From the NCBI RefSeq assembly GCF_009674605.1, contig NZ_WKJO01000001.1, positions 2,046,001 through 2,110,000 of the forward strand: 64,000 bases of DNA, read 5' to 3'. The translations under genes and the position numbers were made by a program. This DNA is from Haloferax litoreum. Lineage in GTDB: Archaea > Halobacteriota > Halobacteria > Halobacteriales > Haloferacaceae. Of the stretch, positions 1 through 64,000 are shown one piece after another; positions within the stretch are counted from its first letter, which is position 1; each line of letters opens with the position of its first letter. Under the pieces are notes generated by a model. That model was not told the origin of the DNA, did no database searches, and saw only the letters and a list, made by a program, of their open reading frames with translations.

Positions 1-226
1 CTATCTCGACCAACTCATCTACGAACGGGACGTTCGAGGCGTGCTACCGGTTGCGCACGAGGCGACGGTCACACAGGACGGCGACGAGTGGGTCGTCGAC
101 GCATCGGCCCGCGGTGTTCCCTTCGCGGACGTAGAGGCCCGTGACGTGAAGGCAGTCACCTATTCAGAGATGCGACTCGCACCGACCAACGACGGGTGGG
201 AATCGTACGTGGTATTCGACGTGTAA
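1..226 (+). CDS. archease, C-terminal part (5' end outside window)
   Basis: The reading frame is open from base 2 and ends at the TAA at 224-226, so the N-terminus lies outside the window. The visible 74 residues end in a KAVTYSEM...VVFDV pattern, typical of the C-terminus of archease (SHS2-like fold). Archease is the cofactor that lets the RNA ligase RtcB turn over and accept GTP. The identification rests on this C-terminal pattern and on RtcB lying 1.3 kb downstream on the same strand, a pairing well known in archaea and bacteria. In the family the metal-binding Asp lies in this final strand (VVFDV here). A separate membrane-protein gene intervenes before rtcB. Confidence 0.8.
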   Translation, partial: YLDQLIYERDVRGVLPVAHEATVTQDGDEWVVDASARGVPFADVEARDVKAVTYSEMRLAPTNDGWESYVVFDV

Positions 227-317
227 TTCGCGTATTCTATCGTTTCATACCTTCTATCGGCCGTCTTCGACCGAATTTATCCCGCGACGTTATGCCGTCT
301 CGACCGTAGTATCGTGC

Positions 318-1424
318 ATGTCCTCCACCGTTCGACGCGGGGCCGCGCTGAGTGGACTCGTCACCCTCCTCACCCTCGCCACGGGGACGGCAAGCGCGCA
401 CGTCAAGTACGTGACACCGGGGAGTGACCCCGTCGAAGTCGCCGCGTTCCTCGCCGACGCGTTGACGGACCCGTTTAACCTCGCCGTCCTCTCCGTGGGC
501 GCATTCGGCACCATCGCTACTGGGCTGGCGTATCTCAGACTCCGGCCGTTTCCGGACGACGTTCGAGTCTTCCGCCGCACACTCCGGTCGTACGAGGACC
601 GCCTGCCGTGGCTTCTCCGCCTCGCAGTCGGACTTCCGTTGGTCGGTGCAGGATTTTCGGGGTACTTCTTCTCGCCCGTCGTCCAACCTGCTGCCCCTGT
701 CTTCGTCCGCCTGTTCGGCATCACCATCGGGTTCCTCCTCCTGTTCGGGTTCGGGACGCGACTCGTCGCCGCCGTGGGTCTCGTCTCGTACCTCGTCGCG
801 CTCGCCGTCGAGCCTGCACTCCTCCTCGCGTTCGAGTACGTCCCCGGATTCCTCGCGATTGCACTCGTCGGTGGCGGACGGCCCAGTGCAGACCACGTCG
901 TCGCGTCCATGGCGGCAGACGACCGGACCGTGTACTCACGTCTCGACCCGTTCTATCGCCGCGTCGCGCTCCCGTTCGTGGAACGGACCCGTCACCTCGA
1001 ATCGTACGTTCCCGTGATTCTCCGCGTCGGCCTCGGACTCACCTTCGTCTACCTCGGTGTCGCACAGAAACTGATGGAACCCGGTGACGCACTCGCCGTC
1101 GTCGCCAAGTACGACCTCACGGCCGTCGTGCCTGTCGCACCCGAACTGTGGGTCGTCGGTGCGGGGTTGACCGAACTGCTCGTCGGTGTCCTCCTCATCG
1201 TCGGGGCGTTCACGCGCGCGGCGTCCGGTGTCGCGTTCTTGCTCTTCACGACGACGCTGTTCGGCCTCCCTGACGACCCTGTCCTCGCGCACATCTCGTT
1301 GTTCGGACTCGTCTCGGCGCTCCTCGTGACCGGTGGCGGGCCGTATTCGGTGGATGCGGCGCTCCACGACAGTTCGACTACTGCCGACACCAGCGCGCCG
1401 CCGCGGACGACACAGAGCGACTGA
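318..1424 (+). CDS. DoxX-like integral membrane protein with signal peptide
   Basis: A 368-residue protein. It opens with a likely Sec-type signal peptide (RRGAALSGLVTLLTLATGTASA, cleavage before HVKY) and continues with about eight hydrophobic segments. The second half (roughly residues 230-345) has the DoxX pattern: a first helix with LRVGLGLTFVYLGVAQKL, then GLTELLVGVLLIVGAFTR. DoxX proteins are membrane subunits or quinone-pathway-associated proteins; a precise role here is not evident. The ATG follows an A/T-rich element (AATTTAT, about 274-280). It sits between archease and rtcB on the same strand, but no link to RNA ligation can be seen in the sequence. Confidence 0.72.
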   Translation: MSSTVRRGAALSGLVTLLTLATGTASAHVKYVTPGSDPVEVAAFLADALTDPFNLAVLSVGAFGTIATGLAYLRLRPFPDDVRVFRRTLRSYEDRLPWLLRLAVGLPLVGAGFSGYFFSPVVQPAAPVFVRLFGITIGFLLLFGFGTRLVAAVGLVSYLVALAVEPALLLAFEYVPGFLAIALVGGGRPSADHVVASMAADDRTVYSRLDPFYRRVALPFVERTRHLESYVPVILRVGLGLTFVYLGVAQKLMEPGDALAVVAKYDLTAVVPVAPELWVVGAGLTELLVGVLLIVGAFTRAASGVAFLLFTTTLFGLPDDPVLAHISLFGLVSALLVTGGGPYSVDAALHDSSTTADTSAPPRTTQSD

Positions 1425-1510
1425 CCGATTGGAGCACGGCATTCGGTGTGAGACGACTGACACAGGCGCGTGACGGAATCCTATTCAATCGCCGTCTCGA
1501 TTGTTCGACC

Positions 1511-2971
1511 ATGACCACACGCGAGTTCGGCGATATCGAACTGCGACGAGTTCGCGAGCACGTCTGGGAGATTCCGCAGGAGGGCGACATGAACGCCCCC
1601 GCACGGATTCTAGCCTCCGAGGCACTGCTCGAACAGATTGGACAGGATAAGACGCTCGAACAGTTGCGAAACGCCACGCACCTGCCGGGTATCACGAAAC
1701 ACGCCATCTGCATGCCAGACGGTCACCAAGGCTACGGGTTCCCCGTCGGCGGCGTCGGCGCGACAGACACCACTGACGGATGCATCTCACCCGGTGCTGT
1801 CGGATACGACATCAACTGCGGGGTTCGAATGATGACGACGAACCTCACCTACGAAGACCTTCAGGGGAAGGAAGCGGAACTCGTTGACGCCCTCTTCGAG
1901 GCCATCCCGTCCGGCCTCGGCGGCGGCGGTGTCGTCAACGGTGACGCCGAGACCATCGACGACATCCTCGCTCGCGGGATGCAGTGGGCACTCGACGAAG
2001 GCTACGCCACCGAAGACGACCTGGCCCACTGCGAAGACGAAGGGTTCCGCGACGACGCACATCCAGAGTACGTCTCGCAGAAAGCGAAAGACCGTGGTCG
2101 AAACCAAATCGGCAGTCTCGGGTCCGGTAACCACTTCCTCGAAGTCCAGCGTGTCACCGATATCTACCGCGACGACGTCGCCGAGTCGTTCGGTCTCGAA
2201 GCAGACCAAATCGTCGTCCTCATCCACTGCGGGTCCCGCGGACTGGGTCATCAGACCTGTACGGACTATCTGCGACGAATCGAGAAGGAGCACAACGACC
2301 TGCTCGAAGAACTCCCCGACAAGGAACTCGCCGCCGCGCCCGCCGGGTCAGAACTGGCCGAGGAGTACTACGGCGCGATGTGCGCCGCCATCAACTTCGC
2401 GTGGGTGAACCGGCAACTAATCATGCACCGCACGCGCGAGGTGTTCGCCGACGTGTTCGACCGCGAGTGGCACGACATGGAGATGCGCCTGCTCTACGAC
2501 GTCGCGCACAACATCGCGAAGAAGGAAGTACACACCATCGACGGCGAGGAGCGAGAACTCTACGTCCACCGAAAAGGTGCGACCCGAGCGTTCCCCGCCG
2601 GGCGACCCGAACTCCCGCCGGCGTACGCCGACGTGGGGCAACCGGTCATCATCCCCGGCAGCATGGGCGCTGGAAGCTACGTCCTCCGAGGCGGCGACGA
2701 GTCACTCGGCCTCACGTTCGGGTCTACCGCCCACGGTGCGGGTCGATTGATGAGTCGAACGAAGGCGAAACAGGAGTACTGGGGCGAGACGGTCCAAGAA
2801 GAACTCCGCGAGCAAGAGAAGATATTCGTGAAGGCGCAGTCGGGTGCGACGGTGGCAGAAGAGGCACCGGGCGTCTACAAGGACGTGGACGAAGTCGTCC
2901 GTGTCTCTGACGAGTTGGGCATCGGCGACAAAGTCGCGCGGACGTTCCCGGTCTGTAACATCAAGGGTTGA
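1511..2971 (+). CDS. rtcB: RtcB, 3'-phosphate/5'-OH RNA ligase
   Basis: A 486-residue RNA-splicing ligase that joins 2',3'-cyclic phosphate or 3'-phosphate ends to 5'-OH ends, using GTP and Mn2+; in archaea it seals tRNA exons. Family signatures are complete: GYDINCGVR with metal-ligand Cys103, GSGNHFLEVQ, HCGSRGLGHQ, GSMGAGSYVL, and TAHGAGRLMSR, where His408 is the expected guanylylated residue. I chose the ATG at 1511 over an in-frame GTG at 1448 because the protein then begins MTTREFGDIELRR, and a TATA-like stretch (CTATTCAAT, about 1480-1488) lies about 27 nt upstream, as expected for a leaderless haloarchaeal start. Archease is encoded just upstream. A T6 run follows the stop. Confidence 0.96.
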   Translation: MTTREFGDIELRRVREHVWEIPQEGDMNAPARILASEALLEQIGQDKTLEQLRNATHLPGITKHAICMPDGHQGYGFPVGGVGATDTTDGCISPGAVGYDINCGVRMMTTNLTYEDLQGKEAELVDALFEAIPSGLGGGGVVNGDAETIDDILARGMQWALDEGYATEDDLAHCEDEGFRDDAHPEYVSQKAKDRGRNQIGSLGSGNHFLEVQRVTDIYRDDVAESFGLEADQIVVLIHCGSRGLGHQTCTDYLRRIEKEHNDLLEELPDKELAAAPAGSELAEEYYGAMCAAINFAWVNRQLIMHRTREVFADVFDREWHDMEMRLLYDVAHNIAKKEVHTIDGEERELYVHRKGATRAFPAGRPELPPAYADVGQPVIIPGSMGAGSYVLRGGDESLGLTFGSTAHGAGRLMSRTKAKQEYWGETVQEELREQEKIFVKAQSGATVAEEAPGVYKDVDEVVRVSDELGIGDKVARTFPVCNIKG

Positions 2972-2988
2972 ACCGGCCGAGAAGCGGA

Positions 2989-2994
2989 TTTTTT
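2989..2994 (+). terminator. T-run after rtcB
   Basis: Six consecutive T residues lie 18 nt after the rtcB stop codon, inside the short gap before the convergent gene. Archaeal RNA polymerase terminates at such U-tracts. The reverse strand of the same run overlaps the stop of the convergent gene and would give an A-run there, so it would serve only rtcB. Confidence 0.5.
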
Positions 2995-3340
2995 AGGCTG
3001 TGGTCGCGGTCACAGTCCGACGCTTGTAGAAGTAGTACGCGAGGGCAGCGAGGCCGACGAAGACGGCGGTGACGCCGTCGCCAACTGCACTACCGGACAG
3101 GAGTGCCGAGACGACGCTCCCGAGGCCGAGGGCGAGGACGAGCAGTCCTCCACCGAGAATCCACGCCCGCGAGTCCGAATTCACCTCGGCGTACTGACCG
3201 CTCTCGATGAGCGCCATCTCTTTTCTGTGTTCGAGGTAGGCAATCACCACACCGAAGGTGAGGATAGCGACGCCGAGGAGGGCGAACGGGAGGAAGAAGA
3301 ACACGTCACCGAGGCTGAATCCAGATTGTATTGGTATCAT
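2993..3340 (-). CDS. small membrane protein, function unknown
   Basis: A 115-residue protein with three hydrophobic segments: about residues 10-33 (FFFLPFALLGVAILTFGVVI), 60-80 (WILGGGLLVLALGLGSVVSA) and 86-105. A charged loop YLEHRKEMALIESGQY lies after the first. This N-terminal helix plus charged cytoplasmic loop resembles DUF6249-type small membrane proteins, but I cannot assign a function. It ends tail-to-tail against rtcB. Confidence 0.6.
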   Translation of the reverse strand: MIPIQSGFSLGDVFFFLPFALLGVAILTFGVVIAYLEHRKEMALIESGQYAEVNSDSRAWILGGGLLVLALGLGSVVSALLSGSAVGDGVTAVFVGLAALAYYFYKRRTVTATTA

Positions 3341-3427
3341 ACCTTCATATCGTCACGCAGGGTATTGAATCGAGAGTGACAGGTGGTAGCGCCCGGTGTG
3401 AGACAGAGACGGAGTCGGATGGCCTAC

Positions 3428-3832
3428 TCAGTAGCCGCCGGGTCCGCGCGGCCCAGCGTTCGGCCCTCGCGGAGTCGACGGTCCCTGTCCCCCGATAACG
3501 ACGTAGTCGCTCTCGGGGACTGCTTCGACTTCTCGCCCGTCTTCATACTTGACGAACGAGAGGTAGAAGTCGCGTCCGCACGGCGACGCCAGACCGGGAT
3601 TTTCTACGTCGGCGGCGTCACTCACGTCGTCAGTCCATGCCACCGCCGAGGCGTCGCTCTCGCCGCAGACGAAGTGGACACCGTCTGCGTCTTCGAAGTC
3701 TCCTGACGGGTCGGCGTAGTCCCACCCTTCTAACGGGTACGGCGTCACCGACTTATCGGCGAGGTAGCCGTCCCGTTCGAGTTCGACGACGGAACCGCAG
3801 TGCGGGCAGTAGTACGAGACCGGAAATCCCAT
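3428..3832 (-). CDS. zinc-ribbon protein, function unknown
   Basis: The protein from the ATG at 3832 has 134 residues and begins MGFPVSYYCPHCGSVVELERDGYL, giving one CPHCG knuckle near the N-terminus. Further cysteines at FVCGES and SPCGRD could complete the zinc site. The C-terminus is low-complexity (PRGPNAGPRGPGGY). A longer in-frame start exists at 3907 or 3937, but a TTAAGCC element at 3855-3861 lies about 26 nt before 3832 and falls inside the longer version, so the short, leaderless form is preferred. No family was recognised. Confidence 0.55.
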   Translation of the reverse strand: MGFPVSYYCPHCGSVVELERDGYLADKSVTPYPLEGWDYADPSGDFEDADGVHFVCGESDASAVAWTDDVSDAADVENPGLASPCGRDFYLSFVKYEDGREVEAVPESDYVVIGGQGPSTPRGPNAGPRGPGGY

Positions 3833-4018
3833 GAGAGAAACGTAGGACTCGGCGGGCTTAACGGACACGGCGAGGCGATAGCGTCCCGACTGAGGTTTAT
3901 CTGCCATGACGCGGCCAGACCCCGTGTGCGTTGACACCCACCGTGAGGCGTGACGCGGTTGTGCGGCACGTCGCCTCGCGGACGCCGAGTGCCGCCTGTT
4001 CGCTATTCGTCTTCCAAT

Positions 4019-4573
4019 TCAGACGCCCGACGGTCCGTCGCCGACGTACCGGAACGCGACGCCCGCGCGTTCGGCAGTCACTTCGTCGCGGGCGGAGTCG
4101 CCGACGAACACCGCCGAGTCGGGGTCGGCGTCCATCCGGTCGAGCGTCGTGAGCAACGGTTCCGGGTCCGGTTTCCGCGTCTCGACGGTGTCGCGTCCGA
4201 CGACAGCGTCGACGTAATCAGCTAGGTCGTGTACGTCGAGTGCGACGCGGCAGGCGTCCTCGGCGTTGAGCGAGCAAACACCGGAGGGAACGCCGTCGTC
4301 CGGGAGATAGTCGGCAAGCGGGAGCACGTCAGAAACCCACGCCCCCTGTCGTTCGTGCGAGGCGAGTTCCAGTTCGAGTTCGTCGCGGACGCCCGCCTCG
4401 TCGGCCACGTCGAGCATGTCCCAGAGGTCCATCGAGTCGGCGTCGACGCCGGCGTCTCGGAGGACGGCGGCCACGTCGGTTGCCGCGTCGTCCCAGTCGA
4501 CGCGGAGGTTCACGAGCGTGCCATCTAAATCGTAGACGACGGCGTCGAAGTCAGCGAGGTCGGGGAGACTCAT
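4019..4573 (-). CDS. HAD-superfamily hydrolase (phosphoglycolate phosphatase-like)
   Basis: A 184-residue haloacid-dehalogenase-fold phosphatase. Motif I is VVYDLDGTL (nucleophile Asp15, acid Asp17). Motif II is near GVCSLNAED, motif III is the Lys of VETRKPDPEPLL, and motif IV is AVFVGDSARDEVTAERAG. The small alpha-helical cap between motif I and II is of the phosphoglycolate phosphatase/beta-phosphoglucomutase class. The substrate cannot be told from sequence. The gene stands alone, with convergent and divergent neighbours. Confidence 0.85.
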   Translation of the reverse strand: MSLPDLADFDAVVYDLDGTLVNLRVDWDDAATDVAAVLRDAGVDADSMDLWDMLDVADEAGVRDELELELASHERQGAWVSDVLPLADYLPDDGVPSGVCSLNAEDACRVALDVHDLADYVDAVVGRDTVETRKPDPEPLLTTLDRMDADPDSAVFVGDSARDEVTAERAGVAFRYVGDGPSGV

Positions 4574-4647
4574 TAGTCGATGTAGGGTGTTCGAGCGAAA
4601 AGACGCTTCGGGAGAAGACCTATACTGGAGAGTAACAACTCGAATCC

Positions 4648-5055
4648 ATGTTCTCCTCGCTGCGTGACCGCCTCCTTCCGCTGTTTCCTTCGTTCGTCGT
4701 CGTAGCCGGTGTTCTCATGCCGTGGGTGCAAGTCGACCCGAACCACGAGGGACCGGTCATCGCCATCTACTACCCCGGAATGGGGAGTGGCCTCGAACTT
4801 CCGCATGGAGTCGCGCTCCTCGTCGCTGTCGGTGGCCTCTCTGTCCTCTCACTCGCTGGTCGCCGGTTGCGACGCGCTGAACTCGTCGTCGGCGTCGGCG
4901 GGGCTGTCGCAGTCGGGTGGTTCATTCTGTCGTGGCAGGGAGCGTTCGTCCCCGCGCCCGGCGCGTGGGTGACACTCGTTGGGTGTCTGTTACTCGCCGC
5001 TGTCGGAGCGGGTCGTATCACCGTCGCACGCCGGAAGACGAAAACTGTCGCCTGA
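4648..5055 (+). CDS. four-helix membrane protein, function unknown
   Basis: A 135-residue very hydrophobic protein with about four membrane segments: residues 11-26, 55-72, 80-96 and 106-124. The first loop (PWVQVDPNHEGPVIAIYYPGMGSG) is probably extracellular. No domain was recognised. The start is a clear ATG, and the frame ends 15 bp before the convergent acyl-CoA dehydrogenase stop codon. Confidence 0.6.
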   Translation: MFSSLRDRLLPLFPSFVVVAGVLMPWVQVDPNHEGPVIAIYYPGMGSGLELPHGVALLVAVGGLSVLSLAGRRLRRAELVVGVGGAVAVGWFILSWQGAFVPAPGAWVTLVGCLLLAAVGAGRITVARRKTKTVA

Positions 5056-5070
5056 AATCGGAAACGAGAG

Positions 5071-6225
5071 TTAGTCGAGCAGCGACCGGGCGATGACTTC
5101 CTTCTGAATCTCGCTCGTGCCCTCGTAGATGGTCGTAATCTTCGCGTCGCGGTAGTAACGTTCCACGTCGAAGTCGGTCGTGTAGCCGTAGCCACCGTGA
5201 ACCTGTACGGCTTCGTTAGTCACGTCGACTGCTGCTTCGCTGGCGTAGTACTTCGCCATCGATGCGGCGGTCCGCGGGTCTTCGCCGGCGTCGGCGACGC
5301 GGGCCGCTTCGCGGACCATCGTGCGCGACGCGTGGACCTTCGTCCCCATGTCCGCAATCTTGTGACGAATCGACTGAATCTTCGAGATGGGGTTGTCGAA
5401 CTGCTCACGCTCGTTCGCGTAGGAGATGGCGTCGTCGAGCGCCGACTGGGCGAGTCCGGTCGCCTGCGCGGCGATGCCGATGCGACCACCAGTCAGGATG
5501 TGGAACGCCGCGGAGAGGCCGCGCCCTTCCTCAGTGAGGCGGTTCTCGGCAGGGATACGCACGTCGTCGAAGGTGAGGCCGGTCGTATCAGACGCGCGGA
5601 GGCCGAGTTTCTCTTCTTTCTTGCCGACTTCGTAGCCGGCGTCTTCGGGAACGAGGAACTGCGTCACCGAGTTCGGGTCGTCGGGGTCCGTCTTGGCGAA
5701 GAGGATGCACACGCCGCCACGCTGGCCGTTCGTAATCCACTGCTTCTGGCCGTTGATGACGTACTCGTCGCCCTCACGGCGAGCGACGGTGGACATCTCG
5801 GCCGGGTTCGACCCCGCTTCGGGTTCGGAGAGGGCGAACATCCCGACTGGGCGACCTTGCGCCATCTTGGGAAGCCACTCTTCTTTCTGCTCCTCGGATG
5901 CGAACTCCGAGATGCACTCAGTGGCGAGACAGTGAACCGAGAGGGCGGTGGCGACGGCGAGTTGGCCGTAGGCGACTTCCTCGTTGACGACAGCGTAGGT
6001 GGTTCGGTCGGCACCGAATCCGCCGTACTCCTCGGGGACGGTCAGTCCCGTCAAGTCGAGTTCGGCGAGGCCGTCCCAGACGTCCTCGGGGAACGTCTCC
6101 GTCTCGTCTGCCTCGCGTGCAGTTGGCCGAATCTCTTCGACTGCGAACTCGTGGACCACGTCCTGAATGGCCCGTTGCTCGCCAGTCAGACCCGTAGCAG
6201 ACCCTACTGATTCCATGGTGTCCAC
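5071..6225 (-). CDS. acd: acyl-CoA dehydrogenase
   Basis: A 384-residue FAD enzyme of the short/medium-chain acyl-CoA dehydrogenase family. It oxidises acyl-CoA to trans-2-enoyl-CoA and passes electrons to electron-transfer flavoprotein. Features include the N-terminal helical domain, the middle beta domain (FALSEPEAGSNPA, QKQWITNG), the C-terminal helical domain with VQVHGGYGYTTDFDVERYYRDAK, and the catalytic base Glu368 in TTIYEGTSEIQ. An in-frame ATG three codons later (6216) is an alternative start. The Fix operon at 19.5-23.7 kb is a plausible electron acceptor system (inference). It is a single gene with no beta-oxidation neighbours. Confidence 0.93.
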   Translation of the reverse strand: MDTMESVGSATGLTGEQRAIQDVVHEFAVEEIRPTAREADETETFPEDVWDGLAELDLTGLTVPEEYGGFGADRTTYAVVNEEVAYGQLAVATALSVHCLATECISEFASEEQKEEWLPKMAQGRPVGMFALSEPEAGSNPAEMSTVARREGDEYVINGQKQWITNGQRGGVCILFAKTDPDDPNSVTQFLVPEDAGYEVGKKEEKLGLRASDTTGLTFDDVRIPAENRLTEEGRGLSAAFHILTGGRIGIAAQATGLAQSALDDAISYANEREQFDNPISKIQSIRHKIADMGTKVHASRTMVREAARVADAGEDPRTAASMAKYYASEAAVDVTNEAVQVHGGYGYTTDFDVERYYRDAKITTIYEGTSEIQKEVIARSLLD

Positions 6226-6337
6226 TACGGATCGTCATTGAAAAAGATGATTGAACCATCCCGCGACTCTGTTCACTTCGGTGATGCGTGGGCAGTCCGA
6301 CACCCACCGATTAGTAGACTCGTTGTGAAGTCACAGT

Positions 6338-7243
6338 ATGGAGACGACGACCCGAGAGGACCACACGTTCGACAGTCAGGGCGTCGCCTGCGCCGGGTGG
6401 CTTTACCGACCAACCGATGTCGAGAACCCACCGGTCGTGGTCATGGCACATGGGTTCGGTGGCGAACGAACGTGGCGTTTACCCGCCTTCGCCGAGCGGT
6501 TTTCTGAACGGGGACTCGCAGTATTCGTCTTCGATTACCGAACCTTCGGTGCGAGTGGGGGGACCCCGAGAAACCTGGTCGACCCGTTCAACCACCGCGC
6601 AGACTGGCTCGAGGCTATCGACTACGTGCGGTCGCTCTCAACGGTGGACGCCGGCCGGGTTGCGCTCTGGGGTACGTCGTTCAGCGGTGGCCACGTCATC
6701 GACGCCGCGTCCCGCGCGGCCGGTATCCGTGCAGTCGTCGCGCAGGTGCCGTTCTCTGATGGGCCACGGACGGGACTCAACTTGGTTCGACGCGGGGGAC
6801 TGGACTACCTCAAAAAGAGCGTCGTCGCAGGACTCCGCGACGCGTGGCGAGCGATTCATGGCCGAAAACCATACTACATCCCGCTCGTCGGGTCACCCGA
6901 CGAGTTCGCGCTTCTCAACACGCCCGACGCTGTCCACGGGGTCGAAGCGCTGATACCCGACGACGAGGAGTGGGACAACCGCTGTGCTGCGCGGGTCTCG
7001 TTCACTGTGCTGACTTATCGACCACTCGCTCGTGCGCGCAACGTCAACGCCCCGGTGTTTATCGCACAGGCGACGAACGACGCGATAATCCCCGCATCGA
7101 CGGTCGACCGACTGGTCGACGAACTCGACGACGTCGAACGGGTCCGATACCCGTTGGGACACTTCGATGCGTACGTCGGGGACGCCTTCGAGGAAGTCGT
7201 CGACCGAGAGGGTCGCTTCCTCGAACGACACCTCACGGACTGA
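6338..7243 (+). CDS. alpha/beta hydrolase
   Basis: A 301-residue serine hydrolase of the alpha/beta fold. The oxyanion strand reads VVVMAHGFGGERTW and the nucleophile elbow is VALWGTSFSGGHVI (Ser114). The acid and base are probably the Asp of ATNDAIIPASTV and the His of YPLGHFDAYVGDAFEEV. This pattern (HGFGG, GTSFSGG, C-terminal GHFD.Y) is common in archaeal and actinobacterial acetyl-xylan-esterase or dipeptidyl-peptidase-like hydrolases. The substrate is unknown. There is no signal peptide, so it is cytoplasmic. Confidence 0.85.
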   Translation: METTTREDHTFDSQGVACAGWLYRPTDVENPPVVVMAHGFGGERTWRLPAFAERFSERGLAVFVFDYRTFGASGGTPRNLVDPFNHRADWLEAIDYVRSLSTVDAGRVALWGTSFSGGHVIDAASRAAGIRAVVAQVPFSDGPRTGLNLVRRGGLDYLKKSVVAGLRDAWRAIHGRKPYYIPLVGSPDEFALLNTPDAVHGVEALIPDDEEWDNRCAARVSFTVLTYRPLARARNVNAPVFIAQATNDAIIPASTVDRLVDELDDVERVRYPLGHFDAYVGDAFEEVVDREGRFLERHLTD

Positions 7244-7305
7244 GTGAGTCGAACGGAGAACGGCGAAACGAGCAACCGTTAGACGGGACCACCGAGCCTC
7301 GGCGT

Positions 7306-8493
7306 TCAGTCTCTGAGGAACGCCAACACCTCGTCAGCGGACGCGCCGATGCCGCCACCCTGTGCGAACGTCGGACTGCCACCGCCGCCACCGCCAAACT
7401 CGTCGGTCACCTCGGAGACGACGTCACCCGCGGCGACGTCTCCTGCGCTGGCGACGACGAGGAACGGCGCGTTCGACTCGCCGACGGCGACCATCACGTC
7501 GGCGTCGTCGCGTGCTTCTTTCACCGCCTCACCGACCTCGTTGGCCTCGAATCCCGAAATCGACCCAATCTTCCACGTCAGTCCGCCGCGTTCGACAGTC
7601 TGGAACTCGGCGAGGCGCGCACCGAGTACTTCCGACTTCAGGTCGGCGAGTTCGGATTCGAGGTCACTTCGGGCCTCGACGGCGCTGGACGCCGTCGGTC
7701 CGAGGTCATCGAGACTCGTCCCGAGTGCACTCGCCGCGTCGTACGCTGCTGTCTGCAACTCGGCGCGGTGGTCGATGGCCGAGGGGCCGACTGCGAACTC
7801 GACGCGAGTGAGTCCCTCACCGGGGTTCGAGCGACCGAGGACTTCGACCGGGCCGATTTCGATGGTGTTCGAGACGTGCGTCCCGCCGCACGCGCCCCAG
7901 TCCCAGCCTTCGATACTGACGATGCGAACCTCGTCGGCGTCGGCGAAGACACCCTCTTCGGTCTTGACGTTGAACGCGATTTCCTCGCGTTCGCGTGCCT
8001 CTTCGACCGGAATCTCTTCCCACGACACGTCACGGGCGTCCCAGACTGCTCGGTTGACGAGGCGTTCTAACTCGACGAGTGCCGTGTCGTCGACGTCAGT
8101 CGTCGTCTCGAAGTCGACGCGGACTTTCTCGTCGGAGATGCCGAACCCACCGTAGCCGAGTTCGTCGAAGATGTGGCGTGCGGCCCCGTAGAGCACGTGG
8201 CTCGCAGTGTGCGCCCGCATACAGTAGGTCCGGAAGTCGTCGTCGACGACGCCGGTCACCTCGTCGCCAACCGAGAAGGTCGGTTCGGTGGCGAGTTCGT
8301 GGACGACGACTCCGTCCGCTGCTCGGACGTGGACGACTTCGGTGTCGCCGAGCACACCACGGTCGGACGGTTGCCCACCGCCTTCGGCGTAGAAGTACGT
8401 CTCGTCGAGGACGACAGACTGGCCGTCGACGTCGGTGACTGTCGCCTCGAACGCCCGAACCGTCGGGTTGTCGGATGCGAGAGAGGATGACAT
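7306..8493 (-). CDS. alaX: alanyl-tRNA editing protein, AlaX-L type with DHHA1 domain
   Basis: A 395-residue trans-editing hydrolase that removes Ser or Gly from mischarged tRNA-Ala. The first half matches the editing part of AlaRS: GGGQPSDRG, then the zinc ligands His95 and His99 in HTASHVL, and Cys202 and His206 in CGGTHVSNT. The tail (about residues 300-395) is a DHHA1 domain with a Gly-rich stretch GGGGGGSPTFAQGGG. This long form with DHHA1 is AlaX-L. The glycine run is also the end of the DHHA1 tRNA-elbow-binding domain in AlaRS. It is encoded convergently to the alpha/beta hydrolase and just downstream of the MBF1-like gene. Confidence 0.92.
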   Translation of the reverse strand: MSSSLASDNPTVRAFEATVTDVDGQSVVLDETYFYAEGGGQPSDRGVLGDTEVVHVRAADGVVVHELATEPTFSVGDEVTGVVDDDFRTYCMRAHTASHVLYGAARHIFDELGYGGFGISDEKVRVDFETTTDVDDTALVELERLVNRAVWDARDVSWEEIPVEEAREREEIAFNVKTEEGVFADADEVRIVSIEGWDWGACGGTHVSNTIEIGPVEVLGRSNPGEGLTRVEFAVGPSAIDHRAELQTAAYDAASALGTSLDDLGPTASSAVEARSDLESELADLKSEVLGARLAEFQTVERGGLTWKIGSISGFEANEVGEAVKEARDDADVMVAVGESNAPFLVVASAGDVAAGDVVSEVTDEFGGGGGGSPTFAQGGGIGASADEVLAFLRD

Positions 8494-8528
8494 GTGGGCG
8501 TCGAGACGCCCGAGGGAGAAAAATCGTG

Positions 8529-9050
8529 CTACTCGTCTACGAGGGTCACGTCGAGTCGCTCTTCGAGTGCGCGGATGACCGACCCGCCGACGTTCGCGCG
8601 CGTCGCCCGGCCCTGTTCGATGGCGAGCAGTTGTTTCTCTTCGAGTTCGAGTTCGTCTGCGAGTTCGTCCAGTTGCAGACCTTCGTCCTGTCGGGCAGAT
8701 TCGACGATATCGCCGTATCCAGACACGAGGTACGGGAGACGGTCTTTCTCGTAGTTCGTCCCCTTCTCTTCCCAGTGCTTCGCGCTCCCCTTGGCGCTGT
8801 CGTACATCTTCGCCGTTCGCTGGGCGGCGCGTTTGCGGCGACTACGCTCAGAGTCGTCTCGTGTGGACTGCGACTGCTCGTTCTTCCGGTCGGTGTGGCG
8901 GTTCTCGCCGTGAGGGGCGCAGTCGGGACAGACCAGCAGGTTCGCACCGGCAACGTTCGCCCGGCGGAGTTTCGTGGTCGTCCGCCCGCAGAGTTCGCAA
9001 CTGTCGCCACCGGAGTCACCGCCGCCCCGGTTGGTCGAATACTTAGCCAT
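8529..9050 (-). CDS. MBF1-like transcription factor (zinc ribbon + HTH)
   Basis: A 173-residue archaeal multiprotein-bridging-factor-1 homologue. The N-terminal zinc ribbon uses Cys18, Cys21, Cys41 and Cys44 (CELCG...CPDC). A charged linker follows, then an HTH_3 (Cro/cI) domain near residues 107-160 with ARQDEGLQLDELADELELEEKQLLAIEQG. Archaeal MBF1 is known to bind the ribosomal small subunit and may link translation with transcription. The ATG at 9050 is supported by TTTTAAA at 9074-9080, about 26 nt upstream; a longer in-frame reading reaches 9263 but crosses that promoter. Confidence 0.9.
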   Translation of the reverse strand: MAKYSTNRGGGDSGGDSCELCGRTTTKLRRANVAGANLLVCPDCAPHGENRHTDRKNEQSQSTRDDSERSRRKRAAQRTAKMYDSAKGSAKHWEEKGTNYEKDRLPYLVSGYGDIVESARQDEGLQLDELADELELEEKQLLAIEQGRATRANVGGSVIRALEERLDVTLVDE

Positions 9051-9073
9051 GTGGCGTGTTACTCGTTCGACCC

Positions 9074-9080
9074 TTTTAAA
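9074..9080 (-). promoter_or_regulatory. TATA element of the MBF1-like gene
   Basis: TTTTAAA read on the minus strand lies 24-30 nt before the ATG at 9050. This spacing puts the transcription start at or beside the start codon, the usual leaderless arrangement in haloarchaea. Confidence 0.6.
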
Positions 9081-9177
9081 CTCGCGGCACGGTGCGGGGA
9101 TTCGGGTACCGATTGGACGGAGCAGAGTGAGAAATCGAGGACGGGACAGCGCCGTCGCTTGCAGTGTGAAGAGGTGG

Positions 9178-9258
9178 AAAACCCACGAAGGGAACTCTCT
9201 CGTGGGTGGTAGTTTCGGAAGGATTGTGCGTGGGTGATGTCCGTGTAGGGACGTCACC
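9178..9258 (-). terminator. two hairpins and T-run in the tRNA-Leu trailer
   Basis: Reading the minus strand away from the tRNA, a 10-bp stem comes first (GGTGACGTCC/GGACATCACC, arms 9249-9258 and 9233-9242, one G-U pair, 6-nt loop). An 8-bp perfect stem follows (ACCCACGA/TCGTGGGT, 9200-9207 and 9181-9188, 11-nt loop) and is immediately trailed by TTTT. The second hairpin with its T-run looks like a terminator; the first may be a processing signal or part of a small RNA. Confidence 0.45.
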
Positions 9259-9270
9259 TGCATCTTGCGA

Positions 9271-9355
9271 TGCGTGGGACCGGATTTGAACCGGCGGACC
9301 TCTACAGGACAGCGCCCTCAACGCTGCGCCGTTGGCCTGGCTTGGCTACCCACGC
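9271..9355 (-). tRNA. tRNA-Leu (anticodon GAG)
   Basis: An 85-nt class II tRNA. Acceptor stem GCGTGGG pairs with CCCACGC, with discriminator A at 9271. The D arm is GCCAAGCC...GGC, the anticodon stem CAGCG/CGCTG encloses the loop TTGAGGG (GAG reads CTC, leucine), the variable arm is long, and the T arm is GCCGGTTCAAATCCGGT. CCA is not encoded and there is no intron. The discriminator A and long variable arm fit tRNA-Leu. Confidence 0.96.
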
Positions 9356-9497
9356 TCGCTGTGTCTTGCTGCACTCTTCGTTACCCCGCGGTAATTTAAA
9401 TGACTTTCCTTTCGCCTCGACAATGTCGGGCGTTTGCAGGCGACGTAGCGGACCGATGGACAGAACGATTTTCCCGTCGCAGTCCCCCAATACGGCT

Positions 9498-10058
9498 ATG
9501 GAGCTTCGAGCACGCGACCACGTCCGTGAACTCACGGCAATCCTCTCAGTACTCTCGCTCGCGCTGGTCTTCGGGGCGGTCCTCGGGGCGATTCCTCGGG
9601 CGGTCATCCCGCAGGCACCGGAGTCGTTCTTGAACGCGATTCCCCACGCGAACGCGGTCATCAGTACGGTCGCTATCGTGACTATCGTCACCGGCGTCCG
9701 ATTCGTCCGCCGCGGAGAGGTGGAAAGACACCAGCGGATGATGCTCACTTCGTTCGTCCTCTTCGCCACGTTCCTCGTCCTCTACCTCTACAAAGTGGTC
9801 GTTCAGGGGACTGCCGAATTCCCCGGTCCCGACGCAGTCTACCAGTTCGTCTACCTGCCGACGCTGGCGATTCACATCCTCCTCGCCGTCGTCTGTGTCC
9901 CCATCGTCTACTACGTCCTGTTGTTGGCGTTGACCCGCCCGCTCTCGGAGGTTTTCAACACCCAACACGCCCGGTTCGGTCGCATCGCGGCGTCGCTGTG
10001 GCTCATCTCGTTCGTTCTCGGAAACGTCGTCTACGTCCTCCTCTACGTCGTGTACTGA
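9498..10058 (+). CDS. DUF420 membrane protein
   Basis: A 186-residue membrane protein with about five transmembrane helices. It fits the DUF420 family: LNAIPHANAVISTVAIVTIVTGV, then RRGEVERHQRMMLTSFVLFATFLVLYLYKV, and a C-terminal LWLISFVLGNVVYVLLY. Conserved His residues (HANA, ERHQ) recall haem-copper oxidase assembly membrane proteins, but the role is unproven. The ATG at 9498 gives the family's usual length; upstream extension would run into the tRNA region. Confidence 0.85.
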   Translation: MELRARDHVRELTAILSVLSLALVFGAVLGAIPRAVIPQAPESFLNAIPHANAVISTVAIVTIVTGVRFVRRGEVERHQRMMLTSFVLFATFLVLYLYKVVVQGTAEFPGPDAVYQFVYLPTLAIHILLAVVCVPIVYYVLLLALTRPLSEVFNTQHARFGRIAASLWLISFVLGNVVYVLLYVVY

Positions 10059-10435
10059 GACGACAAGGGAGTTGCCTGTCCGAACCTGCGTGTCGAGAAC
10101 GGTTCCCGATGCGAGAGTTGTTCGGACAGGTAGTCGGTACGTGGTGTGACCGGCAGGTCACAAAGACGGAGATGGGCGAGACGTCTCGCGTAGTTACACG
10201 TCGCCCCGTCGGTCGCATTGCACTCCGTCTGTACTCCGTTCCGTCACCCGGTTTCTGACGGGCCGAAGTACGTGTGACTGTACGAACGCGAAGGAAAAGA
10301 AACGACGCGTTGATTATGTTAGCACGCCTCCCGGTGAGAGTCACGGACGATGACAGACGACGGCAACCCACCGAAAACCAGTGTGTCAGCCACCAGTAAG
10401 GGTCTGGTGTCCGAGTCGGAAGAACTGCGCGTGTT
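10059..10435. other. intergenic region with three dyads, no convincing gene
   Basis: This 377-bp gap separates the DUF420 gene from the convergent purF end. It holds a perfect 11-bp inverted repeat (CCTGTCCGAAC at 10075-10085, GTTCGGACAGG at 10120-10130), a perfect 7-bp hairpin (TGTGACC-GGCA-GGTCACA, 10145-10162) and a 10-bp palindrome GAGACGTCTC (10178-10187). A TATA-like GATTATGTTA lies near 10313. A 54-codon frame at 10350-10514 runs into purF on the opposite strand and is not accepted as a gene. The hairpins could be a terminator region or a small structured RNA. Confidence 0.5.
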
Positions 10436-11914
10436 TCAGTCGTCTGCCGGGGCGTCGGCACCGACGACAGGGCGACTGATGTCGCGGTCGGTCTCCTCGC
10501 CGTCGATGTCGTAGGGGTACTCACCGGTGACACACCCGAGACAGAGGTCGGCACGCGACTTCTCGAGGACTGCAGAGACAGCGTCGATAGAGAGATACGA
10601 GAGGCTATCGGCCTCGATGGTGTCACAGACCTCGTCGACAGACTTGTCCGAGGCGATGAGTTCCTCCCGCGTGGCCATGTTGATACCCATGTAACAGGGC
10701 GCGACAATCGGCGGCGCACCGATTCGCATGTGGACCTCTTCGGCACCGGCCTCACGGAGCAGTTGGACGAGTTGGTTCGAGGTCGTTCCGCGAACGATAC
10801 TGTCGTCGATGAGGGTCACGGACTTCCCCTCGACGGTGCTCTTGATGGGGTTGAGTTTCAGGCGGACGGCGCGTTCGCGTTCGTCCTGTGTGGGCATGAT
10901 GAACGTCCGGCCGACGTAGCGGTTCTTCATCAGGCCTTCGGCGAACTCGACGCTCGCGTCGTCTTCCTGTGCCGCCTCCGCGTATCCGGAGGCGAACGCC
11001 CGGCCAGAGTCGGGGACGGGCATGACCACGTCGGTGTCGACACCCGCTTCCTCCCAGAGTTTACGCCCGAGACCACGGCGCACCTCGTAGACGAGTGTGT
11101 CGTTCATCACCGAGTCGGGACGGGCGAAGTAGATGTGTTCGAAGAAGCAGTGGGCCGTGTTTTCGCGTTCGACGAGTTGATAGGAATCGAATCCGGACCC
11201 GTCGGGTTCAAGGACGACGAGTTCGCCCGGTCGAACGTCGCGGACGAGTTCGCCGTCGAGGGTGTCGATGGCGGCGGACTCGGACGCGAGGACGTAGCCG
11301 TCGTCGAGTTTACCGATGCAGAGTGGGCGATTCCCCTCTGGGTCGCGGACGCCCAGCACAGTCTCGTCGTGCATGATGGTCAGCGCGTACGACCCGTGGA
11401 TTCGCTCCATGGTCCGTTTGACGGCGCGGACGAGGTCCTCTTCGAGGAGGTTGCGGGCGAGGTCGTGGGCGATGACCTCGGTGTCGCCCGTCGAGGTGAA
11501 CGCGTGCCCGAAGTTCTCCAGTTCGTCGCGGAGTTCGTCGGCGTTCACGAGGTTGCCGTTGTGTGCGAGGCCGAGCGACCCCGACTTGAACGAGACGGCG
11601 AACGGTTGCGCACAGGATTTCGTCACGTCGCCGGCAGTCGGGTAACGGACGTGGCCGATGCCCGCTTGCCCGTTCAGACCGTCGAGGTCTGACGCGCTGA
11701 AAGCGTCTCCGACGAGGCCCATCTGGACGTGGCTGTGTTGTTGGAACCCGTCGTGGGTGACGATGCCTGCGGACTCTTGCCCTCGGTGCTGGAGGGCGTA
11801 CAGCGAGTAGTACAGGGGTCGAGCAGCGTCTCGGTCGCCGAGTGCGACACCGACGACACCGCACTTCTCGGTTGGTCCGCTGATGTGGTGGGAGTCGTCC
11901 CGCCCATTTGCCAT
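10436..11914 (-). CDS. purF: amidophosphoribosyltransferase, PurF
   Basis: A 492-residue enzyme for the first committed step of purine synthesis (PRPP + glutamine to phosphoribosylamine). The glutaminase nucleophile is Cys18 after a short propeptide (PTEKCGVVGVALG), followed by QHRGQESAGI. The phosphoribosyltransferase half has the PRPP loop VTLIDDSIVRGTTS. Cysteines in RADLCLGCVTGEYP match Fe-S ligands of Fe-S type PurF enzymes. A TTTTTTA element (11940-11946) lies about 29 nt before the ATG, with two dyads further upstream, suggesting a regulated leaderless promoter. The downstream end faces the DUF420 gene. Confidence 0.95.
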   Translation of the reverse strand: MANGRDDSHHISGPTEKCGVVGVALGDRDAARPLYYSLYALQHRGQESAGIVTHDGFQQHSHVQMGLVGDAFSASDLDGLNGQAGIGHVRYPTAGDVTKSCAQPFAVSFKSGSLGLAHNGNLVNADELRDELENFGHAFTSTGDTEVIAHDLARNLLEEDLVRAVKRTMERIHGSYALTIMHDETVLGVRDPEGNRPLCIGKLDDGYVLASESAAIDTLDGELVRDVRPGELVVLEPDGSGFDSYQLVERENTAHCFFEHIYFARPDSVMNDTLVYEVRRGLGRKLWEEAGVDTDVVMPVPDSGRAFASGYAEAAQEDDASVEFAEGLMKNRYVGRTFIMPTQDERERAVRLKLNPIKSTVEGKSVTLIDDSIVRGTTSNQLVQLLREAGAEEVHMRIGAPPIVAPCYMGINMATREELIASDKSVDEVCDTIEADSLSYLSIDAVSAVLEKSRADLCLGCVTGEYPYDIDGEETDRDISRPVVGADAPADD

Positions 11915-11939
11915 GGATGAAAATAGCGCGGGGAGGGGG

Positions 11940-11997
11940 TAAAAAACCCGTCCTTATGCAGTAACTGCGGGTTTCAACACCAGATATTATGCATAAT
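11940..11997 (-). promoter_or_regulatory. purF promoter with two upstream dyads
   Basis: TTTTTTA on the minus strand (11940-11946) is the likely TATA box. Next to it is a nested dyad: AACCCG (11945-11950) with CGGGTT (11968-11973), and inside it GCAGT-A-ACTGC (11958-11968), all perfect. Eighteen bases further lies the perfect 12-bp palindrome ATTATGCATAAT (11986-11997). These look like operator sites for a dimeric regulator; which one is unknown. Confidence 0.5.
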
Positions 11998-12192
11998 CGT
12001 GTATTGTCTGGTGAGAGAACGAGTAGGCGCTGATGCTCCCGAGTCGGTGACGATAGCAGTCTATGCTGGGGCCAGTCAGCGATGGTCGATGAGAACGGCT
12101 CCCTACGGTGAACGATGCCTCTCTGAAAGTCTAGTGGTACCGAATGGCATGGATGAGACGACAAACCGGGAGTCAGGAACGCGGGTTGGTTG

Positions 12193-12242
12193 CTCGCCGG
12201 GTGACGGCGAGACAGAAGACAAAATGACGGTCAGAGACCGTC
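12193..12242 (-). terminator. terminator hairpins after L37e
   Basis: Ten bases past the L37e stop codon, on the minus strand, is a perfect 7-bp hairpin GACGGTC-TCT-GACCGTC (12226-12242) followed directly by ATTTTG (T-run 12221-12224). A second perfect 7-bp stem, CTCGCCG/CGGCGAG with a 5-nt loop, lies at 12193-12211. Hairpin plus T-run is a good terminator for the Lsm-L37e transcript. Confidence 0.6.
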
Positions 12243-12250
12243 GAGAGTCG

Positions 12251-12427
12251 TTATTTGTCGCCGGCTTTCGACTGCCAGGCGTAGCTGCGACGCTTCTTCG
12301 ACTTACCGAAGCCGCAAGACGAGCAGACCTTCTTCTTCACGTGGTAGGACTTCTCGCCACAGCGACGGCACTTCACGTGCGTCGTCTTGTTCTTCTTTCC
12401 TTGGCTGGGGGTTCCTGCACCCGTCAT
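12251..12427 (-). CDS. rpl37e: 50S ribosomal protein L37e
   Basis: A 58-residue zinc-ribbon ribosomal protein with Cys20, Cys23, Cys35 and Cys38 (CRRCG and CSSCG), rich in Lys and Arg, ending [10 protein letters not shown]. Length and motif spacing match archaeal L37e. Its ATG overlaps the stop of the Lsm gene by four bases (ATGA), so the two are translationally coupled; this Lsm-L37e overlap is established in Haloferax volcanii. Confidence 0.96.
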
Positions 12428-12654
12428 GCTTTGATGGTGACGACGTTATCGCCGCGTATAATGGTTGTGTCTTGGACTTGCTCGAGTTCGATATCCCCGG
12501 GCACGGTGTCTTCGTCCAGCGCTTCTTCGAGTACGACGTTCATGTGCTGGTCGTAACCAGCGAGGACGCCGAAGTATGCGTTTCCGTCCTTGAGTAGAAC
12601 CGTCACCGGTTCGTCGAGTGACGCTTCGAGGACGTCGAGAGGTCGACCGCTCAT
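12424..12654 (-). CDS. lsm: Sm-like archaeal protein (Lsm/SmAP)
   Basis: A 76-residue protein with both Sm motifs: Sm1 ([20 protein letters not shown], then MNVVLEEA) and Sm2 ([12 protein letters not shown]). Archaeal Lsm forms rings that bind U-rich small RNAs and are implicated in RNA metabolism. It is cotranscribed with L37e through the ATGA overlap. On the other side, RNase J is encoded divergently across a 439-bp gap with an RNA-like structured element. Confidence 0.96.
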
Positions 12655-13093
12655 GTTTCAATTCCTTCTCGTAATTATCTTAAAGGTGCCGAACCGCACG
12701 AATCGGAGAGTGTCACCGAGCGCTGGCTATCAGGCTGCTGCCTACCGAAATCGGTGTCGGGCGAGGTGAGATGGACGAATTCGTGTCAGTTCCCCGGCTC
12801 GTCTCCACTTCTCTCCCCGTTGTTGGTTTCCTCCCCGTTCTATTTACGACCGGTTGTGCGGGCGCGATGAACCCACGTAGTTTTTAGTACCCCGGTGAGT
12901 AGGTGCCGATACCAGAAACCCGCGGGTAAGTGCGGGTGCGCCCACATCGACCGGCTGGGCGCACCTCGCACGCGGGGTCAATCGACCGACGAGCTGCAAG
13001 ACGCCGGGGCCGATGGCCCCCAGACACCCGTCTTTCCGTGAGCACCTTCGCCACATCGTGGCTTTCGATGCTCGGAATATCGAGATACAAACC
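12655..13093. other. 439-bp gap between divergent Lsm and RNase J
   Basis: No protein-coding gene is convincing here. The left 220 bp carries the Lsm promoter (TTAAAG read as CTTTAAG on the minus strand near 12680) and otherwise nothing clear. The right half has a TATA-like TTTTTAG at 12881-12887 followed by the strong two-hairpin element at 12919-13034 described separately. Confidence 0.5.
12919..13034 (+). ncRNA. candidate structured RNA or RNase J leader
   Basis: Two stable hairpins follow a TATA-like TTTTTAG (12881-12887). Hairpin 1: CCCGCG (12919-12924) with CGCGGG (12971-12976), a one-sided GGTAAG bulge, TGCG with CGCA, then a perfect 10-bp stem GGTGCGCCCA (12935-12944) with TGGGCGCACC (12956-12965). 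Hairpin 2: AAGACG (12998-13003) with CGTCTT (13029-13034) enclosing GGGGCC-GAT-GGCCCC (13006-13020), tailed by T. The octamer ATCGACCG occurs both in loop 1 and between the hairpins. It may be a free RNA or the leader of the RNase J gene 59 nt further on. The strand is inferred from the promoter-like element and the T tail; no known RNA family was recognised. Confidence 0.45.
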
Positions 13094-14446
13094 ATGGAAA
13101 TCGAAATCGCAACCATAGGCGGATACGAAGAAGTCGGCCGTCAGATGACGGCCGTCCGTGCCGGAGACGACGTTGTCGTCTTCGACATGGGTCTCAACCT
13201 GTCGCAGGTCCTCATCCACGACAACGTTGAGACAGAAAAGATGCACAGCCTCGACCTCATCGATATGGGCGCCATCCCGGACGACCGTATCATGAGTGAC
13301 CTCGAAGGTGACGTGAAGGCAATCGTGCCGACGCACGGCCACCTCGACCACATCGGTGCCATCTCCAAACTGGCACACCGCTACGACGCCCCCGTCGTCG
13401 CGACGCCGTTCACCATCGAACTGGTGAAACAGCAAATCGAAGGCGAGAACAAGTTCAACGTCAACAACGACCTCGTCAAGATGAGCGCCGGTGAGACGAT
13501 GTCCATCGGTGACTCCGGAAAGGTCGAACTCGAGTTCGTCCACGTCACCCACTCCATCATCGACGCCATCAACCCGGTCCTCCACACGCCCGAGGGCGCA
13601 ATCGTCTACGGTCTCGACAAGCGTATGGACCACTCGCCGGTCCTCGAAGACCCAATCGACATGAAGCGCTTCCGCGAGATTGGCCGCGAGGGCAACGGTG
13701 TGCTCGCGTACATCGAGGACTGTACGAACGCCGGTCGGAAGGGCCGCACGCCCTCCGAATCCGTCGCTCGTCGCCACCTCAAGGACGTCATGACCTCCGT
13801 CGAAGACTACGACGGCGGTATCGTCGCGACGACGTTCTCGTCGCACATCTCGCGCGTCTCCTCGCTCGTCGAGTTCGCGAACGACATCGGCCGACAACCT
13901 GTCCTCCTCGGTCGCTCGATGGAGAAGTACTCCGGCACCGCCGAGCGTCTCGGCTTCGTCGACCTCCCCGACGACCTCGGGATGTACGGCCACCGAAAGT
14001 CCGTCGACCGCACCTTCAAGCGCATCATGAAGGAAGGCAAGGAGAACTACCTCCCCATCGTCACGGGCCACCAGGGCGAACCGCGCGCGATGCTCACCCG
14101 CATGGGCCGCGGCGAGACGCCGTACGAACTCGACGACGGTGACAAGGTCATCTTCTCGGCCCGCGTCATCCCGGAACCGACGAACGAAGGGCAGCGCTAC
14201 CAGTCCGAGCGTCTCCTGCGCATGCAGGGCGCTCGCATCTACGACGACATCCACGTCTCCGGCCACCTTCGTGAGGAAGGGCACTACGAGATGCTGCAGG
14301 CACTCCAGCCCCAGCACGTCATCCCGGCCCACCAGAACCTCAAGGGCTTCGCTCCGTACGTGGACCTCGCAGAGAGTCAGGGCTACGCCCTCGGCCGCGA
14401 CGTCCACGTGACGCGGAACGGCAACATGATCCAACTGGTGGAGTGA
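13094..14446 (+). CDS. rnj: ribonuclease J
   Basis: A 450-residue metallo-beta-lactamase/beta-CASP 5'-3' exoribonuclease, beginning [18 protein letters not shown]. Zinc motif II is THGHLDHIG (His81, His83, Asp85, His86). Later ligands and beta-CASP motifs include [34 protein letters not shown] and [16 protein letters not shown]. RNase J degrades 5'-monophosphate RNAs in archaea. An in-frame ATG at 13013 would add 27 residues that do not resemble the family, so 13094 was chosen. Its stop TGA shares one base with the ATG of the prenyl synthase, so they form an operon. Confidence 0.95.
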
Positions 14447-15492
14447 TGAGTTCGGACGCGACGGAACAGCGAGTGCTCGAGGCGATTCGCGAGCGACGCG
14501 AACTCGTCAACGACGCACTCGACGAGGACGTGCCGATGGCCGAGCCAGAACGGCTGTACGAGGCCTCTCGGTACCTCCTGAAGGCCGGTGGAAAGCGACT
14601 CCGCCCGACAGTCTCGCTCTTGACGGCCGAGTCCCTCGCGGACGTGGAACCGATGTCGGAAGACTACCGCGCGTTCCCGACGCTCACCGGGGAAGCAATC
14701 GACGTGATGATTGCCGCTGTGAGCATCGAGGTCATCCAGTCGTTCACACTCATCCACGACGATATCATGGACGACGACGACCTGCGACGCGGCGTCCCAG
14801 CAGTCCACAAAGAGTACGACACCGAAACCGCGATTCTCGCGGGCGACACGTTGTACGCGAAGGCCTTCGAACTGTTGACGAAGACGGGCGCAGACCCAGC
14901 GGCAGGCCTCGAAGCGGTCCGCCGCCTCGCCACCACCTGCACGCAAATCTGTGAGGGGCAGGCGCTCGACATCGGCTTCGAGCGACGGACCGAGGTGCTC
15001 CCCGACGAGTACCTCAAGATGGTCGAACTCAAGACGGCAGTCCTCTACGGCACCGCGGCCGCCATCCCGGCAGTCCTCATGGGTGCCGACGACGACGTCG
15101 TCGAAGCCCTCTACCAGTACGGCATCGAGTCCGGCAGTGCGTTCCAGATTCAAGACGACGTGCTCGACCTGACCGTGCCCTCGGAGAAACTGGGTAAGCA
15201 GCGAGGCTCGGACCTCGTCGAAAACAAGGAGACGGTCATCTCCCTGCACGCACGCCAACAGGGTATCGACGTGGACTCCCTCGTCGACGCCGAGACGGCC
15301 GAAGAACTCACCGAGGCTGACGTCGAGGCCGCCGTCGAGGAACTCGAAGCGGCCGGCAGCATCGACTACGCCCGTGAGATGGCAGAAGGCCTCACCGAGC
15401 AGGCGAAGGCGCGTCTCGACGTCCTCCCCGACAACGACGCACGCGACCTGCTGCGCGACATCGCCGACTACCTCATCACCCGCGGGTACTGA
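14446..15492 (+). CDS. idsA: polyprenyl (geranylgeranyl) diphosphate synthase
   Basis: A 348-residue E-type prenyltransferase condensing IPP with allylic diphosphates, giving the C20 or C25 chains of archaeal lipids. The first Asp-rich motif is HDDIMDDDDLRRG (Asp105 on), the second is QIQDDVLDLT, with KAGGKRLRPTVSLL near the N-terminus. The chain-length region before the first motif (SIEVIQSFTLIHDD) fits a geranylgeranyl-type enzyme but does not settle product length. Start is the ATG overlapping the RNase J stop (TGATG). RNase J and this gene are adjacent in many euryarchaea. Confidence 0.93.
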   Translation: MSSDATEQRVLEAIRERRELVNDALDEDVPMAEPERLYEASRYLLKAGGKRLRPTVSLLTAESLADVEPMSEDYRAFPTLTGEAIDVMIAAVSIEVIQSFTLIHDDIMDDDDLRRGVPAVHKEYDTETAILAGDTLYAKAFELLTKTGADPAAGLEAVRRLATTCTQICEGQALDIGFERRTEVLPDEYLKMVELKTAVLYGTAAAIPAVLMGADDDVVEALYQYGIESGSAFQIQDDVLDLTVPSEKLGKQRGSDLVENKETVISLHARQQGIDVDSLVDAETAEELTEADVEAAVEELEAAGSIDYAREMAEGLTEQAKARLDVLPDNDARDLLRDIADYLITRGY

Positions 15493-15684
15493 CCGACCCC
15501 GGTGTCGGCACTCATTTCTGTTGGACGCTTCGTCCGACACTCGCGCTTACAGTCACTCTCTGTGTGTCACCGCCGCAACTCATATTTACTTAGCCGTGTT
15601 AACAATTCACGTACCCCTGCCCGCGCGAGGACCCTTCCCCGCAATCCGGGCCTGTTTTTAGGCGCGCCGCGGAATCGGACGGTA

Positions 15685-17442
15685 ATGGACGACGAGCTTC
15701 GAGAACGCGTCGAGCGAGAAGCGGAGAAACACGCACTCCTCAACGCGGTCAAGCACGACAGCGACGCCGACGTGGGTGCCATCATGGGCCCACTGATGGG
15801 CGAGAACCCAGAGTTCCGACAGCACGGTGGCGAGATTCCCGGACTCATCGGGCCCGTCGTCGCCGAAGTCAACCAACTCTCGGCGGACGAAAAGCGCGAC
15901 CGACTGGAGGAACTCGCGCCCGAGGAACTCGCTGAGATGGAAGCAGAAGAGGAAGAAGACGAATCACTGCTGCCCGACCTTCCCAACGTCGAAGCGTACG
16001 ACGAAGTTCGGATGCGCGCCGCGCCGAACCCCAACGGTCCGTGGCACCTCGGCCACGCCCGTATGCCCGCCGTCATCGGGACGTACAAGGACATGTACGA
16101 TGGGTCGTTCATCGTCCGTTTCGACGACACCGACCCGGAGACGAAGCGTCCCGACCTGAGCGCGTACGACGCTATCCTCGAAGATATCGACTATCTCGGG
16201 TTCGACCCCGACGACGTGATTCGCGCCTCGGACCGCGTCGAGACGTACTACGACCACGCCCGCGAACTCATCGAGATGGGCGGCGCGTATACCTGTTCGT
16301 GCACTGGTGAGGAGTTCTCGAACCTGAAGAACAACGCCAAGCCGTGTCCGCACCGCGACAAGGACCCGGAGACGACACTCGAAGAGTTCGAGGACATGGT
16401 CGCCGGCGAGTACACCTCGGGCGAGATGGTCCTCCGCGTCAAGACCGACATCGAACACAAGAATCCCGCCCTGCGCGACTGGGTCGCCTTCCGGATGATA
16501 GACACGCCGCACCCACGGCCAGAGGCCGAAGACTACCGCGCGTGGCCGATGCTCGACTTCCAGTCTGGCGTCGACGACCACCTCACGGGGGTCACGCACA
16601 TCATCCGCGGTATCGACCTGCAAGACTCCGCGAAGCGTCAACGGTTCGTCTACGACTACTTCGGGTGGGACTACCCCGAAGTCATCCACTGGGGCCACGT
16701 GCAGGTCGACGAGTACGACGTGAAGATGTCCACGTCGAGCATCAAGGAACTCATCGACGCGGGCGAACTCGACGGCTGGGACGACCCGCGCGTGCCGACT
16801 ATCAAGAGCCTCCGCCGCCGCGGCATCCGCGGACAGGCTATCGTGGACGCGATGGTCGGCCTCGGCACCTCTACCTCGAACGTCGACCTCTCGATGTCCA
16901 GCATCTACGCGAACAACCGTGACCTCGTGGACGACGAGACGGACCGCTACTTCCTCGTCCGCGACGTCGCCGAGGAGACCTCGGCGGGCGGCCAGACGTG
17001 GTCTGGCCACGGGCAAGAATTCGCCATCGAAGGCGGTCCCGACGTTGCCCACCCGCCACTCCATCCGAGTTTCGAAGAACGCGGCACCCGCGACATCCCC
17101 GTCGGCGATAGCGTCCTCCTCGAATCCGGTGACGTGCCCGCCGAGGGAGAGCGCGTCTGGCTGAAAGGGTTCGGCGCAGTCCGCCGTGAGGACGACACGC
17201 TCGTCGCCACCGGTGACGACCTCGACGTGGTCCGCGAAGGTGACGTTGCGGTGATTCACTGGGCGCCCGCAGACGGTGTCTCGGTCCGAATGCGAACGAT
17301 GGACGGCGACGTGCTGGGCGTCGCTGAACCAGACTTCGCTGACGTGCCCGAAGACGAACTCGTCCAGTTCGAACGCGTCGGCTTCGTCCGCGTGGACACG
17401 GCGGGTCACGACGAGACGCTCGTCTACTTCGCGCACAAGTAG
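15685..17442 (+). CDS. gltX: glutamyl-tRNA synthetase (archaeal type)
   Basis: A 585-residue class I synthetase. The HIGH motif is HLGHAR (His121 to His124) within NPNGPWHLGHARMPAV, and the KMSKS motif is KMSTSS (Lys347). The C-terminal beta-barrel domain (about residues 430-585) is of the GlnRS-like archaeal/eukaryotic type, as expected for the non-discriminating GluRS that also charges tRNA-Gln for GatDE amidation. The ATG at 15685 begins MDDELRERVEREAEKHALLN; an upstream in-frame extension is out of family. Confidence 0.95.
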   Translation: MDDELRERVEREAEKHALLNAVKHDSDADVGAIMGPLMGENPEFRQHGGEIPGLIGPVVAEVNQLSADEKRDRLEELAPEELAEMEAEEEEDESLLPDLPNVEAYDEVRMRAAPNPNGPWHLGHARMPAVIGTYKDMYDGSFIVRFDDTDPETKRPDLSAYDAILEDIDYLGFDPDDVIRASDRVETYYDHARELIEMGGAYTCSCTGEEFSNLKNNAKPCPHRDKDPETTLEEFEDMVAGEYTSGEMVLRVKTDIEHKNPALRDWVAFRMIDTPHPRPEAEDYRAWPMLDFQSGVDDHLTGVTHIIRGIDLQDSAKRQRFVYDYFGWDYPEVIHWGHVQVDEYDVKMSTSSIKELIDAGELDGWDDPRVPTIKSLRRRGIRGQAIVDAMVGLGTSTSNVDLSMSSIYANNRDLVDDETDRYFLVRDVAEETSAGGQTWSGHGQEFAIEGGPDVAHPPLHPSFEERGTRDIPVGDSVLLESGDVPAEGERVWLKGFGAVRREDDTLVATGDDLDVVREGDVAVIHWAPADGVSVRMRTMDGDVLGVAEPDFADVPEDELVQFERVGFVRVDTAGHDETLVYFAHK

Positions 17443-17511
17443 GGAACTGTCCTCGAACCACTCACTTCACACACGAACACTCGTTTTACCGACGCCCGCG
17501 TAGGACCCGTC

Positions 17512-18138
17512 GTGACCCTCGTAGACCTCACTCGTCGCGTCGAGTCCGGGATGCCGACGTACCCCGGTGACCCGGCCGTCTCGGTCGAATCGCACGCGGA
17601 CTTCGACGCCGACGGCTATCGCGTCTCTCGTCTCGAACTCGGCACCCACACCGGCACTCACGTCGACGCTCCGGCGCACACCGAGGCGGACGGCGCGACG
17701 CTGGATTCGTACTCTGTCGAGGACCTCCGATTCACCGCGCAGGTGGTCGATTGTCGCGACGCGGGTGCGAACGGCCTCGTCACGGCGGGCGTGATACCCG
17801 CCGAATTGGACCCCGACGTGGACTGTCTCGTCTTCCGAACGGGGTGGGAAGACGAGTGGGGGACCGTCCGGATGACCGACCACCCAGCGCTCGCACCGGA
17901 AACGGGGCAGGTGTGTGCCGACCGCGGATTCTCAGTCGCACTCGACGCGCTCAGTCCCGACCCGACTGGCGGTGATGGGGTTCCGGTTCACCACGCGGTG
18001 CTGGGCGCTGGCAACCTCATCGTAGAGAACCTCCGCGGGTTGGAGGCACTCCCGACCGACCGTTCGTTCGACCTCTTCGTGTTGCCGCTTCGGGTCGATG
18101 CCGACGGCGCGCCGGCACGGGTCGTCGCCGAGGTGTGA
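17512..18138 (+). CDS. cyclase-family hydrolase (kynurenine formamidase-like)
   Basis: A 208-residue protein with a GTG start. The diagnostic HTGTHVDAPAH motif, with metal-binding His and Asp residues, places it in the cyclase family (PF04199), which includes KynB arylformamidases and isatin hydrolases. The N-terminal VDLTRRVESGMPTYPGDP and the RTGWEDEWG segment also fit. The substrate is not evident: there are no tryptophan catabolism genes nearby. It follows gltX by 69 bp and could be cotranscribed. Confidence 0.85.
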   Translation: MTLVDLTRRVESGMPTYPGDPAVSVESHADFDADGYRVSRLELGTHTGTHVDAPAHTEADGATLDSYSVEDLRFTAQVVDCRDAGANGLVTAGVIPAELDPDVDCLVFRTGWEDEWGTVRMTDHPALAPETGQVCADRGFSVALDALSPDPTGGDGVPVHHAVLGAGNLIVENLRGLEALPTDRSFDLFVLPLRVDADGAPARVVAEV

Positions 18139-18270
18139 ATGGGAGGCAGCAGTACGGTAAATGTTGGTACGGTGAGTATGGCAGTATCAGCGTGTCGCCG
18201 AAAAGAGCGATTCGGGTGGTCCCGAATGCATAAGCCCATCCATGACCATTGTTAACATAGGTGATAGTGA

Positions 18271-18381
18271 ATGAGATATCGAACCGCCCGGTTCGTGACG
18301 CGAAACTGGTGGCTCTTGCTGTTCGTGGCGCTCTTAATGCTCGCCCTGTCCGCCGGTGTCGTCGATGGCCTCGCGGTGTAG
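18271..18381 (+). CDS. 36-residue single-span membrane microprotein
   Basis: A short frame encodes a basic N-terminus (MRYRTARFVTRN) and one hydrophobic helix (WWLLLFVALLMLALSAGVV), ending DGLAV. An AGGTGAT Shine-Dalgarno-like sequence ends 5 nt before the ATG, and a TATA-like ATGCATAAG lies near 18225-18233. It follows a cyclase gene and precedes the convergent DUF456 gene. The translation signals and clean transmembrane profile support a real gene; the function is unknown. Confidence 0.6.
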   Translation: MRYRTARFVTRNWWLLLFVALLMLALSAGVVDGLAV

Positions 18382-18417
18382 CCACCCCATGGTGACCCAG
18401 ACCTGAGTGTGGAGTGA

Positions 18418-19344
<927 letters not shown>

Positions 19345-19464
19345 TCGACGCGACTAATCGACCCTTGGTTCCTCCGCGGCCGTTTGCCCGATTCGAGAGC
19401 AACAGCCCTCGCTGACTTTCCAACGGGGTAGCACAAAAGATTATTATGAATATGAGCTAGCATT

Positions 19465-19470
19465 AAGGAG
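19465..19470 (+). promoter_or_regulatory. ribosome-binding site of fixA
   Basis: AAGGAG lies 12 nt before the ATG at 19483. The intervening GAGA-GTGT-TCTC could form a small 4-bp hairpin between the site and the start codon. It supports the ATG at 19483 over a GTG three codons upstream and shows that this operon has a leadered transcript, unlike many neighbours. Confidence 0.5.
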
Positions 19471-19482
19471 AGAGTGTTCTCA

Positions 19483-20358
19483 ATGCACACGGTGGTACTT
19501 ACCAAAGGGGTCCCTGACTTTCGAGAGGGACAGGTATCGTTCGACGAAGACGGGCATCTCGAACGCGGCAAGACGCCCACAGTGATGAACCCAAACGACC
19601 AGTTTGCACTGGAGGCGGCGCTCCAGACGCGGGTTCGACACGGTGGCAACGTCAGCGTGATGAGCATGGGTCCGCCGGGGTACAAGGAAGTCCTCCAAGA
19701 GGCGATGGAGTCGGTGTACGCCGACGACCTGTATCTCGTCTCGGACCGCGAGATGGCGGCGGCGGACACGTGGGCGACGGCGATTACGCTCAGTGCGGCC
19801 ATCGAGAACCTCGGCGAGATGCCGGATATCGTCTTTGCGGGGTTCAAGACGGCAGACGGGGAGACCGGTCACACCGGCCCCCAGACGAACTGGTGTCTCG
19901 ATATGCCACTCGTGACGCACGTCATCTCCCTCGACATCGACGAAGAGGCGCGAACACTGCGAGCGAAGCGCCTCGTCGAAGGCGACATCGAAGAGATAGA
20001 GACCGTCGAGGTATCGCTCCCGGCGTTCGTCGTCACCGACCCCGAATTCGTCCCGTCGTATCGCTCGGCAGGGGAGCGACTGACTCTGAAGGACCTCCGG
20101 GCGGCGACGACGGAGCGAGCACCCGATTACGAGGACTACCTCACCGTGTGGGACCACGCCGACATCAACGTCGACCCGGACTACATCGGACTCGACGGGT
20201 CGCCGACCATCGTCTCGTCTGTCGACCCGATTCCGAAGGCACCGGCAGAGCGCGAAGCGACGATGGTCGAACCGGGAGACGTCGATGGAATGCAAGAAGT
20301 GCTGGAGGCGATGCAGTCGGCAGTGGGTGGCGACGCCGCGGCGGCGGAGGGTGACTGA
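19483..20358 (+). CDS. fixA: electron transfer flavoprotein beta subunit (FixA)
   Basis: A 291-residue ETF beta subunit, beginning MHTVVLTKGVPDF. Features are the NPNDQFALEAALQ segment, SMGPPGYKEVLQEAM, DRE-type loops and the GETGHTGPQ segment near the nucleotide-binding region. ETF carries electrons from acyl-CoA dehydrogenases or from bifurcation. First gene of the fixA-fixB-fixC-X operon; two bases separate its stop from the fixB start. The adjacent ETF alpha subunit and ETF-quinone oxidoreductase-like protein make the assignment secure. Confidence 0.93.
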   Translation: MHTVVLTKGVPDFREGQVSFDEDGHLERGKTPTVMNPNDQFALEAALQTRVRHGGNVSVMSMGPPGYKEVLQEAMESVYADDLYLVSDREMAAADTWATAITLSAAIENLGEMPDIVFAGFKTADGETGHTGPQTNWCLDMPLVTHVISLDIDEEARTLRAKRLVEGDIEEIETVEVSLPAFVVTDPEFVPSYRSAGERLTLKDLRAATTERAPDYEDYLTVWDHADINVDPDYIGLDGSPTIVSSVDPIPKAPAEREATMVEPGDVDGMQEVLEAMQSAVGGDAAAAEGD

Positions 20359-20360
20359 CC

Positions 20361-22055
20361 ATGTCTGACTTCGACCCGGGTGAGTACGATATCTCGGAAC
20401 TCGGCCCGGCGCTCAAAGATATCGACGACGTGGGCGAGTTAGAGGAGATTCTCCAGAAGGAACACCGCGGCCAGAACCGCGACCCGGTCATCGCACTCAT
20501 CCAGAGTCGCATCGAGAAGTTCTCCGAAGACGAAGAGGAACCCGAAGACGCAGGGAGCCTCGACCTCGCGTCGATGAGTACCGCAGACGTGGGGAACGCC
20601 CTCCAGAGCATCGACGAAGTAGACGAACTCGAAGCGCTCCTCGAAGCGGAAGAGGCGGGTGAGGACCGCGGTGCGGTCAAGCGACTCATCAACAAGCGCA
20701 TCGACTCCGTGCAGGGAAGCGACGAGGAGGTCATGGTCGACGAAGAGGACGAACGGACCGCCGAAGAGCGGCATCCAGACCTCGACCACCCGACGCGCGA
20801 CAAGCGCCACGTCCGGTCACTCCACGGCGGCGTCTACGAAGATATGTGGGTCTACTGCGAGACGCAGGCCGGCGAACTCGTCGACGTGTCGAAAGAGATG
20901 CTCGGGAAAGCCCGCGAACTGATGGACCAGTACAACGACGACTACGACGCCGACGAACGCGTCGTCGCCGTCCTCATCGGGTCGGACGTGTCGAAGCACG
21001 TCGACGACGTCGTCGCCTACGGGGCGGACGTTGTGGTCGTCCGCGAAGACGACCGACTCGAACGCTTCCAGCACAAGCCTTACACCGAGATATTCTGCGA
21101 TATGGCCCGCGCCGGGGCGACTCACAACCGCGGCGAGGTGGTAGACGGCCGAGACGAGGAGTGGCGCGACTACGACAAACCGCGGTACACCCTCTTCCCG
21201 GCGACGAACAACGGTCGTGACCTCTCTGCGCTGGTGCAGGCCGAACTCGACTCCGGTCTGGCGAGCGACTGTTCGGGACTCTACATCGAGAACCAGGTCA
21301 TCTCGAACCCGGTCAAGACCGGCGTGGCCGGTGAGAAAAAAGAGTTCGAGCGCGTCTTGCACATGAAGCGTCCCGACTTCTCCGGGTTCGAGTATTCGAC
21401 GATTCTGTGTCTCGACAACCCGCGACGCGAGTTCCACCCACAGGGTGGGTCGGTCATCCCGGGGAGTTTCGATATCCCCGAGACCGACCCAGAGCGCGAG
21501 GGCATCGTCGTCGAACACGACGCGCCACTCGACGACGACTGGTTCCGCATCTCCGTGACCGAGTGGGACCAGTTGGACGAGGGTATCGACCTGACCGGCC
21601 ACGAGGTCATCGTCGCCTTCGGCCGTGGTATCGGCGACAACCCGACGAAAGGCGTCGAACTGGCGTTAGAACTCGCAGACCAGTTCGAAGACGCCGAAGT
21701 CGGCGTCACGCGTGGTATCGTCACCGGGTCGTTCCAGTTCGACGGCCACGTCGAACAGTACACCCACGAAGACAGACAAATCGGCGAGACTGGACAGGTC
21801 GTGGCCCCGAAACTGTACATCGCGGCGGGCATCTCCGGCGCGATACAGCACAAGGTCGGTGTAGACGAGTCGGACACGATTATCGCCATCAACACCGACC
21901 CCGACGCGCGCATCCGCGACTTCTCCGACTACTTCATCGAGGGGGACTTGTTCGAGGTACTCCCGCGACTGACGGAGGCGTTGAAACAAGGACGATTCGA
22001 GGCAGCGGTGGCAAGCGACGGAGGCGTCGCAGGCGAACACGGTGACTCACAATGA
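20361..22055 (+). CDS. fixB: ETF alpha subunit (FixB) with duplicated N-terminal extension
   Basis: A 564-residue protein. Residues from about 155 are the ETF alpha fold: VYCETQAGELVDVSKEMLGKA, later GRGIGDNP, the FAD-binding GETGQVVAPKLYIAAGISGAIQH, and IIAINTDPDARIRDFSDY. The first 150 residues are an acidic extension absent from ordinary ETF alpha. It contains two copies of a 40-residue helical unit, at residues 14-53 and 77-116, aligning without gaps with about 18 identical positions (shared core IDxVxELExxL and RxxVxxLIxxRI). The extension may bind a partner. The gene overlaps fixC by four bases (ATGA). Confidence 0.9.
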   Translation: MSDFDPGEYDISELGPALKDIDDVGELEEILQKEHRGQNRDPVIALIQSRIEKFSEDEEEPEDAGSLDLASMSTADVGNALQSIDEVDELEALLEAEEAGEDRGAVKRLINKRIDSVQGSDEEVMVDEEDERTAEERHPDLDHPTRDKRHVRSLHGGVYEDMWVYCETQAGELVDVSKEMLGKARELMDQYNDDYDADERVVAVLIGSDVSKHVDDVVAYGADVVVVREDDRLERFQHKPYTEIFCDMARAGATHNRGEVVDGRDEEWRDYDKPRYTLFPATNNGRDLSALVQAELDSGLASDCSGLYIENQVISNPVKTGVAGEKKEFERVLHMKRPDFSGFEYSTILCLDNPRREFHPQGGSVIPGSFDIPETDPEREGIVVEHDAPLDDDWFRISVTEWDQLDEGIDLTGHEVIVAFGRGIGDNPTKGVELALELADQFEDAEVGVTRGIVTGSFQFDGHVEQYTHEDRQIGETGQVVAPKLYIAAGISGAIQHKVGVDESDTIIAINTDPDARIRDFSDYFIEGDLFEVLPRLTEALKQGRFEAAVASDGGVAGEHGDSQ

Positions 22056-23716
22056 GCGACTACGAACACTACGAAGCACTCGTCGTCGGGGCAGGTCCCG
22101 GCGGCGCGGCGGCAGCAGCGACGTTCGCGAACTACGGCATCGAGACACTCGTCCTCGAACGCGGGGTCGAAGCGGGGTCGAAGAACGTCTCTGGTGGCCT
22201 CATCTACGCGGAGGAATCCGCGCCCTACACCATCGACGACCTCTTCCCCGGATTCCGCGAGGAGGCGTCGGAACGGCCGATTACGAAGTACCGCATCCAC
22301 AACCTCGCCGGCGACAAGGTGGAGTCGTTCGACCTGACGAAACTCCACGAACACGACACCGAGTGGTCCGACTCCGTCCTTCGACGGAAGATGGACTCGT
22401 GGCTCGAAGAACGCGTCCACGAACGGACGCGCGCGACGGGCGGTGGCCTCCTGACCGGCGTCCACGTCACCGGCCTGCTCCGCGAAGAAGGGAAAATCGT
22501 CGGCGTCGAGACGGACGAACTCGACCCGATTACGGCGGACGTCATCGTCGCCGCCGACGGGGTGAACTCCGAACTCGCCCGCGACGCGGGCTTGATGGAC
22601 TGGGACGAACCCGAAGAGTGGTTCCAGGGCGTGAAAGCCGTCGTCGACATGCCGAACGACGTCATCGCCAACCGATTCGACGTGGGCGAGGACGAAGGCG
22701 CGGCCCACCTGTTCTCGGGCGACCTGTTCCAGGGCGTTCGCGGTGGTGGGTTCCTCTACACGAACCGCGACACGCTGTCGCTGGGGACCGTCTTCCACCT
22801 CGACAGTCTCGTGGCCGAACAGGCCGAACCGCACGAACTCCTCGACGCCATGTTGACCCACCCACTCCTCGCGCAGTGGTTGGGCGACGACTACACGGAG
22901 CTGGAGTACAGCGCGAAACTCGTCCCCGATTCGAAGAAGGTTGCACTGCGCGAACCGCACTTCGGTCGACTCCTCGTCGTCGGCGACGCCGCCGGCCAGA
23001 TGCAAGCGCAAGGACCCATCATCAAGGGAATGAACCACGCCGTCACCGCGGGCGCACTCGCGGCCGAGTCGTACGCGCAGGCGAAGTCCCGCAACGAACC
23101 CGAGAAGGCGGGGACGCGCTACGCGCACAAACTCAGGAGCGAAGGCGTGATGCAGAAACTCCGCCCGCGCGGGTACGAGATGTTCCGCGGCGTCACCGAA
23201 GACGACGGGGTCACCGACCTCGTCGAGAGTGTCCTCACGTCCTTCGTGGGCCGCGCCGGCATCCGAGCGCTCTCTGGTCAACTCGAACGCCTCTACAACG
23301 TCCCGGCGCTCTCGTCGATGATTCCGGACACGCAGACGCCCTACGTCACGCTCCCGACGGTCATCGCGGAGGAACTCGGCACGCCGGTCCGTGAGACCAG
23401 TTCTGTCACCCCGCCGAGTCTCGAAGAACGCATCGGCGACCTGACCTACGACACCGACATCGGCAACCCGCACATCACAGTCCTCGACAACTCCTACGAG
23501 GCGAGTGGTGCCGCCGTGGCGGCCTGCCCCGTCTCCGCGGTGGACTTCGGCGGTGGGTGTTACCGCGAAGAACTCGTGCGAACCAACGGGTCCGAAGAAC
23601 GCGTCGTCAGCCTCGACACGCAACCGTGTGTCGAGTGCGGCACGTGCGCCGTCGTCGCCGATACCGAGTGGACACATCCACGCGGTGACAAAGGCGTCGA
23701 GTTCAAGTGGGGATGA
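22052..23716 (+). CDS. fixC: ETF-quinone oxidoreductase-like FixC-FixX fusion
   Basis: A 554-residue flavoprotein fused to a ferredoxin-like tail. The N-terminal FAD site is VVGAGPGGAAAAATFANYG, with the GR2/FixC pattern (ASERPITKYRIHN, VVAADGVNSELARDAGL, VVGDAAGQMQAQGPIIKG). The C-terminal 90 residues are FixX-like: one cysteine in AACPVSAVDFG and three in CVECGTC, then WTHPRGDKGVEFKWG. These four cysteines fit the single [4Fe-4S] cluster of ETF-QO. The protein should pass electrons from FixAB to menaquinone. FixC and FixX are separate proteins in many bacteria. It directly follows fixB. Confidence 0.92.
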   Translation: MSDYEHYEALVVGAGPGGAAAAATFANYGIETLVLERGVEAGSKNVSGGLIYAEESAPYTIDDLFPGFREEASERPITKYRIHNLAGDKVESFDLTKLHEHDTEWSDSVLRRKMDSWLEERVHERTRATGGGLLTGVHVTGLLREEGKIVGVETDELDPITADVIVAADGVNSELARDAGLMDWDEPEEWFQGVKAVVDMPNDVIANRFDVGEDEGAAHLFSGDLFQGVRGGGFLYTNRDTLSLGTVFHLDSLVAEQAEPHELLDAMLTHPLLAQWLGDDYTELEYSAKLVPDSKKVALREPHFGRLLVVGDAAGQMQAQGPIIKGMNHAVTAGALAAESYAQAKSRNEPEKAGTRYAHKLRSEGVMQKLRPRGYEMFRGVTEDDGVTDLVESVLTSFVGRAGIRALSGQLERLYNVPALSSMIPDTQTPYVTLPTVIAEELGTPVRETSSVTPPSLEERIGDLTYDTDIGNPHITVLDNSYEASGAAVAACPVSAVDFGGGCYREELVRTNGSEERVVSLDTQPCVECGTCAVVADTEWTHPRGDKGVEFKWG

Positions 23717-23720
23717 CGTC

Positions 23721-24161
23721 GTGACTGGGGACACAGTACAGTCGGCGCGACAGGGCGACGAGCGTCGACCGGATGGCCGGGAACGCGACCCGGAGCACGT
23801 CCGGTTCGGCGAACGCGTTCGGACTCTCGCAGCCGAGGCTCGGCAGGCCCGCGAGCGATTCGACCCACCGGACGAATCCGCGGCAGACGAGCGAGCGCTG
23901 GTGTGCGCCCGCGACGGCGTCGGGCCGGCAGTCTCGCTCTACATCGAAGCGCGAACCGGCGGGCGGATGGTCGAGTTCACGCGCGAGGAGTTCCGACTCC
24001 TCCACCGCGCGCTCAACGACTGGTTGACGCTGTACGCTCGGTGTTACGGCGTCGAACTCGACGCCGACTTCACCATCCGCGAGGCAGCGGAGGTGCTTCT
24101 CAGGACGCACAACGTCCGCGACACGGCCCAACTCTTGACCTGCGTGCCCGCACGGTACTGA
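23721..24161 (+). CDS. small protein of the fix operon, function unknown
   Basis: A 146-residue protein starting at a GTG four bases after the fixC stop. The N-terminal third is charged and low-complexity; from about residue 55 there is a folded-looking segment (VSLYIEARTGGRMVEFTREEFRLLHRALNDWL, then LYARCYGVELDADFTIREAAEVLLRTHNV). An ATG eight bases upstream is in a frame that stops after three codons. No family was recognised. Its position suggests a role tied to the ETF pathway. Confidence 0.6.
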   Translation: MTGDTVQSARQGDERRPDGRERDPEHVRFGERVRTLAAEARQARERFDPPDESAADERALVCARDGVGPAVSLYIEARTGGRMVEFTREEFRLLHRALNDWLTLYARCYGVELDADFTIREAAEVLLRTHNVRDTAQLLTCVPARY

Positions 24162-24297
24162 GGTTCTCGCTTCCTCACTACCGAGGAATCTCTCAGTTCC
24201 CCGCGACAGTCCGCTCTCGACAGTCGAGAGTTCGAACCAGACGTTCTCTCAATTCATCACGAACAACAATTATTAACCATGCCTGTGATTGTGTACC

Positions 24298-25032
24298 ATG
24301 GAAGTAACTGACAGTCTTAACTTCGGTCACAAAGACCGCAAGGACATCTACGAGTACATCGAGAGTCACGGCACCGTCAGAGAAGACGAGGTACGACGCG
24401 CACTCAACTTCGACCCGGCGGCCCTCGGTGCCCACCTGACGATTCTGCGACGAGACGGGTACATCCGAAAGGTCGGAAAGCACGTCGAGGTGGCGTACGC
24501 CCCCGAGAAAGAACAGACAGTCGAACTCGGCGACTTGGATGTGACGATTCGGATGGCCCAGAACGTCGACTTGGAGAGTCTCGTAGACGCTATCCACGAA
24601 GTCGCCGACGAAGGACGCTACATCGAAGCGGAGACAGTCGCGGACGTCCTCGACCACGAAGAGGTCGTTCTCCGCCACAACGAGGTCAGTTCACGGATGG
24701 TGTTCGTCGCCACCGTCGAAGACGAACTCGCGGGATGGGTCCACCTCGACTTGCCCGAAGCCGAGAAACTGAGTCACACCGCCGTTCTCACCGTCGGGAC
24801 CCGACCCGAATACCGTGGCCACGGTATCGGGAGTCGCCTCCTCGACACGGGCGTCGAGTGGGCACGCGACCACGGATTCGAGAAACTGTACAACAGCGTC
24901 CCCGCGACCAACGAGACGGCAATCGAGTTCCTCGAAGGCCACGGATGGGAGACAGAAGCGGTCCGCGAGAATCACTACAAGATAGACGGTGAGTACGTCG
25001 ACGAAGTGATGATGGCCGTCTCACTCCGGTGA
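24298..25032 (+). CDS. winged-helix/GNAT acetyltransferase fusion
   Basis: A 244-residue protein with two domains. Residues 1-75 are a winged helix (RKDIYEYIESHGTVREDEVRRALN, LGAHLTILRRDGYIRKVGKHVEVAY). Residues about 80-244 are a GNAT acetyltransferase with the acetyl-CoA motif TVGTRPEYRGHGIGSRLLDTGVEWA and the C-terminal NETAIEFLEGHGW. A TATA-like AATTATTAA at about 24267-24275 lies some 26 nt before the ATG, so it is probably leaderless. The substrate and any target genes are unknown; such fusions may couple acetylation to DNA binding. Confidence 0.85.
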   Translation: MEVTDSLNFGHKDRKDIYEYIESHGTVREDEVRRALNFDPAALGAHLTILRRDGYIRKVGKHVEVAYAPEKEQTVELGDLDVTIRMAQNVDLESLVDAIHEVADEGRYIEAETVADVLDHEEVVLRHNEVSSRMVFVATVEDELAGWVHLDLPEAEKLSHTAVLTVGTRPEYRGHGIGSRLLDTGVEWARDHGFEKLYNSVPATNETAIEFLEGHGWETEAVRENHYKIDGEYVDEVMMAVSLR

Positions 25033-25042
25033 ATCGTCTCCC

Positions 25043-25207
25043 CTACGACCAGTCCTTTTCTGCGCCATCGAGCGGTTCAGCGACGACGCCGTCCTGCTGA
25101 ACGAATGCCCGTCCGTGTGCTGTGCAGACGTCTCTGTCGGCGTCCCATGGAATGTAGAGTCTGACCGCGGCGACGTTCTCACACCCGTCTTCGCTACACT
25201 CGGCCAT
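25043..25207 (-). CDS. 54-residue Cys-rich microprotein
   Basis: The frame reads MAECSEDGCENVAAVRLYIP and continues to a single CTAHGRAF. Cys4, Cys9 and Cys29 plus His31 could form one zinc site (C-x4-C...C-x-H). The composition is acidic and the frame is clean, with ATG start and TAG stop. It is 57 bp downstream of the tmcA stop on the same strand, 10 bp past the convergent GNAT gene. It is too short for most gene finders. The function is unknown. Confidence 0.6.
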   Translation of the reverse strand: MAECSEDGCENVAAVRLYIPWDADRDVCTAHGRAFVQQDGVVAEPLDGAEKDWS

Positions 25208-25264
25208 AGTCGACCATCGTCGCGAACGACTATCGGTGTACCGCCGAGAACCACTGGCCGCCGT

Positions 25265-27580
25265 CTACAGATATCGCGAGCGTTCGTCGTGCGCCACCTC
25301 GCCGCCGTACTCGTCGACGAGGGGTTCGTGGGCGTCTCCGAGGGCGCGCATGCACTGCGCAGTCGAGTGGAAGTCGAGTTCGTCGGCGACAGCAGGCCAC
25401 GGGTGGGTCTGCAACACCTTCCGAACGAGTAGACGCTCCTCTCGGTCGGAGAGCGAGACACGCTCAGGGTTGGTCAGGTGCGTGAGCGCGAGGCGACGGA
25501 ACGCACCCGGTGCCGTCGTGTAGAGGCCGGGGCCGTAGGATGCTCCGACGACGACGCGCCACTCGTAGTCAGAGAGCGACGGTTCGTCGTCCGCGTCGTC
25601 GTCAGACCCACCTTCCGAAGAGTACCCGACAGAAGCGAGTGCGGCGCGCGCGACGTCTGGGTCGAGGTCCGAGAGTGCGTCCCCGAGTACGTCGCCGATG
25701 CGCTGGACGAACCACTCTGTGTGTCTATCGTGGAGGGCGTGGCCCGCTGGCGAGAGTGGAAGCACCATCAGCGCGGAGTATTCGCCGCTCGTGTCGTTCC
25801 GGGTGGTCGAGAGATGGACGGTGCCGTAGTCGTTCTCGCGCCAGAACGAGAGGAGTTCGGGCGTCGCACCGAACCCGACACCGAGGTAGTCCACGTCGTC
25901 GGCGAATTCACCACGAATCGCTGCGAGCAAGTGTGACCCGAGTCCCGACGACCGGACGGCGTGGTGCGTCGCGATTCGCATCACGCGATAGCCCACCGGG
26001 ACGCCGGCGTCCTCGTCGCGGAGTTGACTCGTGAACACGTCGGGGAGCATGTTCCCGCGGATTCGACCACCGTCGTACATGTGGCGGCGGGTCTCCGCAT
26101 CGAGACCACCTTCGCGTGCGAGCAAGGCGACAGAGACGATTCGGCCCTCGTAGGTGAGTGCACGCAGCGTCAGGTTGGGCGCGTCGAGGAGGCGGGCTAA
26201 GTCGTCTGGTTCGGTCCGGTAGTGGGCAAGGACGAGCAGACCGAACGCCTCTCGCAAGAGGTGTTCGTCGGCGAGGAGTTCGTTCGGGGTGAGCGTCTGG
26301 TACTCGACGTTCTGCGGGGCCGCCTCGGTAATCAACTGGGCGACCGGTGGACGAGCATCGAGCAGAAGCACCCGGAAGGTCCACGATTCCAGGGGGTCGC
26401 CAGCGGCGTAGCGAATCGGGTCGTCGAGTCGCACGTCAGTGACCTCGTGGTCTGAGTCGTCGAGGCGGTCACGGAATCTGACGGCGAACCCGCGTCCGGC
26501 ACCCTCATACCCGCGGACAGTCGTACAGAACGCCACCGACGGCGCGTCGAGGAACGACGTGAGAAGCCGAACCGGGAGCGCGGCAGCCTCGTCCACGACG
26601 AGGGCGTCGATATCTGCCGCCACGGCCCCCGCCTCGGTCGGCGGGACGTATCGGACGCGGCCTCCACGCGACGACGAGAGGTCGAACTCGTCGGCACTCT
26701 CGGCGTCGTACAGGTCGAGTTCTCTGAGGAGTCGCTCGGCGCGGACAAACACCTCGGCGGCGTTGCGTCGGCCGGGGGCGGTGACGACCACGTCGCGTCC
26801 CTCGGCAGCGAGACTCCCGGCGGCGAGGCCCGCCGCACTGGACTTTCCGCGCCCGCGGTCCGCCTCGACGACGACGGCGTTATCGGGTTCAGCGAGTGCT
26901 TCGAGTGCCGCAAGTGCGTCAGTTTGGTCGGCGGTGAGACAGTCTTCGTAGGCACGACGTGGGAATCGCCGTTCTCTCGGGACGGTCGGAAGCGACGTGT
27001 CGAACGTGATTCCCTGCCTGTACGCGCCGTCGCGTTCGACGGTGCCGGTGTCGAGGTCCACGAGCGCGACGCCGGGGTGGTCGCGAAGTGTCGAGACGAG
27101 TCGACCACGGAAGCGGTCGCTCACGTCCGCGGTAGTAAACGGTGGGACGGCGAGGCGTTCGTCGAACGAGTCGCGTCGCGCGACCCACTCGTCGAGGGAC
27201 GGTGTGAGGAGGACGAGGAGGCCACCGCCGTCGACAGTGCCGGCGACGCGGCCGAGTGTGTTGGCCGAGAAGTCCTCGTGCGCGTCGAGGACGACGACGG
27301 TGCGCGTGGTCCCGAGGAGGTGTGACGCCTGCCGCGGTTCGACTCGGTCGAACCGGAATCCGTCGCGAGTCGTGACAAACGTCACTTCGTCGTCCGGAAC
27401 GTCCGCTCCGCGAACGACGTCGAACGCGGCGTCGATGCCGGCGTCTCGGGCACCGGCGAAGACGAGGAGACGACGCTGGTCGGTGTCCATCGCTTCCTCA
27501 CGGAGGTCGGCAGCGAGCGACTCCACGTCGAGTGTTTCGGCACCGTCGCCGGACCGAGCGTCCTCCCCAGAACTGGTCAT
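25265..27580 (-). CDS. tmcA: tRNA(Met) cytidine acetyltransferase TmcA
   Basis: A 771-residue enzyme that N4-acetylates cytidines in RNA (elongator tRNA-Met C34 in bacteria, many sites in archaea). It has an N-terminal TmcA-specific domain, an RecD-like ATPase with Walker A EADRGRGKSSAAG (Lys246), Walker B-like IDALVVDEAAALP, an acetyltransferase domain (VMRIATHHAVRSSGLGSHLL) and a tail. The ATG at 27580 begins MTSSGEDARSG; further upstream in-frame sequence is not conserved-looking. The small Cys-rich gene lies downstream. Confidence 0.93.
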   Translation of the reverse strand: MTSSGEDARSGDGAETLDVESLAADLREEAMDTDQRRLLVFAGARDAGIDAAFDVVRGADVPDDEVTFVTTRDGFRFDRVEPRQASHLLGTTRTVVVLDAHEDFSANTLGRVAGTVDGGGLLVLLTPSLDEWVARRDSFDERLAVPPFTTADVSDRFRGRLVSTLRDHPGVALVDLDTGTVERDGAYRQGITFDTSLPTVPRERRFPRRAYEDCLTADQTDALAALEALAEPDNAVVVEADRGRGKSSAAGLAAGSLAAEGRDVVVTAPGRRNAAEVFVRAERLLRELDLYDAESADEFDLSSSRGGRVRYVPPTEAGAVAADIDALVVDEAAALPVRLLTSFLDAPSVAFCTTVRGYEGAGRGFAVRFRDRLDDSDHEVTDVRLDDPIRYAAGDPLESWTFRVLLLDARPPVAQLITEAAPQNVEYQTLTPNELLADEHLLREAFGLLVLAHYRTEPDDLARLLDAPNLTLRALTYEGRIVSVALLAREGGLDAETRRHMYDGGRIRGNMLPDVFTSQLRDEDAGVPVGYRVMRIATHHAVRSSGLGSHLLAAIRGEFADDVDYLGVGFGATPELLSFWRENDYGTVHLSTTRNDTSGEYSALMVLPLSPAGHALHDRHTEWFVQRIGDVLGDALSDLDPDVARAALASVGYSSEGGSDDDADDEPSLSDYEWRVVVGASYGPGLYTTAPGAFRRLALTHLTNPERVSLSDREERLLVRKVLQTHPWPAVADELDFHSTAQCMRALGDAHEPLVDEYGGEVAHDERSRYL

Positions 27581-27766
27581 ACCCCTCGTTTCCCGGCGAG
27601 TGTATTCACTTCCTTCGGTCGGGTCGTCTTGGGAGTGGCGTGACTCGTAAGGGGTGATGGTTCGATTTCTTCGGGGTGAATTTGCATCATTCTTCACCGA
27701 ATTTCTCGCGACCGAGAACGCCGATTCCCGGGGCGTGCGGACGCGTACCACGCCGTCGAGATTTTG

Positions 27767-27780
27767 AAAGCGCTTTTATG
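27767..27780 (+). promoter_or_regulatory. promoter of the L7Ae operon
   Basis: A TATA-like TTTTATG (27774-27780) overlaps a perfect 10-bp palindrome AAAGCGCTTT (27767-27776). Transcription is expected from about 27803, leaving a structured leader of roughly 120 nt before the L7Ae ATG. The palindrome could be a regulator site. Confidence 0.45.
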
Positions 27781-27802
27781 GGGTCCGAAGCAAGGAATGG
27801 TT

Positions 27803-27923
27803 ACAGCCTGTCCGGGGTTGATGAACCTCCTCGCCGTAGGGATTGTGCCCACCGGTCGATTCCGACCGACTGGTGACGCCGGCGAGGGAGTCGAGCCCGC
27901 GAGCAGGATTTAGGTGAACAACA
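27803..27923 (+). promoter_or_regulatory. structured leader of the L7Ae operon
   Basis: The leader folds by eye into an outer stem CTCCTCGCCG (27827-27836) with CGGCGAGGGAG (27880-27890, one bulge) enclosing a 6-bp hairpin CGGTCG-ATTC-CGACCG (27853-27868). Just upstream is TGATGA (27819-27824), identical to the core of box C, the motif L7Ae recognises in k-turns. A matching box D is not clear: TCGA at 27891-27894 is the nearest. L7Ae autoregulation through a leader k-turn is known in other archaea; here it is inference. Confidence 0.4.
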
Positions 27924-28286
27924 ATGGCAGTCTACGTAGATTTCGACGTACCGGCCGACCTCGCTGACAGCGCCGTCGAGGCGCTCGAGGTCGCCCGAGA
28001 TACCGGCATCGTGAAGAAAGGAACCAACGAAACGACCAAGTCCATCGAGCGCGGCAACGCCCAGCTCGTCCTCATCGCGGAGGACGTCTCCCCCGAGGAG
28101 ATCGTCATGCACCTCCCCGAACTCGCAGACGAGAAGGGTATCCCGTTCATCTTCGTCGAGACGCAGGACGATATCGGCCACGCCGCCGGCCTCGAAGTCG
28201 GCAGTGCCGCGGCCGCTATCGTCGACGCTGGCGAGGCGTCCGACGATGTCGAGGACATCGCGACTAAGGTCGAGGACCTTCGATAA
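27924..28286 (+). CDS. rpl7ae: 50S ribosomal protein L7Ae
   Basis: A 120-residue k-turn-binding protein of the ribosome, box C/D and H/ACA RNPs and archaeal RNase P. It has the typical [36 protein letters not shown] core and the [14 protein letters not shown]-terminal segment. It starts the L7Ae-S28e-L24e-Ndk operon, a gene order conserved across euryarchaea. Confidence 0.97.
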
Positions 28287-28292
28287 CCGACC

Positions 28293-28517
28293 ATGAGCGC
28301 GGACGAACAAGCCAGCGACTCGACGCCCGCGGAAGTCATCGAAGTCGTTGGAAAGACTGGGATGCACGGCGAGGCCATGCAGGTCAAATGCCGCATCCGT
28401 GAGGGCTCCAACAAGGGCCGTATCATCACGCGAAACGTGCTGGGTCCTGTCCGCGAGGGCGACATCCTTCAGCTCCGCGAGACCCAGCGTGACGCCGACT
28501 CCATTGGAGGGCAATAA
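28293..28517 (+). CDS. rps28e: 30S ribosomal protein S28e
   Basis: A 74-residue OB-fold protein with the conserved [18 protein letters not shown] and [20 protein letters not shown] segments. The first 14 residues are an acidic, Ser-rich extension typical of halophiles. It starts six bases after the L7Ae stop codon, and its stop is two bases before the L24e start. Confidence 0.97.
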
Positions 28518-28519
28518 CG

Positions 28520-28723
28520 ATGGTCGAGAAACGAACCTGCGACTACAGCGGTGAAGAGATCGAACCCGGAACGGGTACGATGTACGTCAAGGTCGACGGA
28601 ACCATCCTCCACTTCAAGAACTCGAAGGCCGAGAAGAACTACTTCCTCGGTCGCGAGGCCCGTGACCTCGAGTGGACGGAGGCCGGTCGACGCGCACGTG
28701 GTCGCACGGAGGAGGACAACTGA
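28520..28723 (+). CDS. rpl24e: 50S ribosomal protein L24e
   Basis: A 67-residue ribosomal protein with the L24e treble-clef signature: [20 protein letters not shown], then [24 protein letters not shown]. Only one of the usual zinc cysteines (Cys6) is visible, as in other haloarchaeal versions, suggesting loss of the zinc site. Its stop overlaps the ndk ATG by one base (TGATG). Confidence 0.95.
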
Positions 28724-29187
28724 TGTCCGACGCCGAGCGTACCTTCGTGATGGTCAAACCGGACGGCGTCCAGCGTGGCCTCATCGGTGACATCGTCTCC
28801 CGCTTCGAAGAGCGCGGTCTGAAGATGGTCGGCGGCAAGTTCATGCAGATTAGCGAGGAACTCGCCCACGAGCACTACGGCGAGCACGAAGGCAAGCCGT
28901 TCTTCGAGGGCCTCGTCGACTTCATCACGTCCGGACCCGTCTTTGCGATGGTCTGGGAAGGACAGGACGCGACGCGTCAGGTCCGCCGCATGATGGGCGA
29001 GACCGACCCCGCAGAGTCCGCACCCGGTACCATCCGCGGCGACTACGGACTCGACCTCGGTCGGAACGTCATCCACGGCTCCGACAACGAGGACGAGGGC
29101 GCAAACGAGCGTGAAATCGACCTGTTCTTCGACGAAGACGAACTGGTCGACTACGAGCGTATCGACGAGACCTGGCTCTACGAGTAA
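28723..29187 (+). CDS. ndk: nucleoside diphosphate kinase
   Basis: A 154-residue enzyme transferring gamma-phosphate between nucleotides. [15 protein letters not shown] and the catalytic His118 in NVIHGSDN are present. The ATG at 28723 overlaps the L24e stop; an in-frame start at 28672 would add 17 residues inside the L24e gene. It ends the operon; T-runs follow at 29201 and 29210. Confidence 0.96.
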
Positions 29188-29200
29188 GTTCTCGTCTCGA

Positions 29201-29213
29201 TTTTCCACGTTTT
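29201..29213 (+). terminator. T-runs after ndk
   Basis: TTTT at 29201-29204 and TTTT at 29210-29213, 13 to 26 nt after the ndk stop, are likely U-tract termination points for the ribosomal-protein operon. No hairpin directly precedes them. Confidence 0.4.
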
Positions 29214-29412
29214 CTCCCGACGGAGCGACGGCCATCTCCGGTGGTCGCCGCTCGTCCGCGCTCTTTACCGAAGTGAACGTCTCGTCGTCTAAGTGTGTGT
29301 CGTGGTATCATCGGCCGCTTCGGTAGAGTGCGACGACGACACCCTCTACAGGTCGTGACCGTCAGGTCTGGCGCAAATAATCGCTTTGCTCGTCGCCAGC
29401 GAAAGAGAGGAC

Positions 29413-29967
29413 ATGGTGGAACTGGAACTCGTCCTCGTCACACTGCTGGTGATATTCTTCGTGGGAGCGGTTGCGATGCTCGGGGCGACGGCAGTCGCTG
29501 CGTGGGTCACTGCGCGACTTGCGACGAACGCCCTGGCGCTGGCCCGGCCGGTCGTCCTCGGTCCGACCGACATCCGTGACGTGGAACTCAAGGTCGCAGG
29601 ACTTCGTGCCCTCGACCACGTCGATTCTGCGGTCGTCACTGCCGTCGTGCCGGAACGACGACGGGGCAAACACGGCTTCTCGCGGTTCTCGCTGAACGAT
29701 GGTGTCAGATTCGACCTCGCACTCGCGACGCCCGATGACAGGAGAGCACGCCTCTGGGTCCCGTTTCCGAACCAGCTGACCGGTGAGTCGCGACTCGAAC
29801 GAGTCGCCGCGGCGTGTGGCGTCTTCCCCGACGAGATATCGGACGCAGTGGGGACCGAACTCCCACTCGTCCGGGGGTCAGACGGAACGTGGCGAGTTCC
29901 CGAGTACCGAGGGGCCACTCGCGACAGCGAATACACCGGCCCGGCGTACGAAAGCGAGTGGGTCTAA
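29413..29967 (+). CDS. membrane-anchored protein, function unknown
   Basis: A 184-residue protein with one N-terminal membrane helix (about residues 5-30, VLVTLLVIFFVGAVAMLGATAVAAW) followed by a soluble, acidic domain. No domain was recognised. The ATG at 29413 lies about 25 nt after GCAAATAATCG (near 29380-29390), suggesting a leaderless transcript. Confidence 0.6.
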   Translation: MVELELVLVTLLVIFFVGAVAMLGATAVAAWVTARLATNALALARPVVLGPTDIRDVELKVAGLRALDHVDSAVVTAVVPERRRGKHGFSRFSLNDGVRFDLALATPDDRRARLWVPFPNQLTGESRLERVAAACGVFPDEISDAVGTELPLVRGSDGTWRVPEYRGATRDSEYTGPAYESEWV

Positions 29968-30065
29968 CCCCTGGCTACACCGACTCGAAGCGGAAACGAA
30001 AGCGATGAGAGTTCACTCGACCGAGTGTCTACAAAAAATGTCGTCCGAAGCGTCTGTCTGACGCG

Positions 30066-31163
30066 TTATTCGGACTCACTGTCTCCGCTGCGGTACGCTT
30101 CGACGATGGCGTCCCACGAGACCGTTCCCTCGCTGACGATGTTCTCTGGCGAAAGGAGGGACGACTCGAAGACCGCTGCCGAACTGGGGAGGTCCAAGTC
30201 GAGTCCGCCAACGAAGGCCGAAAAGATGTTCATCTCGACCGGTGGGCGACCGGTGTCCATCTCTTCGGTTTCGTCGGTACCGTCGTCCGTGTCGTCGCCG
30301 TTGTCCCCGTTGGATTCTGAGTCCACGTCCGCTCCGTCGTCCATACTGTCGTCGTCTGGCATCGACTCGTCACCGACGACGACGCGCATCACCATCCCAA
30401 ACGGTTCGTGTGGTGGACAGTACGCGTCGTAGACGCCCTCGGCTTCGAACTGGTAGAGCCAGTATCCCCCGACGGGAATGAGTGGGGACGAGATTGGCCC
30501 CACACCGTCAGGGACACGGTTCTGTCGTCCATGGCGTTCGTGGAAGACAGTAAAGCCGTGGTCAGGTGTCTCTGCACTGAACAGAACCACGTCACCCGGT
30601 TCGACAGCGAGCCCCGTCGGCTCGAAGTGGAACGCGAGGGTGCCGGCGAGGGCCGTTGCAATCTCTTCGACGGTCAACGTAACCTCTCCTTCCGGTGTCT
30701 GGGCTGTAACCTCCATCTCCGGGTCGTCGAGTTCGTCTACATCGACTTCGCCGCTTGCGATGGCGGCATTGATGTTCTCAATCGTCGATTGGTCGAGCAC
30801 ACCCGGTGCAGTAAAGGGAAACACTTCCTCTGGCAGGTCGATGTGCAGTTCGACCTCGTGTACCGGTTGCACGTCGAACGACTCGAAGCAGTCCTCGCTC
30901 GCGTCCCCCATACAGGGATTCGGTCCTGCCGATGCGAGCCCGAATATCGGGTCTAGTCCGTCCATCTGGGAGTCGTCGTCACCGTTCCCGTCGTCCTGTG
31001 GCGTCTCCCCCTGTCCATCTTCGTCACTCTGTGCGACTGTCGTCCCCGCTCCCATTCCGAAGAGCAGCGCCGATGCCCCCGCGGCGCGCAGTACACTCCG
31101 GCGAGCCACCGGGAACCAGTGTTGCTCGTCGCTCAGTTCACCCGCTGCTGGTGTGTTTGTCAC
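30066..31163 (-). CDS. Tat-exported blue-copper (cupredoxin) protein
   Basis: A 365-residue exported protein. A twin-arginine signal (Arg21-Arg22, RRSVLRAAGASALLFGMGAG) precedes a very acidic linker. The cupredoxin fold spans about residues 170-265, with copper ligands His202 (TPDHGFTVF), Cys249, His252 and Met257 (CPPHEPFGM). The C-terminal part has a low-complexity Asp/Glu/Ser tract followed by a conserved-looking tail. Blue-copper proteins of this type carry electrons on the cell surface in haloarchaea. The partner is unknown. Confidence 0.85.
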   Translation of the reverse strand: MTNTPAAGELSDEQHWFPVARRSVLRAAGASALLFGMGAGTTVAQSDEDGQGETPQDDGNGDDDSQMDGLDPIFGLASAGPNPCMGDASEDCFESFDVQPVHEVELHIDLPEEVFPFTAPGVLDQSTIENINAAIASGEVDVDELDDPEMEVTAQTPEGEVTLTVEEIATALAGTLAFHFEPTGLAVEPGDVVLFSAETPDHGFTVFHERHGRQNRVPDGVGPISSPLIPVGGYWLYQFEAEGVYDAYCPPHEPFGMVMRVVVGDESMPDDDSMDDGADVDSESNGDNGDDTDDGTDETEEMDTGRPPVEMNIFSAFVGGLDLDLPSSAAVFESSLLSPENIVSEGTVSWDAIVEAYRSGDSESE

Positions 31164-31342
31164 ATTTCACCACCATATGATATGACAACGCATTCCAATA
31201 TAAACTCGCGTAATGTTTTGTTCAGTTGACAATCCTGAGGCGCTGAACAGCGGGAACTCGTGGTGGTATCGAATGAAAGAACGGACACGAACCGGACGCA
31301 TTTTGGTTCGAAAAGAGTTACTGCGCCAGCGAGACGGACGAG

Positions 31343-32416
31343 TCAGTCGGCCGATTGGACCGGTGCGTCGAGGTCGATTTCGCCAGCGTCGAGTTCTGCT
31401 TCGACCTCACGGGCGGCCGTGACCATGTTCTCCATCTTCTGGTAAGCAACTTCACGGGGGAGGAGTTTCACACCGCAGTCCGGCGAGATGGTGAGTTTCT
31501 CCGGCGGGACGACCTTCAGACCCTGTTTGATGTTCTCTTTTATCTCTTCGACCGACTCGACGTCTGCGTCGTGCACGTCCACGACGCCGAGGGCGAGGTC
31601 GGGTTCGAACTCGGGGTCGGTGAACACGTCTATCTGCTCGTAGCCACCGTTGCAGAGTTCCACGTCGAACTCGTCGATTGGGTAGTCGTTGAGTTCGGGG
31701 TAGATACGCGAGTAGTCGCCGTAACAGACGTGCAGACCGATGCGAACCTCGTCCGGAACACCCGAGACGATGCGTTCGAGACACTCGCCGACGATTGCGT
31801 GGTCGTCTGGTGTCGTCGCCAGCGCGGGTTCGTCGATTTGGATGTAGGTCGCGCCCGCCTCGACGAGTTGCTCGATTTCCTCGTTGACGAGGTCGGCCAG
31901 CGCGTAGGCGAGGTCTGCTTCCGAGTCGTAGTGCTCGTTGAACGACCAACTGGCGAGGGTGTACGGGCCGGTGATGGGGACTTTGACCGGCTTGGAGGCC
32001 ACGTCACGCGTGAACTCGAACTCGTCGACTAACCACGGTTCGTCGTACTCGACTTCGCCGACGACGGAGGGCTTGTCGAAGTAGTTGTGGCCCCAGACCT
32101 TCACCGGGCCGTTGAACTCGTATCCCGGAATCCGGTGGGCGAAGTATTCGACCATCTCTTCGCGGCGCATCTCACCGTCGACCACCGTGTCGAGACCAGA
32201 GCGCTCGTGTTCGTTCGTGATGACCCGGCAGGCGTCGTCGTGCGCCTCGTGAAGGTGCTCTTGGGTGAACTTGGAGTCCGGGTCCTCTGCGAGGTCGTTC
32301 GCGCGGTTCAGCCACTTGGGCTTCGGGTACGACCCGACGACGGTCGTGAGCAGGAAGTGCTCGTTCTCGTGGTTCTCGGGGCGGAACTGCTCGCGGTTCT
32401 CGACGCCTCGACTCAT
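31343..32416 (-). CDS. metE: methionine synthase, short MetE (core catalytic)
   Basis: A 357-residue protein matching the C-terminal catalytic half of cobalamin-independent methionine synthase. Signatures are TTVVGSYPKPKW at the N-terminus, VDGEMRREEM, IQIDEPALA, LHVCYGDYS with a zinc His and Cys, and SPDCGVKLLPREVA, whose Cys completes the zinc site. The folate-binding N-terminal half of long MetE is absent, as in archaeal core-MetE proteins that use other methyl donors. It overlaps by four bases with a paralogous upstream gene. Confidence 0.9.
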   Translation of the reverse strand: MSRGVENREQFRPENHENEHFLLTTVVGSYPKPKWLNRANDLAEDPDSKFTQEHLHEAHDDACRVITNEHERSGLDTVVDGEMRREEMVEYFAHRIPGYEFNGPVKVWGHNYFDKPSVVGEVEYDEPWLVDEFEFTRDVASKPVKVPITGPYTLASWSFNEHYDSEADLAYALADLVNEEIEQLVEAGATYIQIDEPALATTPDDHAIVGECLERIVSGVPDEVRIGLHVCYGDYSRIYPELNDYPIDEFDVELCNGGYEQIDVFTDPEFEPDLALGVVDVHDADVESVEEIKENIKQGLKVVPPEKLTISPDCGVKLLPREVAYQKMENMVTAAREVEAELDAGEIDLDAPVQSAD

Positions 32417-33420
32417 GCTTCCACCTCCAGTTCTTCGTCGGTCGCAGCAGCGAGGGCGCTGAGTTTCTCCGTGGCGCGGTTCTCCGGCAGGTAGAACAGT
32501 TCGGTGTTAGAGGTCACGTACGCGGTGTCGAACGTCTTGTTCTGTACGCGGTCGAGCGTCCACTCGACGCGTTCGCGGACCGTCTCGGGGTCTTCGACCA
32601 ACGTGTTCTGGCCGTCGACGAGGCCGAGAGCGATGTCGTCTTTCGTGCCGTACTCGTTGATGTTGTAGAACGTCTGGTCGCGGTCGCCGGCGACGAAGTC
32701 GAAGCCGATTGCGTCCACGTCCGCGTCCATCAGGTGGGCGTAGACCTTCTCTTCGAGCGACCCCCAGTAGGTGTGGACGACGACGTTGGCGTCAGTCGCG
32801 TCCGCGACGGCCGAGATAGCTTCGGGGACCTGCGCGTCGATGTCGTCGCCCGGCGGCGACTCGACGAGAGAGGGTTCGAGGAGGAACAGCGTCTCGTGTT
32901 CCGGGAAGGCGTCGACTTCGCCGGCGAGGAATTCGCCGACTGCGTCGAGGAAGTCTGCCTCGTCGCCGTAGTATTCGTCGGTGGCGAGGTCCGCGAGGGA
33001 GTAGGGGCCGGGGAGGACGGCCTGCAGCGGCTCGTCGCCGAGGAGGTCGGTCGTCGTCTCGAGTTCGGCGGCCACGTCGCCGGAGAACGTCAGTTCGCCG
33101 CGGACCTGCGGGTCGCGGTAGAAGTTATTGTTGTCGTAGTAGCGGACGATACCACCGGTCTCGACGTTCTCGTGGACCGTCAGCGGGTGCGCGAGCATGT
33201 CGTCCCAGCGGAGTTGCCCTTCGACGACGTGGTCGAGGCCAGCGTCGACTTGCTCGGAGACGACTTCCTCGCGGGCGCGGTCGTAGGCGCTCACGATGTC
33301 CGGACCCTCGTCGCCGGAGATGAGGTCGTGCTTCTGGTGGCCTTTGAGGTCGGAGAGGTCTTGTTTCGCCCAATCCGGGAGGGGATACAGCCCCGGTGTC
33401 GTCGAGACGAGTTCAGTCAT
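32413..33420 (-). CDS. MetE-like paralogue lacking the second zinc cysteine
   Basis: A 335-residue MetE-family protein from the ATG at 33420 (a GTG one codon upstream is possible). It shares the barrel (VEGQLRWDDM, VLPGPYSLADL, VVVHTYWGSLEEK) with the following gene. In place of the zinc-ligand motif SPDCG it reads VTSNTELFYLP, so no Cys is present there. It is therefore unlikely to activate homocysteine alone; a partner or methyl-donor binding role is an inference from operon position. A TATA-like AATATTATACG lies about 27 nt before the start. Confidence 0.8.
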   Translation of the reverse strand: MTELVSTTPGLYPLPDWAKQDLSDLKGHQKHDLISGDEGPDIVSAYDRAREEVVSEQVDAGLDHVVEGQLRWDDMLAHPLTVHENVETGGIVRYYDNNNFYRDPQVRGELTFSGDVAAELETTTDLLGDEPLQAVLPGPYSLADLATDEYYGDEADFLDAVGEFLAGEVDAFPEHETLFLLEPSLVESPPGDDIDAQVPEAISAVADATDANVVVHTYWGSLEEKVYAHLMDADVDAIGFDFVAGDRDQTFYNINEYGTKDDIALGLVDGQNTLVEDPETVRERVEWTLDRVQNKTFDTAYVTSNTELFYLPENRATEKLSALAAATDEELEVEA

Positions 33421-33479
33421 CACTCGCCGCTAAGAAATGACGGCGTATAATATTTCCTGTATGGACAAATGCACCACAG

Positions 33480-34076
33480 TTATTTTAGGGCGAGGACCGT
33501 GAGCGTCTCGTAGGGGTACGACTCCTGGACGACGACGTCGTGCCCGAATCCGTTCGCCTCGGCCCGAGCGAGTACCGCGTCGTACCCGGTGAGACTGCTC
33601 ACGAGGAGGAGTACCTCTCCGTCTGGTTTGAGGACTCGACCGACGGTGTCGAGGAAGGGGTCGATGATTTCGCGCCCGTCTTCTCCGCCAGTGAGTGCGA
33701 CTTCCATCCAGTCGTCGCGTGCCGCTTCGAGGTCCTCCGGGAGGTACGGCGGGTTGAACGCGACGGCGTCGAACGAGTCGTCGCAGAAGGGGTCAACGAG
33801 GTTACCACGGACGACGTCGAACCCGCGGTGACCGTCGTCGCGAAGTTTCGCAGAACGTTCGGCCGCCTGTCTGCACGCGTGCGGGTTCAGGTCGCTCGCG
33901 ACAACGTCGGCGTCCGTCTTCTGGACGAGTTGGGATGCTACCCACCCGGACCCCGTGCCGACTTCGAGGACACGCCCCGAGACACGTCCGATAGCCGCCT
34001 GTGCGAGGAGTCCAGAGTCCTCGGCCGGTTGGTAGACAGTGGTGTTCATCCCCCGTCGCTCTGCGAGGTCGGTCAT
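33480..34076 (-). CDS. HemK2-type protein methyltransferase
   Basis: A 198-residue SAM-dependent methyltransferase. The SAM loop is VLEVGTGSGWVASQL and the catalytic motif is AFNPPYLPED (NPPY). Its size, lack of an N-terminal helical domain, and operon with KsgA and L21e match archaeal HemK2/Mtq2, which methylates the Gln of the GGQ motif of release factor aRF1. The ATG overlaps the mscS stop (ATGA). Confidence 0.9.
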   Translation of the reverse strand: MTDLAERRGMNTTVYQPAEDSGLLAQAAIGRVSGRVLEVGTGSGWVASQLVQKTDADVVASDLNPHACRQAAERSAKLRDDGHRGFDVVRGNLVDPFCDDSFDAVAFNPPYLPEDLEAARDDWMEVALTGGEDGREIIDPFLDTVGRVLKPDGEVLLLVSSLTGYDAVLARAEANGFGHDVVVQESYPYETLTVLALK

Positions 34077-35311
34077 CGGTCCCCTCCATCTGACGCGCCC
34101 GAACGTCCGTTGGTCTCGGGGGTCCCCCGCGACGGTTCTTCGGTGAGCGGAATCGGCCCCGACTGGTCTCGCGACGAGAGTTCGCGCTGTGGGAACGGGA
34201 TGGTGATATCTTCTTCCTCGAAGGCGTCTCGAACGGCCCCGATGACCGCAGTCTGGGTCTGCCACTTTCGGCGGGCGGTCGGACGGTCTATCCACGGCCG
34301 CACGCCGAGGACGACGGCGGAGTCGTCGAACCGCTTGGCGACGATTTGGGGTTGCGGCACGGAGAGCGTCTCGTCGAGTTCCTCGACTGCCTCCTGTGCC
34401 ACGGACGCGGCGTGGTCGAGGTCTGCCTCGTAGTCGACGCCGACTTCGATGTCGAGGCGGAGTCGACCCTTCCGACTCCGATTGACGAGGCTCTCGGAAC
34501 TCACCACGTCGTTCGGAATCATGACGTACTCCCCGTCGAACGTCTGGATTCGGGTGTTCACGACCGTGATGTCGGTGACGATGCCCTCGTGGTTTCCGAC
34601 TTCGACCCAGTCGCCGATTTCGAAGGGGCGAGAGAACATCAGGACGAATCCCGCGATGAGTGCCCCGAGCGTCTGTCTGGCGGCCATCCCGACGACGATA
34701 CCGAGGAATCCCGCCCCGACGAGGATACCGCCGAGGTCTGCCTGCCAGACGCCGAGGATGACGACGAACGCGACGAGGTAGGTCGAAACCTGCGCCAGAC
34801 GAAAGATAATCTCACGCTGGTGGTCGGATATCTCCGGGCGAGTGCTCGCAACCTCCTTGATGAGTCGCCCGAGGACGGTGGTCACCACGTACGCTCCTGC
34901 GAGGAACGCTGCCGAGAGACCAATCTGGACGAGTGTGTCGGTCCCGAGGCCGTACTGTTGGGAGAGCGTGGCGATGTCACCAGAACTCGACCAAATCAAG
35001 AAGAGGAACGCCCCGCCGAAGACGACGCCGACGAGGCGGAACAGCGTGACGGTGAGGTGCCAGAGGGCCGACGAGAATCCCTCGGTGTCGACGTCGTGCA
35101 GTCGCGCACCGAGGGCCCAGATAGTGACGATGGCGGCGATAGTGAGCACGCTCGCGACGAGACGGAGTTCGACCGACGGCAACAACGTCGCGAAATCTAT
35201 CGGGACGATGTTCTGGAGTGTGACTGTCGTCGGTACGTGAGTGGACACGGTGGACGGAGGGAGTGTGGAGGACATGGGCAACGTCGTGGACAGGGAAGGT
35301 GTGGGAGACAT
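34073..35311 (-). CDS. mscS: small-conductance mechanosensitive channel MscS
   Basis: About 412 residues. Four N-terminal helices precede the pore helix (GAGFLGIVVGMAARQTLGALIAGFVLMFSRPFEIGDWVEV), followed by the beta domain (IVTDITVVNTRIQTFDGEYVMIPN). The start is uncertain: the ATG at 35338 is only 4 bp from the ksgA stop, whereas 35311 gives an N-terminus of MSPTPSLSTT. MscS relieves turgor on osmotic downshift. It sits inside an otherwise translation-related operon, between ksgA and hemK. Confidence 0.88.
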   Translation of the reverse strand: MSPTPSLSTTLPMSSTLPPSTVSTHVPTTVTLQNIVPIDFATLLPSVELRLVASVLTIAAIVTIWALGARLHDVDTEGFSSALWHLTVTLFRLVGVVFGGAFLFLIWSSSGDIATLSQQYGLGTDTLVQIGLSAAFLAGAYVVTTVLGRLIKEVASTRPEISDHQREIIFRLAQVSTYLVAFVVILGVWQADLGGILVGAGFLGIVVGMAARQTLGALIAGFVLMFSRPFEIGDWVEVGNHEGIVTDITVVNTRIQTFDGEYVMIPNDVVSSESLVNRSRKGRLRLDIEVGVDYEADLDHAASVAQEAVEELDETLSVPQPQIVAKRFDDSAVVLGVRPWIDRPTARRKWQTQTAVIGAVRDAFEEEDITIPFPQRELSSRDQSGPIPLTEEPSRGTPETNGRSGASDGGDR

Positions 35312-35341
35312 ATTCGATACGAACGCGGGGCGTGACACGAC

Positions 35342-36205
35342 TTACAAGCCGACGTCAGCGGCCAGTTGGGCGAGTTCGGCGAACTCGCTGGGTGCCATGT
35401 TTCCGGCACGTTTCCGAAGCACGTCTTCGTCCGCCGCCTCGACGACGGCGTCGGGGTCGACCAACCCAGAGATGTGTGCCGTGTTTCGGATGCCGTTGCG
35501 AATCGTCTTACGACGCTGGGTGAACAACGCCTTCACGAAGTCGAGGAAGAACTCCTCGTCGTCGACTTCGTAGTCGGGCGCACGTGGGGTCACACGGACG
35601 ATAGCGCTCTGGACCGCCGGTTGCGGGTCGAACGCCTCGCGAGGGACGATTTCACAGACGTGTACGTCGCCGTAGTGCTGGGCGCTCACCGAGAGACGAC
35701 CGTACTCGGACGTTCCCGACTCGGCGGCCATTCGCTCGCCGAACTCCTTTTGGAACATGAGGACGAGCGGTTTGCCGCGCGGAAGGAGGCGGAACGCTAT
35801 CTCCGAGGAGATGCCGTACGGGAGGTTCGAGACGCACGCCGTGAACTCGGGGAGGTCGACTTCCAGTGCGTCACCGTCGACGACTGTGAGACGGCCGTCT
35901 TCGACTTCCTCGGCGAACTCGCGGCGCAAGTGTGCGGCGAACGTCTCGTCTTGTTCGACGACCGTCACGCGGTCGGCAACCTCGAGCAGTCGGTCGGTCA
36001 GGACGCCCGGGCCGCCGCCGATTTCGAGGACGTGAGACAGGTCTGTCCCCTCGGGAAGGTACGTCGGAATTCGGTCGACGACGCGGTCGTCGACGAGGAA
36101 GTGCTGGTCTCGGTCGGGGTCACCGCGGACGCCTGCCCGGCGGATGAGTGCGTCCGGGTCGCGCGCGCCGGACGCACGGACCTGTTCGCTGCCGTCGCTC
36201 GTCAT
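35342..36205 (-). CDS. ksgA: rRNA dimethyladenosine transferase KsgA/Dim1
   Basis: A 287-residue SAM methyltransferase that dimethylates two adjacent adenines near the 3' end of 16S rRNA. The N-terminus has DPDRDQHFLVDDRVVDRI; the SAM site is VLEIGGGPGVLTDRLL and the catalytic motif is NLPYGIS. The gene is in the conserved archaeal L21e-RpoF-DUF655-KsgA-HemK cluster. Confidence 0.96.
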   Translation of the reverse strand: MTSDGSEQVRASGARDPDALIRRAGVRGDPDRDQHFLVDDRVVDRIPTYLPEGTDLSHVLEIGGGPGVLTDRLLEVADRVTVVEQDETFAAHLRREFAEEVEDGRLTVVDGDALEVDLPEFTACVSNLPYGISSEIAFRLLPRGKPLVLMFQKEFGERMAAESGTSEYGRLSVSAQHYGDVHVCEIVPREAFDPQPAVQSAIVRVTPRAPDYEVDDEEFFLDFVKALFTQRRKTIRNGIRNTAHISGLVDPDAVVEAADEDVLRKRAGNMAPSEFAELAQLAADVGL

Positions 36206-36248
36206 TGGCGGTCCTAACGCGTGAGTGCGGGTAAAAGTCCCGTTCCGC

Positions 36249-36839
36249 TTATTGGTCGTTTCGCACGAACGTCTTGTACTTCACGTCGTTACCGTGAAGT
36301 TCTTCGAGGATGCGTTCGACGACGACTTCTTTCGGGTGGTGAAGCCCCGAGACACGCTCTTGGAGGTCTTCGAACGACTCGAACGGCCCGTAGCGCTTCC
36401 GCTCTTCGAGAATCTTGTCCCGGAGTTTCTTCCCGATGCCGGGGAGCAAGTTGAGTTGGTGCAGGCGAAGCGTGATGGGTTGGGCGTCGTTGTAGAAGTC
36501 GACGAAGCGCGCTTCGTTGGCGTCGACGATGTCTGCGACGACGTACTCTAACTCGGAGTCCGCCGTGTTTGAGAGGTCGCCGTAGGACAACCGCTCGACC
36601 TGCCTGACGGTTTCGCGGTCTGCAACCGGTGACACAACGACGCGGTCACCGATGCTCACGTCTGCGTCTTCCGCCAGCGTCAACTCGAGGAGGCGGAAAT
36701 TCGACTCGTCGAGTGCGTACGCGATGGGGTCGGCGTCGAACCGCCGTCTGCCGTCGTCTTGACGCCCGTGCCGAAGTACGTCGAGCAAGACGGCGTACTC
36801 GACCGTTGCCTCGGCGTCATCGCTCTCCGATGCAGTCAT
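36249..36839 (-). CDS. DUF655 protein (HhH RNA/DNA-binding)
   Basis: A 196-residue protein of the archaeal DUF655 family. The N-terminal half is an OB-like fold (VEYAVLLDVLRHGR, DRVVVSPVADRETV) and the C-terminal part has a helix-hairpin-helix (NLLPGIGKKLRDKILEERKR). It lies between rpoF and ksgA, as in many archaea; it is thought to act in translation or transcription, but its function is unproven. Confidence 0.9.
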   Translation of the reverse strand: MTASESDDAEATVEYAVLLDVLRHGRQDDGRRRFDADPIAYALDESNFRLLELTLAEDADVSIGDRVVVSPVADRETVRQVERLSYGDLSNTADSELEYVVADIVDANEARFVDFYNDAQPITLRLHQLNLLPGIGKKLRDKILEERKRYGPFESFEDLQERVSGLHHPKEVVVERILEELHGNDVKYKTFVRNDQ

Positions 36840-36892
36840 GTCAGTAGATACGACGAGGCGCTATTTAAATAGTTGGCCGCGTCGTCGCCCGT

Positions 36893-37249
36893 TCAGACGT
36901 ACTTGGCGACGACGTTGAGAATCTCGTCGAGTTCGTCGCCAGAGAGTGCGTACCGTTGCTGGGCGAACACCGCACGCAGTTCGTCGCGGGACTCCGGCAG
37001 GAGGTCCGCGATTTTGATTGCGGTGGGGCCGTCGACCTTCTCGAGTTCGGCGAGCTCCTCGACGAGTTCGCGAGATTCCTCGGGGTCGAGGTGGGCGAAC
37101 CGGTTGACGTGTTCGATTGCACGCGCCAGTTCGTAGCGCATCTCGCGCTCTTCGTCGGCAGCGCGTTCCGCCTCAACCTCGGCGAGGAGTTCTTTGACCT
37201 CAGACGTGGTCAGATACTCCTCGTCGAGCTTCTCTTTGAAGATGGTCAT
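36893..37249 (-). CDS. rpoF: RNA polymerase subunit F (Rpo4)
   Basis: A 118-residue Rpb4-like subunit of the polymerase stalk. It has an N-terminal coiled segment (LTTSEVKELLAEVEAERAAD) and a C-terminal HRDC-like domain with DLLPESRDELRAVFAQQRYALSG. It forms the stalk with RpoE, which binds RNA and aids initiation. It lies 3 bp after L21e. Confidence 0.95.
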   Translation of the reverse strand: MTIFKEKLDEEYLTTSEVKELLAEVEAERAADEEREMRYELARAIEHVNRFAHLDPEESRELVEELAELEKVDGPTAIKIADLLPESRDELRAVFAQQRYALSGDELDEILNVVAKYV

Positions 37250-37252
37250 CGC

Positions 37253-37543
37253 TTACTTCTGGGCGCGCAGGTGAGCGGGCCGGACGATGACCAACTTCTC
37301 TTTGCCACCGTCGTTGATCTGGACCTTGAACGCACGTCCCTGCTTTCCGACGACCTCACCGGTGAGGCCGTTGAAGCGTGGGTGGAAGCGTCCCTCGCGC
37401 ACGCTCGGGTCGAGGTTGAGGTGGACCTTCTGACCGTCTTCGAATTCGGCGATAGAGCGCTGCGGCGGCGAAGTACCGCGCTCGCGCGGTTTGTTCGAGA
37501 GCTTTCCTCGCGTCCCCTTCATTGGACCATTGGAGCTCGGCAT
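37253..37543 (-). CDS. rpl21e: 50S ribosomal protein L21e
   Basis: A 96-residue SH3-like ribosomal protein beginning [20 protein letters not shown], then [20 protein letters not shown] and [20 protein letters not shown]. First gene of the L21e-RpoF-DUF655-KsgA operon. A longer in-frame reading upstream overlaps the divergent transsulfuration gene and is rejected. Confidence 0.97.
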
Positions 37544-37666
37544 AGTCGTGAGAACGAATACTTGCGTCGCCATTATAAATTGCACGTTACGAACCGCGCG
37601 TGTGTGTCTCCCGCGTGGTCGCGCGGGAGGGACGGACTTAACCCGAGCGGGCGCGGGGATTCGCGT

Positions 37667-38827
37667 ATGTCTGAAGACGAGCGACGCATCGAGACGCGCG
37701 CAATCCACGCCGGCCAAGAACCCGACGAGGAGACGGGCGCGCTCATGACGCCTATCTACGCGAACTCGACGTACGCGCAGGACGGACCCGGCGACCACCG
37801 CGGGTACGAATACTCCCGAACGGGCAATCCGACACGGACCGACCTCGAATCGAACCTCGCGGCGCTCGAAGGCGGGTCGTACGGTCGCGCGTTCTCCTCC
37901 GGGATGGGCGCTATCAACACCGTTCTCAACCTCCTCGAAGCGGGCGACCACGTCGTCGCCGGCAACGACGTCTACGGCGGCACGCACCGCATCTTCACGC
38001 AGGTCTACGAGAAATACGACCTCGAATTCGACTTCGTCGAGACGACGGACCACGACGCCGTCCGCGACGCCGTCCGCGACGAGACGGCGCTCGTGTGGGT
38101 CGAGACGCCGACGAACCCCCTCATGCGCGTCAACGACATCGACGCTCTCGCGGACATCGCACACGAGGTGGACGCGCTCTGTGCCGTCGACAACACCTTT
38201 GCCACGCCGTACCTCCAGCGCCCGCTCGAATACGGCGCGGACATCGTCTCACACTCGCTGACGAAGTACCTCGGCGGCCACTCCGACATCGTCGGCGGCG
38301 CACTCGTCACCGACGACGAGGAACTCGACGAAGAGATAGGATTCTACCAGAACTCCGTCGGCGCGACACCGTCACCGTTCGACTGCTTCCTCGTCCTCCG
38401 TGGAACGAAGACGCTCCCCGTCCGGATGGACCGCCACTGCGACAACGCCCGCGAACTCGCGGCTTGGCTAGACGACCACGAGGCCGTCGAGACTGTCCAC
38501 TACCCCGGCCTCGACTCCCACCCACAGCACGAACTCGCGTCCGAGCAGATGGACGACTTCGGCGGCATGCTCTCGTTCGAACTCGACGGCACGCTCGAAC
38601 AGGCGTCGACCGTCGTCGAGGAGACGGAGGTGTTCACGCTCGCCGAGAGTCTCGGTGGCGTCGAGAGTCTCATCGAACAGCCTGCGGCGATGACGCACGC
38701 CGCCATTCCGCGAGAAGAGCGTCTCGAAGCGGGACTCACTGACGGACTCATTCGCGTCTCGGTCGGCATCGAGCACATCGGCGACATGAAAACCGACCTC
38801 CAGCAGGCGTTCTCTGCGGCGTTCTAA
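37667..38827 (+). CDS. metB: PLP-dependent transsulfuration enzyme (cystathionine synthase/lyase)
   Basis: A 386-residue enzyme of the cystathionine gamma-synthase/gamma-lyase family. Motifs include [23 protein letters not shown], the PLP lysine Lys200 in [13 protein letters not shown], and [13 protein letters not shown]. It interconverts cysteine, homocysteine and cystathionine; sequence cannot separate synthase from lyase or O-acetylhomocysteine sulfhydrylase roles. A methionine synthase pair lies nearby (31.3-33.4 kb), so a sulfur-amino-acid role is plausible. Confidence 0.9.
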
Positions 38828-38945
38828 GCGCGTCTCACCCTCACGTTCATCTCTCGAAGACAGTCGTCTGAGGTGGCTAAACGTTCGTTTTCGACTTTTG
38901 GGAACCCGAGCAAGGATTATAGACTAAGACGATGAATCATTACAT

Positions 38946-39203
38946 ATGTCCCAAGAATCAGTGTCACTGAGCGCAGAGGCCATCCACCAACAGACGCCCG
39001 CCGAGCCCATGGACCACGTGATGGTCGATTCCGACGACCGCTCGGGGTCGAGTCACAGCGCAGAACAGTTCGGTATCGGCCTCGCCGCTGGGATTCTCAT
39101 CGGCGGAATCGCTGGCGTCATCGGCAACTCGCTCACGCTCGGCGTGATGAGCGGTCTGATACTCGGAGTCGTCCTCGGCATCTACGTGATGGAACGCCGC
39201 TGA
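38946..39203 (+). CDS. small two-helix membrane protein, function unknown
   Basis: An 85-residue protein with a soluble N-terminal half (MSQESVSLSAEAIHQQTPAEP) and two predicted membrane helices of Gly-rich type (FGIGLAAGILIGGIAGVIGN, GVMSGLILGVVLGIYVM). A TATA-like GGATTATAGAC lies about 28-38 nt before the ATG. No family was recognised. Confidence 0.65.
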   Translation: MSQESVSLSAEAIHQQTPAEPMDHVMVDSDDRSGSSHSAEQFGIGLAAGILIGGIAGVIGNSLTLGVMSGLILGVVLGIYVMERR

Positions 39204-39268
39204 AACCGCACGAGAGCCGACGCGGTCGCTCAGCGGGACGGGTTTTCTGTAAAAGGGTGGTCGTACAG

Positions 39269-39535
39269 TTAGATACGGCCGACGTTCTCGACGGAGACGG
39301 ACTCGACGCCGTCCACTCCGGTGAACGCCTCTTCGACGGCCTCGGTGCCGCCGGCGTCGTCAGGGACGATGACCGTCGGCAGGAGTGCGACGAGGCCGAA
39401 CGCGACGTCGTCGCGTTCGAAGCCCTTGATTTTCGCACCCTCGGGGAGGGAGTCTTCGAGCTTGTCCTCGAGGTCGTCGAGGTCCAGCTCGGGGCTGTTC
39501 GGCATGACCTTGATTTTAGCGGCTACTTTTCCCAT
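39269..39535 (-). CDS. ef1b: translation elongation factor 1-beta
   Basis: An 88-residue protein with the EF-1B guanine-exchange domain. It begins [23 protein letters not shown] and ends [21 protein letters not shown]. It exchanges GDP for GTP on aEF-1alpha. Its length and terminal signature match archaeal EF-1beta. It begins two bases after the zinc microprotein gene. Confidence 0.95.
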
Positions 39536-39537
39536 GT

Positions 39538-39717
39538 TTATGGACCCATGAACCCGCAGTCGGGGCACTCGTAGAGGTTGCTCTGCTTGCGGCACTTGGA
39601 ACAACGCGAAATCTCCTGGCCACAGTCGGGGCACTTGAACGTCGCTGCGCTCATGCCAGCGATGTTGATGCCACAGGACACACACTGGTGCGCGTGTCGC
39701 TGTTCGGACTCGCTCAT
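39538..39717 (-). CDS. four-motif zinc-finger microprotein (HVO_2753-like)
   Basis: A 59-residue protein with four Cys pairs: CVSCG, CPDCG, CSKC and CPDCG, expected to bind two zinc ions. It matches the known Haloferax protein HVO_2753, whose structure has been solved and whose loss affects swarming. It is encoded two bases before EF-1beta and is likely cotranscribed with it. No enzymatic role is known. Confidence 0.93.
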
Positions 39718-39800
39718 ACGCTCACAAACCGGCGCACGACTTTTAACCGTTGTCTTTCCGGGTTCCAGTGGGGGTAATCTGTGTCCCACGTCGACACGAC

Positions 39801-41048
39801 TCATCCGAGTGCTACCGGTCCCATGAGGACACTCATCAGGTGGACGCGACGGCATCCGAGGGACACTGGAACGTAGCCAACGAGTGCGGCGACGACGAGG
39901 ACGGCGACGCCACCCACGCCCGCGAACGCCCACGAGAGCACGACGAGAAAGACGCAGACGACGGTGACGAGTCGCCGCTGGTCGAATCGCCCCACGAGCA
40001 CCAACGCCCGGTCACCGAGGAGTGGGACCAACATCGCGCCGACCATGCCGGCGACGACAGTTACCGGGACTGCAACCCAGAGACCGGACGGGAGGTCGGC
40101 GGCCGTGAGCGCGACGAGTGCACCGGTTCGCGGGGTTCCCAGCCCGACCAACGCGAACAGCGCGAACACTGTCGTCGCCGTCGTGGCCGCACTCGTCGCC
40201 GTGACGTACGCCCGTGCCGACTGGTCCGGGTCGCGTGCAGGGAGGACTGCGAGTGCGAGTGTCCCTGCAATCCCAGCGGAGACGCCGGGGAGATAGCCGA
40301 CGAATGCGCCCCCGCCGGTTCCAGCGAGGATACTGCGAGCGACTGCCCGTCGACTCGTCGCGAGCGTCGTATCACCCTGTGGTGGGACGCCCGCGCCATC
40401 GCGCGCGTCGAGGAGGACTGGAACTCCGAACAGACCGGCCAAGAGTGGGGCCAACACGCCGCCAACCGGGAGCGGGCCGGCAAATGTCCTGTCGAGAACG
40501 GCGAATCCCAGTCCCGCCGCAGCGACCACTGTCCCCGCCGCCGCGAGTCTCCCACGCAGTGTCGGTTCGGCCCAGACGAGCGCCAGAACGACGGCACCGA
40601 GAACGGCCCACAGGGAGTCGCGAACGACTGGGTAGACACCGACCATCACCTCGGTAATCGGGAGTGCGAGTGGGACGGCGAGACAGAGGGCGGCACCGCT
40701 CCCGAGTGCAGACAGTCGCAACGCTTCGCGGCCTCTCCCGCCGAGAACGAGTCGATGGGCCGGGAGCGCGCCGGGTGCGAGCGCCGCGTCTGGGACGCCG
40801 AGTGCCAACGCGGGAACCACGTCGAGGAACGTGTGGACCGTGGCCGCTGCGAGAATGGCGGCGGCGATTGCGGCTGGTGGGCCGGGGATGCTGGACGCGA
40901 CGCTCGCCAGCAGGAGTGCGAACGCGTTGGCGTGGAGGCCGGGGACGAGGCCGGAACACGTCCCGAGGACGACACCGACCACGACACCAGTGACGACGGC
41001 CATAGTCGGCTCGGTGGTGACGAGTCCGAGTGCCCCAGTGAACGACAT
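39801..41048 (-). CDS. TctA-like (DUF112) membrane transporter subunit
   Basis: About 415 residues with about ten to twelve membrane segments. The diagnostic [15 protein letters not shown] lies near the N-terminus, as in the archaeal TctA/DUF112 family, and a second Gly-rich motif [23 protein letters not shown] repeats the pattern in the other half. Bacterial TctA works with TctB and a binding protein TctC; neither is nearby, as is usual for archaeal stand-alone members. Substrate unknown. ATG 41048 or 41003 are both possible starts. Confidence 0.82.
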
Positions 41049-41152
41049 CGCATCGAGGTGGCCCCGTGATTGGGTATGAACCTACGGCTATGCTGGGTCG
41101 GCAGACGACCAACGTGAGTCGACACCGAGCGCTGCCGCTCCCGGGAACGAAG

Positions 41153-41191
41153 AAAAATGCAGAATTGGGAAGCGAGTCGTGCCGCGTGTGC
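41153..41191 (-). terminator. terminator of the L1-L10-L12 operon
   Basis: Read on the minus strand after the L12 stop, a GCCGC-ACAC-GCGGC hairpin (about 41178-41191) is followed by the T-run at 41153-41157. Termination at T-runs after L12 has been mapped in other haloarchaea. Confidence 0.5.
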
Positions 41192-41211
41192 GGCGTGTGT
41201 CTCGCGAGGGT

Positions 41212-41541
41212 TTAGCCGAAGAGAGCGCCGAGGCCTTCGCCGTCTGCCTCTTCGTCTTCGTCGTCGTCTTCGTCAGCGGCCTCTTCTTCGGCGGCTTCCT
41301 CTTCGTCGTCATCGTCAGCGGTCTCGACTTCGCCACCAGCGCCGCCCGTCGCGGGAGCGGGGGCAGCGGCGGCCGTCTCGATGGCCTCTTCGATGTCGAC
41401 GTCCTCGAGCGCGGCGACGAGCGCCTTGACGCGGGACTCTTCGACATCGACGCCAGCGGCGTCGAGGACTGCGGTGATGTTCTCTTCGTTGATCTCTTCT
41501 TCCGTCTCGTTCAGGATGAGTGCGGCGTAGACGTATTCCAT
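41212..41541 (-). CDS. rpl12: 50S ribosomal protein P1/L12
   Basis: A 109-residue stalk protein starting [20 protein letters not shown]. The N-terminal dimerisation domain is followed by an Ala/Pro hinge ([11 protein letters not shown]) and a highly acidic tail ending EGLGALFG, which contacts translation factors. Last gene of the L1-L10-L12 operon. Confidence 0.96.
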
Positions 41542-41565
41542 TGTTGTGTTCCTCGTTGTGTGTTG

Positions 41566-42603
41566 TTAGAACAGCGAGCCGAGAGCGTCGCCTGCGTCAC
41601 CGTCGTCTTCCTCGTCGGTGTCGTCGGCGTCAGCCTCTTCGGCGTCTGCTTCTGCTTCTTCTTCGTCGGTCGATTCGTCTTCCGCTGCGGGTTCCGCGCT
41701 CTGCGCGGAGACGCCGCGGAGTTCCTCAGGGAGTGCCTCTTCGTCGTCGATCTGGGCGGCAAGTGCCCGGAGCTGGCCGTCCGCCTTGCTGATGAGTTCC
41801 GGCATGAAGTCCGGACTCTCGATGTTGGCGAACAGACCGACGGATTTGGCCTCGCTGGTCGCCTTCGCGATGAGCGTCGGCGCGGTCTGAGCGGTCGGGT
41901 AGACCGCGTTGACCGAGAGGTTGGTCGCGGCGGCGACGGCCGACTGGATGTCGGCGCGGTACTCGTCCACGTCGATGGCGAGTTCGTCGGGTTCGAACAG
42001 GACGCCTTCGGAGAAGACGCCACGAAGGTCGAGACCGACCTCCTTGGGCTCGATACCGAGTTCTGCCAGGACGTTCGCGAGTTCCTCGGAGACTTCCTCG
42101 CCCGTCGAGAGGACGTGGGAGTCTTCGGTCACCTTGATGGAGCCGTCCATAATGCGGGCGGACGCTCCGACTTGCTGGAGTTCGCCAACGAACGGACCCG
42201 GGTCGACACCCGTGTCACCCTCGGGGATGACGATGTCGTTCGGGGCAACCTCGCCAGCGTTGATGGGCGCGGGCGTCTTCGACGCCTCGAGCTCCTTGTA
42301 CAGGGCGAACGGGTTGTCGTTCGTGCCGATGAGGGCGACCTGTCCGGCGACGTACTCCTTGAGTTCCTCGAAGCCGTCGTCGACTTCGTCGAGCGCGCGG
42401 TTCACGAGCGTGTTACGGCTCATACGCACCTGAGCCGAGCCGTGAAGCTCGCGGCGCATGGCCTGGAGCTGGCGGCTCGGGATGCCCGCGACGCCCACGA
42501 CACCGACGGATTCGTAGGATTCGACGAATTCGACGAGCGCGTCGACTTCGTCCTGTTTCCACTGCGGAATGACTTCCGTCTGTCGAGCTTCAGATTCGCT
42601 CAT
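41566..42603 (-). CDS. rpl10: 50S ribosomal protein L10 (P0)
   Basis: A 345-residue base of the ribosomal stalk. The N-terminal rRNA-binding domain ([21 protein letters not shown]) is followed by the archaeal insertion, L12-binding helices and an acidic tail ending [10 protein letters not shown] like that of L12. It overlaps L1 by four bases (ATGA). Confidence 0.96.
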
Positions 42604-43238
42604 GCGGGCACCTCCACGGACGGACCCATCGTCGTCTTCACGAAGATAGAGTCGATGTTGAGGGGGCCCTTTTCGAGCGTCGCCTCGAGACGACGAACGA
42701 TAACGTCGATGTTCTCCGCGATTTCGTCGGGAGCCATATCGTCCGCGCCGACGCGCGTGTGGAACGTGCGTCGGTCACGGGAGCGGAGTTGCACCGTGTT
42801 CTTCATCCGATTCACCGTCTCGACGACGTCGTCGTCGGGCTGAAGCGGGGTCGGCATCTTACCACGAGGACCGAGGACGGTACCAAGGTAGCGACCGATG
42901 TCCTGCATCAGTGCTGCCTCGGCAACGAAGAAGTCGGTCTCGTCGGCAAGGTCTTTCGCCGCATCAGAGTCGTCACCGAGGTCCTCGAGTTCATCTGGTC
43001 CGAGAACGTCGTCAGCGACATCTTCAGCGCGGAGCGCGGTTTCACCGGTCGCGAACACCACAATCTGGGTGTCCTGGCCGGTGCCAGACGGGAGTACGAT
43101 ACTCTCGTCGACACGCTTCGACGGGTCGTTAAGATCTAAATCGCGCAGGTTCACGGCGAGGTCAACCGTTTCGCGGAAGTTCCGCCCAGGTGCCTCGTCG
43201 AGTGCGCGAGAGACTGCGTCAACTATTGTGTCTGCCAT
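42600..43238 (-). CDS. rpl1: 50S ribosomal protein L1
   Basis: A 212-residue protein of the L1 stalk, with [18 protein letters not shown] at the N-terminus and [20 protein letters not shown], a conserved L1 motif. L1 represses its own operon by binding the leader or start region of the mRNA in archaea. A strong GGAGGTGA ribosome-binding site precedes the ATG. Confidence 0.96.
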
Positions 43239-43332
43239 TATTCACCTCCGTAGTACGCAGGATTGCTCCTACGGGTCAGTGAAACAGGCTACTGCCTGCC
43301 TCGTCCGGCAGGACGAGTAGGCCAAACTTAAG
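43239..43332 (-). promoter_or_regulatory. L1-L10-L12 promoter and leader
   Basis: On the minus strand a CTTAAGTTT element (43324-43332) is followed by a leader of roughly 60-70 nt. The leader holds a CCTGCC-GGACGA-GGCAGG hairpin (about 43289-43306), a CCTAC/GTAGG pairing and the ribosome-binding site GGAGGTGA (43242-43249). In other haloarchaea this leader contains an L1-binding site resembling that of 23S rRNA, giving autoregulation. The exact L1 site was not verified. Confidence 0.5.
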
Positions 43333-43429
43333 TCCGTCGAAGAAAGGGCGTCGAGGCGGCCGAATTCGGCCGTTTCGCGTGTGACGGCGACACATGCAGC
43401 CACGCGAAGCTATCCGTATTCTGGAGAGG

Positions 43430-43457
43430 AGAAAGCGGGCCGAGCAGACTCGGCCCG
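43430..43457 (-). terminator. terminator of L11
   Basis: On the minus strand, 32 bases after the L11 stop, a perfect 9-bp stem CGGGCCGAG-TCTG-CTCGGCCCG (43436-43457) is followed by CTTTCTCC. This is the clearest hairpin terminator in the window and separates L11 from the L1-L10-L12 transcript. Confidence 0.65.
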
Positions 43458-43488
43458 ACGGAAAGTGCGGTTCGACGTGGCGAGACGA

Positions 43489-43968
43489 TTACTCGTCGTC
43501 GAAGTAGTCGTCGAACTCGCCGCCGTCGATGCGCTCTTTGAACGTCCGCGCGTCTTCGCCCTCGACGGTGACGCCGAGCGACGCACACGTGCCGGCGACT
43601 TCCTTCGAGGCGTTCTTGAGGTCGTACGCGAGCAGGTCAGAGGACTTCTGCTCGGCGACCTTCTTCAGCTGTTCGATGGACATGTCGGCGACGAAGTCCT
43701 TCTGGGGCTCGCCGCTGCCAGTCTCGAATCCGACCTCGTCCTTGATGAGGGCGGCCGTCGGCGGGACACCGACCTCGATAGAGAACGAACCGTCGTCCTC
43801 GTACTCGACGGTGACGGGCACTTCCATGCCGTCGAACGCTGCCGTCTGGTCGTTGATCTGGTTGACGACGTCCTGCACGTCGACGGGGGTCGGGCCGAGT
43901 TCCGGGCCGAGCGGCGGACCGGGGTTCGCCTTCCCGCCGGGAACGAGTACTTCGATAGTTCCAGCCAT
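43489..43968 (-). CDS. rpl11: 50S ribosomal protein L11
   Basis: A 159-residue protein beginning MAGTIEVLVPGGKANPGPPLG, with the proline-rich PGPPLGPELGPT that binds the GTPase-associated centre, and a C-terminal rRNA-binding domain (GTCASLGVTVEGEDARTF). Upstream in-frame codons to 44073 are not part of the family. Encoded separately from the L1 operon, ending in a strong hairpin terminator. Confidence 0.97.
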   Translation of the reverse strand: MAGTIEVLVPGGKANPGPPLGPELGPTPVDVQDVVNQINDQTAAFDGMEVPVTVEYEDDGSFSIEVGVPPTAALIKDEVGFETGSGEPQKDFVADMSIEQLKKVAEQKSSDLLAYDLKNASKEVAGTCASLGVTVEGEDARTFKERIDGGEFDDYFDDE

Positions 43969-44115
43969 ACGTGGAAACACCGTGTGGCGACTTTTAACGG
44001 TTTTCTTTCGCCCGGAGACGTGTGAGAAGACTACGCACAGACCGGACAGCGACCACGTGACAGCGGCCACCAACTCGGTTCCGGTGTCCGTCCTGTGACC
44101 GGTGACAGTCCCCGA

Positions 44116-45180
44116 TTACAGTTCGACGCCGAAGGACTCGACGTCGCCTGCGAGCGTCGCCATCGCCCCGAGAAGCGCGGCCACGTCGTCTAAGTCCTCC
44201 GTCGAGATGACTTCGACCGGCGTGTGCATGTAGCGGTTCGGGATGCCGATGTTGAGTGAGGGGATGCCGGAGCGACTCGTGTAGAAGGCGTCGGCGTCCG
44301 TGCCGGTGTACGTGCCGGTCGCTTCCAGTTGCACGTCGATGTCGGCTTCCGCCGCGGCGTCGCGGGCGAGTTTGACGACGTTCGGGTGGTTAGCGCTCCC
44401 GCGGGAGATGGATGGTCCTTCGCCGAGTTCGACCGGGCCCTTGGCCTTGCCCGGTACGTCCGGGTTGTCCGTCGCGTGCGTCACGTCCACGGCGACCATC
44501 GCGTCGGGGTTCAGGTCGTAGCCGACCATCTTCGCACCTTGCACGCCGACTTCTTCTTGGACCGTGCTGACGGCGTAGACAGTGGCGTCCACGTCTGCTT
44601 CGACGGCGGCGCGCAGTCCTTCGGCGGCGGCCCACGTCCCCACGCGGTTGTCCATCCCGTTGGCCGCGATACGGTCGCCCGCGAGGTCACGGACTCGTCC
44701 TTCGACAGTCACGGGGTCGCCGACTTCGACGTAATCTTTGGCGTCGCCTTTGCTCGTGACGCCGATGTCGACGAACTGCTCTTCGAGGTCGTCGTACTCC
44801 TCTTTGCCCACGTCGCGGAGATGGATGGCCGTCTGGCCGATGACGCCGGGCACGTCGCCGTCCTCGTTGTGGACGGTCACGTGCTGGCCTTTCGAGACGG
44901 TTCGGTCGGCCCCGCCGATGGGGCCGATGCGGACGAACCCGTCGTCGTCGATGTCGCGGACGATGTAGCCAATCTGGTCGGCGTGGCCCGCGAACGCGAT
45001 TTCGGGGCCGTCGCCCGAGCCTTCGTGGACTGCGACGGCGTTGCCGTAGGCATCGACCGTCACGTCGTCGGCGAACTGGGAGACGTAGTCCACCCAGACG
45101 CGCTGTCCGTCGGTCTCGTACCCGGAAGGGCTGGGTGTGGTGAGCAGGGCGTCGAGGAAGGAACGTTGGTCGTCGTCCAT
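44116..45180 (-). CDS. M42-family zinc aminopeptidase (endoglucanase M-like)
   Basis: A 354-residue protein of the M42/tetrahedral aminopeptidase family. Metal ligands are visible: FAGHADQIG, GMDNRVG, the Glu pair in TVQEEVGVQGA, VAVDVTHATD and RYMHTPVEVIS. It degrades short peptides in the cytoplasm. The ATG at 45180 removes an unlikely 50-residue basic extension upstream. Confidence 0.9.
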   Translation of the reverse strand: MDDDQRSFLDALLTTPSPSGYETDGQRVWVDYVSQFADDVTVDAYGNAVAVHEGSGDGPEIAFAGHADQIGYIVRDIDDDGFVRIGPIGGADRTVSKGQHVTVHNEDGDVPGVIGQTAIHLRDVGKEEYDDLEEQFVDIGVTSKGDAKDYVEVGDPVTVEGRVRDLAGDRIAANGMDNRVGTWAAAEGLRAAVEADVDATVYAVSTVQEEVGVQGAKMVGYDLNPDAMVAVDVTHATDNPDVPGKAKGPVELGEGPSISRGSANHPNVVKLARDAAAEADIDVQLEATGTYTGTDADAFYTSRSGIPSLNIGIPNRYMHTPVEVISTEDLDDVAALLGAMATLAGDVESFGVEL

Positions 45181-45352
45181 GGGGTTCCTTCGTGGTGCGG
45201 GCGTGAAGAACACAGCGAAAATCCGACCGTACCTGTCGCGACGGAACCGCCACAGGTGGCACAGAAGCCACAGTGGAGACCAACCTACCGAACGTTTCCA
45301 CCCGGTGAGTATCGCCACAACGACTATCACTCTTGTGAGCGTATTGATGGGT

Positions 45353-45679
45353 ATGGCCGACTTTACCCTCTTCGAGGTACACCTGCACGACGGCTTCGAG
45401 TTCAGCCCTTCCAGCCGCGGACCGTTCTTCGGGAAGAGCGAAGAGATGTCTGAAGACTACGAGGCGGAACTCGAATCGGAGGCCGAAGAGTACGACATCG
45501 AGATAGAGACCGAAGACGAAGACGAATCCAGCGGCAGTCGCGCGATGTCGATGCTGGTCGGTCTCGTCCTCCTCGTCGGTATCGCGGCAATCGTCCGCTT
45601 CGTCCGTGGTCGCGGCGACGACGACCTCGACGAACTGGCCGACCTCGACGACCGCGAGGAAGTCGAAATCGGAGCCTGA
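45353..45679 (+). CDS. acidic single-span membrane protein, function unknown
   Basis: A 108-residue protein. The first 60 residues are hydrophilic and extremely acidic (SEDYEAELESEAEEYDIEIE), followed by one membrane helix (MSMLVGLVLLVGIAAIVRFV) and an acidic tail. An ATG at 45347 is an alternative start two codons earlier. It may be cotranscribed with the mevalonate kinase gene 119 bp downstream; no family is recognised. Confidence 0.6.
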   Translation: MADFTLFEVHLHDGFEFSPSSRGPFFGKSEEMSEDYEAELESEAEEYDIEIETEDEDESSGSRAMSMLVGLVLLVGIAAIVRFVRGRGDDDLDELADLDDREEVEIGA

Positions 45680-45798
45680 ACCGGCGACGACGCCAGCACC
45701 GCCCGCACAACGTCCCCGTCTCCGTTCTTTGTGACCCACCCTCCCAGTGACGACGCCGGTCGGATACGCTTAAGCGAGTCCCACAGAAAGCCCGGAAC

Positions 45799-46872
45799 AT
45801 GACCGTTTCGAGCGCTCCCGGCAAGGTGTACCTGTTCGGGGAGCACGCAGTCGTCTACGGCGAACCGGCAGTCCCGTGTGCCGTCGAGCGCCGGGCGACT
45901 GTCTCCGTCTCGCTCCGTGACGACGACCACGTTCGGGTCCGTGCCGAAGACCTGAGTCTCAACGGCTTCACCGTCGAGTACAGCGGTTCGACGGGCGGCC
46001 GCCCGGACGTTGACGTTCCAGCACCGCTCGTCGAGGCCGCGATGGGGTACATCGACGCCGCCGTCGAACAGGCCCGCGACGCCGCCGGCGCCCCCGACGC
46101 TGGCTTCGACATCAGCGTCGAGAGCGACATCCCGCTGGGTGCTGGTCTCGGGTCGTCGGCCGCCGTCGTCGTCGCCGGCATCGACGCCGCCACGCGCGAA
46201 CTCGGCGTCGAACTCTCTCCCCGAGAGATAGCCGAGCGAGCGTACAAGGCAGAGTACGAAGTCCAAGACGGACAGGCCTCGCGCGCGGACACCTTCTGTT
46301 CGGCCATGGGTGGCGCAGTCCGTGTCGAAGGCGACGACTGCCGGACGATTGATGCGCCGGCGCTCCCGTTCGTCATCGGATTCGACGGCGGCGCGGGCGA
46401 CACCGGCGCACTCGTCTCCGGCGTTCGCCAACTCCGCGAGCGCTACGACTTCGCCGCCGACACTGTCTCCACCATCGGCGACATCGTCCGGCGCGGCGAG
46501 GAACTCCTCGCCGACGCGGACCCCGACGAGGAACCGACCGAGGAACTCCTCTCCGAACTCGGCGGGTTCATGAACTTCAACCACGGCCTGCTCGAAGCAC
46601 TGGGTGTCTCCTCTCGCTCGCTCGATTCGATGGTCTGGGCGGCCCGCGAGGCCGGTGCCCACGGCGCGAAACTGACCGGTGCGGGCGGTGGCGGGTGTAT
46701 CGTCGCACTCGACCCGACGCCCGAGTCACAGACCGGTCTCCGATTCACACCGGGGTGCGAAGACGCCTTCCGTGCCGAACTCGCTACCGAGGGCGTCCGC
46801 GTAGAAGAACCGCCGACCACCGACGGTGAGACACCCGCTACCGACGACTCGTCCGCGGAGGAGTCGGCGTGA
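45799..46872 (+). CDS. mvk: mevalonate kinase
   Basis: A 357-residue GHMP kinase for the mevalonate route to isoprenoid lipids. Motifs are SSAPGKVYLFGEHAVVYGEPA, the ATP-binding GAGLGSSAAVVVAGID and the C-terminal GAHGAKLTGAGGGGCIVAL. An acidic Ser/Thr-rich tail of about 25 residues is added at the C-terminus. Its stop overlaps the GTG start of the isopentenyl phosphate kinase gene by four bases. Confidence 0.95.
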   Translation: MTVSSAPGKVYLFGEHAVVYGEPAVPCAVERRATVSVSLRDDDHVRVRAEDLSLNGFTVEYSGSTGGRPDVDVPAPLVEAAMGYIDAAVEQARDAAGAPDAGFDISVESDIPLGAGLGSSAAVVVAGIDAATRELGVELSPREIAERAYKAEYEVQDGQASRADTFCSAMGGAVRVEGDDCRTIDAPALPFVIGFDGGAGDTGALVSGVRQLRERYDFAADTVSTIGDIVRRGEELLADADPDEEPTEELLSELGGFMNFNHGLLEALGVSSRSLDSMVWAAREAGAHGAKLTGAGGGGCIVALDPTPESQTGLRFTPGCEDAFRAELATEGVRVEEPPTTDGETPATDDSSAEESA

Positions 46873-47615
46873 GCCTCGTCGTCCTCAAACTCGGCGGGAG
46901 CGTCGTCACCGACAAGGACGAACCCGAGACGGTAGACGAGGACGGCCTCGCCGCCGCCGCAGACGCCGTTGCATCTCTCGCCGCGTCCGGACAGGTCGTC
47001 GTCGTCCACGGCGGCGGCAGTTTCGGCCATCACCACGCCGCCGACCACGGCGTCTCGTCTGCGACCGGAACCCACGACGCCGTCGGCGTCCGCGCCATCC
47101 ACGACGCGATGAAGCGCCTGAACGACGCCGTCCTCGACGCCCTCGCGGAGCGTGACGTTCCGGCGCTTCCAGTTCACCCGCTGTCTGCCGGTGCGCGCAC
47201 CGAGGATGGGTCGCTGTCGCTTCCGCTCGCATCGACTGAGACGATGCTCGCAGAAGGGTTCGTTCCAGTGCTCCACGGAGACGTCATCGCCCACGCGGGC
47301 GAGGGGGCGACTATCGTCAGCGGTGACGACTTGGTCGTCTCGCTCGCCTCCGGTCTCGGTGCGGACCGAGTCGGCCTCTGTTCGACGGTTCCGGGCGTCC
47401 TCGACACCGACGGCGACGTGATTCCGGAGATTACGGCGTTCGAGGACGCCGCCGCCGCACTCGGCGGGTCCGAGTCCACAGACGTGACCGGTGGCATGGC
47501 CGCAAAAGTTCGGAAGTTACTCGCACTCGGTGCACCTGCACACGTCTTCGGTCCAGACGGTCTCTCGTCGTTCGTCGCGGGCGAGTCTCCCGGGACCGTC
47601 ATCCGCGGCGAGTAA
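46869..47615 (+). CDS. ipk: isopentenyl phosphate kinase
   Basis: A 248-residue amino-acid-kinase-fold enzyme converting isopentenyl phosphate to IPP. It has LVVLKLGGSVVTDKDEPE, VVVHGGGSFGHHHAADHG with the family's diagnostic His, and ATIVSGDDLVVSLASGLGADR. The GTG start overlaps mvk. Together with mvk it supplies IPP for the prenyl synthase at 14.4 kb. Confidence 0.95.
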   Translation: MSLVVLKLGGSVVTDKDEPETVDEDGLAAAADAVASLAASGQVVVVHGGGSFGHHHAADHGVSSATGTHDAVGVRAIHDAMKRLNDAVLDALAERDVPALPVHPLSAGARTEDGSLSLPLASTETMLAEGFVPVLHGDVIAHAGEGATIVSGDDLVVSLASGLGADRVGLCSTVPGVLDTDGDVIPEITAFEDAAAALGGSESTDVTGGMAAKVRKLLALGAPAHVFGPDGLSSFVAGESPGTVIRGE

Positions 47616-47641
47616 ACGCCGAGCGACGCCGAATCAGCTAC

Positions 47642-48388
47642 TCAGAATTCGACGGTCATCCCGTCTTCTGCAACCTTCACCTCGCCGTCGAAGTGCGCTG
47701 TGACGCGTTCGACGAGTTCGCCAGTCACGCGGTCAGCGTGGGGGTACAGGTGTGTGAGAAACACCGTGTCGATGTCGCGTCCGGTCAGCGTCTCGCCGAG
47801 TTTGGTCGGCGTCGGGTGGTTCGACACGTCCACGTCGTCCGGGAACGAGCAGTCGTGGACGAGGACGCTCGCACCGTCGGCGAAGTCGGTGAGTCCCTCG
47901 AACGCCTCGGTGTCACCCGAGACGACGAGGTCAGACTCGCCCAACTCGTTCGTAAATCGGTAGGCGAGCGTCGGTACGGAGTGTCGCACTTCGTAGCCCA
48001 TCACGTCGAATCCGGCGATACCGAACTCGTGCGGACCGACCTCTCGGACGGAGATGTCGAGTCGGTCTTTCATGTAGTCGTGTACGTCGAGGAGGCCGTC
48101 GACGAGTGCCTCGGTCCCTTCCGGGCCGACGATTTCGAGGTCGTCCTCACCGACCAACCATCGCGCCTTGACGAGTGGCATGAGGTCCGAGACGTGGTCG
48201 AGGTGGACGTGGGTCAGAAGCACCGACGAGACGCCTTCGTATCCAACGTCGGTTTCGGCGAGTCGAGCGAGGACGCCCGACCCGCAATCGACGAGGAGCG
48301 TGTTCGAATCCGATTCGAGGAGAAGTCCAGACTGGGCACGGCCCGAGACGGGCATCGCGCTCCCAGTGCCGAGGAATGTGACGCGCAT
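47642..48388 (-). CDS. metallo-beta-lactamase hydrolase, RNase Z-like
   Basis: A 248-residue MBL-fold protein. The metal motif is LLTHVHLDHVSDLMPL, preceded by FLGTGSAMPVSGRAQSG, the GTGSA.P pattern typical of RNase Z-like and arylsulfatase-like members. It is shorter than RNase Z (about 310 residues) and lacks an obvious exosite arm, so tRNA 3' processing is not established. Confidence 0.85.
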   Translation of the reverse strand: MRVTFLGTGSAMPVSGRAQSGLLLESDSNTLLVDCGSGVLARLAETDVGYEGVSSVLLTHVHLDHVSDLMPLVKARWLVGEDDLEIVGPEGTEALVDGLLDVHDYMKDRLDISVREVGPHEFGIAGFDVMGYEVRHSVPTLAYRFTNELGESDLVVSGDTEAFEGLTDFADGASVLVHDCSFPDDVDVSNHPTPTKLGETLTGRDIDTVFLTHLYPHADRVTGELVERVTAHFDGEVKVAEDGMTVEF

Positions 48389-48492
48389 GGGTCACTATAC
48401 CACGTTTCCCGCGTTAGTCCTTGTGTTCGGTCTGACCGATTCGCTGAAATGAAAATCTTGATATCCTGCATGATTATTTTCACGGATGTCCC

Positions 48493-49476
48493 GTGTCCCG
48501 CATTCGCACCCTCCTCTCCCACAGCATTTTCGCCGTTCTCGGCGTCTACGCGGTTGTCTCACTCGCGTTTGCCCTCATCGCCCTCACACCGGACCCCGGC
48601 GAGGCGTTCCTCGCCCACACGCTCGCCCGGCACGGTCAGGGTGACCAGATAGAAGCAGAGATTCAGGCCTACCGCGCGGCCCGGAACCTCGATGCACCCG
48701 TCGCCGTCCGATACGTCCGTTGGCTCGTCGACATCACCGTCCTCGATTGGGGCCGCTCACTCGAGACGGGTCGGCCCGTCCTCTCGATGGTTCGCGACGG
48801 CCTGACCTACACGTTCGCGTACGTCGTTCCGGGCATCCTCGTCGGGACTATCGGTGGCATCTGGGCGGGGCTAATGAGCGCCTCGGAGGACCGCACTCGG
48901 TCCCGACGCGGCCTCTCGGTCCTCTCGTACGTCGCCTTCGGTGTCCCGAGTTTCTGGGTCGCCGCCGTGTTCCTCATCGCCGTCGCGCCGTCGCTCTCGT
49001 GGTTCCCCGACCGGTTGCCTGCGAGTGGCCCGTTCACGCCGGACGGTGCGTTGTTCCTCTTCCCGGCCGCACTCCTCGTCGGTGTGAACGTCTTCGCTGG
49101 GCAGTTTCGATACGCCCAGAGTAAAGGACGCGAGTACCTCAAAGCGGACTTCGTCCGCCAACACCGAGCAATCGGCATCAGTCGACCACGCGTCATGTGG
49201 TACATCCTCCGCGTCGCCGCCGTCCCGTTGCTCGCCGTCTCGCTGGCGGACCTCATCGCCATCCTCGTCGTCACCGTGTTCGTCGTCGAGTTTGTCTTCA
49301 ACGTACCCGGTATCGGTCTCCTCACGTACGGCGCGATTTCGGACCGCGACATGCCGGTGGTGCTGGGGGCGACGATGGTCGTCGCGCTCACTGGCATCGG
49401 CGTGAACTTCCTCCAGGAGGTCGTAAACACGCTTCTGGACCCCAGAATCGGTGACGACGGAGGGTCGCATGACTGA
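48493..49476 (+). CDS. ABC permease, DppB/OppB type
   Basis: A 327-residue six-helix permease starting at GTG 48493, preceded by TATTTT near 48470. The EAA-loop (EYLKADFVRQHRAIGISRPR) that contacts the ATPase is present. It matches the first permease of dipeptide/oligopeptide importers. A second permease overlaps its end, but no solute-binding protein or ATPase is encoded beside it. Confidence 0.9.
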   Translation: MSRIRTLLSHSIFAVLGVYAVVSLAFALIALTPDPGEAFLAHTLARHGQGDQIEAEIQAYRAARNLDAPVAVRYVRWLVDITVLDWGRSLETGRPVLSMVRDGLTYTFAYVVPGILVGTIGGIWAGLMSASEDRTRSRRGLSVLSYVAFGVPSFWVAAVFLIAVAPSLSWFPDRLPASGPFTPDGALFLFPAALLVGVNVFAGQFRYAQSKGREYLKADFVRQHRAIGISRPRVMWYILRVAAVPLLAVSLADLIAILVVTVFVVEFVFNVPGIGLLTYGAISDRDMPVVLGATMVVALTGIGVNFLQEVVNTLLDPRIGDDGGSHD

Positions 49477-50614
49477 CACCGTCACCGGGGCCGGAGCAGA
49501 CGACGACCCATCGGCGGGGAACGACCCGGCGAGTCGGGTCGCGTGGAAACCGTTCGTCCTCGTGGTCGGTCTGCTCGGATTTGCGGCACTCGCATGGTAC
49601 TCGTCGAACGTAGATTCGCTCCCGCTCCTCGGCGACCTGCGCAGAATCGACTTCCTGTTCGCCCCCTCGTTGTTCCTCTTCGCCGTCTACGGGGTCGCAC
49701 CAGTGATACTCGAACCGGGCCGGGCGCGCCCACTGTGGAACTACGCGTCGCGACGGCCACTCGTCGCGTTCAGTCTCCTGTGGGTCGCCGCGTTCGTCGT
49801 CGTCGGCCTGCTTGCCCCCGTGTTCATCGACCTGTCGTTCGACCTCGACGCGACGAACCAGTCACCGGTGTTCACCGCTGTCTCCACCACCTTCACGGAC
49901 GACTGCGTCGGCACCGCCGTCGACGGCCGGTGTTTCGGCACGTGGGAGCACCCACTCGGCACGACGGGTATCGGTCGCGACGTGTCGAAGTTGGTCCTCT
50001 ACGGCGCGCGCGAGGCACTCACGTTCGCCACTATCGTGGCAGCGCTCATCGTCCCCATCGCCACGACAGTCGGCGTCGTCGCGGGATACCGCGGTGGATG
50101 GACCGACGAGATACTGATGCGTATCGTCGACGTCCAACAGACGCTCCCGGCGTTCGTCATCTACCTCATCGCGAGTTTCCTCTACGGTGAGAGCGAGTTC
50201 CTCCTCGTCGTCGTCTTCGGCCTCACGAGTTGGGGGAGCGTCGCGCGAATCGTCCGCAACGAGACGCTCCATCTGCGGGCGAGCGAGTACGTGACCGCCG
50301 CCCTCGTCGTCGGTGCCGGGACGCCGCACATCCTCCGACGCCACATCCTCCCGAAACTCTCGGGGCCAATCGCCACCGCCGTCACGCGGCAGATTCCGAT
50401 GTTACTCCTCGTCGAGGCGGCGTTGTCGTACATGGACCTGACCGTCGTCACCACCGGGTCGTGGGGGCGGACGATTCGGACCGGATTGGTTGAGTTCCCG
50501 CAGGCGTGGTGGGTCTCGACCGTCCCTGTCGTCGTCCTCTGTGTGACAATCGTCGCCTTCAGCGTCCTCGGCGACGCACTCCGAGAGGTGGCCGACCCGC
50601 GACTGGGAGACTGA
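49469..50614 (+). CDS. ABC permease, DppC/OppC type
   Basis: A 381-residue permease overlapping the first by eight bases. It has a hydrophilic N-terminus, six helices and an EAA loop (NETLHLRASEYVTAALVVGAGTPHILRRHI). A GTG at 49451 would add six residues. Together they form the membrane pore of a peptide/nickel-type importer. The next genes are Lhr helicase and LarA, so the ATPases and binding protein must be elsewhere or shared. Confidence 0.9.
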   Translation: MTDTVTGAGADDDPSAGNDPASRVAWKPFVLVVGLLGFAALAWYSSNVDSLPLLGDLRRIDFLFAPSLFLFAVYGVAPVILEPGRARPLWNYASRRPLVAFSLLWVAAFVVVGLLAPVFIDLSFDLDATNQSPVFTAVSTTFTDDCVGTAVDGRCFGTWEHPLGTTGIGRDVSKLVLYGAREALTFATIVAALIVPIATTVGVVAGYRGGWTDEILMRIVDVQQTLPAFVIYLIASFLYGESEFLLVVVFGLTSWGSVARIVRNETLHLRASEYVTAALVVGAGTPHILRRHILPKLSGPIATAVTRQIPMLLLVEAALSYMDLTVVTTGSWGRTIRTGLVEFPQAWWVSTVPVVVLCVTIVAFSVLGDALREVADPRLGD

Positions 50615-50684
50615 CGCGGTCCGAGCGCGAGAAGTACACTCGCGGGGCACAACCCTCATACCTGCGGAGGCTAACCCCGAGGTA

Positions 50685-53435
50685 ATGACTCAGCGTGGCC
50701 GTTCCCTCCTCACTGCGAAGCGGGACGACTACGACTTCGACCCCGAGTCGGTCGCCGTCGCCGACGAGGACGTCCTCGACCTGCTGGAACCCGCCGTTCA
50801 GGAGTGGTGGGTCGACCAGTTCGGCGCGTTCGTCCCCGGCAACGGCGGTTTTTTCACGCCGCCGCAACGCGGGGCGATTCCACTCATCCACGAAGACCAG
50901 AACGCCCTCATCTGCGCCCCCACCGGGTCGGGCAAGACCCTTGCATCCTTCACGGCCATCATCAACGAGTTGTTCCGACGAGACCGGGAGTCACCAGACG
51001 GCCTCGACAACTCGGTGTACTGTCTCTACGTCTCACCGCTGAAATCACTCGCAAACGACATCCACCGGAACCTCACCGAACCGCTCTCGGGAATCGCCGA
51101 CATCGCCGCCGAACGCGACGAGACAATCGACATCAGACACGCCATCCGACACGGCGACACGTCGTCGTCGGACCGGCAGAAGATGTTGGAGGAGACGCCG
51201 CACATCCTCAACACCACCCCGGAGACGCTGGCCATCCTGCTCAACTCGCCGAAGTTCAAAGAGAAACTCCGAACCGTCGAGTACGTCGTCGTCGACGAGA
51301 TACACAGTCTGGCCGAGAACAAACGCGGGACGCACCTCTCCGTCTCGCTGGAGCGGCTGGAAAACCTCGCCGAATCGTCGCCGACGCGCATCGGATGTTC
51401 CGCGACGGTCGAACCGCTGGACACCGTCGGTGAGTTCCTCGTCGGCTACGAAGACGGCGACCCTCGAGACTACGAACTCGTCGACACCCGATTCGTCCGC
51501 GATTTCGATATCGAACTGGAGTGTCCGACCGACGACCTGATTCGGACGCCGCGCGCGGCGGTCCAGACGCGCTTCTACGACCGACTCCACGAACTCGTGA
51601 CCTCGCATACGAACACGCTCGTCTTCACGAACACCCGCTCTGGAGCGGAACGCGTCCTGCACAACCTCCGGGAGACGTACCCCGACATCGACGAGTCGAA
51701 CTCCGGGTGCCACCACGGGAGTCTCTCGAAAGAGCGCAGACAGGAGATTGAGTCCAGACTGAAAGCCGGCGAGTTACGGGTCGTCACCACCTCCACGAGT
51801 CTCGAACTCGGCATCGACATGCCCCACATCGACCTCGTGGTACAGGTCGGGTCGCCGAAGTCGGTGGCGGCACTCCTCCAACGTGTCGGCCGGGCGGGCC
51901 ACCAACTCGGCCAGACCGTCGAAGGGCGTGTCATCGCCCTCGACAGAGACGAACTCGTGGAGTGCGCGGTGATGCTCACGAAGGCCGAAGAGGGGTTCGT
52001 CGACCGCGTGTTCATCCCGGAGAACGCCTTCGACGTCGCCGCCCAGCAGGTCTACGGGATGGCCATCAATTCGATTCGCCCCGAGTCCGAGGTCCGCGAG
52101 ACGCTCCGGCGGGCGTACCCCTACCGCAACTTCTCGGACGACGACTTCGAACGACTGTTCCGGTATCTCACCGCCGACTACGACGGCCTCGAAGACAAGA
52201 ACGTCTACGCGAAGGTCTGGCGCGACACGAACGACCCGCCCGACGGCGAACACCACTACGAGGAGTATCCCGTCGGCGAACCACTCGTCGGCAAGCGCGG
52301 GCGGATGGCGCGCGTCATCTACATGACCAACATCGGAACCATCCCCGACTCTTTCACCTGTGACGTGTTGGTCCGCGGGGCCGACCAGTGGGTCGGCACA
52401 CTGGACGAAGGCTACCTCGACACGCTGGAGAAAGGCGACGTGTTCGTTCTCGGCGGCGACAACTTCGCCTACCGCTACCGGCGCGGGTCGAAGGTGTACG
52501 TCGACCGGACCTCACAGCGACCGACCGTCCCATCGTGGTTCTCCGAACGCCTCCCGCTATCGTACGACCTCGGACGAGAGATAGCCGCTTTCCAGCAGGA
52601 AATCGTCGAACGCCTCGCGTCGGGCGGCCCACCTGCCGTTCGCACGTGGCTTCGTGACTTGCCCCTCGACGAGAACAGCGTCCGCGCCGTCACGCGCATG
52701 TTCGACGAGCAGGTTCGGTACACCGGTCCCGAGAGCGTGGCGACACCCGACCGACTCGTCGTCGAGACGGAACTCGACCGCGAGACCTACCGCCGGCACT
52801 ACTACGTCCACTGCACCTACGGTAGACAGTTCAACGACGGCCTCTCTCGCCTCCTCGCGTACCACTGCGCCCGCCGGACCAACGCGAACGTACAGGTCGC
52901 CGTCGCCGACAACGGATTTTCCATCTCGATGCCGCTGAACCGAAAAGTGGACCTCGGGACCATCCTCCGCGAGGCCGACCACGACACCGTCGCCGAAGAC
53001 CTGCGGGCCGCACTCGACGGAACCGACCTCCTGAAGCGCTACTTCCGCATCAACGCGACGCGCTCGCTCATGATTCTCAAGCGCTACAAGGGCTACGAGA
53101 AGACGGCGGCCCAACAGCAAGTCTCCTCGGAGATGCTGCTGTCGTTCGCACAGGACTTAGACGAGTTCGCCGTCGTCGAAGAGACCTACCGCGAGATTCT
53201 CGAAGACAAACTGAACCTCGCCGCCATCGAAGACGTGTTAGCGGCGATTCAGGCCGGCGACGTGGACGTCATCGACCATCAGGTGTCGACGCCGACGCCC
53301 CGCGCGTTTGGCCTCGCCACGCTGATGGCGAGTGACGTGGTCCTCGCCGAAGACGAGAGCGCGGCGCTCCGCGAGTTCCACGAACGTGTCCTCGACGAAA
53401 TCGGCGAGGACGACATCGGAATCGACGTGAACTGA
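50685..53435 (+). CDS. lhr: Lhr-type superfamily 2 DNA/RNA helicase
   Basis: A 916-residue helicase. Walker A is CAPTGSGKTLASF (Lys84), motif II is VVVDEIHSLAENKRG, motif III GCSATVEP, motif IV VFTNTRSGAERV, motif V TSTSLELGIDMPHID and motif VI QRVGRAGH. The long C-terminal region, with a winged helix and beta-sheet domain, is the Lhr-core arrangement. These ATPases unwind DNA or RNA-DNA hybrids in repair. In archaea the aLhr2 subclass is common and this length fits it. Confidence 0.92.
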   Translation: MTQRGRSLLTAKRDDYDFDPESVAVADEDVLDLLEPAVQEWWVDQFGAFVPGNGGFFTPPQRGAIPLIHEDQNALICAPTGSGKTLASFTAIINELFRRDRESPDGLDNSVYCLYVSPLKSLANDIHRNLTEPLSGIADIAAERDETIDIRHAIRHGDTSSSDRQKMLEETPHILNTTPETLAILLNSPKFKEKLRTVEYVVVDEIHSLAENKRGTHLSVSLERLENLAESSPTRIGCSATVEPLDTVGEFLVGYEDGDPRDYELVDTRFVRDFDIELECPTDDLIRTPRAAVQTRFYDRLHELVTSHTNTLVFTNTRSGAERVLHNLRETYPDIDESNSGCHHGSLSKERRQEIESRLKAGELRVVTTSTSLELGIDMPHIDLVVQVGSPKSVAALLQRVGRAGHQLGQTVEGRVIALDRDELVECAVMLTKAEEGFVDRVFIPENAFDVAAQQVYGMAINSIRPESEVRETLRRAYPYRNFSDDDFERLFRYLTADYDGLEDKNVYAKVWRDTNDPPDGEHHYEEYPVGEPLVGKRGRMARVIYMTNIGTIPDSFTCDVLVRGADQWVGTLDEGYLDTLEKGDVFVLGGDNFAYRYRRGSKVYVDRTSQRPTVPSWFSERLPLSYDLGREIAAFQQEIVERLASGGPPAVRTWLRDLPLDENSVRAVTRMFDEQVRYTGPESVATPDRLVVETELDRETYRRHYYVHCTYGRQFNDGLSRLLAYHCARRTNANVQVAVADNGFSISMPLNRKVDLGTILREADHDTVAEDLRAALDGTDLLKRYFRINATRSLMILKRYKGYEKTAAQQQVSSEMLLSFAQDLDEFAVVEETYREILEDKLNLAAIEDVLAAIQAGDVDVIDHQVSTPTPRAFGLATLMASDVVLAEDESAALREFHERVLDEIGEDDIGIDVN

Positions 53436-53474
53436 CGCGGACACCCTCAGCCAACCAGCCTCCGCCCAGTATCC

Positions 53475-54683
53475 TCAGACCAACAGCGTGTTCAGCGCGT
53501 CCGGGACCACGAGGACGCGACTCCCGGGGTCCACCGCGTCTTCGACCGAGTCTCTGGCGTGCATGAGGCAGTCTTCGACCACGTCGGGTGCCGCCGAGTT
53601 CGTCACGTACACGTCGTGCTCGCGGAGGACACGCGCGACGACGAACGCCCGCTGCGCACCCGGTTCGTATCCTGCCCGCATCGACTCGTAGAGCGAGTCG
53701 GCATCCGTTGCCGACGAGAGCGCATCGAAGAATCGGCGTTCTCCCGTTCCCTCGCCCGCACCCTCGCCGAGTGCCGCGGGGACGACGAGTCGGCCACGCG
53801 CAGTGAGTGGGTTACAGTCTCCGAGGGCGACGTACGTCGCCGCGCGGGTCGCCTGATAGAGGTTCGCGTCTTTCGGCGCACCCACGCCGCAGACGACGGC
53901 ATCGTAGTCGGCATCGACCGAGACGGAGAGTGCGTCACGAGCAGTCGAAGCGAGCGACCTGACGACTGAGGTGGGGTCGCCCGCGGCGGCACCGAGGAAC
54001 CCGTCCGGTCCCTTCGTCACGTTGAGACAGAAGTCTGGACCGGCGATGAGTCCCGCGCGGTCCAGCGTCTCGCGGAACGGGTTTCCACGGACGCGGCCGA
54101 GGCGGACCCCGTCCCGTGAGAGCATCTCCGGGCCGTGCGTGTAGCGGATGATAGCCTCCGACCCCGCGCCGATGACGACTGTCTTCGCGCCGCCCGAGAA
54201 CCCGGCGTACTGGTGGGGTTCGACCATGCCAGTCGAGACGACCACGTCGGCGTCGGCGACAGCGGGATGAACCGCGATGGGGCACCCATCGACTGCACCG
54301 AGCGTAACCGCCGCGTGTGGGTCGTGGTTCACCGCGAGGGGCGCGTACTCACCGAGTCCGTCGCGGAGTTCCTCGTCGGTCATCGGCCGGTGTAACCCGA
54401 GTCCGACGACGATAGTCACGTTCTCGCGGGGGACGGGGAGGTGCTCGAACAACACGTCAACGAGTACGTCGTCGGGCGTGTCGCGCGTCACGTCGGTGAC
54501 GACGATTGCCACGTCGTCCGCCGGATTGACGAGACTCGCGAGTGGCGGGCCGTGTGGAGACTCCATCGCCGTCTCCGCGACGGTTCGGGGCGAAACTGGG
54601 TCTCCGCCGGGAGGACGGGCAACGTCCACGTCGCACGACGGGAGCGAAAGAGAGGTGGTCCCGTCTCCGAGGGGAAGGTCCAT
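53475..54683 (-). CDS. LarA-like (nickel-pincer) racemase family protein
   Basis: A 402-residue protein of the lactate racemase LarA family. It has VVTDVTRDTPDDVLV, VVGLGLHRPMTDEEL with the conserved His, EPHQYAGFSGGAKTVVIGAG with the active-site Lys, and GVGAPKDANLYQ. LarA needs the NPN nickel-pincer cofactor made by LarB, LarC and LarE; none of these is in the window. The substrate is not certain, because the family includes racemases for other 2-hydroxyacids. Confidence 0.82.
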   Translation of the reverse strand: MDLPLGDGTTSLSLPSCDVDVARPPGGDPVSPRTVAETAMESPHGPPLASLVNPADDVAIVVTDVTRDTPDDVLVDVLFEHLPVPRENVTIVVGLGLHRPMTDEELRDGLGEYAPLAVNHDPHAAVTLGAVDGCPIAVHPAVADADVVVSTGMVEPHQYAGFSGGAKTVVIGAGSEAIIRYTHGPEMLSRDGVRLGRVRGNPFRETLDRAGLIAGPDFCLNVTKGPDGFLGAAAGDPTSVVRSLASTARDALSVSVDADYDAVVCGVGAPKDANLYQATRAATYVALGDCNPLTARGRLVVPAALGEGAGEGTGERRFFDALSSATDADSLYESMRAGYEPGAQRAFVVARVLREHDVYVTNSAAPDVVEDCLMHARDSVEDAVDPGSRVLVVPDALNTLLV

Positions 54684-54749
54684 GCCACGGGGTACGGTAG
54701 AGCAAACGTGAATCTATCGGCAAGTCGCCACGCTCGGTGCCGGGCCGGT

Positions 54750-57404
54750 CTACCGGCGCGCCCACCGGAGCATCCGGTCGTAGAACGGGTCTGATTCGAG
54801 GGCGTCGGCGTCGCCGACGAGACAGAGCGCCTTCTTCGCCCGCGTGAGGGCGACGTTGATGCGGCGGTGGTCCTCGAACAACGGCCCGTCCAAGTCGCCG
54901 GTGGCGACGAACGAGACGACGATGACCTCCTTCGACGACCCCTGGAATCGGTCGACGGTGTCGACCGTCACGTCGGTCCGGCGGGAGACTTCGGCGACCT
55001 GCGCGCGGAACGGGGCGATGACGCCGATGTCGTCGGCGTCGACGCCCGCGGCCTCGTAAGCGGCGACGATTTCGGCGACGCGGTCCGCCTCGGTCGGGTT
55101 GGTGTTGCCGACGCGACGACCATCGGGGTCGACGAACGTCACTTGGTCCGTAAGTTCGGCGGGCAAGTCAGCCGTCTCGACGCCGAGGTCACGGAGGTGC
55201 TGGGCCGCGACTTCGCCCGTCGCCGGGCGGAGTGCGCCGTCGTAGAACTCGGCAGACGCGAAGGCCTGAATCCGCTGGGACATCCGGTACTGGCGGTCGA
55301 GCATCACCGATGCCTCGGGGTGGGCCTCGATGAGTCGCTGGAAGAGCGAGGTCTGGAGGTCGTTTTCCGCGCGGACGACCGGCGGGAGTTGCTTGTGGTC
55401 GCCGACGAGGACGAATCGGTCGGCGAGATTCACGGCGGCGAGCGTCCCCGGTTCGGTGAGTTGGGACGCCTCGTCCACGAGGGCAACGTCGAAGGACTGT
55501 TCGCGCATCACGCGCGACCCGCAGGAGGCAGTCGTCGCGGCGACGACTGGCGCGTCGTGCAAGGCCGACGCGAGCGTGTTCGGGTCGCCGCTTCGAGAGA
55601 GACGAACGTCGAGCATGTCCTCGCGGACCCCCGATTCGGTGCCGACGCGGACGATATCTTCGAACCCTTGGTCGCGAAGCGCTTCGAGTGCGTTGTCCAC
55701 CGCGCGGTTCGTAAACGCCGAGAGCAAGACGCGGTTGCCGTCTTCGACGAGGGCGCGGATGGTTCGGGCGATGGTGTACGTCTTGCCAGTCCCCGGTGGG
55801 CCGTGGATGAGTGCCACATCGTCGGCGTCGACGGCGAGACTCACTGCCTCGTCTTGCGCTTCATTGTTGTCGATGTACGTCTCACCGGCCGACCGGTCCG
55901 CGAATTCGGGGGCGCGGCGGTCGAACAGCACGTCCTTTCGCTCGGGCGACCCCTTCAGCACGGCGTCGTGGAGTGCCGTGAGGAGACGGGCGACGTTGAG
56001 TTCCGAGGGGTACACGTCGAGACGACGGAGTGGGACCGGTTCGTCCGTCGTGACGACGACTTCCTCGCCGAGTTCGACGATGCGAGCGAGTTCGGCGTGG
56101 CCCTCGACGGGGTGGCCGTCACTAGCGAGAGCAACGTCACCTTCGCGGAGTTTGGACACCGCGTCGTCCGTCTTGCGAGCACGGAGTTCCCACGTCCCGT
56201 CGGGTTGTTCCTCCGAGCCGAGTGGTTCGAGGCCGATAATCGCCCGGTCGTCGTCTGCGCGTTCTTCGGGCGACTGTTCCCAGAGTTTGCGGTACTCGGC
56301 GTGGACCTCTCTGCGCTCTTCTTCGAGGGCGCGGTAGAATCGGTCGAAGTACGCCCGTTCGTCTTCGGGGACAGGGGTGCCAATCTGACCGGCCTTCGAC
56401 TCCTGTCCGAGACGACCGGAGACGACCATGCAGGTGTCTTTCTCGAAGCAGTACTGGCACTTCGAGTTCGACTCGTACCCGGTTGGCACCGACACGTCGT
56501 GTTCCATCGCGGCGATTTCGTTGCGCGTTCGGACGACGAATTCGAGCAGGCCGCGCCCGATAGAGAAGTCCTTGGCCGGCGAGAGGTCGCCGGACTCCTC
56601 GGTTCGGTCCAGCGTGGTGTTCTTCGTGTAGAGGAGCGTCCCGGTATCGACCGGCACGTCGCGTTCGTGGAGGATGAGGGCGTAGGCGGCGGCCTGAATC
56701 TTGTCCTGGAATCTGGGGTCGCGCTTGAGGTTCTTCCCGGTTTTGAGTTCGACGGGCGACCCGCGGCGGAGAGCGTCTGCGCGTCCCTTGATGCCGAACG
56801 TGGGCGAGATGAGGGTGTACTCAGAGCGCCACTCGTCTTCGTCGGTGAGGACGCCCTGCGAAAGCCACCCCTCGATGGCGGCGGCGTTTCGGCGCACTTC
56901 GTCCGCGACTTCCTCCGTCTCGCGGCCGAGCAATCCGAGTTCGAGGCCGCGTTCTTCGATGCGTTCGTCGATGGACGAGTCGAGGTCACGGCCACGGAGT
57001 AAGTCGCCGAACACCTCGTGGACGATGGTCCCTTTGACGACGGGGTAGTTCAGCGGGATACCCGAGAGTTTGTTCAGGTAGTACATCCGCGAACACTGGA
57101 CCCACGAGCGGATGTCGGTCACGTCCACGAGGAAGTCGGGTTCGACGACGACGAACGACTCCTTTCCCGTCGCGTACGTCGTCTCGCCGCGGTACTCCGA
57201 CTCGTCCACGTCGGTGACGAGGATATCCATCCCCGGTTCGGCGTGTTCGGCGGCGTGCGTCCACTTCCCCCAGAGGGTGACAGTCACTGGGTCAGCCGCC
57301 CCGCCGTCGGGACGGAGCGTCACCTCCGCCAGCGAACGCTCTCCGTACCGCGTCTCGACCTCACGTGGGTCGCCCACGTCGACGAGTGGACCGCGAAGAT
57401 TCAC
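54750..57404 (-). CDS. dna2: Dna2-like nuclease-helicase (PD-(D/E)XK + SF1)
   Basis: An 884-residue replication/repair enzyme. Residues about 90-330 form a Cas4/RecB-like nuclease: Fe-S cysteines Cys104, Cys316, Cys319 and Cys325, His129, and the active-site Asp210, Glu219 and Lys221 (GIKGRAD, PVELKTGK). The helicase half has Walker A IHGPPGTGKTYTIART (Lys541), ALVDEASQLTEPGTLAAV, GDHKQLPPVV, YRMSQRI and the C-terminal VDTVDRFQGSSKE plus NVALTRAKKALCLVGD. This is the full Dna2 architecture. The LarA-like gene lies downstream on the same strand. Confidence 0.9.
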   Translation of the reverse strand: MNLRGPLVDVGDPREVETRYGERSLAEVTLRPDGGAADPVTVTLWGKWTHAAEHAEPGMDILVTDVDESEYRGETTYATGKESFVVVEPDFLVDVTDIRSWVQCSRMYYLNKLSGIPLNYPVVKGTIVHEVFGDLLRGRDLDSSIDERIEERGLELGLLGRETEEVADEVRRNAAAIEGWLSQGVLTDEDEWRSEYTLISPTFGIKGRADALRRGSPVELKTGKNLKRDPRFQDKIQAAAYALILHERDVPVDTGTLLYTKNTTLDRTEESGDLSPAKDFSIGRGLLEFVVRTRNEIAAMEHDVSVPTGYESNSKCQYCFEKDTCMVVSGRLGQESKAGQIGTPVPEDERAYFDRFYRALEEERREVHAEYRKLWEQSPEERADDDRAIIGLEPLGSEEQPDGTWELRARKTDDAVSKLREGDVALASDGHPVEGHAELARIVELGEEVVVTTDEPVPLRRLDVYPSELNVARLLTALHDAVLKGSPERKDVLFDRRAPEFADRSAGETYIDNNEAQDEAVSLAVDADDVALIHGPPGTGKTYTIARTIRALVEDGNRVLLSAFTNRAVDNALEALRDQGFEDIVRVGTESGVREDMLDVRLSRSGDPNTLASALHDAPVVAATTASCGSRVMREQSFDVALVDEASQLTEPGTLAAVNLADRFVLVGDHKQLPPVVRAENDLQTSLFQRLIEAHPEASVMLDRQYRMSQRIQAFASAEFYDGALRPATGEVAAQHLRDLGVETADLPAELTDQVTFVDPDGRRVGNTNPTEADRVAEIVAAYEAAGVDADDIGVIAPFRAQVAEVSRRTDVTVDTVDRFQGSSKEVIVVSFVATGDLDGPLFEDHRRINVALTRAKKALCLVGDADALESDPFYDRMLRWARR

Positions 57405-57560
57405 GTCGAAACCGTCGGGGAGGAACGGGCAAATAGGCGTCGGTCGGCCGAGTTTTTCGTCTCATCCGTCCCCGCGTGACTCGTCTCTGGACCGAGACGA
57501 ACGGTACTTCAGGCGACACTAACCGTCACGTTCTTTCTCGCCGCCGCGGTACCTCCGTCC

Positions 57561-58121
57561 ATGCGCGTCAGAGATTGGCAAGACATCCTCTCGGACGTCG
57601 TCGAAGAAGACCGCGACCCCGGCGCGTGGCGCGCCGTCGCGGGAAGTCGACGCGGAGGCCTCGGTGAGGACCTCTTTCTCAGCCACCGCGACGTCGGTGT
57701 CTACCAACTCAAGACGTACGCGAAGAACCCGTACAAAGTTCGCGGCGTCGGCACGCGAGTCGCCCGGCGTATCGACGACGGCTTAGAACCGCTGTTCCCG
57801 ACCCGCGATACAGACGAGGAGACCGGTCGATTCGGCGTTCAGCGCCCACCGGAAGACGAAGACGAGGCCACGTCGATGGCCCGGCGACTCGAAGAGACCG
57901 TGAAAGTCCACGCGGAGGCCCCGACGACACCGGACGACTTCTTCACCGACGTGATGGAGGCTCTCGACAGTCCCGCGTTCGGCCCGATGGACTACGAGTT
58001 CGACGCCCGTCCCGACAGACTCGACGAGTTGACTGACGAGTTCACCGACGCGAACGACCTCCTCACTACCGAACTCGACGACCTCATCGAGACGGACGAA
58101 GTGGACCGCGGGTTCCACTGA
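57561..58121 (+). CDS. haloarchaeal protein, function unknown
   Basis: A 186-residue, acidic, soluble protein encoded divergently from the Dna2-like gene. Its N-terminal half has a compact segment (RVRDWQDILSDVVEEDRDPGAWRAVAGSRRGGLGEDLFLSHRDV split across a turn) and a conserved-looking YQLKTYAKNPYKVRGVGTRVARRIDDGLE; the rest is charged and helical. I do not recognise the family. Confidence 0.65.
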   Translation: MRVRDWQDILSDVVEEDRDPGAWRAVAGSRRGGLGEDLFLSHRDVGVYQLKTYAKNPYKVRGVGTRVARRIDDGLEPLFPTRDTDEETGRFGVQRPPEDEDEATSMARRLEETVKVHAEAPTTPDDFFTDVMEALDSPAFGPMDYEFDARPDRLDELTDEFTDANDLLTTELDDLIETDEVDRGFH

Positions 58122-58223
58122 GAGCCATCGGTTTCAAACCGTCTCGACACGACGACTCGACATGGACAATCGGGAGACGGCCCGACCGACACACGCAGTC
58201 GGGGCGAGGACGTGGGTGATGCG

Positions 58224-58454
58224 ATGGTAGGACCGAGTTTGAGTGACGACGAGATGCGACTCGCCAGCTATCGCCTCCAGATTGGGTTCGTCCTGCTCGT
58301 CGGTGTCTCCGCTGGATTCATCGCCCTCGCCGCAGGTGCGGTACTTCCCCAAGTCGGTATCGCTTTCGCCGGCGGAACACTCCTCGGCATCGCACTGCTC
58401 GTCTTTCTGTCGTACTGGGGCCGCGAGTTCGTGGGTGTGAACCGACGGCGGTGA
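58224..58454 (+). CDS. small two-helix membrane protein, function unknown
   Basis: A 76-residue protein with a polar N-terminus (MVGPSLSDDEMRLASYRLQ) and two hydrophobic segments (IGFVLLVGVSAGFIALAAGA and GIAFAGGTLLGIALLVFLSY). A GTG four codons upstream is an alternative start. Function unknown. Confidence 0.6.
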   Translation: MVGPSLSDDEMRLASYRLQIGFVLLVGVSAGFIALAAGAVLPQVGIAFAGGTLLGIALLVFLSYWGREFVGVNRRR

Positions 58455-58748
58455 CGCTGTGAGATTGCTGGACGGTTGTCTACGAAAAAGGTGTCAATAT
58501 TGTAATCTCTATGCAAATAAGTAAACTCGTTTGAACGTGTGCCATTGAATCGCAGGGTATTTATCTATACCCTGTGCACGCAATATCGCCGGTAACCAGG
58601 GCAGGGGCAACGACCTGGTTTCTCACCGGATACGCCGGTCGTGTTGGGATTGGGCTTCTAACACAATACGGCGTACCTACCCAAGGTGCGTGCGCGACCT
58701 GAACGACATCAGAACTCGGGTGCGCAACCTGATGGAGTTGCAGTCTCC
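58455..58748. other. 294-bp non-coding stretch holding the structured RNA candidate
   Basis: The left end (58455-58552) has A/T-rich TATA-like sequences (CAATATTG near 58495, GCAAATAAG near 58513) and no clear gene. From 58553 on, the sequence is nearly all in paired structure, described in the ncRNA entry. Confidence 0.5.
58553..58574 (+). promoter_or_regulatory. inverted repeat over a TATA-like element
   Basis: CAGGGTAT (58553-58560) and ATACCCTG (58567-58574) form a perfect 8-bp inverted repeat with a 6-bp centre TTATCT. The left half and centre include TATTTATC (58558-58565), a TATA-like element. If used as a promoter, a regulator bound here would block it; alternatively the repeat forms an RNA hairpin. 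Confidence 0.45.
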
Positions 58749-58765
58749 TCAGGGCGACACCCGAG
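58576..58765 (+). ncRNA. candidate multi-helix structured RNA with pseudoknot
   Basis: By eye the region pairs as follows. P1: GCACGCA (58576-58582) with TGCGTGC (58687-58693). P2: CCGGT (58589-58593) with ACCGG (58625-58629), inside it ACCAGG (58595-58600) with CCTGGT (58614-58619). P3: TACGCCG (58631-58637) with CGGCGTA (58669-58675), then GTGTT (58641-58645) with AACAC (58660-58664). The P3 loop TTGGG (58650-58654) can pair with CCCAA (58680-58684), a pseudoknot. P4: CTCGGGTG (58715-58722) with CACCCGAG (58758-58765), with CCTGA/TCAGG and GGAG/CTCC inside. P4 overlaps the end of the convergent zincin gene. I do not recognise the family; strand is inferred from the TATA-like element. Confidence 0.5.
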
Positions 58766-59711
58766 CAATCCATCGCTCGGGCGCGTCCAATTCTGCATCT
58801 GTCGGCAAGTTCTCCGGATGGTCCCACACACGCGACGCCGCAGCGACGCCGCGGTGGTCCGCGACGTACTCGAAGAACCGAGCACCGCGTTCGTACTGTC
58901 TGCGTTTGAGTCCGAGTCCGAGTGCGCGGCGGGCGAGTCTGGCGATTGGTCCACCACCCTGTCGCCGTTCGTCGAGTTTTCGCCGCAGGTCTTCGTACTC
59001 GTCGTCGAACGCGCGGTCCATCAGTAGTTCCGCGTAGCCTTCGACTGCCGTCATCGCCGTGTCGAGTTCGGCGAACGCGTCTCGGTCGAGGTCACCTTCG
59101 ACGAGTGCGTCGATGCCACGGTTCATCCGGTTTTCGAGGTGGGTCGAGAGCCACGGGGCCGCACCGAACTCCGCCGCGTGCGACACCTCGTGGAACGCAA
59201 TCCAGCGGCGGAACCGCGGGTAATCGACGTCGAGTGAGTCGGCGACGCGTCGAATGTTCGGGTGGACGAAGTAGAGGCCGTGGTCGTCGTCGCCCTCTGC
59301 GAGGAGCAGGGGGTCGTACTGTCCGAGGACGTTGTTGCCGAGGAACGAGAGGACGAGTGCGAACGTCCCGGTGTTGACCGCGCGGGTCACACCGGGAAGT
59401 ATCGCCGGCCCGTGTTCCTCGAACGGGGCCATCACCCGACGGAACGTCTCGACGTTCGCGTCTATCCAGTGGTGACGATTCTGCACCTCCACCACGTCGG
59501 GAACGTCGAACGTCACTTCGGCGACGTCCGCGAGGCGGTCGCGTGCGTCTCGAACGTCTGAGGCGTACCCCTCGCGTTCGACAGGCGAGAGGTCGAGCGA
59601 ACCCGGTTCGGTCGCTGCCCGTGCGGCCTCGCCGACGGCGTCCCAGTCGATATTGCCGGTCCCCGTCGCCGAAGCGTCTGCGACGACCCGGACGCTCCGC
59701 AGGAAGTTCAT
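58749..59711 (-). CDS. zinc metalloprotease-like protein, DUF2342
   Basis: A 320-residue zincin-type protein of the DUF2342 family, often labelled a coenzyme F420 biosynthesis-associated protein. The zinc-binding HEVSH is at FHEVSHAAEF (His174, Glu175, His178), with a likely third ligand in the AVEGYAELLMD helix. The protein is mostly helical and acidic, with no signal peptide. No protease activity has been shown for the family to my knowledge. Confidence 0.85.
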   Translation of the reverse strand: MNFLRSVRVVADASATGTGNIDWDAVGEAARAATEPGSLDLSPVEREGYASDVRDARDRLADVAEVTFDVPDVVEVQNRHHWIDANVETFRRVMAPFEEHGPAILPGVTRAVNTGTFALVLSFLGNNVLGQYDPLLLAEGDDDHGLYFVHPNIRRVADSLDVDYPRFRRWIAFHEVSHAAEFGAAPWLSTHLENRMNRGIDALVEGDLDRDAFAELDTAMTAVEGYAELLMDRAFDDEYEDLRRKLDERRQGGGPIARLARRALGLGLKRRQYERGARFFEYVADHRGVAAASRVWDHPENLPTDAELDAPERWIARVSP

Positions 59712-59889
59712 ACGCTATCGACGGGCGCTGAGGGCAAAACGCTTCGGCCGATATCTGGCGCCGTGAACACTCGAACCAGAACACGGGCGACGGCCGTTGT
59801 ACCGGGTGTCTCGTCCGAACACGCAAGCGGAGACGAATCAACAGCCAATCGCCCACTAAAGACTATACGGAGTCTCGCGTGGAGGGCGT

Positions 59890-60708
59890 ATGGACCGAAC
59901 CATCGACCACGTCGCGTTCGGTGGTATGGAGTTGTACGAACTCCGGACCGCCGCCAACGAAGTCGGTCTCACGCCGACGTACGGCGGTGAACACAACACC
60001 GGAACGACGCACATGGCAGTCGTCCCCTTTCCCGACGGGTCGTACCTCGAACTCATCGCGCCGACGCTCGGAACCGATGCCGAAGATTCAGGATTCTGGC
60101 CGACCCACCTCGCGGCCGACGCCGGCCCAACAGCGTGGTGTCTCGAAGTCCCAGACGTAGCAGCGAGTGCCAAAGCGGCTATCGACGCTGGCGTCCCCGT
60201 TGATGGCCCGCACGAGGCCGCACGAGCACGTCCCGACGGCCGCCTCGTCGAGTGGGACATGTGCTTCGAGGGCGACGACTTGCGCCTCCCGTTTACCATC
60301 CACGACCGGACCCCGCGCGACTATCGCGTCCCGCGCACGTCGCACAATACGGCGGTGCGCGGCCTGCGGACCGTGGTCGTCGCGACCCGTGACCGCGAGG
60401 CGACTGCCTCTCTGTTCGCTCGGCGACACCGCTACTCGTCGCCTGTCGATATCAACGGTCCGTTCACCAACTTCGCAGTCCTTCCGGGCACGCCGCTGGC
60501 ACTCTGTGAACCCGGTGACGGGGAACTCGACGCCCGCATCGACGAGGTCGGAGAAGGGCCGTGTGCGTTCCTCGTCGGGGTCACGGACCTCGACAGAGCA
60601 CGACAATCGCTCTCGCTCGGTCCGGAGATACGGTTCAGCGACCGCAGGATGGCGTGGTTCGACCACGACCTGTTCGACCGGCGGTTAGGCGTGGTCGAAC
60701 TCCCCTGA
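59890..60708 (+). CDS. VOC (glyoxalase-like) family protein
   Basis: A 272-residue protein with two vicinal-oxygen-chelate modules: residues about 1-130 (TIDHVAFGGMELYELRTAAN, GTTHMAVVPFPDGSYLELIAP) and about 150-265 (GLRTVVVATRDREATASLFARR). The first module resembles the glyoxalase-like domain 3. Metal-binding His and Glu positions are visible in module 1 (His6, Glu54). The substrate is unknown. Its stop lies 34 bp before the convergent rhodanese-MBL gene. Confidence 0.8.
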   Translation: MDRTIDHVAFGGMELYELRTAANEVGLTPTYGGEHNTGTTHMAVVPFPDGSYLELIAPTLGTDAEDSGFWPTHLAADAGPTAWCLEVPDVAASAKAAIDAGVPVDGPHEAARARPDGRLVEWDMCFEGDDLRLPFTIHDRTPRDYRVPRTSHNTAVRGLRTVVVATRDREATASLFARRHRYSSPVDINGPFTNFAVLPGTPLALCEPGDGELDARIDEVGEGPCAFLVGVTDLDRARQSLSLGPEIRFSDRRMAWFDHDLFDRRLGVVELP

Positions 60709-60742
60709 GACCGGTCCGAGGTACGTCCCGCCCCATCCCGTC

Positions 60743-61903
60743 TCAGGCGGCGCAGTTGTTCGGCCCGAGTTCGAGTTCAGTCGCTTCCTCTTCGTCCGTC
60801 ACCGACTCGCGCCCCGTGTTGATTGCGATGACTCGTTCGTAGTTCGGCGGTTTCTCCGGCGTGTCGTCGGCGATGCGATGGACGAACGCGTCTTCGTCGA
60901 GTCCGAGGAGGTCCAACTCCTCGCGGAGTTCGCCGAGCGTCGTACTCACGAGTTCGCCCGGCGAGGCGACGCCGTACGTTCCATCGGCGGCGACCGAGAC
61001 GTGTCCGGGGAGGATTCGTGTCTCCGACGGAAGTGAGAGAATCCGCTCGTGAAGCGTGTCGTAGAGGAGTTCAGCGCCCGTGGCGGCGTCCTCGTCTCCA
61101 AACTGGAGTTCGGTGCGACCGACCGACTCGACGAACAAGGTGTCGCCGGTGAGGAGATACCGCCCGTCGACGAGGTAGTTCGTCATGTCAGAGGTGTGCC
61201 CCGGTGCGAAGCGCGCTTCGATTTCTACGTCGCCGACCTGTATCGACTCGCCGTCGTCGAGCGGCGTGAAGTCGTACTGCACGTCGCGGTCGGTGGCGTT
61301 CGCACCCATGTAGTACGGGACACCGACTCTGTCGGCCAGTGTGCGTCCGCCCGAGATGTGGTCGGCGTGGACGTGTGTGTCGAGGACGGCCGAGATGGTC
61401 ATCCCTGCGTCGGCGGCGACGAGTTCGAACTCGTGGGACTGCCGTGTCGCGTCCACGACGACGGCCTCCTTCGCCGACTTCGACCCGACGACGTACCCGA
61501 GACATCCCTTGGCACGACGCTGTACCTGCGCGAGGTACAGGTCGTCTGACTCGGTATCGAGTTCCACGACTTCGTACAGTTTGCTCCAGTCTTGCATGCC
61601 GCCTTTGACGACGGTCACGTCGTCGTACCCACGAGAACTGAGTTCGAATCCGAACGAAGTAGACGAGAGGCCTTTCCCGCAGATAGCGACGATTGGGCCC
61701 TTCTCGGCGAGTTCGCCGACGCGTTCCCAGTCCCAGTCACCACCGAGGCCGTCGAGTGGATGGTACGGCACGTTCACGGCACCTGCGATGTGCCACGCGT
61801 CGAAACTCTCCGGCGGACGGGTGTCCACCACGGTGAACGACTTCCCAGCGTCGAGGTCTGTCGCGAGTTCCTGGACCGTAATCTGGTGGAGGAGTGTTCC
61901 CAT
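60743..61903 (-). CDS. rhodanese-MBL fusion, persulfide dioxygenase-like
   Basis: A 386-residue fusion. The N-terminal rhodanese domain (residues about 8-110) has the persulfide-forming Cys75 in AICGKGLSS. The C-terminal metallo-beta-lactamase domain (about 120-386) has THVHADHISGG (His177, His179, Asp181, His182), GHTSDM and LTGDTLFVE, the pattern of ETHE1/persulfide dioxygenase-like hydrolases. The rhodanese-first order is the reverse of the common MBL-then-rhodanese arrangement. The C-terminus ends GPNNCAA. A sulfide or persulfide detoxification role is inferred. Confidence 0.88.
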   Translation of the reverse strand: MGTLLHQITVQELATDLDAGKSFTVVDTRPPESFDAWHIAGAVNVPYHPLDGLGGDWDWERVGELAEKGPIVAICGKGLSSTSFGFELSSRGYDDVTVVKGGMQDWSKLYEVVELDTESDDLYLAQVQRRAKGCLGYVVGSKSAKEAVVVDATRQSHEFELVAADAGMTISAVLDTHVHADHISGGRTLADRVGVPYYMGANATDRDVQYDFTPLDDGESIQVGDVEIEARFAPGHTSDMTNYLVDGRYLLTGDTLFVESVGRTELQFGDEDAATGAELLYDTLHERILSLPSETRILPGHVSVAADGTYGVASPGELVSTTLGELREELDLLGLDEDAFVHRIADDTPEKPPNYERVIAINTGRESVTDEEEATELELGPNNCAA

Positions 61904-62042
61904 GTGTGTAGCTATGGCAATCGCGGCCAATACGGTTTGTGGCGAGGGTGGGTTGGTATCTCTCTTCGGTGTACGAGCGAGATACAACGCTGTCGCTCAC
62001 CGAACGAGTGTCAGAAAAGTCGGTTCGAAACGGTCGACCCGT

Positions 62043-62825
62043 CTACAGTTCCGCCTCGAAGTCTTCGAGGGCGTAGACGGTGTCGGTGCCGCGGCGGTCG
62101 AGCGTCTCGTTGGCGAGGAGCCAGTAGACGACCGACAGTGCGCGGCGACCCTTGTTGTTCGTCGGGACGACGAGGTCGACGTTGGACGTCTGGTTGTTGG
62201 AGTCGCACATCGCGATGACGGGGATACCGACCGTGATGGCCTCCTTGACTGCCTGCGCGTCACCGATTGGGTCGGTGACGACGACCACGTCAGGTTCGAT
62301 GTAGCCGGCGTAGTCCGGGTTCGTCAGCGTGCCGGGGATAAAGCGTCCCGTGCGGGCACGAGCGCCGACGGCGTCGGCGAACTTCTCGGCCGGGAACCGA
62401 CCGTACTGACGGGAGGACGTCACCAGAATCTGCTCTGGGTCGTAGTTCGCGAGGAAGTCCGCAGCGGTGCGGATTCGCGAGTCCGTCTGGCTCACGTCGA
62501 GCACGTACAGCCCATCGTCACGGACACGGTGGATGAACCGAACCATGTCGTTGGTCTTCTGCTGGGTACCGATGTGGACACCGGCGGCCAGGTAGTCTTC
62601 GACCGGGATGAGCAGGTCGGCGTCTTCGTCGGGCATGACGTCCTCGTCGAAGGCCGGCTCTGGCTCTGCTTCTTCGGCCTCGGCAGCCTCGTCGGCCGCC
62701 TCGGCGGTCTCTGCTGTCTCGTCTTCGGTGGCGGCCTCGTCGGTGCCCGTCTCGGTGACCGCTTCGGTCTCCGTCTCGGGTTCCTCGTCGGCGACCTCCA
62801 CCGCGTCGTTTTCGTTGTCGCTCAT
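62043..62825 (-). CDS. rps2: 30S ribosomal protein S2
   Basis: A 260-residue ribosomal protein. The acidic N-terminal extension (about 75 residues, rich in Glu and Ala) precedes the S2 core: [42 protein letters not shown] and [25 protein letters not shown]. It overlaps enolase by four bases (ATGA), the conserved archaeal enolase-S2 order. Confidence 0.96.
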
Positions 62826-64000
62826 ACTGCGTCGTCCGCGATGCGGATGAGTTCGTTCAGTTTGGCAGTTCGCTCGCCTTGCACCGTGCCGGTCTTGATG
62901 AACGGCGCGTCGGTTGCGACGGCGAGGTGTGCGATGGTCGTGTCTTCCGTCTCACCGGAGCGGTGAGAGATGACAGCGTCCATCCCGTTTCGGGAGGCCA
63001 GTTCGACGGCGTCGAACGCGTCGGTCAGCGTCCCGATCTGGTTCGGTTTGATGAGGATGGAGTTCGCGGCACCCACGTCGATGCCATCTTGCAGGCGGTC
63101 GACGTTGGTGACGAAGAGGTCGTCACCACAGATGAGCGTGCGGTCTCCCACACGGTCGGTGAGTTCCGCGAAGCCCTCGTAGTCGTTCTCGTCGAGGGGG
63201 TCTTCGACGTAGACGAGGTCGTACTCGTCGACCATCTCGGCGACGTAGTCGATCTGCTCGTCTGTCGTCTTCGTCTCGTCGCCGTAGTGGTAGACACCAT
63301 CTTCGAACATCTCCGAAGCGGCGATGTCGAGACCGAAGCGAATCTCGAAGCCGAGTTCGTCCTCGACGTCGGAGACTGCTTCGTCCATAATCTCGAACGC
63401 CTCTGCGTCGGAGACTGCTGGTGCCCACGCACCCTCGTCGCCCTTCGCGGCAGGCACACCACGCTCGTCGAGAATCTCGGACGCGCGGGCGTGGACCTTC
63501 GCGTTGGCGAAGACGGCCTCGGAGACGCTCGGCGCACCGACTGGTGCGGCGAGGAACTCCTGAATGTTCGTGGCTTCCTTGGCGTGTTCACCGCCACCGA
63601 TGACGTTCCCGAGCGGCGTCGGGAAGTTGTCGCCGCGGAACGCACCGCCGAGGTGCTGGTACAGGGGTGCACCGAGCACGTCGGCACCGGCCTTCGCGGC
63701 CGCCATCGAGATGGCGACGGCGCTGTTGGCACCGATTTCCGAGAAGTTCTCGGTTCCGTCGGCACCACGCAGGGCACGGTCGACCTCACGCTGGTTGCCC
63801 GCGTGGACTTCGTCCACGAGACGGGGAACCGCGTGGCGGCGTGCTGCTGCGATAGCCTCGGTCGGCGGCAGTTCGATTGCCTCGTATTCCCCAGTGGACG
63901 CACCACTCGGGGCCGCAGCACGACCGAACCCACCGGACGCGGTGAGGACGTCGGCTTCGACCGTCGGGTTTCCACGGGAGTCGAGCACGCGGCGCAGGGA
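62822..64000 (-). CDS. eno: enolase, N-terminus outside window
   Basis: At least 392 residues are visible; the frame runs past base 64000. Glycolytic 2-phosphoglycerate hydratase: [13 protein letters not shown] near the N-terminus, [33 protein letters not shown] with the catalytic Lys, and [13 protein letters not shown]. The usual first residues (about 12) are missing because of the window edge. It precedes rps2 in one operon. Confidence 0.96.

Follow-up and report, generated by a model that had tools for sequence, protein, structure and literature searches.

At the junction of two convergent genes in the 64,000-nt stretch of Haloferax litoreum DNA analysed here (the window) lies an interval, positions 58576–58765, that a first-pass annotation had read as a free-standing, multi-helix RNA, and the question raised by this locus is whether an RNA gene is encoded there, how far it extends, how it folds and what it might do. 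The upstream neighbour (58212–58454, plus strand) encodes an 80-aa small protein of unknown family and is conserved with or without the RNA described below. The convergent neighbour (58749–59711, minus strand) encodes a zincin-like metallopeptidase (Zincin_2, PF10103) and corresponds to HVO_2770 of H. volcanii, an orthologue in which transposon insertions led to hypochlorite tolerance (PMC6267482). The next plus-strand gene starts at 59890, 1.1 kb downstream and past the zincin gene, a position that excludes a riboswitch or other cis leader and that agrees with the annotation's view that the interval does not lead any same-strand gene.

With a 251-base query, matches at 76–96% identity were obtained from 12 of the 15 Haloferax genomes, and only its zincin end matched in the other three (genus members named in the comparison were H. 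profundi, marinum, mucosum, elongans, larsenii, gibbonsii and prahovense). Carriers of the RNA include H. gibbonsii, H. larsenii and H. mucosum. In the resulting alignment, invariant blocks are interspersed with variable ones amid otherwise diverging intergenic DNA. Haloferax conservation and structure together place a plus-strand RNA gene at about 58586–58757, some 172 nt long (167–176 nt in relatives). The interval was rightly called a structured RNA, but its limits and some of its helices had to be redrawn.

The tendency to fold was assessed against dinucleotide shuffles. The 190-nt interval gave a folding z-score of −5.4 on the plus strand and −3.6 on the minus strand, and all 12 homologues were more stable than their shuffles (z −2.2 to −4.1). 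We then scored a hand-drawn structure, comprising hairpins P2, P3, P5 and P6 together with the pseudoknot of the first-pass annotation, on the 12-sequence Haloferax alignment: 94.8% of cells were paired, 18 pairs carried changes on both sides compared with 8.7 in shuffles, and the covariation score exceeded that of all 500 shuffles, while sliding one strand by 1–3 columns lowered pairing to 30–41%. Under a phylogeny-aware null that preserves both the tree and the number of substitutions in each column (with one alignment row realigned by hand), none of 1000 replicates reached the observed percentage paired, the number of double-change cells (42 observed, 11.7 expected) or the number of double-change pairs (19 observed, 6.8 expected); the alignment used for this test was also the one from which the structure had been drawn by hand, and the test is biased in its favour to that extent. 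Single-pair covariation was weak, as two pairs reached E<0.05 when the test was restricted to structure pairs and none in the all-pairs test (n = 12 close relatives). When the 12 sequences were folded singly, independently of any alignment, each reached the same design or nearly so, with mean pair probabilities of 0.83 for P1, 0.97 for P2b, 0.82–0.92 for P3, 0.89–0.92 for P5 and 0.93 for P6. Paired columns held 40 G-U cells against 22 A-C cells, an excess that favours the plus strand. These data bear directly on the reading that there is no functional RNA here and that the helices arose by chance in intergenic DNA: high-G+C DNA does fold readily and only 12 related sequences were compared, but the z-scores in 12 of 12 homologues, compensatory changes matched in 0 of 1000 null replicates and the invariant blocks within diverging DNA make this reading hardly credible.

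The conserved fold consists of a short closing helix around four hairpins, and we regard it as mostly settled. The closing helix (P1), drawn independently by RNAalifold, pairs UCGCC (58586–58590) with GGCGA (58753–58757), the latter strand, seen also in single folds, doubling as zincin codons; it is nearly invariant across the 12 Haloferax sequences and thus offers no covariation, and it is weak in one homologue (L009, pair probability 0.25). P2 (58589–58629), defined by the alignment and single folds, pairs 58594–58600 with 58614–58620 (AACCAGG/CCUGGUU); its lower part, 58589–58593 with 58625–58629, has two bases in common with P1, and its 13-nt loop, GCAGGGGCAACGA (58601–58613), is almost invariant. 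P3 (58632–58674) pairs 58632–58638 with 58667–58674 and 58641–58649 with 58656–58664 around an invariant UUGGGC loop, includes a 2x2 internal loop and shows changes on both sides at 13 of 17 pairs, above the phylogenetic null. It is followed by a joining strand, UACCCAAGGU (58678–58688), invariant in 12 of 12 sequences. P5 (58687–58726) pairs UGCGUGC (58687–58693) with GUGCGCA (58720–58726) and 58695–58697 with 58716–58718, contains a 1x1 internal loop and has a pair probability of about 0.9 in the 12 single-sequence folds; its apical part (58698–58704 with 58708–58713) is also above the phylogenetic null, and the best single-pair covariation falls in P5 (alignment columns 120–126 and 117–129). 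P6 (58731–58750), GA-U-GGAG-UUGCAGU-CUCC-UC, is invariant but for one position, including its UUGCAGU loop, and is missing from species that lack the RNA. The compensatory signal sits in P3 and apical P5, and P1, P2 and P6 are too conserved for covariation; P3 and P5 are established by covariation, and the case for P1, P2 and P6 comes from conservation and folding energy. As a separate observation, GCAA in the P2 loop (within 58601–58613) and UUGC in the P6 loop (within 58738–58744) are complementary over 4–5 nt and are themselves invariant, the fifth position being C or U, which preserves a G-C or G-U pair; a loop–loop contact is possible.

The stems proposed earlier can all be drawn in the window. 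Conservation extends to P2, to P3 and, within the former P4, to its inner helix (GGAG/CUCC, now P6). The former P1 (58576–58582 with 58687–58693) paired in 58% of cells with zero double-change pairs; most species have a different sequence in its 5' strand, which lies upstream of the expected transcription start, and its 3' strand, which is kept, belongs to P5. That helix is not conserved, and the three-way junction that it was supposed to close is unsupported. The outer 8 bp of the former P4 (58715–58722 with 58758–58765) paired in 78% of cells, no better than in shuffles, and its 3' strand is zincin coding sequence. Conversely, P5 with its apical hairpin and the likely closing helix UCGCC/GGCGA are conserved helices absent from the earlier drawing.

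The predicted pseudoknot deserves separate consideration. The complementarity between TTGGG in the P3 loop (UUGGG, 58650–58654) and CCCAA in the joining strand (58680–58684) is exact, as had been reported, and invariant in 12 of 12 sequences, and covariation therefore cannot test it. RNAalifold draws an alternative small hairpin in the joining strand, UACC-CAA-GGUR, with UACC paired to GGUR. The linker from the end of P3 to CCCAA measures 2–5 nt, which on A-form geometry would probably not span the distance to the apical loop if P3 is a straight, continuous helix of about 19 bp; in that case the cis pairing could form only with P3 sharply bent. An intermolecular contact between the same two sequences would be an alternative to the pseudoknot in cis.

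Conserved reading frames were sought across the RNA in the 12 species and none was found, the sole conserved ATG being that at 58732, within P6. If the locus held a short protein-coding gene and not a non-coding RNA, with the frame opening there (MELQSPQGD...) as a candidate, this would account for the presence of this ATG and the next 8 codons in 12 of 12 species; the frame, however, varies in length (29, 88 or 101 aa) and is antisense to zincin, synonymous positions ahead of the zincin overlap are invariant, as an RNA would demand, and the RNA 5' end has no start codon in any conserved frame. The varying length and the invariant synonymous positions argue against a short ORF at P6, and a protein gene is highly improbable.

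Consistently with a free-standing plus-strand RNA, as first proposed and as supported here, the Haloferax alignment reveals a promoter at 58547–58566 (plus strand), which is gone along with the RNA in three species. A conserved sequence at the BRE position, GAATCGCAG (58547–58555), precedes a TATA-like box, TATTTATCT (58558–58566); most relatives read TATATAT there, and the window reads TATTTA at 58558–58563. The box lies about 26 nt upstream of UCGCC in the closing helix (58586), and archaeal TATA-to-start spacing predicts a transcription start at 58586–58588. The 5' end of the RNA gene would thus follow from the TATA distance, and the closing helix suggests its 3' end. As measured against haloarchaeal promoter element definitions (PMC4983044), the sequence at the BRE position is unlike the CGAAA BRE consensus. 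Several further features surround the box. The stretch upstream of it, 58536–58555 (CGTGTGNCANNGAATCGCAG), is unusually conserved and has no match to the CGAAA BRE. Between the box and the RNA start (58567–58585, alignment columns 49–61), several relatives carry a palindrome, TCCTCTGAGGA, and TGAGGAC-like letters are kept in most; in the window the TATA box itself lies inside an inverted repeat, GGGTAT-TTATCT-ATACCC. These letters are possibly an operator for a regulator. A promoter regulon was also considered: the exact motif with the TATA box, GAATCGCAGNNTATNTA, was found once in the genome, at the RNA gene, and therefore defines no co-regulated set.

This promoter, together with the neighbourhood, is what weighs on the reading of the locus as a cis element. 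Such an element could belong to the small gene upstream, as its 3'-UTR or a tail processed from it, or could be a convergent antisense or terminator element that affects how the zincin mRNA ends. Its location between two convergent genes would suit such a role, as would an RNA end within the zincin stop region, the final 9 nt of the RNA gene overlapping the end of the zincin gene together with its stop codon. Against it stand the RNA's own conserved promoter directly before the fold, a fold far larger than needed, and the persistence of both neighbours, 13–100 nt apart, in the three species that lack the RNA and in other genera. We therefore consider a cis element unlikely.

The distribution of the RNA was established by covariance-model searches of 170 family and 391 class genomes and by a two-motif pattern run on the same 391. 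Twelve of the 15 Haloferax genomes carry one copy of the RNA gene, always at this locus; the covariance model found no RNA in 155 family genomes or in 376 class genomes outside Haloferax, a lone class match at E 0.02 per genome being the chance expectation over 391 genomes, and the two-motif pattern returned the same 12 Haloferax only. As the model was built from one genus, distant relatives could be missed by it. Comparison among homologues, which had been suggested for Haloferax and Halogeometricum, thus yielded compensatory changes within Haloferax and no homologue in Halogeometricum (27 other family genera were searched). The plasmid, phage and viral-contig collections searched contained no copy of the RNA, and this, with its single copy per genome, led us to reject a mobile element.

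In RNA-bearing Haloferax, the gap between the convergent neighbours measures 271–336 nt. The same pair stands tail-to-tail in several other genera, 23–100 nt apart, and the genes are 13–17 nt apart in H. massiliensis, H. denitrificans and H. sulfurifontis, which lack promoter and RNA; the tail-to-tail pair is older than the RNA gene. In a zincin tree, the three RNA-less species form one clade nested among RNA-bearing species, corresponding to one change (support 100/99). The simplest history is thus one gain between two convergent genes in the Haloferax ancestor and one loss, and the loss in one clade means that the RNA is not essential. Promoter and RNA are deleted cleanly in these genomes (L013, L014 and L015), and this natural deletion is usable as an experimental control.

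We next consider which kind of RNA this is. Covariance models of Rfam 15 gave no match at the gathering threshold or even at E≤10, consistent with the earlier statement that the RNA is not tRNA, 5S, 7S or RNase P RNA. ARAGORN, run over the window, found only a tRNA-Leu, distant from the RNA gene, and the genome's RNase P RNA (RF00373) sits at a separate locus. Box C/D guides are RNAs of about 60 nt with C (RUGAUGA) and D (CUGA) boxes; inspection found no paired C/D boxes here, and a CUGAUGG present in the sequence is not conserved in homologues L009–L012. Box H/ACA guides have two stems around a guide pocket, a K-turn and an ANA 3' of the stem (PMC2584109), and inspection found neither a guide pocket nor a GA/GA K-turn, the internal loops being those of P3 and P5. 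There is no evidence for a catalytic or riboswitch role. The main texts searched for a transcript do not name HVO_2769/HVO_2770, and in them neither HVO_2769 nor the locus is described as an sRNA. The RNA gene is real, genus-specific and structured, and apparently unlisted and in no catalogued RNA family.

The reading that we favour, with moderate confidence, is that of an independently transcribed, Haloferax-specific non-coding RNA of about 172 nt acting in trans as a post-transcriptional regulator through its invariant loops. TBP and TFB would bring RNA polymerase to the conserved TATA-like box, and transcription, judging from the distance, would begin where the closing helix opens, on its first base or close by. 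The transcript would fold into a closed four-hairpin structure whose stems may serve as a frame displaying the near-invariant loops of P2 (GCAGGGGCAAYGA), P3 (UUGGGC) and P6 (UUGCAGU) and the strand CUACCCAAGGU; these would contact a trans partner, for which an mRNA or an RNA-binding protein (Lsm, for instance) is the likeliest candidate, and the RNA would thereby exert post-transcriptional control comparable to that of Haloferax sRNA132. A genome search found no perfect complement of the full P2 loop in any sense mRNA. The genome contains just two copies of the P2-loop complement, RTTGCCCCTGC, one of them within the RNA gene and the other antisense to a gene; as a route to a trans target this gave nothing convincing, and because the only other perfect site is antisense to a gene, no target was assigned.

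The main rival to trans-acting regulation is a structural RNP or housekeeping-type role, in which the closed fold would bind a protein or ligand, or act as a scaffold or ribozyme, rather than pair with mRNA. The closed terminal helix, the four hairpins, loops more conserved than the stems and the placement of conserved sequence in loops within a covarying frame would all fit it, but the RNA, unlike known housekeeping RNAs, occurs in a single genus, one clade of which has lost it, and has no resemblance to any Rfam family; we regard this role as a real, if minor, possibility. Its boldest form, a new class of structured RNA particle or a catalytic or ligand-binding RNA that arose in the Haloferax ancestor, with a closed four-hairpin shape and the invariant loops as binding or active site in place of an ordinary antisense-type sRNA, is a minor possibility of similar weight.

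The locus would be a clear case of a new structured RNA gene born between two convergent genes. To our knowledge, conservation is poor and no fold has been validated for most archaeal sRNAs reported so far. The RNA gene described here has a promoter, its structure is backed by covariation, its gain can be dated and one clade offers a natural deletion, all in a genus that is well suited to genetics; it comes with a ready covariance model for a family missing from Rfam and a concrete gene to delete and probe.

Among known systems, archaeal RNase P RNA is likewise a closed multi-helix RNA, which the present one does not match in Rfam, and archaeal box H/ACA guides have a similar total length and hairpins, whereas the RNA here has no guide pocket or K-turn and occurs in one genus. 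Compared by description, the ribosome-associated Haloferax s194 (PMC6104027) is likewise an intergenic non-coding RNA, of 97 nt as against about 172 nt. Methanosarcina sRNA154 (PMC5867862), again compared by description, is also an intergenic sRNA conserved at the genus level; it folds stably, and contacts have been proposed to occur through its loops. It belongs to another clade, however, and has two loops and known nitrogen targets. Haloferax trans-encoded sRNAs are intergenic genes with their own promoter, as is the RNA gene here (GAATCGCAG plus TATA box). One of them, sRNA132, which is restricted to Haloferax, syntenic and preceded by a BRE and TATA promoter, regulates phosphate transporters in trans under phosphate starvation (PMC6560208). 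It differs in its locus, next to HVO_1405 rather than at HVO_2769/HVO_2770, and in its architecture, two stems with a 13-nt pyrimidine-rich linker as opposed to a closed four-hairpin fold that has no such linker. In being genus-restricted, intergenic and non-coding, with a conserved neighbourhood and its own BRE/TATA promoter, it is the nearest precedent for the RNA gene described here.
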